Below are positions 1 to 25,666 of a DNA stretch of 25,666 nt, one piece after another. Below the pieces are notes generated by a model that did not search any database, had not been told where the DNA came from, and worked only from the letters and a program-made list of their open reading frames with translations. Both the position numbers and the translations under genes were made by a program. The stretch spans positions 25,571-51,236 of the forward strand of contig NYYH01000018.1 of assembly GCA_002686705.1 (NCBI GenBank), in the 5' to 3' direction. The stretch comes from Bacteroidota bacterium (GTDB lineage Bacteria > Bacteroidota > Bacteroidia > Bacteroidales > F082). Position 1 is the first letter of the stretch, and each line of letters starts with the position of its first letter.

Positions 1-2946
1 GAGAATAAAAAACCTGCACAGAAGTATTCATCCCTTATTAAGGCACTTAATTTTGACAATGCAACTCTCATTAACCGTTCTCAAAAACTTTTATCGTTAA
101 TAATTCATAATTATGATGAGTTTGCTATAAGCACCATAGATTCTTTCATCCACAGGGTAATAAGGACATTCGCTACCGATGTTCAGCTCCCACAAAATTT
201 TGAAGTTGTAATTGATGATGACGAAATAATTCCTGATATAATTCAAAATTTGTACGACAAGGTAGGTGCTGATAAAGAGCTAACAAAAGTGTTAATCGAT
301 TTTGTGCTTTCACAAGCCGATGAAGAAAATAGTTACGATCCCACTAACAAGCTTGTTGACTTTATTAAACATCACATGTATGAGGATGGATTTCAACATA
401 TTAGCAAACTTGACAATCTCAACATCAGTCAACTTGGCAGTATAATCATCAGGTTAAAGAAGAAAATTAACATTGAAAGATCAAAAATAATTCAAGATGC
501 ATCCGATGCTATTAACCTGGTCGAAAACAACAATTTAGAGATCGGAGATTTTTTTGGCGGTAAAAATGGAATAATGGGCTATTTCACTAAACTGAAAAAA
601 TTTAATATTCCTGATGAAAAGCTTTTTCCCGGAAAAACGGCTCAGAAAACAATAGATGAGAACTGCTGGTTTGGTTCAAAAGCAAATGCAAAAGTACAAC
701 ACGCAATTAGTAATATTGTATCCGAGTTAGTCGATTATTATAATAATATCTTAAAAACAGTAGATAGTTATTTTTTTCATCGATTAATTTACAGTAAGAT
801 ATATTCACTGGCATTGGTTCATGAAATTAAAACTCTGTTTACCGAATATACTGAAAAAACCGGCAAGGTTCATATTTCAGAGTTTAACAAAAAGATAAGT
901 GCTGAAATCGCAGATCAACCTATACCATTTATTTATGAACGCCTTGGCAGAAGATATCGGTACTTTCTTATAGATGAATTCCAGGATACTTCGTTATTAC
1001 AGTGGTACAATCTGCTACCACTTATTGAGGAATCACTTTCTTACGGAAATTTCAATATGCTTGTTGGTGATGCTAAACAAGCGATTTATAGATTCAGAAA
1101 TGGCGAAGTAGAACTTTTTTCAAATCTCCCAAATTTATATGCTAATGATGGCTCTCAATTATCTCTTTCCCGTCAAAATATTTTACAAAGAGAATATGAA
1201 CAGATTATATTATCATCAAACTGGAGATCAACAAGTGAGATTATAAAATTCAATAACGATTTTTTCCAAACAATTATTGAACCTCTTTCGGAAAGAACCA
1301 AAGTGATTTTTGAAAATCATAAACAAGAAATTCCTGACATCAACAAAGGACCCGGATTGGTTTCATTGAACTTTGTTGATGAAGATCAGGCTGACGTTTA
1401 TGAACAAAAGAAGCTTCTAAAAATTGCTAATTTTATAGAAGAACTCAAGGATAAAGGAACCAAAGAAAAAGATATTTGCATACTCTGCAGAACTGGAAAA
1501 AATGCCATCAGCATTTCCGAATTTCTTCTCGAGAAGAACTACAATGTCGTTTCATCTGAATCACTTCTTCTTACAAATTCACCTAAAGTAAGACTAATAA
1601 TTGCGTCTTTCAGATTACTTGTTTACCCTGATAACGAACTGGCTTTAGCAGAATTTTTGGAAAACTACCTAAGTATTATTTCCCAAACCGAATCATTTGA
1701 TGATGAATTCAGGGCAATTCAAAAGAAAAGTAATTCTGGAATTAATAAAATCTTTGATCACTTCAATATAAGGGCCTTACCAGAAGATATACTATCGCTA
1801 TCCACATATGAAATTGCTGAATTTATCCTGACTGACATTGTACATCAAAATACTGCTGATGTATTCATCCAATACCTACTGGATTTTATTCTCGAAACAA
1901 AATTACCGTTAGATAAGTTTATTGAACGTTGGGAAGATAAAAAGGAAAAACTTTTTATAACAATGCCAGAGGATATTGACGCAATCCAGGTAATGACTAT
2001 ACACAAAGCAAAGGGACTTGATTTTCCAGTGGTTATTGTGGATGCAGCAAATGTTAAACGCACTAACACTAAAAACGAATATTGGGAAGATATTAATCTC
2101 ACCGAGTTTGAAGATCTTAAAGTTGGTCTTTTTCCACTTACTAGAAAAATAGAACATATAAACAAAGGTCATATTTATGAGCAAGAAGTGGCAAAAACTG
2201 AACTCGACTTTTTAAACCTCATTTATGTTGCTTTTACGCGTCCAATAAAAGTATTGTACACAATTGCCCAAGTTAAAAGTGGTAATCCTAGAGATAAGTT
2301 TGCCGATTATATGATCTACTATTTAAAGAATAAGGGATTGTGGGAAGATGATAAAATGAGTTACAGTTTTGGAGAACTTACCCATAGTGAATCAACTACA
2401 GAAAAAAGTAGTAGCCAAATAATAAAATTAAATACATTTATTTCTTCTAAGTGGCAGGATTTGATTGCTGTTGCTTTTTCCGATGATATTGTTCAAGAAG
2501 CATTAATAGGTACATCTTCAAGATCATACGGAAAGCTAATACATAAGATACTATCAGAAATTGAATCTACTGAAGATATTACGAATGCAATATATTTTTT
2601 AACAATATCAGGCATGCTTGATATTAAAAATATTAAGATAATTGAAGATACAATCATAAACGTAGTATCTCATCCTGATTTGCAAAAGTTCTTTGATCCT
2701 GGTCAAGTAATAAAAAATGAAACAGAAATTATGCTTAGTAATGGTGAGGTTGTGAGACCAGATCGTGTAGTTATCCAAAATGATGTGCTTACAATTATTG
2801 ATTACAAAACAGGTGAAGAAAAGAAGCAGGATTACGACCAAATGAAGAAATACTATGAAGCATTTTCAGGGCTTGGTTATAAGGAAATTGCAACTAAAAT
2901 TGTATATATATGTGATATTATCAGAGTTGTAGATGGTCTTAGATAA
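1..2946 (+). CDS. AddA/RecB-type UvrD-family helicase-nuclease (5' truncated by window edge)
   Basis: The reading frame is open back to base 1, so the first apparent start (TTG at 250) is internal and the gene begins outside the window. 981 codons are visible. Superfamily 1 helicase motifs occur in order: DEFQDTS (Walker B, about residue 325 of the visible part), GDAKQAIYRFR (III, 356), NWRS (IV, 407), TIHKAKGLDFP (V, 666) and YVAFTRP (VI, 742). Walker A must lie upstream. The early STIDSFIHRVIRTFA stretch is typical of the Bacteroidota versions. The C-terminus carries a RecB-type PD-(D/E)XK nuclease: PDRV (D921), IDYKTG (D934, K936) and QMKKYYE (947). Known members process double-strand DNA ends for RecA recombination, usually with an AddB-like partner, which would be expected upstream. 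It ends with TAA about 200 bp before the tricorn-like gene. AddA and RecB cannot be told apart from this fragment. Confidence 0.93.
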   Translation, partial: ENKKPAQKYSSLIKALNFDNATLINRSQKLLSLIIHNYDEFAISTIDSFIHRVIRTFATDVQLPQNFEVVIDDDEIIPDIIQNLYDKVGADKELTKVLIDFVLSQADEENSYDPTNKLVDFIKHHMYEDGFQHISKLDNLNISQLGSIIIRLKKKINIERSKIIQDASDAINLVENNNLEIGDFFGGKNGIMGYFTKLKKFNIPDEKLFPGKTAQKTIDENCWFGSKANAKVQHAISNIVSELVDYYNNILKTVDSYFFHRLIYSKIYSLALVHEIKTLFTEYTEKTGKVHISEFNKKISAEIADQPIPFIYERLGRRYRYFLIDEFQDTSLLQWYNLLPLIEESLSYGNFNMLVGDAKQAIYRFRNGEVELFSNLPNLYANDGSQLSLSRQNILQREYEQIILSSNWRSTSEIIKFNNDFFQTIIEPLSERTKVIFENHKQEIPDINKGPGLVSLNFVDEDQADVYEQKKLLKIANFIEELKDKGTKEKDICILCRTGKNAISISEFLLEKNYNVVSSESLLLTNSPKVRLIIASFRLLVYPDNELALAEFLENYLSIISQTESFDDEFRAIQKKSNSGINKIFDHFNIRALPEDILSLSTYEIAEFILTDIVHQNTADVFIQYLLDFILETKLPLDKFIERWEDKKEKLFITMPEDIDAIQVMTIHKAKGLDFPVVIVDAANVKRTNTKNEYWEDINLTEFEDLKVGLFPLTRKIEHINKGHIYEQEVAKTELDFLNLIYVAFTRPIKVLYTIAQVKSGNPRDKFADYMIYYLKNKGLWEDDKMSYSFGELTHSESTTEKSSSQIIKLNTFISSKWQDLIAVAFSDDIVQEALIGTSSRSYGKLIHKILSEIESTEDITNAIYFLTISGMLDIKNIKIIEDTIINVVSHPDLQKFFDPGQVIKNETEIMLSNGEVVRPDRVVIQNDVLTIIDYKTGEEKKQDYDQMKKYYEAFSGLGYKEIATKIVYICDIIRVVDGLR

Positions 2947-3003
2947 CCATTAAACAAGAAACCTTTTTTAACATAATAAATGAATTACAAAACAATACAT
3001 GAG

Positions 3004-3040
3004 TGTTCGATATCGTACGTCTGATGTTTGAAATCGGACA
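3004..3040 (+). promoter_or_regulatory. Tandem 16-bp quasi-palindromic sites, candidate sigma-54 activator binding sites
   Basis: Two similar sequences, TGTTCGATATCGTACG (3004-3019) and TGTTTGAAATCGGACA (3025-3040), match at 12 of 16 positions and start 21 bp apart, which is two helical turns. The first contains the palindrome CGATATCG with further outer pairing. They sit about 90-125 bp upstream of the start predicted from the -24/-12 promoter at 3104-3119, where enhancer-binding activators of sigma-54 usually bind. The repeat and the spacing are seen in the sequence; the activator-binding role is inferred. Confidence 0.6.
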
Positions 3041-3103
3041 CATGACAAACCATCTCGAATCTTCCAAAACACTACTTCTCTGTTCATCAACAAAATAAAA
3101 AAG

Positions 3104-3119
3104 TGGCACAGTATTCGCA
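3104..3119 (+). promoter_or_regulatory. Sigma-54 (RpoN) -24/-12 promoter of the tricorn-like gene
   Basis: The sequence TGGCACAGTATTCGCA matches the sigma-54 consensus TGGCACG-N4-TTGCA with the invariant GG (3105-3106) and GC (3117-3118) at the exact 10-base separation. Only the base after TGGCAC and one T of TTGC differ. The predicted transcript start is near 3130, about 20 nt before the ATG. No TAnnTTTG housekeeping element was found in the same gap. The tandem sites at 3004-3040 strengthen the call. Confidence 0.68.
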
Positions 3120-3149
3120 GTTAAAAAGCCTTTAAAAATAAAATACATT

Positions 3150-6100
3150 ATGATGATGAAAAAAATACTATTAGGATTTGTACTTGCTATCAGCTTAAAC
3201 TTAATGGCACAAGAAGACGCAAGGTTATTAAGATTCCCTGCCGTGCATGGACAAAAAGTTGTTTTTACTTATGCTGGAGACTTATATCAGGTGCCATTAT
3301 CCGGAGGAACAGCTCGTAAACTTACCAGTGATGTTAATGGTTATGAGATGTTTGCCCATTTTTCACCTGATGGAAAGAGCATAGCTTTTACAGGACAGTA
3401 TGATGGTAATACAGAAGTATTTATTATTCCTTCAAAAGGTGGTATTCCACAGAGGTTAACATATACGGCTACCCTTAATCGGGATGATATTTCAGACAGG
3501 ATGGGACCGAATAATATCGTTATGGCATGGCGAAATAATGAGGAAATAGTATATCGTTCACGTAAACAATCATTCAACTCATTTAAAGGACAGCTATTTC
3601 AGGTGAGTAAAAACGGAGGTCTTTCAGACGAATTACCTTTTACATCTGGTGGATGGTGTACTTTTTCTGACGATGGCAAGAAAATGGCTTACAACAAGGT
3701 TTTTCGTGAATTCAGAACATGGAAATACTACAAAGGCGGAATGGCAGATAATGTATGGATTTATGATTTTGTAACTAAAGAAACAATAAATATTACAAAT
3801 AATGATAATCAGAATATCTTCCCCATGTGGCATGGTGATAAAATATATTTCCTTAGTGATCGTGACAGAACAATGAACTTGTTCGTTTATGATCTGAACT
3901 CTAAAACTACTACCAAAATAACTAACTACACAAACTTTGATGTTAAGTTTCCTTCACTTGGCAATGAGTCAATAATTTATGAAAACGGTGGTTACATCTA
4001 CAACTATAATTTTGCCGATGAAACGATTACAAAAATCACAATTAATATTAACAATGATTTTACTACTGGAAGAGATGAACTAAAAGATGCGTCAAAATTT
4101 ATTAATTCATGGGCAGTTTCTCCGGATGGTAAACGGGTTGTTTTTGGAGCTCGTGGAGATGTATTTACAGTTCCTGGTAAATCAGGTATCACACGTAATC
4201 TAACTGGCTCATCTGGTGTACATGACAGAAATGTTGAATGGTCGCCAAAAGGAGAATTTATATCATTTATTAGCGACAGAACAGGCGAGGATGAGATTTA
4301 CATCCAAAACCAAAATGGAATGGAAGATGCTATACAGTTAACTTTTAATTCCGATACTTATAAATACAATCCAATCTGGTCTCCTGATGGTAAAAACCTT
4401 CTTTGGGGTGATAAAATGGGTAATTTGAGTTATATTAATATTGATACGAAGAAAGTTGTACTAGTTGATGAATCAGATTCATGGGAGGTACGAGATTATA
4501 ATTGGTCGCCCGATAGCAAATGGATAGCTTATACATTACCACAAACGTTTGGAGTTAATCGCATATTGATCTACGACACGAAATCTAGTGAATCAAAACC
4601 TGTAACCGATACATGGTACAATTCTGGTCAACCAGCATTTGATTCAAATGGTAAATATCTATTTTTCACATCAGCTCGCGATTTTAATCCAATCTATAGT
4701 AACACAGAATGGAATCATGCATATCGCGATATGAGTAAGATATATTTTGTCACTCTAGAAAAAAGTACCCCATCACCATTTGAACCTGAAAATGATGAGG
4801 TGAGTGTTGAGAAAGAAGCAAAACCTGAAAAATCAGAAACCAAGGATAAAAAAAGTGATAAGGATAAAGGCGAAACAGAAACTGATGAATTAACCGTAAA
4901 AATTGACTTCGATGGAATAATAAATCGAATTATTAAACTTCCGGTTAAAGCTGGTAACTATTGGCAAATTACAGCAATTGATAACAATGTATATTTCAAT
5001 CAGTATATATCTGGAGGTAATGGTACTAAACTAATGCTGTACAATTTAAAAAACCAAAAAGAAACTGAACTTGGCGATGTTGGTTCGTACATAGTCTCCG
5101 CCAACTATAAAAAGATGTTTGTAAATGTTAAGGGTAAATATGCGGTAATAGATCTACCAAAAGGGAAGGTCAAACCAACTAAATTCCTTGATTTGACAAA
5201 CATGAAAGTAATGGTTAATCTCAAAGAAGAATGGGGTCAAATATATGATGAATCCTGGAGACAAATGCGTGATTTCTTCTATGCTCCAAACATGCATGGG
5301 GTTGACTGGCCATCTATAAAGGAGAAATACTCAGTACTTCTTCCATATGTAAACAACCGCAACGATCTTAATTATATAATCGGTGAGATGATTGGTGAAC
5401 TTAGCGTTGGTCATTCATACGTACTTGGTGGTGATAAACCCAAACCTAAACGCATAAAAACCGGTTTGCTTGGTGCTAAGATCAGCAAAGATAAATCAGG
5501 CTATTTTGTAATTGATGAAATACTTGCAGGTGAAAATTGGACAAGGGGTACAAGATCCCCTTTAACAGAAGTTGGTGTTGACGTAAACGAAGGCGATTAT
5601 ATTATTGCAATTAACGGTAGTTCTGTGAAGGATGTTGACGACATATATAGTTTACTACTAGGAACAGATGGACAACAAGTTGTATTAACCGTAAACTCAA
5701 AAGCTGATACAGATGGATCGCATGATATAATTGTTATTCCAACAGCTAATGAAGCTGGACTATATTATTACACTTGGGTTATGAATAACACTGAAAAAGT
5801 GAACAAGGCCACAGATGGACAAGTTGGCTATATTCACATTCCTGATATGGGAAGAGGAGGATTAAATGAATTCGTAAAACATTTCTATCCACAGTTAAAT
5901 AAAAAGGCTTTAATTATTGACGATCGTGGGAATGGAGGTGGTAACGTATCACCGATGATAATAGAAAGGCTTAACCGTGAGCTTTCTCTCTACGGAATGT
6001 CAAGAAACAACGCCGTTAACACTAAACCACGTGGAATGATGCTTGGCCCAAAAGTATTGCTTTTAGACAATTATTCAGCTTCGGATGGTGACCTATTCCC

Positions 6101-6419
6101 ATATCAATTTAAAAAACTCAAAATAGGAACTTTGATTGGAACTCGTTCATGGGGTGGTGTAGTAGGAATTCGTGGCTCATTGCCTTTTATTGATGGTGGT
6201 GATTTACGGCGTCCTGAATTTGCACCATTTGACGAAAATGGAAATTGGGTGATTGAGGGATTTGGAGTTGAACCCGATATTGTTATTGAGAATGATCCTG
6301 CAAAAGAGTACGCTGGAGAGGATGCACAATTAAACAAAGCCATTGAAGTAATTCTTGAGCAACTTAAAGATTACAAACCAATACCAAATATTCCAGAATA
6401 TCCTGATAAAACCAAATAA
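3150..6419 (+). CDS. Secreted tricorn-like protease (beta-propeller, PDZ and S41-type serine protease)
   Basis: A 1089-residue protein, about the usual length for bacterial tricorn homologues. Three ATGs in a row open the frame; the third (MKKILLGF) starts a typical signal peptide ending near MAQ, so export is likely. Residues about 25-540 contain WD40-like/PD40 propeller repeats (SPDGKSIAF and similar). An acidic-lysine linker spans about 545-582. A PDZ-like segment lies at 770-857, followed by the S41 core: GHSYV (H755, candidate catalytic histidine), DDRGNGGGN (924-932), YSASDGD (975-981, with S976 or S978 as nucleophile) and IEGFGVEP (E1036 or E1041). Family members degrade peptides; here the likely substrates are peptides in the periplasm. 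The gene stands alone, with a sigma-54 type control region before it and an intrinsic terminator after it. Which serine is the nucleophile is uncertain. Confidence 0.93.
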   Translation: MMMKKILLGFVLAISLNLMAQEDARLLRFPAVHGQKVVFTYAGDLYQVPLSGGTARKLTSDVNGYEMFAHFSPDGKSIAFTGQYDGNTEVFIIPSKGGIPQRLTYTATLNRDDISDRMGPNNIVMAWRNNEEIVYRSRKQSFNSFKGQLFQVSKNGGLSDELPFTSGGWCTFSDDGKKMAYNKVFREFRTWKYYKGGMADNVWIYDFVTKETINITNNDNQNIFPMWHGDKIYFLSDRDRTMNLFVYDLNSKTTTKITNYTNFDVKFPSLGNESIIYENGGYIYNYNFADETITKITININNDFTTGRDELKDASKFINSWAVSPDGKRVVFGARGDVFTVPGKSGITRNLTGSSGVHDRNVEWSPKGEFISFISDRTGEDEIYIQNQNGMEDAIQLTFNSDTYKYNPIWSPDGKNLLWGDKMGNLSYINIDTKKVVLVDESDSWEVRDYNWSPDSKWIAYTLPQTFGVNRILIYDTKSSESKPVTDTWYNSGQPAFDSNGKYLFFTSARDFNPIYSNTEWNHAYRDMSKIYFVTLEKSTPSPFEPENDEVSVEKEAKPEKSETKDKKSDKDKGETETDELTVKIDFDGIINRIIKLPVKAGNYWQITAIDNNVYFNQYISGGNGTKLMLYNLKNQKETELGDVGSYIVSANYKKMFVNVKGKYAVIDLPKGKVKPTKFLDLTNMKVMVNLKEEWGQIYDESWRQMRDFFYAPNMHGVDWPSIKEKYSVLLPYVNNRNDLNYIIGEMIGELSVGHSYVLGGDKPKPKRIKTGLLGAKISKDKSGYFVIDEILAGENWTRGTRSPLTEVGVDVNEGDYIIAINGSSVKDVDDIYSLLLGTDGQQVVLTVNSKADTDGSHDIIVIPTANEAGLYYYTWVMNNTEKVNKATDGQVGYIHIPDMGRGGLNEFVKHFYPQLNKKALIIDDRGNGGGNVSPMIIERLNRELSLYGMSRNNAVNTKPRGMMLGPKVLLLDNYSASDGDLFPYQFKKLKIGTLIGTRSWGGVVGIRGSLPFIDGGDLRRPEFAPFDENGNWVIEGFGVEPDIVIENDPAKEYAGEDAQLNKAIEVILEQLKDYKPIPNIPEYPDKTK

Positions 6420-6451
6420 TTATAATTCTGCTTTAATTGTAATATTTGTAT

Positions 6452-6482
6452 GAAGCCCACTATTCTGTGGGCTTCTTTTTTT
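6452..6482 (+). terminator. Intrinsic terminator after the tricorn-like gene
   Basis: A perfect 9-bp stem (GAAGCCCAC pairing with GTGGGCTTC, loop TATTCT) is followed directly by seven T residues. It begins about 30 bp after the stop codon of the tricorn-like gene and ends that transcript before the next plus-strand gene. Confidence 0.9.
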
Positions 6483-6539
6483 GGCAACAACTTTTCTAAG
6501 GTTATTGCGTTTATAAATAAGTAGCTAAGACAAACTTTC

Positions 6540-7187
6540 ATGCACCATACTATAAAACTATTCTTATTAATTCTATTTTCAATTAGTACTGTATTCTTGC
6601 TAAGTGCATTTCTAACAGTAAGCCATAAGCCATTCCGCAGCCATCATACTACAGGTGTGACAAATGTTGACAATAATTCATCCTGTTATGCTTCTTCGGA
6701 AGGACCAGTAATTGAATGGCGAAGTGGTACTAAATTAAAGTATTCGGATTTTAAGGCAGATAAAAAAGGCAGTCCCGGTTTTGCTGTAGCAACAACAGCA
6801 AGTGCATTCGGATACAGGCTTACAGATGATGGAGGTAAAATTAGCGGAAGTGTTTTTGTCGTATTCTATTGTGATAAATCATGGTGGAATCCTGATTTTA
6901 TACTTGATGAAGTACTAAAGCACGAACAGCTTCATTTTGATATTTGCGAATTATTTGGCAGAAAACTATATCAGGAAATATTGACATTACGTCGTTCCAA
7001 CCGATTAAGCATTCGTAATATCAATAGGGTTTATTTAAAACTTGAGAAACAATATTCAAATTATCAGGATAGATATGACAAAGAGACTGATCATAGTACA
7101 AATGGACAGCAACAACTTAACTGGAATAACAAAATAAAGAGACAATTAGCTGCGATGTCCAGTTACTCAAACTACCATAAGTTCTAA
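6540..7187 (+). CDS. Secreted DUF922-like putative zinc metalloprotease
   Basis: A 215-residue protein starting at ATG 6540. Residues 5-27 are strongly hydrophobic and form a signal peptide or an N-terminal membrane anchor, so the rest probably lies outside the cytoplasm. It carries HEQLHFD at 128-134, an HExxH zinc-binding motif, and YDKETDHS at 179-186, which resembles the C-terminal conserved block of the DUF922 family (predicted secreted Zn-dependent proteases) and may give a third metal ligand. No substrate is known for the family. It is separated from the tricorn-like gene by a terminator and converges on the lipoprotein gene at 7296-8519, so it is probably a single-gene unit. The family assignment rests on motif recognition only. 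Confidence 0.75.
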   Translation: MHHTIKLFLLILFSISTVFLLSAFLTVSHKPFRSHHTTGVTNVDNNSSCYASSEGPVIEWRSGTKLKYSDFKADKKGSPGFAVATTASAFGYRLTDDGGKISGSVFVVFYCDKSWWNPDFILDEVLKHEQLHFDICELFGRKLYQEILTLRRSNRLSIRNINRVYLKLEKQYSNYQDRYDKETDHSTNGQQQLNWNNKIKRQLAAMSSYSNYHKF

Positions 7188-7295
7188 TTGTTTGGTTCAG
7201 TGTATATTTATTAAAAACTAGTACTGAATAAGTTATATTACTTTTCTCTAGTTAAAGCAGAAAATAAATAATCATAAACCTATCTAATTAACTAA

Positions 7296-8519
7296 TTAAA
7301 AAACATAAGTTACAGTATATGTTTTTCCATTACTGCTTGTAATAGTTACATTATCAACAACTCCTTGAGCACCACCAGGAATATAAAACGTAGCTTTTCC
7401 ACCTGCATCGCTTGCATTGGTAGCTGAGTTGGAATATCCATCTGTACCAACAATTGAGAAACTAATATTACAGCCTTCAACTGAAGGAACAAGTGTAGCT
7501 GTAACAGTAACTCCTTCTCCAGGGCCGGGATCAGCAGGATAAGGTGCTGCAGTAACAAATTGCACTTCAGTACATGAAGATGCTATCAACGGATCTTCAT
7601 ATAAACAAACTTGAGTAGAACCACCCCATTCAGCATCTTCTAATTTAACACCTTCTATCTCAATAGTCTTGTTAATTCCTGCGGCAGGTAGCTGGAAATT
7701 ATTAAGGGCAACAGGAGCATAACCATCAACAGCCACAACAATATTAGCATTATCACCAAACATGCTTAAGGGAATTGCCCCTCCAACTTCAGTTTTTCCT
7801 GTTAACATGAAATATGTTGGTTCACCGTCTTTATCAACTCCGGTGTACCAATTTGCCCACCATGTTGTTACAACTCCAGCAGCTCCTCCAACTACTGCTA
7901 TGGTTGCAATTGCCGGTAAAGTTGCTGTTCCTACAATTGCGCCTGTAACAATAGCCGCTCCGGTGCCTACAATAGCACCCACACCGAGATTCACCGCTTT
8001 TGTGCCATTAGTGATCTTAAGTTTATTCATGGCAGCATAATAAAGATTGTCGTCAATTTCTCCATCTTCCCATTGCTGTTGTATAGCATCAACTTCTCCC
8101 TTCGTCGAATTAATTAAATCGGCTACTGATTTTACCAGTCCAAGACCAACTCCATTATCCAGTGTGGGCACGAAATCGACAGCACTACAATCAGGACCGT
8201 CACTGAAATTTTTTAATGATGATTTTGTGTTTTGTTCGATCTCAATAACTGTATTGAGTGCTTCCAAATATTGCTCCGCAGAAGCAATGTATTCATCCAT
8301 AAAAGGTTTAACATCCTCAATTGCCAGTTCAGTTACATTTTTAGTTTCAAATTCTTGAGCCTTAACAATAAAATTGTAAAGCGAAAAATTAATATCGGTT
8401 ACAGAAGAACTAAATCCAGTAACAGTATCCGTACCTGGGTTATCATTATTCTTTTCACAAAATTGAAATAATAGTAGTAATGATAAAATAAACGCTGAAA
8501 TAAGTAGATTTTTTTTCAT
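7296..8519 (-). CDS. Lipoprotein with internal glycine-zipper segment, function unknown
   Basis: I do not recognise a named family. The ATG at 8519 is chosen over an upstream in-frame TTG because it gives MKKNLLISAF followed by a lipoprotein signal, with C21 in LFQFCEKN as the probable lipidated cysteine. The protein has 407 residues. Residues 40-165 look helical and polar. Residues 175-219 form a long Gly/Ala/Val-rich hydrophobic stretch with repeated small-residue spacing (G179, G181, G185, G187, G193, G197), resembling a glycine zipper that could cross or pack in a membrane. After WWANWY the C-terminal part is beta-rich. A final block of about 335-407, with two cysteine-containing segments before it, resembles a bacterial Ig-like domain. 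It faces the alpha/beta hydrolase gene divergently across an AT-rich gap. Confidence 0.7.
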   Translation of the reverse strand: MKKNLLISAFILSLLLLFQFCEKNNDNPGTDTVTGFSSSVTDINFSLYNFIVKAQEFETKNVTELAIEDVKPFMDEYIASAEQYLEALNTVIEIEQNTKSSLKNFSDGPDCSAVDFVPTLDNGVGLGLVKSVADLINSTKGEVDAIQQQWEDGEIDDNLYYAAMNKLKITNGTKAVNLGVGAIVGTGAAIVTGAIVGTATLPAIATIAVVGGAAGVVTTWWANWYTGVDKDGEPTYFMLTGKTEVGGAIPLSMFGDNANIVVAVDGYAPVALNNFQLPAAGINKTIEIEGVKLEDAEWGGSTQVCLYEDPLIASSCTEVQFVTAAPYPADPGPGEGVTVTATLVPSVEGCNISFSIVGTDGYSNSATNASDAGGKATFYIPGGAQGVVDNVTITSSNGKTYTVTYVF

Positions 8520-8697
8520 AATAGTAGTTTTTTGTAATAAAAAGAAAGTGATTTCATCGGGCATTATTATTATACAATTATACAATAATAATGGACAAAA
8601 AGCAATTCTTAATTACAAAAGGTGCTGTATGTATCTGTATGTCAATATATTTCAAAGATTGTTTTTTCTGCCAATCTAAATATTTGCCGATTTTCAC

Positions 8698-8705
8698 TAC
8701 CTTTG
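8698..8705 (+). promoter_or_regulatory. -7 element (TAnnTTTG) before the alpha/beta hydrolase gene
   Basis: TACCTTTG matches the Bacteroidota -7 consensus exactly and lies 26 bp upstream of the ATG at 8731. No TTG at the ideal 19-21 bp distance was found; the nearest TTTG (8683-8686) is too close. Only the -7 element is supported. Confidence 0.5.
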
Positions 8706-8730
8706 TATAACGTAATTCAATTATAGTTGT

Positions 8731-9669
8731 ATGAATTGGGATAAAGAACACAGATTTAACATCCAAAAGTTAAAACTTAAAGATGATTATGAAGGTAAGG
8801 TTGAAGCAACTTTAATTGAAAGAAGAGCGGAAACAAGCTCTGACAAAGCGATACTTTATATTCATGGATTCAGCGATTATTTCTTCCAAAACAATATTGT
8901 TGACTGGGCAAATAATCTGGGTCTTAATTTTTATGCACTTGATCTTCGAAAACATGGTCGATCAATTCTGCTTCATCAAAAACCAAACATGACAAAGTCG
9001 ATGTCAGAATATTTTGAAGAAATTGACATTGCAATTGATATTATCAGGAAAAAAGACAAAAACACTTTTCTTATTCTAATGGGACATTCAACTGGTGGGC
9101 TAACATCATCATTGTACGCTCATCATCATCGTAATGATCACATTATAAATGCATTAATCTTAAATAGTCCGTTTTTCGATATGAATAAGCCTACTTGGTT
9201 TAAAAAAGTTGTTCTCCCAATAATAGCGAAAATTGGAAAAAACTTACCTACTATTCCTTCGCCGGAAGGCTTACAGGAGGGCTATGCAAAAAGTATTCAC
9301 AGTGACCATAGCGGCGAATGGAATTTCAATCTAGATTATAAGCCGATTCTAGGCTTTAAAATTAATCTGGGTTGGATATCAGCCATTCATTACGGCCAAA
9401 AAGAACTTCAAGCTGGTTTAGACATCAGTTGCCCAGTTTTGGTAATGTATTCATCAAAAAGTGTTGCACCTGGAAGATATAAAGAATCAATGCATACTGC
9501 AGATTCGGTATTAAATGTAACCGACATGAATAGGTTATCTGAAGTGATTGGGAAACAGGTAAAAAAAGTTGAAATAAAAGATGGGATTCATGATTTGGTG
9601 CTTAGCAGAAAAAGCGTGAGAGAAAACGTTTTTAAAGAAATGACTTCTTTCTTAGAAATGATTGCATGA
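8731..9669 (+). CDS. Alpha/beta hydrolase, lysophospholipase / serine aminopeptidase S33-like
   Basis: A 312-residue cytoplasmic protein without signal peptide. YIHGFSD (HG at 45-46) gives the oxyanion-hole strand. GHSTGG (S120) is the nucleophile elbow. DGIHDLVLS near the C-terminus gives the catalytic histidine (H287). The acid is less clear because the usual aspartate after the PVLVMYSS strand is replaced by SKSVAPG; an aspartate in HTADSVLNV is a candidate. The pattern fits the monoglyceride lipase/lysophospholipase branch, which hydrolyses ester bonds of lipids, but the real substrate cannot be read from sequence. It is followed after 45 bp by the RNA helicase gene on the same strand, and the two may share a transcript. 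Confidence 0.85.
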   Translation: MNWDKEHRFNIQKLKLKDDYEGKVEATLIERRAETSSDKAILYIHGFSDYFFQNNIVDWANNLGLNFYALDLRKHGRSILLHQKPNMTKSMSEYFEEIDIAIDIIRKKDKNTFLILMGHSTGGLTSSLYAHHHRNDHIINALILNSPFFDMNKPTWFKKVVLPIIAKIGKNLPTIPSPEGLQEGYAKSIHSDHSGEWNFNLDYKPILGFKINLGWISAIHYGQKELQAGLDISCPVLVMYSSKSVAPGRYKESMHTADSVLNVTDMNRLSEVIGKQVKKVEIKDGIHDLVLSRKSVRENVFKEMTSFLEMIA

Positions 9670-9714
9670 GTGATTGTTTAAATTGTACTCATAACAAATA
9701 ATGCATAATTCCAA

Positions 9715-10959
9715 ATGAAGTTTGAAGATTACAGAATAGCACCGGAAATAAAGCGAGGACTTAAAGAACTTGATTTCAGGAGACCTACTGACATTCAATA
9801 TAAAGCAATACCTCCTGTTCTTCGAGGAGAAGATGTTCTAGCCATTGCTCAAACCGGGACCGGGAAAACCGCTGCGTTTGCTATTCCAATAATTCATCTT
9901 ATTAATCAACAAAAAACCAGCGGTGACTCAAAAAAAGGAATTCAATGTATTGTTTTGGTTCCTACCCGTGAACTTGCTATTCAGATTACTGATGTATTCT
10001 CTTCTTTAGGGAAATATACTAAAGTTAAAACATTTACGGTTTACGGAGGTGTTGATCAAGATCCTCAAATAAAACAACTAAGCAAAGGTGTTGATATTCT
10101 TATTGCTACTCCAGGCCGTATGTTTGATCTCGTAAGCCAAAAACACCTTAAACTTAACAAGGTAAAAGTTCTTGTTTTAGATGAAGCTGATCATATGCTC
10201 GATCTTGGTTTTATAAAAGATATTTATGACCTGCTAAAATTTATCCCTAAAAAACATCAAACACTATTCTTTTCAGCTACAATTAATAAGAAAATAAAGA
10301 AACTGGCATATTCATTAGTTAATAATCCAATTAGGATTCAGATTTCACCCAAGAATCCTGTTGCTAAGAATATTGAACATTGGGTTGCTTTTATTGAGAT
10401 GGATGACAAAAGGTTTTTTCTTGAGAGAACAATTAATGAAAATCCAAATAACAAGATATTAGTATTTGTAAGAACAAAAGTTCGTGCTGAAAGAGTATTG
10501 AAAGCTCTTGAAAGAGTAGATATAGTAAGTCAGACAATACACAGCGGAAAAGAACAAGATGATAGATTATCTGTTCTTAATCATTTTAAAAGTGGTGAAA
10601 ATAATATACTTATTGCAACTGATGTTAGCTCTCGTGGTATAGATATTCCAAATGTTGACATTGTTATTAATTACGATCTTCCTGAACAATCAGAAAACTA
10701 TGTACACCGGGTTGGCAGAACTGGCAGAGCATCAAAAAAAGGGCAGGCAATATCGTTTTGCAGCGCAAACGAAAAAAGTATATTAGAAGAAATTGAGCAG
10801 TATTTAGATTCAAAAATCAACAAATTGGATATCTCTAAAAAAGACTATTTTGAAACAATTGAATTTTCTGATGAATCACATACTGATTGGAAGACCCTGA
10901 TACAGCAAGATATTGATTTGGAAAAACGAAAGAAAAAGAAGAAAAAACAAAAACGATGA
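9715..10959 (+). CDS. DEAD-box ATP-dependent RNA helicase, RhlE type
   Basis: All DEAD-box motifs are present in a 414-residue protein: Q-motif (FRRPTDIQ, about 21-28), AQTGTGKT (45-52), PTRELA, TPGR, DEAD (156-159), SAT, TDVSSRGIDIP and HRVGRTGR (331-338). The two RecA-like domains are followed by a short tail ending in a lysine/arginine run (KRKKKKKKQKR), a typical basic RNA-binding extension. Such enzymes unwind short RNA duplexes in ribosome assembly and RNA turnover, often during cold growth. No nearby gene narrows its role. It converges on the OsmC gene, with 48 bp between the two stop codons and no clear terminator. Confidence 0.95.
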   Translation: MKFEDYRIAPEIKRGLKELDFRRPTDIQYKAIPPVLRGEDVLAIAQTGTGKTAAFAIPIIHLINQQKTSGDSKKGIQCIVLVPTRELAIQITDVFSSLGKYTKVKTFTVYGGVDQDPQIKQLSKGVDILIATPGRMFDLVSQKHLKLNKVKVLVLDEADHMLDLGFIKDIYDLLKFIPKKHQTLFFSATINKKIKKLAYSLVNNPIRIQISPKNPVAKNIEHWVAFIEMDDKRFFLERTINENPNNKILVFVRTKVRAERVLKALERVDIVSQTIHSGKEQDDRLSVLNHFKSGENNILIATDVSSRGIDIPNVDIVINYDLPEQSENYVHRVGRTGRASKKGQAISFCSANEKSILEEIEQYLDSKINKLDISKKDYFETIEFSDESHTDWKTLIQQDIDLEKRKKKKKKQKR

Positions 10960-11007
10960 TACAATGCTTCACAACGTTTATTGTTTAATTTACTTAGCCA
11001 AATAAAT

Positions 11008-11424
11008 CTAATCTTCAATTACAATATCATGTGTAATTATTGATGATTTTCTTAGCATTTCATTCACTCCGCAATATCGTTCCTGTGACAAGTTTATCGC
11101 CTTTTCTAATTTTGCCAAAGGAAGGTCTTTACCACGAAATAAATATCTGATATGTATTTTATGATAATATTTAGGGTGTTCATCTGTTAGTTCTCCACTT
11201 ACTTCAACGTTAAAATAATCAGGTTTAACACGCATCTTTGTAAGGATTGAGATTACGTCCATTCCTGTACAACCACCAAGTGATACAAGAGTTAACGGTT
11301 TAGGACGAGGCCCGGTATTATTTCCTCCAACCTTAGGATCGGCATCCAATTTAATTTTGAAGTTGTCAACTTCAGCTTCGAAAGCCATATCGCCTGTCCA
11401 GGCTACACTTATTTTATTACTCAT
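11008..11424 (-). CDS. OsmC/Ohr-family protein
   Basis: A 138-residue protein. The ATG at 11424 (MSNKISVAWTGDMAFEA) is preferred over the upstream in-frame TTG because it matches family length. It has the two conserved cysteines of the OsmC fold, C52 in GGCTGMD and C118 in ERYCGV. In Ohr/OsmC enzymes this pair reduces organic hydroperoxides with dithiol cofactors. Whether this member is a peroxidase or belongs to the YhfA-like subgroup of unknown role cannot be decided here. It is divergent from the KamA-like gene. A possible TAnnTTTG element lies 18-25 bp upstream of its start. Confidence 0.9.
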   Translation of the reverse strand: MSNKISVAWTGDMAFEAEVDNFKIKLDADPKVGGNNTGPRPKPLTLVSLGGCTGMDVISILTKMRVKPDYFNVEVSGELTDEHPKYYHKIHIRYLFRGKDLPLAKLEKAINLSQERYCGVNEMLRKSSIITHDIVIED

Positions 11425-11441
11425 AATATTCTTTTTCAAGG

Positions 11442-11476
11442 CAAAAATATAATTTATTAAGGTAGTTTCTTCCAAA
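11442..11476 (-). promoter_or_regulatory. Possible housekeeping promoter of the OsmC-family gene
   Basis: On the minus strand TATTTTTG (11449-11442) matches the -7 consensus, and TTTG (11476-11473) lies 23 bp upstream. The spacing is longer than the usual 19-21 bp, so the call is tentative. Confidence 0.35.
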
Positions 11477-11524
11477 TATTAAATATGTCATTGATTAATT
11501 TCAAAATCTGCTATTTAGCAAAAC

Positions 11525-11555
11525 TTGATTATTATATTCAAAATACTTAACTTCG
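11525..11555 (+). promoter_or_regulatory. Housekeeping promoter of the KamA-like gene
   Basis: TTG (11525-11527), then 20 bases, then TAACTTCG (11548-11555), gives a near-consensus Bacteroidota promoter about 50 bp before the ATG. An AGGAG (11591-11595) placed 11 bp before ATG 11607 is one of the few convincing Shine-Dalgarno sequences in the window. Confidence 0.6.
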
Positions 11556-11606
11556 CAAACCTTTTTTTCAACCAATAAAACAAGAATTGTAGGAGAACTA
11601 TTAGAT

Positions 11607-13796
11607 ATGAGCACTATAAATATCACTGAAAAGCAATCTTTAACTGTTCGTTCATTAACAATAGTCAAAAAAATTCTTTACGAAAATCCTGAAATAAATG
11701 AGATAATTTCTTCCTCAGATTCTTATGAGGTGGCATTAACAAAATTGAGAGAAAAATTATTTTCTTATTTAAAAGCCAATCCAGCAGCTAACAACTACTA
11801 CAATAATGAATTTTCTGATTCAGTTAAAAATATTTCATGGAAAGGTGTTGGTATAATTAGATTACTAAATTATATTGATTATGAAGGCTCTTCCTTTCTC
11901 GATCCTAACAGAAAAAACATACCCAAAATAAGTCGTCCGATAAAAAACCTATATAATGCTGTAAAATTTGGCAAAGGTGATTGCAATAGAGACTTTTTTC
12001 TTGACCTACTTTTTCTATTCAGACAAATTAATGGTAGATTAAAACAAAAACTACCATCTGAAGCTAAAATTAAGGCATGGATGTCAAAATATCCTTCTGG
12101 GCTATCTGAAAAAATAATTGCTACCCGAAAAGAGAATAAGAAAAGAATAATAAAAGTAATTATTGAACAAATAAGTTCAGGAGAGCAAATAAGCAAACGC
12201 TATTTCTTTGATGATGGAATGTCAGCTGCTGAAAAGTATAAGCGGGCATTAATCTGGTGGAATGACTACAGGTTTCATTTACGATTTGCTGTTAGAACAC
12301 CTAATCAGCTTAATCGAATGCTCGATTACTCATTACGCCCTCATAGATTACAGATACTTAATGCCGCGCAACAGGCTGGTATACCAATTTTTATTAATCC
12401 ATATTATCTGTCGTTAATAAATGTGAATATTAAACAGGGTAAAACTAGATCTGATAGGACTATACGTGATTATGTTTTTCATAGTCGCGAACTGGTTGAA
12501 GAGTTTGGCAACATAGTAGCATGGGAAAAAGAGGATGTAGTAGAACCAGGGAAACCAAATGCAGCCGGTTGGCTACTACCTTCATTTCACAATATTCATA
12601 GGCGTTATCCGGAAGTAGCCATTTTTATTCCTGATACACGCGGGAGGGCTTGTGGTGGCTTATGTGTTTCTTGCCAGCGTATGTATGATTTTCAGAGCGG
12701 ACATCTGAATTTTAACCTTGATAAACTAACTCCGAAAATTAAATGGAAGAAAAAGATGAAGATGTTGTTAGAATATTTTGAGGAAGACACTCAACTTCGC
12801 GACATACTTATTACCGGTGGTGATTCATTTATGAATACCGAAGAATCGCTACAGGACATTTTTGATGGAATTTACGATATGGCATTAAGAAAGAAGAATG
12901 CTAATACTGATCGTCCCGATGGTCAAAAATATGCAGAAATTACACGTATTAGACTCGGCACAAGATTACCTGTATATCTTCCACAACGTATTACAAAAGA
13001 ATTTGTTAGAGTGCTTGCTGATTTTAAAAGAAAAGCATCTGAAATTGGCATTAAACAGTTTATTGTTCAAATTCATGTTCAGGCAGCGATTGAAATAACT
13101 CCTGAAATGAAAGAAGCGGTGTCTCGAATTTTAGCTGCCGGATGGATGGTGACTAACCAAGTAGTTTTTACAGCAGCTGCTTCACGAAGGGGGCATACTA
13201 ACAAACTGAGAAAAGTCCTTAATGATATCGGGGTTATATCATATTATACTTTTTCTGTGAAGGGATTTATGGAAAACTATCACAACTTTGCAACTAACGA
13301 AAGATCGGTACAAGAGAAAACTGAAGAGAAGATAATAGGGAAATTGGGTAAGGAATTGCTTAATCAAGTAGCTGATTTGTACGTTGATGCAGAACATGCT
13401 CAAAAGAACCTGGCTGATATCAGAAAAGCACATAAATTACTCTTTTTAGCAACCGACAAGAATGTACTTAATATGCCAGGTGTTGGAAAAAGTATGCGAT
13501 TTAACACAATTGGGATCACTAACGACGGCAGAAGAATTTTAGAGTTTGGTCACGACCTGAAACGAAGACACAGTCCTGTGATTGACAAAATGGGAAAAGT
13601 TGTTATAATTGAATCCAAGTCGATTGCAGCCTATTTAGAACAAATGGAAAACATGGGCGAAAACCCTCAAGATTATTCAACCATATGGGGATATTCATCA
13701 AATGGCTCAGAAGAAAGAGTGCCAGTTTATAATTATCCAGAATATGATTTTAAAATCACAGATAAGCTAACAAATTTTGAAGAAGAGGGAGTTTGA
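11607..13796 (+). CDS. KamA-family radical SAM protein (lysine 2,3-aminomutase-like, long form)
   Basis: 729 residues, against roughly 420-470 for classical lysine 2,3-aminomutase. The radical SAM cluster motif is C349-x3-C353-x2-C356 within RACGGLCVSCQR, placed over 200 residues later than in the classical enzyme, so there is a long N-terminal extension. KamA-type signatures follow: ILITGGDSF, RLGTRLPVYLPQRIT, IHVQAAIEITPEM and NQVVFTAAASRRGHTNKLRKVL. MPGVGKS (K628) sits where classical enzymes hold the PLP-binding lysine. Known relatives move an amino group between adjacent carbons of lysine or glutamate. The substrate of this long subfamily is unknown to me, so the name lysine 2,3-aminomutase should not be applied without testing. 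It has its own promoter and Shine-Dalgarno sequence, and converges on the thioesterase gene with 14 bp between them. Confidence 0.85.
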   Translation: MSTINITEKQSLTVRSLTIVKKILYENPEINEIISSSDSYEVALTKLREKLFSYLKANPAANNYYNNEFSDSVKNISWKGVGIIRLLNYIDYEGSSFLDPNRKNIPKISRPIKNLYNAVKFGKGDCNRDFFLDLLFLFRQINGRLKQKLPSEAKIKAWMSKYPSGLSEKIIATRKENKKRIIKVIIEQISSGEQISKRYFFDDGMSAAEKYKRALIWWNDYRFHLRFAVRTPNQLNRMLDYSLRPHRLQILNAAQQAGIPIFINPYYLSLINVNIKQGKTRSDRTIRDYVFHSRELVEEFGNIVAWEKEDVVEPGKPNAAGWLLPSFHNIHRRYPEVAIFIPDTRGRACGGLCVSCQRMYDFQSGHLNFNLDKLTPKIKWKKKMKMLLEYFEEDTQLRDILITGGDSFMNTEESLQDIFDGIYDMALRKKNANTDRPDGQKYAEITRIRLGTRLPVYLPQRITKEFVRVLADFKRKASEIGIKQFIVQIHVQAAIEITPEMKEAVSRILAAGWMVTNQVVFTAAASRRGHTNKLRKVLNDIGVISYYTFSVKGFMENYHNFATNERSVQEKTEEKIIGKLGKELLNQVADLYVDAEHAQKNLADIRKAHKLLFLATDKNVLNMPGVGKSMRFNTIGITNDGRRILEFGHDLKRRHSPVIDKMGKVVIIESKSIAAYLEQMENMGENPQDYSTIWGYSSNGSEERVPVYNYPEYDFKITDKLTNFEEEGV

Positions 13797-13810
13797 TGAT
13801 ATCTACTAAA

Positions 13811-14287
13811 CTACTCATGAAAAAACTCATCGTAGTCCGGATAATGCAGTTTTTGTTGAGCAACTTCTTTTGAATAAGTAAAATAAGTCAGTTCACCCTG
13901 CGCACATAATTTTTGGTCACCATCAAACAACTCAACATACACATCAACAAGGTTTCTACGCTTTTTAAGTAAAGAAGCAAAGAGTTTAATATTCCCATTT
14001 ACTGCCGAAACAGGCTTCAAATAACGAACGTTCATACTTGAAGTTACTCCTGCTGTTTTCATCTTTACCTGCACAAACCATGAGCCAATTTCATCCATTA
14101 ACGTAGCTTGTATTCCTCCATGCAATATATTGTGAAATCCTTGTAAAAATCCTGTGGGTTTCCAATCTGATATAATATATTCACCATCCTCAAAAAATTT
14201 CATTTTAAGTCCTTGATCATTATTTGGAGAGCAACCAAAACAGTTATGACCTTCAACTTTTGTATATGGATTTAGAATTTTTTTCAT
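13811..14287 (-). CDS. PaaI-like hotdog-fold acyl-CoA thioesterase
   Basis: 158 residues from ATG 14287 (MKKILNPYTKVEGHNCFGCS). The longer frame starting at a TTG near 14362 has a non-conserved leader and is not used. The hotdog active-site helix is visible as HGGIQATLMDE (56-66), the PaaI/YdiI type HGG with aspartate or glutamate as general base. The N-terminal CFGCSPNNDQGLKM block is common in this subfamily. Such enzymes hydrolyse acyl-CoA thioesters; the acyl group is not predictable. It lies 92 bp downstream of the MORN-repeat gene on the same strand and may be read from that gene's promoter. Confidence 0.87.
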   Translation of the reverse strand: MKKILNPYTKVEGHNCFGCSPNNDQGLKMKFFEDGEYIISDWKPTGFLQGFHNILHGGIQATLMDEIGSWFVQVKMKTAGVTSSMNVRYLKPVSAVNGNIKLFASLLKKRRNLVDVYVELFDGDQKLCAQGELTYFTYSKEVAQQKLHYPDYDEFFHE

Positions 14288-14379
14288 ACCAATAATATAA
14301 TAGTGGTTATTTTTTTGTTCGTGGATTAATGTTTTAAGGATATACTCATTCTGTTCTGACAACTTTGTAAACTGATAAT

Positions 14380-15117
14380 TTATTTAATCACCTCCCCTTT
14401 TTTATATTTAATAGTATTCACGAGATCACCTTCGTTATTATACTCATTCCACTTCCCACTTTTCAGTCCATTCTTATATGATCCTACTAATTTAAGTTTT
14501 CCATTTTCGAAATACTCATAGCAGATTCCCATAATAATATCATTTTCATACATTTTTTTACTACGAATAGTGTCGTTAGTATAATAGGTTTCTTGTAATC
14601 CGTTAAATACACCATTAAGATAATTATACTCTGCTATAAGCTTCCCTTCAGAATTAAACCATTTTGCAACTCCATTTTTCTTGCCAACTGAATAATTGCT
14701 CTCTTCTTGAATGGCACCTCTTTCATAATAAACGGTTTTAAGTCCGTCGAGTAATCCATCCTTATAATTTTCAATGAGCTTAGTTTTTCCACCAATACTA
14801 AATACAATCTTCTTCCCATTTAGAACATCATTAGAATATTCAGCCTGTTCAACAATGTAACCTCGTTTACTTATTTTTAAATATAGACCATTCTTTTTCC
14901 CTAACTCATAGTGTTCAACAATATTGATTTGTCCAGTCTTGAAGTAAGTTATCCAGTTTCCGGTTTTAAGATTATTTTTATAATAACCTGATACTGACAT
15001 ACTCCCCTGATTATCAAAATACGCACCATCTGGTATTGAATCTGATGGAACATTCGCTTCTTGGGCACTCGTTACAAATACTACGAGCATATAAATAATA
15101 AAAAGTTTAGTCTTCAT
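14380..15117 (-). CDS. Secreted MORN-repeat (YwqK-like) protein
   Basis: 245 residues from ATG 15117 (MKTKLFIIYMLVVFVTSAQ), a signal peptide ending near AQ. The mature protein is almost entirely a tandem repeat of about 23 residues with the signature Y-x-N/D-G-x-x-x-G (for example YKNNLKTG, YELGKKNG, YKDGLLDG, YSVGKKNG, YLNGVFNG, YKNGLKSG): eight full copies and a final partial one. Proteins of this repeat are sometimes annotated as YwqK antitoxin, but no toxin gene is next to it. The repeats form a beta-sheet solenoid; the ligand or role is unknown. It has its own promoter at 15139-15169. Confidence 0.88.
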   Translation of the reverse strand: MKTKLFIIYMLVVFVTSAQEANVPSDSIPDGAYFDNQGSMSVSGYYKNNLKTGNWITYFKTGQINIVEHYELGKKNGLYLKISKRGYIVEQAEYSNDVLNGKKIVFSIGGKTKLIENYKDGLLDGLKTVYYERGAIQEESNYSVGKKNGVAKWFNSEGKLIAEYNYLNGVFNGLQETYYTNDTIRSKKMYENDIIMGICYEYFENGKLKLVGSYKNGLKSGKWNEYNNEGDLVNTIKYKKGEVIK

Positions 15118-15138
15118 AATAATTAAGATGATTTGGTG

Positions 15139-15169
15139 CAAAGGTATTGTAATAAAGATTAATTATCAA
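15139..15169 (-). promoter_or_regulatory. Housekeeping promoter of the MORN-repeat gene
   Basis: On the minus strand TTG (15169-15167), 20 bases, then TACCTTTG (15146-15139) fits the Bacteroidota TTG-N20-TAnnTTTG consensus exactly. It lies 22 bp upstream of the chosen ATG, which supports that start. It is downstream of the terminator at 15249-15288, so the MORN gene does not depend on read-through. Confidence 0.72.
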
Positions 15170-15248
15170 TAAAGGATTGAAGTCCTAATCTTAATATTGA
15201 TATTATTAAAAGATGATTGAGGGTATACAATCGGGGTAGTAACGGTTC

Positions 15249-15288
15249 AAAAAAAGAACAGGCCGGAGAGAAGGACTCTTCCGACCTG
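15249..15288 (-). terminator. Intrinsic terminator, minus strand
   Basis: On the minus strand a stem of nine pairs (CAGGTCGGA with TCCGGCCTG, one G-U) is extended by three pairs after a single bulge, with a 5-nt loop. The sequence TTC and then seven T residues follow. The T run is only on the minus side, so it stops leftward transcription. It is 385 bp beyond the rimO stop codon but only about 55 bp beyond the predicted start from the sigma-54 promoter at 15355-15370. Confidence 0.82.
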
Positions 15289-15344
15289 AATCAACCAAAA
15301 CCAATTTTTCAATCACAATTAGGCCTACTGCTTATATTGTAATA
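15249..15344 (-). ncRNA. Candidate sigma-54-dependent small RNA
   Basis: A strong minus-strand -24/-12 promoter (15355-15370) predicts a start near 15344, and an intrinsic terminator ends at about 15249, giving a transcript of about 95 nt. I found no convincing open reading frame in it. The first half is AU-rich and could be single-stranded; the second half is the terminator hairpin. This promoter-terminator unit with no gene inside is the classical look of a bacterial small RNA. It is inferred from signals only; no known RNA family was recognised. Confidence 0.5.
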
Positions 15345-15354
15345 GCCCTTACAA

Positions 15355-15370
15355 AGCAATTCCTATGCCA
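15355..15370 (-). promoter_or_regulatory. Sigma-54 (RpoN) -24/-12 promoter, minus strand
   Basis: The minus-strand sequence TGGCATAGGAATTGCT, preceded by TT and followed by TTG, matches the sigma-54 consensus TGGCAC-N5-TTGCW at all key positions, with GG and GC exactly 10 bases apart. It lies in non-coding DNA, 304 bp after rimO. No coding start follows before the terminator at 15249-15288. Confidence 0.72.
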
Positions 15371-15437
15371 AATTTTTTAATTAATTGATTGAAAACCTAT
15401 TAGAAATAACTTCAAAATAAACACACAAATTAATTAC

Positions 15438-15543
15438 CCGATTTCATAAACTTAAAATCGGAAACTAACAAAATGTATCCGTTATCGTAGTGAATAATAC
15501 TAATCAAATGTTAGAAATGTATCGGTTTTTTACTTTAACCGAT
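15438..15543 (-). promoter_or_regulatory. Cluster of CCGAT/ATCGG elements upstream of the sigma-54 promoter
   Basis: Within 106 bp are an inverted repeat CCGATTT (15438-15444) with AAATCGG (15455-15461), a CCGTTATCGTA site (15479-15489), and a second inverted repeat ATCGGTT (15521-15527) with AACCGAT (15537-15543). They share the ATCGG/CGnnATCG core of the two sites before the tricorn-like gene and lie about 95-200 bp upstream of the predicted small-RNA start, where activator sites are expected. Alternatively the two inverted repeats are hairpins in the 3' end of the rimO transcript. The rest of 15371-15673 is AT-rich and shows no coding sequence. Confidence 0.4.
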
Positions 15544-15673
15544 GGGTAGTAAAAGAATAACATTAGTACTGTGATGCATAATTTAACAAAATAACTAGCT
15601 AGACACATCAATAAAGTAACCCTAACGAGTTAATTGTTTGATCATAAATTTATAGATAATGGCAAATAGTTAG

Positions 15674-16960
15674 TTATATGACCTCCCCGTACAGATCAAA
15701 AAAGTCAGACCCAGAAATAATAACATTGTAGTACTCCCCAATTTTAAGGCTATTCTTTGGTGCCTTAATAATCACTTCATTATCCACTTCAGGAGAATCG
15801 AATTCCGTACGTCCAATATACTTATCGCCTTCTTTACTGTCGATGATGACTTTCATTGCACTACCAACTTTTTGTTTATTTAGTTCATAAGATATTTCCT
15901 GTTGTAACATCATAAGTCTATCACGGCGAGATTCCTTAATTTCATCAGGAATATTATCTTTTAAGGTAAAAGCTGAGGTATCCTCTTCTGGAGAATAAAT
16001 AAAAACACCAAGACGGTCAAATTTGCTTTCCATTACAAAATCCAATAATTGTTCAAACTCCTCTTTTGTCTCGCCTGGATAACCAACAATTAATGTAGTA
16101 CGCAATGCCACATTTGGTATGGTCCTCTTTATTTTCTTTATAAGGTCGATAGTTTTGTGACCTCCCAAACCCCTTTTCATCGATCTCAAAATACGGCTGC
16201 TAATATGTTGTAAAGGTATATCCAAATACAAACACACTTTGCTATTATTATGCATTACATTAAGCAGTCCGGTAGGAAAATTAGCAGGATAAGTATAATG
16301 AAGTCTGATCCATTGAATTCCTTCAATCTCAGAAATCCTATTTAACAAATCAGGGAGTTCACGTTTTTTGTAAATATCGAGTCCATACCAAGTTAAATCC
16401 TGAGCAATTAAAATAACCTCCTTAACTCCTTGTTTAGCTAAAAACTTTACTTCATTAATAATTTCACCTTTGGGTTTTGAAACATGTTTTCCTCTAATAA
16501 GTGGAATAGCACAAAAGGAGCAATTTCTACTACAGCCTTCTGATATTTTCACATAGGCATAGTGCTTTGGAGTTGTTAATACTCTTTCTCCAATCAGTTC
16601 TTTCTTGAAATTTATATCTAGTGCGTTAAGTACATTTGGAAGCTCATTAACCCCAAAAAAGCCATCCACTTCCTTTATCTCACCGGCTAGATCCTCTTTA
16701 TACCTTTCAGATAAACAGCCCGTTACCAGTATTTTTTCAGTATCCCCTTTTATTTTTGAACGTACTGCTCTCAATATTGTGTCAACCGACTCTTCTTTTG
16801 CGTCAACAATGAAACCACAAGTGTTTATAATTATAATATCAGCCTTATCATTGGAATCGTGAACAACTAAATAATCGTTGTTCAATTGTGCCATTAACAC
16901 TTCAGAGTCAACTAAATTTTTTGAACAGCCAAGCGTAACTATGTTTATTGTTTTCTTCAA
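15674..16960 (-). CDS. rimO: Ribosomal protein uS12 methylthiotransferase RimO
   Basis: 428 residues. The N-terminal methylthiotransferase domain opens with VTLGCSKNLVDSEVL (C12), followed by INTCGFI. The radical SAM motif is EGCSRNCSFCAIP (C143, C147, C150), and the C-terminal part is a TRAM-type domain. RimO attaches a methylthio group to a conserved aspartate of ribosomal protein S12 using two iron-sulfur clusters and SAM. The start is a TTG at 16960: an in-frame stop lies four codons upstream and the next ATG (residue 24) would remove the first cluster cysteine. It is the last gene of the rpmG-DUF4295-ftsY-rimO block, 45 bp after ftsY. Confidence 0.95.
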   Translation of the reverse strand: MKKTINIVTLGCSKNLVDSEVLMAQLNNDYLVVHDSNDKADIIIINTCGFIVDAKEESVDTILRAVRSKIKGDTEKILVTGCLSERYKEDLAGEIKEVDGFFGVNELPNVLNALDINFKKELIGERVLTTPKHYAYVKISEGCSRNCSFCAIPLIRGKHVSKPKGEIINEVKFLAKQGVKEVILIAQDLTWYGLDIYKKRELPDLLNRISEIEGIQWIRLHYTYPANFPTGLLNVMHNNSKVCLYLDIPLQHISSRILRSMKRGLGGHKTIDLIKKIKRTIPNVALRTTLIVGYPGETKEEFEQLLDFVMESKFDRLGVFIYSPEEDTSAFTLKDNIPDEIKESRRDRLMMLQQEISYELNKQKVGSAMKVIIDSKEGDKYIGRTEFDSPEVDNEVIIKAPKNSLKIGEYYNVIISGSDFFDLYGEVI

Positions 16961-17005
16961 AGTAGTGTCTTATTTGAATGATCTTGCAGTTTAATGCATT
17001 AAAGA

Positions 17006-17959
17006 TTAAGCAAATAAACTTTCAACAAATGAACTACGATTAAAGATCTGAAGATCTTCCATCTTTTCTCCAACACCAATATATTTAACAGGAATTTTAA
17101 ATTGATCTGACACACCAATTACAACGCCACCTTTGGCGGTACCATCTAGTTTAGTTAATGCAATAGCATTTACTTCAGTAGCTGCAATAAATTGCCTGGC
17201 CTGTTCAATGGCATTTTGGCCTGTGGATGCGTCAAGTATGAGGAGGATTTCATGAGGAGCATCTGGAATGAGTTTTTGTACTACACGACTAATCTTCGAA
17301 AGCTCATTCATGAGATTAACTTTGTTATGAAGGCGACCTGCGGTATCAATAATTACAACATCTGCATCCTGGGAAATTGCTGATTTCACTGTATCATATG
17401 CTACAGATGCTGGATCAGCACCCATACCCTGGCTCACTATTGGTACTCCTACACGATCTGCCCAAATACTTAATTGTTTAACCGCCGCAGCTCGAAAAGT
17501 ATCAGCTGCTCCTAGTATTACTTTTTTGCCAACAGCACTAAAGTTATATGCCAGCTTACCGATTGTAGTAGTTTTTCCAACACCGTTAACACCAACTACC
17601 ATTATCACATAAGGTTTACTCTCTGTTGGAAGCTCAAAGTCCTCATCATCCCCTGTATTATTTTCCAATAATAATTTTTCTATTTCACTCCTCAGAATCA
17701 TATTTAGTTCATCTGTACCCAGGTACTTTTCGCGAGCAACACGCTCTTCAATTCTTTCGATAATTTTCAATGTTGTGTGTACTCCAACATCTGACATAAC
17801 TAGAGCTTCTTCAAGATTGTCAAGAACTTCCTCATCTACCTTCGATTTACCGGCAACAGCCTTAGAAATTTTGCTAAAAACACTTTTACGCGTATTCTCT
17901 AAGCCTTTATTCAGATTTTCTTTTTGCTGTTTTTTCGAAAATATATTAAACAACCCCAT
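17006..17959 (-). CDS. ftsY: Signal recognition particle receptor FtsY
   Basis: 317 residues, the short form without a long acidic A domain. The helical N domain covers about 1-110. The GTPase (NG) domain shows [10 protein letters not shown] (123-132), DTFRAAA (153-159), DTAGR (205-209) and [10 protein letters not shown] (269-278). FtsY receives ribosomes carrying nascent membrane proteins from SRP (Ffh) at the inner membrane, and both GTPases hydrolyse GTP on hand-over to the translocon. ATG 17959 gives [15 protein letters not shown], with an amphipathic start suited to membrane contact. It lies between DUF4295 and rimO; a strong hairpin precedes it (18002-18034). Confidence 0.97.
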
Positions 17960-17998
17960 AATTTTTTCTCTTTACTGCTGGTTCAATTTGTATTCAAC

Positions 17999-18034
17999 AA
18001 AAAAGCTTCTCCCTACAACGCAGGAAAAAGCTTT
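17999..18034 (-). terminator. Intrinsic terminator or attenuator between DUF4295 gene and ftsY
   Basis: On the minus strand a 13-bp stem with two G-U pairs (AAAGCTTTTTCCT with AGGGAGAAGCTTT, 7-nt loop) runs into a further three T residues and then GTTG. It lies 38 bp after the DUF4295 stop and about 40 bp before the ftsY ATG, in the direction of transcription. It could reduce ftsY and rimO expression relative to the ribosomal protein gene. I saw no separate promoter for ftsY, so partial termination or an RNA-processing site is likely. Confidence 0.65.
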
Positions 18035-18072
18035 CAGTAAGATTAATATTTTATCGATACTAAGCTTAATTT

Positions 18073-18219
18073 TTAACTAAAATAAGCTTTAACCTCATCT
18101 GTAGGAATAATTTCTTCTTTAAAAGTATAAGCACCTGTTTTATCAGATTTGCTCATCTTAATCACTTTTGCAAACTCTTTACCGGATGATTGCAGTGATG
18201 CAACAACTTTCTTAGCCAT
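18073..18219 (-). CDS. DUF4295 family small basic protein
   Basis: A 48-residue protein (MAKKVVASLQSSGKEFAKV at the start, ending DEVKAYFS). It is lysine-rich and resembles the DUF4295 family that Bacteroidota encode directly after rpmG. The position between a ribosomal protein gene and ftsY, with only 9 bp to the rpmG stop, suggests a translation-linked role, perhaps ribosome-associated, but no function is established to my knowledge. Confidence 0.85.
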   Translation of the reverse strand: MAKKVVASLQSSGKEFAKVIKMSKSDKTGAYTFKEEIIPTDEVKAYFS

Positions 18220-18228
18220 AGTTCTTTA

Positions 18229-18417
18229 TTATTTAATTTCTCTGTGAACAGTCATTTTCTTCATGATCGGGTTATATTTTTTTAACTCGAGTCTGTCAGG
18301 AGTATTTTTCTTATTTTTTGTGGTAATATACCTTGAGGTTCCTGGTTTCCCACTATTTTTATGCTCGGTACATTCAAGTATTACCTGTATCCTTGCGTCT
18401 TTACTCTTCTTAGCCAT
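18229..18417 (-). CDS. rpmG: Large ribosomal subunit protein bL33
   Basis: 62 residues, full length for Bacteroidota bL33 ([19 protein letters not shown], then [13 protein letters not shown]). It has a single cysteine, so it is the zinc-free form. It is a component of the 50S subunit near the E site. A consensus promoter lies 29-59 bp upstream. In many Bacteroidota the bL28 gene rpmB directly precedes rpmG; here the preceding gene is marC and I see no rpmB in the window. Confidence 0.96.
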
Positions 18418-18445
18418 TTCTGTGTTCGCTTTAAATTTCGGTCGG

Positions 18446-18476
18446 CAAAAATACCAACTTTATAAATATAAACCAA
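18446..18476 (-). promoter_or_regulatory. Housekeeping promoter of the rpmG-DUF4295-ftsY-rimO block
   Basis: On the minus strand TTG (18476-18474), 20 bases, then TATTTTTG (18453-18446) matches the Bacteroidota consensus. It sits in the 76-bp gap after marC, so the ribosomal-protein block has its own start rather than depending on the ftcD-marC transcript. Confidence 0.72.
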
Positions 18477-18493
18477 TCTTTTATTAAATATTT

Positions 18494-19126
18494 TTAAATA
18501 TTGATAATTGCTTGAATGTAAGGCGTTATTCCTGCAAAAAAGAACTCAACTGCAATCACCATTACTATTAGTCCCATCAACTTCATCATTATCTTGTTAC
18601 CCTTGTCTCCCAGCAACTTAGTAATACCCACAGCTCCAATTAATACGAACATCAAAGTAAACAGCACTAAAATAATGGAAATAATAACGAGTGCTGAGTT
18701 AGAATAGCTTTCACTTTCGCCCATAAGAATAATAGCATTCGTGATCGCTCCAGGCCCAGCAATCATAGGTATTCCTAAAGGTGTGATGGAAATATCTTCA
18801 ACATATTTTTCAACATCTTCAGATCTTATTTTCATTGGGCTAAGCTTTGCATTAAGCATGTCATAACCCATTATAAAGAAAATTACACCACCAACAACCT
18901 GTAATCCAGCTACTGAAATCCCGAAGAAATTAAACAAGTATTCCCCTAGGATGGCAAATAGTATTAGTACAAGACCTGCAGTTATTACAGCCTTAATTGC
19001 AGTTCTCCTTCTCTCACGTTTTGATAACTCAGAAGTCATCGTTAAAAAAACAGGCATAATACCCATTGGATTCATCAAAGTGAGAAACGAAGTAAAATAT
19101 AACAGTATGGTTGTGAAGTTATCCAA
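18494..19126 (-). CDS. MarC-family integral membrane protein
   Basis: 210 residues with six hydrophobic membrane segments and the family features MNPMGIMPVFL near the N-terminus and PLGIPMIAGPGAI in the middle. MarC proteins sit in the inner membrane; their transport function is unproven and the former link to multiple antibiotic resistance is not supported. The start is a TTG at 19126, only 5 bp after the ftcD stop; the first internal ATG (residue 18) would delete part of the first membrane segment. The tight spacing points to co-transcription with ftcD. Confidence 0.9.
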   Translation of the reverse strand: MDNFTTILLYFTSFLTLMNPMGIMPVFLTMTSELSKRERRRTAIKAVITAGLVLILFAILGEYLFNFFGISVAGLQVVGGVIFFIMGYDMLNAKLSPMKIRSEDVEKYVEDISITPLGIPMIAGPGAITNAIILMGESESYSNSALVIISIILVLFTLMFVLIGAVGITKLLGDKGNKIMMKLMGLIVMVIAVEFFFAGITPYIQAIINI

Positions 19127-19131
19127 AATAA

Positions 19132-20829
19132 TTATAATTCTTTGATTTTCTTTTCAACAGTTTCAATTATTTCGTTCCTACAATCTTTTGCTTTGAGTTC
19201 TATTTCTTCACTCGTCTTTATCAAATTAGCAGTAAAAATTTTATCATCTATTCCAGCTGCATTTATCTTAACGTTAAGAAAAGCTCCTTCAACAGCAGCC
19301 AGGGCACATAATGCTCCAACTCCTGCATCTGATACTGAGTTGGGATTTCCAAAATCAGCCATAGCCTTCATTACTTTCATTGAATCATATGCTGTTTCCA
19401 TTACCTTGAATGGAATTTCCATAGCATATTTCGATGCATTCTCAATTGCTACTTTTCTTTCTTCTTTTTCCTCTTCAGTTTTATTTGGAAATCCGAAAGC
19501 ATCCATAATTTTATTGAATGCGCTTGTATCTTCATCAACAAGTCTCAACAACTCATCTTTATATTTTTGGCCTTGAGAAGCCCAATCAGAAAACTCTTCC
19601 CAACGATCGTCCCATCCTCTTTTATGTGCACTAAGATTTGCAACCATAGTACCTAGAGATACACCCAAAACTCCTGCATAAGCAGCTATTGAACCGCCAC
19701 CAGGTGCTGGTGATTCAGAAGCTGTTTCGTTGGCAAACGCCTTTAATGACATATCGACAAGCTTCTTATCATGACTTTCAAGAAGGTATTCAATTATCCT
19801 CTCCTTTGGATCAAATGGTTTTAAGTCGTCCAGTCCCATTGATTTAATTGCTATTCTAAGGAGCTCATCATTATCTACACCAACTGATCTTTTCTGCTTT
19901 CGTAAAAAATATCTTCCTGCTTCAAGCATAGCTTCAAGAGGGATAAGTCCAACCAATTCAGATCCTGTAACTCTAATACCACGTGCCTCGGCTTTTTTCC
20001 AAACTTCATCATAAGCAATATGCACAGGAGTGATACTTATGTTTGTGAGGTTCATAGAAATTTGGGCCACATCATATTCTTCAATAAACCATCCAATTGC
20101 TTTAACTTCTTTCAACGAACCCGGAATCATTATGGGTGTACCTTGGTCATCTTTTACAATTTTTCCCGTTACAGGGTTTCCTTCTCTTTTGGTCCTTCCC
20201 CGTTCGCGAACATCAAAAGCAATGGCATTAGCCCGACGGGTTGAAGTAGTATTAAGATTTACATTAAATGCAACCAGAAAGTCGCGGGCACCAACAGCAG
20301 TTACACCACTACCGGCAACACGTTCGTTGAATTCCGCAGGACCAAAATCAGGTTTCCATTGTGGATCTCTAAGCTTTTCCTTTAATCCCTCATACTCTCC
20401 TGATCGACACGTAGCCAAGTTTCTTCTTTCCTCTGCAAAAGCAGCATTTTCATAACAATAAACAGGTATCTTTAACTCATTACCAATACGCTCAGCCAGT
20501 TTGCGAGCATACACAACTGTTTCCTCCATTTTAATGTTAGCTACAGGTACCAGTGGGCAAACATCTGTTGCACCAAACCGGGGATGCTCTCCTTTCTGAT
20601 GTCGCATATCAATAACTTCGGCTGCCTTTTTTATTGCAACAAATGCAGCTTCTATGACCTCATCAGGTGTACCTACCATAGTTACAACAGTACGATTTGT
20701 TGCAGCACCGGGATCAACATCGAGTAGTTTTACTCCCTCTATCTTTTCAATTTCATCAGTAATTTGCTTAATGACTGTCATATCACGACCTTCACTAAAA
20801 TTAGGAACACACTCTATAAGTTGTCTCAT
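19132..20829 (-). CDS. ftcD: Bifunctional glutamate formimidoyltransferase / formimidoyl-THF cyclodeaminase
   Basis: 565 residues from ATG 20829 (MRQLIECVPNFSEGRDM); a longer frame from a TTG has an unrelated hydrophobic leader. The formiminotransferase half covers about 1-325, with the catalytic histidine at H82 in GEHPRFGATDVCPLVPV. The cyclodeaminase half starts at about 360 with FANETASESPAPGGGSIAA. The first half moves the formimino group of N-formimino-glutamate to tetrahydrofolate, releasing glutamate; the second releases ammonia to form methenyl-THF. This is the last step of one histidine-degradation route. No hutH, hutU or hutI is in the window. It is divergent from pruA and followed by marC after 5 bp. 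Confidence 0.96.
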   Translation of the reverse strand: MRQLIECVPNFSEGRDMTVIKQITDEIEKIEGVKLLDVDPGAATNRTVVTMVGTPDEVIEAAFVAIKKAAEVIDMRHQKGEHPRFGATDVCPLVPVANIKMEETVVYARKLAERIGNELKIPVYCYENAAFAEERRNLATCRSGEYEGLKEKLRDPQWKPDFGPAEFNERVAGSGVTAVGARDFLVAFNVNLNTTSTRRANAIAFDVRERGRTKREGNPVTGKIVKDDQGTPIMIPGSLKEVKAIGWFIEEYDVAQISMNLTNISITPVHIAYDEVWKKAEARGIRVTGSELVGLIPLEAMLEAGRYFLRKQKRSVGVDNDELLRIAIKSMGLDDLKPFDPKERIIEYLLESHDKKLVDMSLKAFANETASESPAPGGGSIAAYAGVLGVSLGTMVANLSAHKRGWDDRWEEFSDWASQGQKYKDELLRLVDEDTSAFNKIMDAFGFPNKTEEEKEERKVAIENASKYAMEIPFKVMETAYDSMKVMKAMADFGNPNSVSDAGVGALCALAAVEGAFLNVKINAAGIDDKIFTANLIKTSEEIELKAKDCRNEIIETVEKKIKEL

Positions 20830-20859
20830 CTCATTTCTGTTAAAGTAATTTATGAAGTG

Positions 20860-20891
20860 CAAAAATAGAAAATGTAGTATAACTTTTTCAA
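20860..20891 (-). promoter_or_regulatory. Housekeeping promoter of ftcD-marC
   Basis: On the minus strand TTG (20891-20889), 21 bases, then TATTTTTG (20867-20860) fits the Bacteroidota consensus. The -7 element is 30 bp upstream of ATG 20829 and supports that start, since the longer frame would begin upstream of the promoter. Confidence 0.72.
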
Positions 20892-20915
20892 TAATAATAG
20901 TTATATATTTCATAA

Positions 20916-20942
20916 TTGACTTAACAATATTTATTAATTTCG
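20916..20942 (+). promoter_or_regulatory. Possible promoter of pruA
   Basis: TAATTTCG (20935-20942) resembles the -7 element and lies 38 bp before the pruA ATG. A TTG (20916-20918) is only 16 bp upstream, shorter than the usual 19-21, so the -35 region equivalent is doubtful. Confidence 0.4.
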
Positions 20943-20980
20943 CCCGCAAATTATTGATGAATTTTAAAGAGTTTTAAGTA

Positions 20981-22612
20981 ATGTATAAAGATCTTCAGAG
21001 TGTGCCAAAAGCATATAACGAACCAGTAAAATCATATTTACCAGGGTCACCCGAAAGGGAAGAGATAATAAAAACAATTGCACAGTTAAAATCGACAGTG
21101 TTAGATATTCCAATGGTAATAGGCGGCAAAAGGATAACATCTGACGAGAAAGTCAGTATTCATCCTCCACACAACCTAAATCATTTGCTTGGCTATTTTT
21201 ACAGAGGTACGGTTGACCATGTAAATACGGCTATTGAAGCTGCTTTGGAAGCTTCAAAAAAATGGAGCCAAATGCCATGGGAACATCGTGCAGCAATATT
21301 TTTAAGAATGGCGGATTTATTGTCAGGTCCATATCGTGCAAAAATAAATGCTACTACTATGCTTGCACAGTCAAAAACTGTACATCAGGCTGAGATTGAT
21401 GCTGCTTGTGAGTTGGCTGATTTTTTGAGATTCAACGTGCAATATATGACTGAGATATATGCGCAACAGCCGGAATCAGAACCTGCAATCTGGAACAGAC
21501 TTGAATATCGTCCGTTAGAAGGTTTTGTGTATGCACTTACACCTTTTAACTTTACATCGATTGCCGGAAACCTACCAACTGCACCTGCACTGATGGGCAA
21601 CACAGTTGTTTGGAAATGTTCAAACACTCAGGTTTATTCTGCAAAAGTATTGATGGATCTTTTTGAAGAAGCGGGGCTTCCTGATGGAGTAATTAATCTT
21701 GTTTTTGTAACAGGCCCTGTAGGTGGTAAAGCTGTAATGGAACATCCAGATTTTGCAGGATTTCACTTTACGGGCTCAACAGGAGTGTTTCAACACATTT
21801 GGCAAACTATTGGAGCAAATATTGCAACATATAAAACTTATCCCAGGATTGTTGGAGAAACAGGTGGTAAAGATTTTGTGATGGTTCATCCTTCTGCTAA
21901 TACTGACCAGGTTGTAACGGCTTTGGTTAGAGGTGCTTTTGAATTCCAGGGGCAAAAATGTTCGGCTGCATCACGAGCATATGTTCCAGTAAGTCTTTGG
22001 GAAGAAATTAAAGAAAAACTTGTTGCACAGGTTGATGGTATTAAAATGGGTGATCCGGAAGACTTTACAAACTTTATGTGTGCTGTGATCGACAAACCTT
22101 CATTCGATAAATTATCTATGTTTATTGATAACGCTAATAAGGATGAAGATGCTGAAATTATTGCCGGTGGTGATTATGATGATTCAAAGGGATATTTTAT
22201 CAGGCCAACTGTCATAGTTACAACAGACCCACGATATATAACAATGGAAGAAGAGTTGTTTGGACCTGTTCTCACAATTTATGTTTATGAAGATGACAAG
22301 TGGGAAGAAACACTTGATATCCTTGATGACACCTCACCATATGCATTAACAGGAGCTGTATTTTCAAACGACCGTTATGCGACTGAATATGCTGTAAATC
22401 GTCTTTCGCAGACAGCTGGTAATTTTTATATAAACGATAAGCCAACTGGAGCAGTTGTTGGTCAACAGCCATTTGGCGGAGCCAGGGCATCCGGCACAAA
22501 TGATAAAGCAGGATCAATCCTCAACCTTTTCAGGTGGACATCACCACGAACAATTAAGGAGAATTTTGTGCCTCCTGTTGATTACAGGTATCCATTTATG
22601 CAAGAAGATTAG
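20981..22612 (+). CDS. pruA: L-glutamate gamma-semialdehyde (1-pyrroline-5-carboxylate) dehydrogenase
   Basis: 543 residues, the length of the stand-alone type with an aldehyde dehydrogenase fold. The catalytic cysteine is C327 in FQGQKCSAASRAYVP, the general-base glutamate is E293 in RIVGETGGKDF, and FNFTSIAGNLPTAPALMGN belongs to the NAD-binding region. It oxidises glutamate semialdehyde (from proline or ornithine) to glutamate with NAD+, in the cytoplasm. The proline dehydrogenase partner is not in the window, so the two steps are on separate genes. It is divergent from ftcD, another glutamate-yielding enzyme, and followed by a bidirectional terminator. Confidence 0.96.
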   Translation: MYKDLQSVPKAYNEPVKSYLPGSPEREEIIKTIAQLKSTVLDIPMVIGGKRITSDEKVSIHPPHNLNHLLGYFYRGTVDHVNTAIEAALEASKKWSQMPWEHRAAIFLRMADLLSGPYRAKINATTMLAQSKTVHQAEIDAACELADFLRFNVQYMTEIYAQQPESEPAIWNRLEYRPLEGFVYALTPFNFTSIAGNLPTAPALMGNTVVWKCSNTQVYSAKVLMDLFEEAGLPDGVINLVFVTGPVGGKAVMEHPDFAGFHFTGSTGVFQHIWQTIGANIATYKTYPRIVGETGGKDFVMVHPSANTDQVVTALVRGAFEFQGQKCSAASRAYVPVSLWEEIKEKLVAQVDGIKMGDPEDFTNFMCAVIDKPSFDKLSMFIDNANKDEDAEIIAGGDYDDSKGYFIRPTVIVTTDPRYITMEEELFGPVLTIYVYEDDKWEETLDILDDTSPYALTGAVFSNDRYATEYAVNRLSQTAGNFYINDKPTGAVVGQQPFGGARASGTNDKAGSILNLFRWTSPRTIKENFVPPVDYRYPFMQED

Positions 22613-22686
22613 TACGAAATATATTTCGATTTTAACCCGATGTCAACAACCTGAGAAGAAGTTGTTCATTCGGGGGGTAAGAGAAC

Positions 22687-22720
22687 AAAAAAAGCGGCCT
22701 CAATACGAGACCGCTTTTTT
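22687..22720. terminator. Bidirectional intrinsic terminator between pruA and the small lipoprotein gene
   Basis: An 8-bp stem GCGGCCTC/GAGACCGC (one mismatch on plus, G-U on minus) with loop AATAC is flanked by seven A residues on the left and six T residues on the right. It can therefore stop pruA transcription rightward and the convergent small lipoprotein gene leftward. Confidence 0.88.
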
Positions 22721-22734
22721 CTATAATTATATAA

Positions 22735-22962
22735 TTACTTTTTAATAGGTTTTTCGTGACCCAATATAGTTTTCCTCTTATTATTAACTATGTATTTCTT
22801 GCGAACTGGGTTATGTTTTGTGGCTGCCGGATCGTATGATGAAGCACCACGCTTTGGGTCCGACTTATAGTTAAATCCATGATTCTTCTTCGAACAAGAT
22901 GTGTTAGTTAGCGAAAATGAGATAGTTAGAATAAGGAGGAGGATCTTTACAAGAGCTTTCAT
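22735..22962 (-). CDS. Small basic lipoprotein, function unknown
   Basis: 75 residues from ATG 22962 (MKALVKILLLILTISFSL); an in-frame TTG two codons upstream is the only alternative. The signal peptide ends at a lipobox-like LTNTSC with C23 as the lipidated cysteine. The mature part of about 50 residues is lysine/arginine-rich (RKKYIVNNKRKTILG) and contains SDPKRGASSYDPAATKHNP, with no domain I recognise. A TAnnTTTG element lies 32-39 bp upstream. It ends 14 bp before the shared terminator. Confidence 0.72.
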   Translation of the reverse strand: MKALVKILLLILTISFSLTNTSCSKKNHGFNYKSDPKRGASSYDPAATKHNPVRKKYIVNNKRKTILGHEKPIKK

Positions 22963-22993
22963 GTTCAATACAGATTTTGGTTATTTGGTGGAT

Positions 22994-23001
22994 CAAAGAT
23001 A
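22994..23001 (-). promoter_or_regulatory. -7 element before the small lipoprotein gene
   Basis: On the minus strand TATCTTTG (23001-22994) matches TAnnTTTG and sits 32 bp before ATG 22962. No TTG at the correct distance was found upstream. Confidence 0.42.
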
Positions 23002-23032
23002 CATATTTCTGCAATAACATCAGTATGAATTA

Positions 23033-24104
23033 TTATATGGGATTATTCAGAAATTTATTTGGATTTTCCGTAGCAATTGTAAGGAAATTTTCTTCACCAA
23101 TATATGCTCTTAAATCTAAACCGAATCTGCGCTCATCTGATTTGGTTTCTACCATATAATAATCTGAACCGAAGAGCACTTTCCCTTTAATTAGTTCGTC
23201 ACTCAATAATACTTTAAGTACGGGAAAAAACTCCTTATTGTTTAATGTAAATGAGATATCTGAATACAGGTTTTGGTAACTAGAGATCATATCTTTAATA
23301 ATAACAAACCAATTATCCTCGCTATCAGGGTCATCTAGATATTTATTCCAAAAATACTCTGACCCAAAATGTGCAAAGCATATCTTTAAATCCTTAAAAT
23401 CATCAAGAACCTTCTTGTAATTGTGTGGGTGAGTAAAATAAGAGCAGAGTTCCTTTCGTTTTTTCCGTTTTGTTACTATTGGAGTATCTGATTTGGATAA
23501 CAGTTTATGAAGTTCTTTCTTCCTACCTTTAAAACGAACCGGATTATACGGACTACAATGAGCAATAATAGGGAGTCCTTTTTCCTGACAATATTCGTAA
23601 ACAGGATACAAACGCTCATCATATGGGAAATATCCAAGTGGGGGGATAAAGCTTTACACCCTTAAATCCCCATTCTTCTACACATTTTTTAAGCAAATCT
23701 ATTACACCTTCCCTTCTTGGGTCAATATGGATAAAGGGAAGAATCTGTGGATATTCTTCTTTCAATTCATAGAGTTTCGATAACTGCTCATCATATGATC
23801 TGGGAACCTTACCTGCTCCCATATAAGCCATATCCATAGGCAATATTACATACTTTGTGCTACTGGGATAAAATTTCCTACAATTCTCAAATATAAGCTG
23901 CTGGCTACCTAATTTTCCTATTTTAACGAACTTCACATATCTATCTAATGTGTCATTATCAGAAAACGGATTAAGATTATTTAAAAGTTTTGCCGTTAAA
24001 AAGAAGCCGGGTTTTGATGCCAGAATGCGTACCAATCCCAGAGGTAAAAATCTTCGGGGCACATCAATATCCCTAAAAATATGAATGTGAGTATTTGTGA
24101 ACAT
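23033..24104 (-). pseudogene. TIM-barrel amidohydrolase (Amidohydro_2-like), frameshifted in a G6 run
   Basis: Two adjacent minus-strand frames, 24104-23619 and 23611-23033, together encode one amidohydrolase of about 355 residues. The first starts at ATG 24104 with MFTNTHIHIF (HxH metal ligands H6, H8) and reads well to GFKGVKLYPP, then ends after TWIFPI. Dropping one base of the G6 run at 23640-23645 (C6 on the coding strand) continues it as LGYFPYDERLYPVYEY into the second frame, which carries IAHCSP, CFAHFG and LFGSDYYM, the further metal-binding histidines and the late aspartate. So one extra base in a homopolymer breaks the gene. A sequencing error, a true inactivation, or slippage-based variation are all possible. 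It starts 13 bp after the DUF4440-like gene, probably in one operon. Substrate unknown. Confidence 0.82.
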
Positions 24105-24117
24105 CGTAAGTAATTAG

Positions 24118-24570
24118 TTAATCCCAAACAAATCTCCAAGTGCCATCAGGTTGTTTCTTCCAAACTGTATGAAAAACGCCATCACTTTCTACTTTCTTAC
24201 CTGTTGAATCAATATATGAAAATGTATAATAACCATATGTATATCCAAGTTCTCCCGATTCAGCTACATCTACAAATTCAGGTTTCCACATTAGCTTTAT
24301 GCTTGTATCTTCAGATCCTTGATTTGCATAGTATTCACGGATAGTATTTTTTCCAATAACAAGTTTGTTATTTCGTAGTAGCACTGCATCTTCATCGGCA
24401 TAGGCTAAAAATGCTACGGGAATACCTTCTTCCTGCGCTAACTGTGTAAAATTCTGCTCTGTCTCCAGAATTTCATTTTTCCATATTTCAATTGATCCTT
24501 TTTCAGAATTCGTATTACATGAATAAACAAACAAAAGTAACAACAGTAACAATGGTGATAGTTTTTTCAT
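24118..24570 (-). CDS. DUF4440/SnoaL-like lipoprotein (NTF2-like fold)
   Basis: 150 residues from ATG 24570 (MKKLSPLLLLLLLFVYSC); another in-frame ATG three codons upstream (24579) is equally possible. A lipoprotein signal is clear (C18 in this numbering). The mature domain (ETEQNFTQLAQEEGIPVAFLAYADEDAVLLRNN in two parts, then YTYGYYTFSY and the C-terminal WKKQPDGTWRFVWD) is the DUF4440/SnoaL pattern of NTF2-like folds. Members bind small molecules or act as simple isomerases or cyclases; many have no known activity. The amidohydrolase gene follows after 13 bp. Confidence 0.85.
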   Translation of the reverse strand: MKKLSPLLLLLLLFVYSCNTNSEKGSIEIWKNEILETEQNFTQLAQEEGIPVAFLAYADEDAVLLRNNKLVIGKNTIREYYANQGSEDTSIKLMWKPEFVDVAESGELGYTYGYYTFSYIDSTGKKVESDGVFHTVWKKQPDGTWRFVWD

Positions 24571-24620
24571 GTTTCTCATTTTTAGAAATTAAGCTCAACG
24601 ATTTTAAAATGATTGAACAA

Positions 24621-24650
24621 CAAAATTATGTTTTTCAGACACTTTGTGTC
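24621..24650 (-). promoter_or_regulatory. -7 element with adjoining palindrome before the DUF4440-like gene
   Basis: On the minus strand TAATTTTG (24628-24621) matches the -7 element, 42-51 bp before the alternative starts. Just upstream, between the -7 and where a -33 element should lie, is the inverted repeat GACAC-TTT-GTGTC (24638-24650), which could be an operator. No TTG at the ideal spacing was seen. Confidence 0.4.
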
Positions 24651-24730
24651 ATATTCAAATTTTTTTAACACTTGCCCACGCGTTTGAATAACGTTCGTTT
24701 TAATGACGTATATTATTTGTTGGCGGTTTT

Positions 24731-25579
24731 TTATTTTTTCACAAACTCTACCCTTCTGTTTAACTTTTTCCCTTCTTCCGTATCATTCGTTGATACCGGG
24801 GCAAGAGGTCCTACTCCTTGAGCAAACAATCTTTCCGGAAAAATTGAATAATTACCCTGAAGATATGATGAAACGGCTTTTGCCCGATCTAACGACAGTT
24901 TACTATTCATTTCAAATAAACCATCCGAATCTGTGTGGCCTACAATCCAACAATTGATATCAGAATTTTCTTTCAGAAATAATGCAATTTGTTCCAATGA
25001 TTCCTTAGACTCTGGTTTTATTATGGAACTACCTACATCAAAATAAATTCCATAAATAGCTATTTTACCTTCAATTTGAATTTTTTCTTTTATCAAATCT
25101 GCTTTAATCACAATGTCTTGTTTCATTGGTTCTCTTTCAATAATAGTCAATGTATATCGTCTTCCAATGTTTGGTGCTGTTGTAACTTCAACCCACACCT
25201 CTTTACCTTGTAAAGTTTTAAGAAAGTAATACCCAACATTCGCATTTCTATGTTCGAACAAAATTTCACCACCTTCTTTTTTTATTGCGGTAGAATAATT
25301 TCTAAGGATTTGTAAATATGATGGCTTTTTCACATTCCTGTCATTAGCATTTTGGTGTTCAAAACGAATGATTATTTTCCTGCCTTCGATAACTTTATTT
25401 TGATCCTCAGATATCAAGAATTCATGAGCATCAAATTGATAATCCCAATAATTTCTGATATTGTAATCTGGCATTCTGTTAAACAAATCATAATCTTTAC
25501 TTCCCTTGACATCATTATTTTGTGCTTGTGAAGAAAAGATAGAAAGCAACATTAGAATTAAAAGTGTAATTTTTTTCAT
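24731..25579 (-). CDS. OmpA-family outer-membrane protein with peptidoglycan-binding domain
   Basis: 282 residues from ATG 25579 (MKKITLLILMLLSIFSSQAQ), a signal peptide probably cut after AQ; an upstream in-frame TTG is rejected. Residues about 25-160 form an N-terminal domain of unknown detail (DYDLFNRMPDYNIRNYW), similar in style to the front part of other periplasmic OmpA-family proteins. The OmpA C-terminal domain spans 178-282: YFDVGSSIIKPES, VGHTDSDG, LSLDRAKAV (D231) and LNRRVEFV (R275, R276), the residues that hold diaminopimelate of peptidoglycan. There is no long beta-barrel, so it is more likely a periplasmic or lipid-free anchor than a porin. It lies about 150 bp upstream of the DUF4440-like gene. 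Confidence 0.87.
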   Translation of the reverse strand: MKKITLLILMLLSIFSSQAQNNDVKGSKDYDLFNRMPDYNIRNYWDYQFDAHEFLISEDQNKVIEGRKIIIRFEHQNANDRNVKKPSYLQILRNYSTAIKKEGGEILFEHRNANVGYYFLKTLQGKEVWVEVTTAPNIGRRYTLTIIEREPMKQDIVIKADLIKEKIQIEGKIAIYGIYFDVGSSIIKPESKESLEQIALFLKENSDINCWIVGHTDSDGLFEMNSKLSLDRAKAVSSYLQGNYSIFPERLFAQGVGPLAPVSTNDTEEGKKLNRRVEFVKK

Positions 25580-25666
25580 GTGTATATAATTCGTTAAATG
25601 TTTTAATTTCAATTAATTAAAAAATCAAGTTTAAGAGATTAAATTTTCATGTGCGTACTCCCTTCT

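Follow-up and report, generated by a model that had tools for sequence, protein, structure and literature searches.

A candidate sigma-54-dependent small RNA gene with a conserved upstream palindrome in Bacteroidota

To our knowledge, little is known about the small RNAs of Bacteroidota, and less still about their control. In a 25,666-nucleotide stretch of a Bacteroidota genome (hereafter, the window), the minus strand carries a -24/-12 promoter motif followed by an intrinsic terminator between rimO (ORF 16960-15674) and a MORN-repeat gene (ATG at about 15118). This arrangement raises the question of whether the region holds a free-standing gene for a small RNA under RpoN (sigma-54) control, as a sequence-only reading had proposed, or whether its promoter and terminator belong to the neighbouring genes. 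The features of the unit and the adjacent -7 box are as follows.

15356..15370, minus strand: -24/-12 promoter TGGCAT-AGGAA-TTGC, read directly from the sequence as TGGCAT (15370-15365), N5 and TTGC (15359-15356), with an equivalent in 38 of 39 loci
about 15250..15344, minus strand: small RNA of ~95 nt, from alignments and model matches, with a predicted start
15311..15343, minus strand: predicted 5' hairpin of the RNA, from folds, its sequence varying among loci
15285..15309, minus strand: near-invariant stretch AAAAATTGGTTTTGGTTGATTCAGG, from alignments and folds, a candidate pairing region
15249..15288, minus strand: intrinsic terminator, with a hairpin (15288-15259) and a T-rich tail, from the sequence and stem covariation
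15139..15146, minus strand: -7 box TACCTTTG of the MORN-repeat gene, a TAnnTTTG match outside the RNA unit

The promoter was confirmed on the minus strand with the exact spacing that had been claimed for it. Following the usual sigma-54 numbering, the predicted +1 was placed at ~15344, 12 bases past the C of TTGC. The terminator hairpin, CAGGTCGGAAGAGTCCTTCTCTCCGGCCTG (15288-15259), begins 56 nt past this position, close to the earlier estimate of about 55 nt, and is followed on the same strand by TTC and then by T7 at 15255-15249. In line with the claimed lack of an open reading frame, no ATG frame is present in the RNA (15344-15250). The fold of 15345-15245 has a z of -2.3, with 3 of 200 shuffles equally good; the segment between the 5' hairpin and the terminator ends in TTGGTTTTGGTTGATTCAGG on the minus strand of the window, and folds predict AAAAATTGGTTTTGGTTGATTCAGG to be unpaired up to CAGG, where the terminator opens. 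The window contains a single exact copy of the promoter, and two matches with at most one mismatch were found vs 1.8 expected. The promoter motif within the window alone is at chance level, and its evidential weight therefore rests on conservation among homologues.

A promoter of the MORN gene itself had been placed beyond the terminator. TACCTTTG is the sole match on the minus strand within 15400-15080 to TAnnTTTG, the -7 consensus given for Bacteroidota in PMC9723704, and 34 such matches occur in the whole window on both strands. A -7 box is thus present where the promoter had been placed, while its role as the promoter of the MORN gene is plausible but unproven. Elsewhere in the window, a perfect TTGACA-16-TATAAT lies at 13582-13609 on the plus strand, inside a long coding frame, and is probably a chance match because these bacteria use another promoter consensus. 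An amidohydrolase-like protein is split in two adjacent frames on the minus strand (24104-23619 and 23611-23033), which could reflect a frameshift, a sequencing error or two genes.

A comparison of RimO sequences yielded a single close relative, L001, a metagenome-assembled Bacteroidetes genome whose RimO is 79% identical; in it, TTGGCACATGAATTGCA, TTTGGTTTTGGTTGATTCAGGTCGG and a terminator stand behind rimO (L136). When 149 genomes related to L001 were searched with BLASTN, 35 had matches, a part of which were coding or due to chance; the core with a T tract after it is present in 25 loci as well as in the window. In the resulting alignments (A1 and A2), almost no variation is seen in the 3' half, AAAATTTGGTTTTGGTTGATTCAGGTCGG..CCGGCCTGTT-T(n); the 5' part is variable. 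A covariance search across relatives, of the kind that the sequence-only reading had suggested, was performed with a model (R2) of the conserved 3' half without the promoter, built from 23 of the 26 sequences. Across 173 family genomes it found a match in 55 at E<=0.01 and in 37 at E<2e-6; as 25 of these 37 were already in the first BLAST set, only 12 were new through the model. The surroundings of the 37, of 10 weaker family matches and of one class-scan match were fetched and searched again, leaving out the matches in G050, G052, G059, G067, G070, G872, G876, G921 and G932 and the second matches in G031 and G037. We defined the family as 39 loci, comprising every match that scored 45 bits or more (in 37 genomes and in the window) and L131 of G014 (35.3 bits), which was retained on account of its rimO/MORN neighbourhood as well as its promoter and palindrome; nine matches without those features, L128 with 41.7 bits and eight weaker ones, were rejected.

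Across the 39 loci, 99.0% of the cells of the terminator stem are paired and three of its eight pairs are changed on both sides, values reached by none of 500 shuffles, in an alignment that had been fitted to that structure. At L131, the letters of the stem are largely replaced, with the pairing and the upstream stretch kept. The 5' hairpin is missing from the RNAalifold consensus of the family alignment. No Rfam family reached its gathering score in the whole window, and at E<=5 only L20_leader, RF_site2 and SNORA18 were reported around the RNA, all far below their gathering scores. The class and order scans sampled a larger group and can miss diverged copies: a longer model (R1) gave 42 of 395 class genomes at E<=0.01, G001 being the sole strong match and the others all weak, and the core pattern matched in 13 of 393 order genomes, exactly in G001 only and with two mismatches in the other 12, vs nine matches for the reversed control. 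Among the 30 R1 class matches listed, several are gene-end terminators or lie within genes. Viral contigs contained no exact core.

The promoter was sought in a span of ~120 bases before the model match and at its start. [TC]GGCAY-N5-TTG is present in 38 of the 39 loci (37 of 38 without L131, a figure independent of the choice to keep that locus), with dinucleotide shuffles averaging 0.10 and never exceeding 2, and 15 of the 39 have the strict form TGGCAY-N5-TTGC. Spacers of 2-4 or 6-8 instead of 5 were found at no locus. None of the nine rejected model matches has the promoter, a contrast that is partly circular because rejection was partly based on its lack. The sole family locus without the promoter, L156 (G066), has AAGCAT-N5-TGA 62 bases before the core; since the promoter-to-core distance is 51-111 in the other loci, this box stands at a normal distance and looks like a decayed promoter. 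The RpoN DNA-binding domain scored over the cut-off in 91 of the 95 relatives searched, including all 28 carriers of the RNA among them. Loss of the promoter and hairpin in relatives, which had been named as evidence that would speak against the small RNA, was sought and not found. Taken together, the conservation of the promoter, its spacer, the RNA core, the terminator and an upstream palindrome (see below) strongly supports a predicted small RNA unit with a -24/-12 promoter. The earlier proposal of a small RNA under RpoN control thus stands as regards the conserved unit and its promoter, whereas its dependence on RpoN is something that we only infer.

Some further elements lie outside the family. 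In L161 (G434, about 3400-3540; also L044), TGGCATATACTTTGT precedes a terminator and a fold of ~90 nt that is very stable (z -9.2). This locus has no such palindrome (best score, -1.5 bits) and was excluded from the family counts; it might represent a second RNA under sigma-54 elsewhere in the class. A different element, distinct from the RNA, is conserved in L128, L132, L135 and L162 (~3050-3160 of L128 and L132, with corresponding positions in the other two). It consists of GGTTTTCATAAATTTTGGTTTTTGGTTC and a terminator after it, has repeats of TTAACA and a box resembling TAnnTTTG on its upstream side, lacks a -24/-12 box and may be a further small RNA whose 3' end is similar. At three R1 matches (L055, L065 and L070), a TTTGGTTTTGG-like sequence directly precedes the terminator hairpin at gene ends, which points either to a general 3'-end module or to a bias of the model.

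Do the promoter and the terminator serve the neighbouring genes instead? rimO lies upstream in 29 of the 39 loci, as would fit a terminator belonging to rimO, with any small RNA being processed from the rimO mRNA. In six loci with 2.9-3.8 kb of upstream sequence, however, no rimO was found (tblastn, E<=1e-6), and the promoter is kept; the palindrome, too, is conserved in the family. Four further contigs were too short. An RNA consisting only of the rimO 3' tail, which the earlier reading had named as the finding that would count against it, was therefore sought and not found, and we regard this origin as highly improbable. On the downstream side, a MORN-type gene begins within 300 bases in 22 of the 39 loci and a thioesterase gene within 90 bases in four, so that the sigma-54 promoter might serve one or the other gene through a leader in which the terminator acts as a regulated attenuator. 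Yet the other 13 loci have neither gene close by and retain the promoter and the RNA, L136 has neither in 3.9 kb downstream, and the MORN gene in the window has its own -7 box, which makes a leader very improbable in our view. Considering that the promoter is kept when either neighbour changes, both a leader and a rimO tail are unlikely.

The conserved half of the RNA might, alternatively, encode a short peptide, given that in the window one frame starting from GTG or TTG codons runs open through the conserved stretch. It lacks an ATG, however, and its start overlaps the terminator stem; in addition, the conserved part differs in length by 1-3 bases in L116-L119 and L125-L126, which argues against a conserved reading frame, as do adjacent variable positions. 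A coding role thus seems barely credible. We hold with good confidence that the region contains a free-standing gene for a ~95-nt non-coding RNA, predicted to be transcribed by RNA polymerase with sigma-54, and its conservation suggests that it very probably is a real regulatory RNA.

The proposal is strengthened by an element that the sequence-only reading did not contain. When up to 260 bases preceding the promoter were analysed by expectation-maximisation in 34 loci, the palindrome TTTCCGATATCGGAAA emerged, with a log-likelihood of 185.5 under the palindromic constraint vs 25.7-29.6 in four shuffled sets, for which 120 random starts were used instead of the 250 of the real set. The near-duplicates L139, L147, L150 and L157 were left out of motif discovery, as were L161 and the promoterless L156. 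Two sites are placed in the window.

15476..15491, minus strand: UAS1, predicted activator site ACTACGATAACGGATA, from motif discovery, centre about -139
15435..15450, minus strand: UAS2 candidate TTTATGAAATCGGGTA, weak and tentative, the second-best before the promoter (4.7 bits)

UAS1 is the best site on both strands of the 25.7 kb of the window, with 16.4 bits vs 11.0 for the next; a matrix derived from 31 further loci, excluding six close relatives as well as the window, gives 15.5 and 11.7. The UAS2 candidate lies 41 bases downstream of UAS1, and an inverted repeat overlapping it (15462-15437) was labelled a terminator by a simple scan. Across loci, the palindrome starts 119-123 bases before the -24 box in 24 cases; the distance is 161-163 at four loci, 89-94 at another four and 113 at the remaining two. 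Seven of the 10 off-standard palindromes are displaced by about four or three helical turns (shifts of ~41 and ~31 bases), and such near-whole-turn shifts fit a looping enhancer-binding protein. The spacing is not in whole turns at L155 (94), L160 and L116 (113), the palindromes of L155 and L116 being low-scoring (8.2 and 7.7 bits). The palindrome is thus a predicted enhancer-binding-protein site, with a spacing that at most loci is as expected of a looping activator.

The same combination is found at a few other genes. A UAS-gap-promoter pattern gave 18 matches in 17 of the 173 genomes, vs two for the reversed control, and 12 of the 18 are the RNA locus; a second UAS pattern gave nine matches, all at the RNA, with two for its reversed control. 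At L202 (G010) and L209 (G037), the palindrome and a -24/-12 box precede an NtrC-type regulator gene, that of G010 encoding P0001 (L202 12-1367, minus strand), with receiver, sigma-54 interaction and HTH_8 domains; such a regulator gene would be either autoregulated or a target of the true activator. At L197 (G014; 1679-1822, plus strand) and L204 (G066; 1345-1473, minus strand), they precede a gene for a zinc-ribbon-like small protein of 43-48 aa with two CxxC motifs. G066 therefore carries both a copy of the small CxxC protein (L204) and the decayed-looking RNA promoter (L156). Matches L201 and L210 overlap frames on the opposite strand and look accidental.

An NtrC-family protein that most carriers have retained is the probable activator; three candidates, cluster II, cluster B and P0001/cluster IV, could not be told apart. 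All counts of activators among carriers are confounded by kinship, and absences are hints only because genome completeness is not given. With these provisos, cluster II, a receiver-type activator, was detected in 61 of 173 genomes (36 of 38 carriers and 25 of 135 others), the copy in G029 having in-frame stops. Cluster B (410 aa, without a receiver), split by length from a 387-aa group without the C-terminal helix-turn-helix, was detected in 11 of the 12 carriers searched and is the sole activator found in G003. Orthologues of P0001 occur in 53 of 173 genomes and 30 of 38 carriers; P0001 was rejected as a universal activator, no orthologue being found at E<=1e-120 in G002, G003, G007, G008, G016, G025, G029 and G041. 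Among 30 P0001-orthologue loci, the palindrome precedes five (G010, G037, G074, G080 and G086) with 12.9-19.7 bits, two of which also have a -24/-12 box, and reaches at most 8.7 bits at the other 25; G066 adds one palindrome of 15.9 bits before a P0001 orthologue. None of the three candidates is present in every carrier searched.

In the mechanism that we propose, an NtrC-type enhancer-binding protein would bind the predicted palindrome (centre about -139) and, following established sigma-54 biology, the bound activator would contact the polymerase by looping and turn the RNA on upon a signal. The near-invariant unpaired stretch is, by inference, a natural candidate for mRNA pairing, which would run through UUGGUUUUGGUUG of the RNA. 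On balance, we lean towards an RNA that acts in trans, its invariant UUUGGUUUUGGUUGAUUCAGG pairing with at least one mRNA and most likely lowering translation or stability. Bacteroidota are a phylum without Shine-Dalgarno leaders.

Across 16 carriers, the perfect complement of this region, the 11-mer CAACCAAAACC, has 124 sites, the RNA gene itself accounting for 15, vs 139 for the reversed control, showing no enrichment. Two of the 30 sites inspected lie just upstream of an open frame. A hypothesis of many targets by perfect complementarity to CAACCAAAACC was rejected on these counts, with fewer sites than in the reversed control. The 18 gene starts of the window, assigned by hand, showed no strong pairing, the lowest shuffle count being 14 of 200. 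The same RNA might instead mainly bind a protein, as a decoy or scaffold, rather than pair with mRNA. Both the missing antisense enrichment and the extent of conservation are consistent with such a role, since the conserved G/U-rich unpaired stretch together with part of the stem exceeds the need of a short seed. Nevertheless, the antisense tests used a perfect 11-mer and are blind to short or imperfect pairing, and L131 retains the upstream stretch with different letters in the stem. We consider protein binding as the main role to be rather unlikely, albeit with an appreciable chance, and continue to favour pairing with mRNA.

The sequence-only reading knew of no sigma-54 small RNA described in Bacteroidota. 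This view has to be abandoned, as Table 2A of PMC9723704 lists a 'Putative regulatory RNA Rfp36' of Flavobacterium psychrophilum under a -24/-12 (SM4) promoter, and the kind was thus already reported in the phylum. Rfp36, listed there as a table entry, resembles the window RNA as a putative regulatory RNA with a -24/-12 promoter in Bacteroidota, a likeness by description only. In F. psychrophilum, other SM4 promoters serve genes for chaperones, proteases, gliding and the envelope (PMC9723704); should the regulon of the window RNA be similar, a role in envelope or protein stress would be no more than a reasonable first guess. No further reports of sigma-54 small RNAs in Bacteroidota were found by title or abstract, in literature mostly outside subscription journals, and 'small RNA' and 'sRNA' are absent from the main text of a sigma-54 regulon survey (PMC12316311). 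The RNA family is new, having no Rfam match, and its kind is already known.

Comparable systems are found in other bacteria. GlmY of enterobacteria is likewise a small RNA transcribed from a -24/-12 promoter, with the NtrC-type activator QseF acting via upstream sites, TGT-N12-ACA in that case (PMC6075780) and TTTCCGATATCGGAAA at the window RNA. However, the qse genes that neighbour glmY are absent at the window RNA, and GlmY is a decoy for RapZ (PMC7073468), nothing comparable being shown for the window RNA. The Qrr RNAs of Vibrionaceae, from a different phylum, are likewise sigma-54 small RNAs with receiver-type activators, and one promoter may respond to two or more of these, as for Qrr1 of V. 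fischeri, activated by LuxO or SypG (PMC10162802). Neither GlmY/GlmZ nor Qrr had an Rfam model match in the window.

We tentatively propose, with slightly less than even confidence, a dedicated relay of activator, sigma-54 and small RNA, in which an NtrC-type regulator would read TTTCCGATATCGGAAA, the RNA would be its main output and the invariant UUUUGGUUGAUUCAGG would act in trans in a surface or stress response. If this is true, the regulator gene and the small zinc-ribbon protein would be further targets in some lineages, and the relay would be a convergent counterpart of GlmY and Qrr. In the window and in 38 genomes besides it, the whole predicted control module, comprising the activator site, promoter, RNA and terminator, is readable from the sequence, and it would provide a second case in Bacteroidota beside Rfp36, with predictions on the activator, the signal and the targets.
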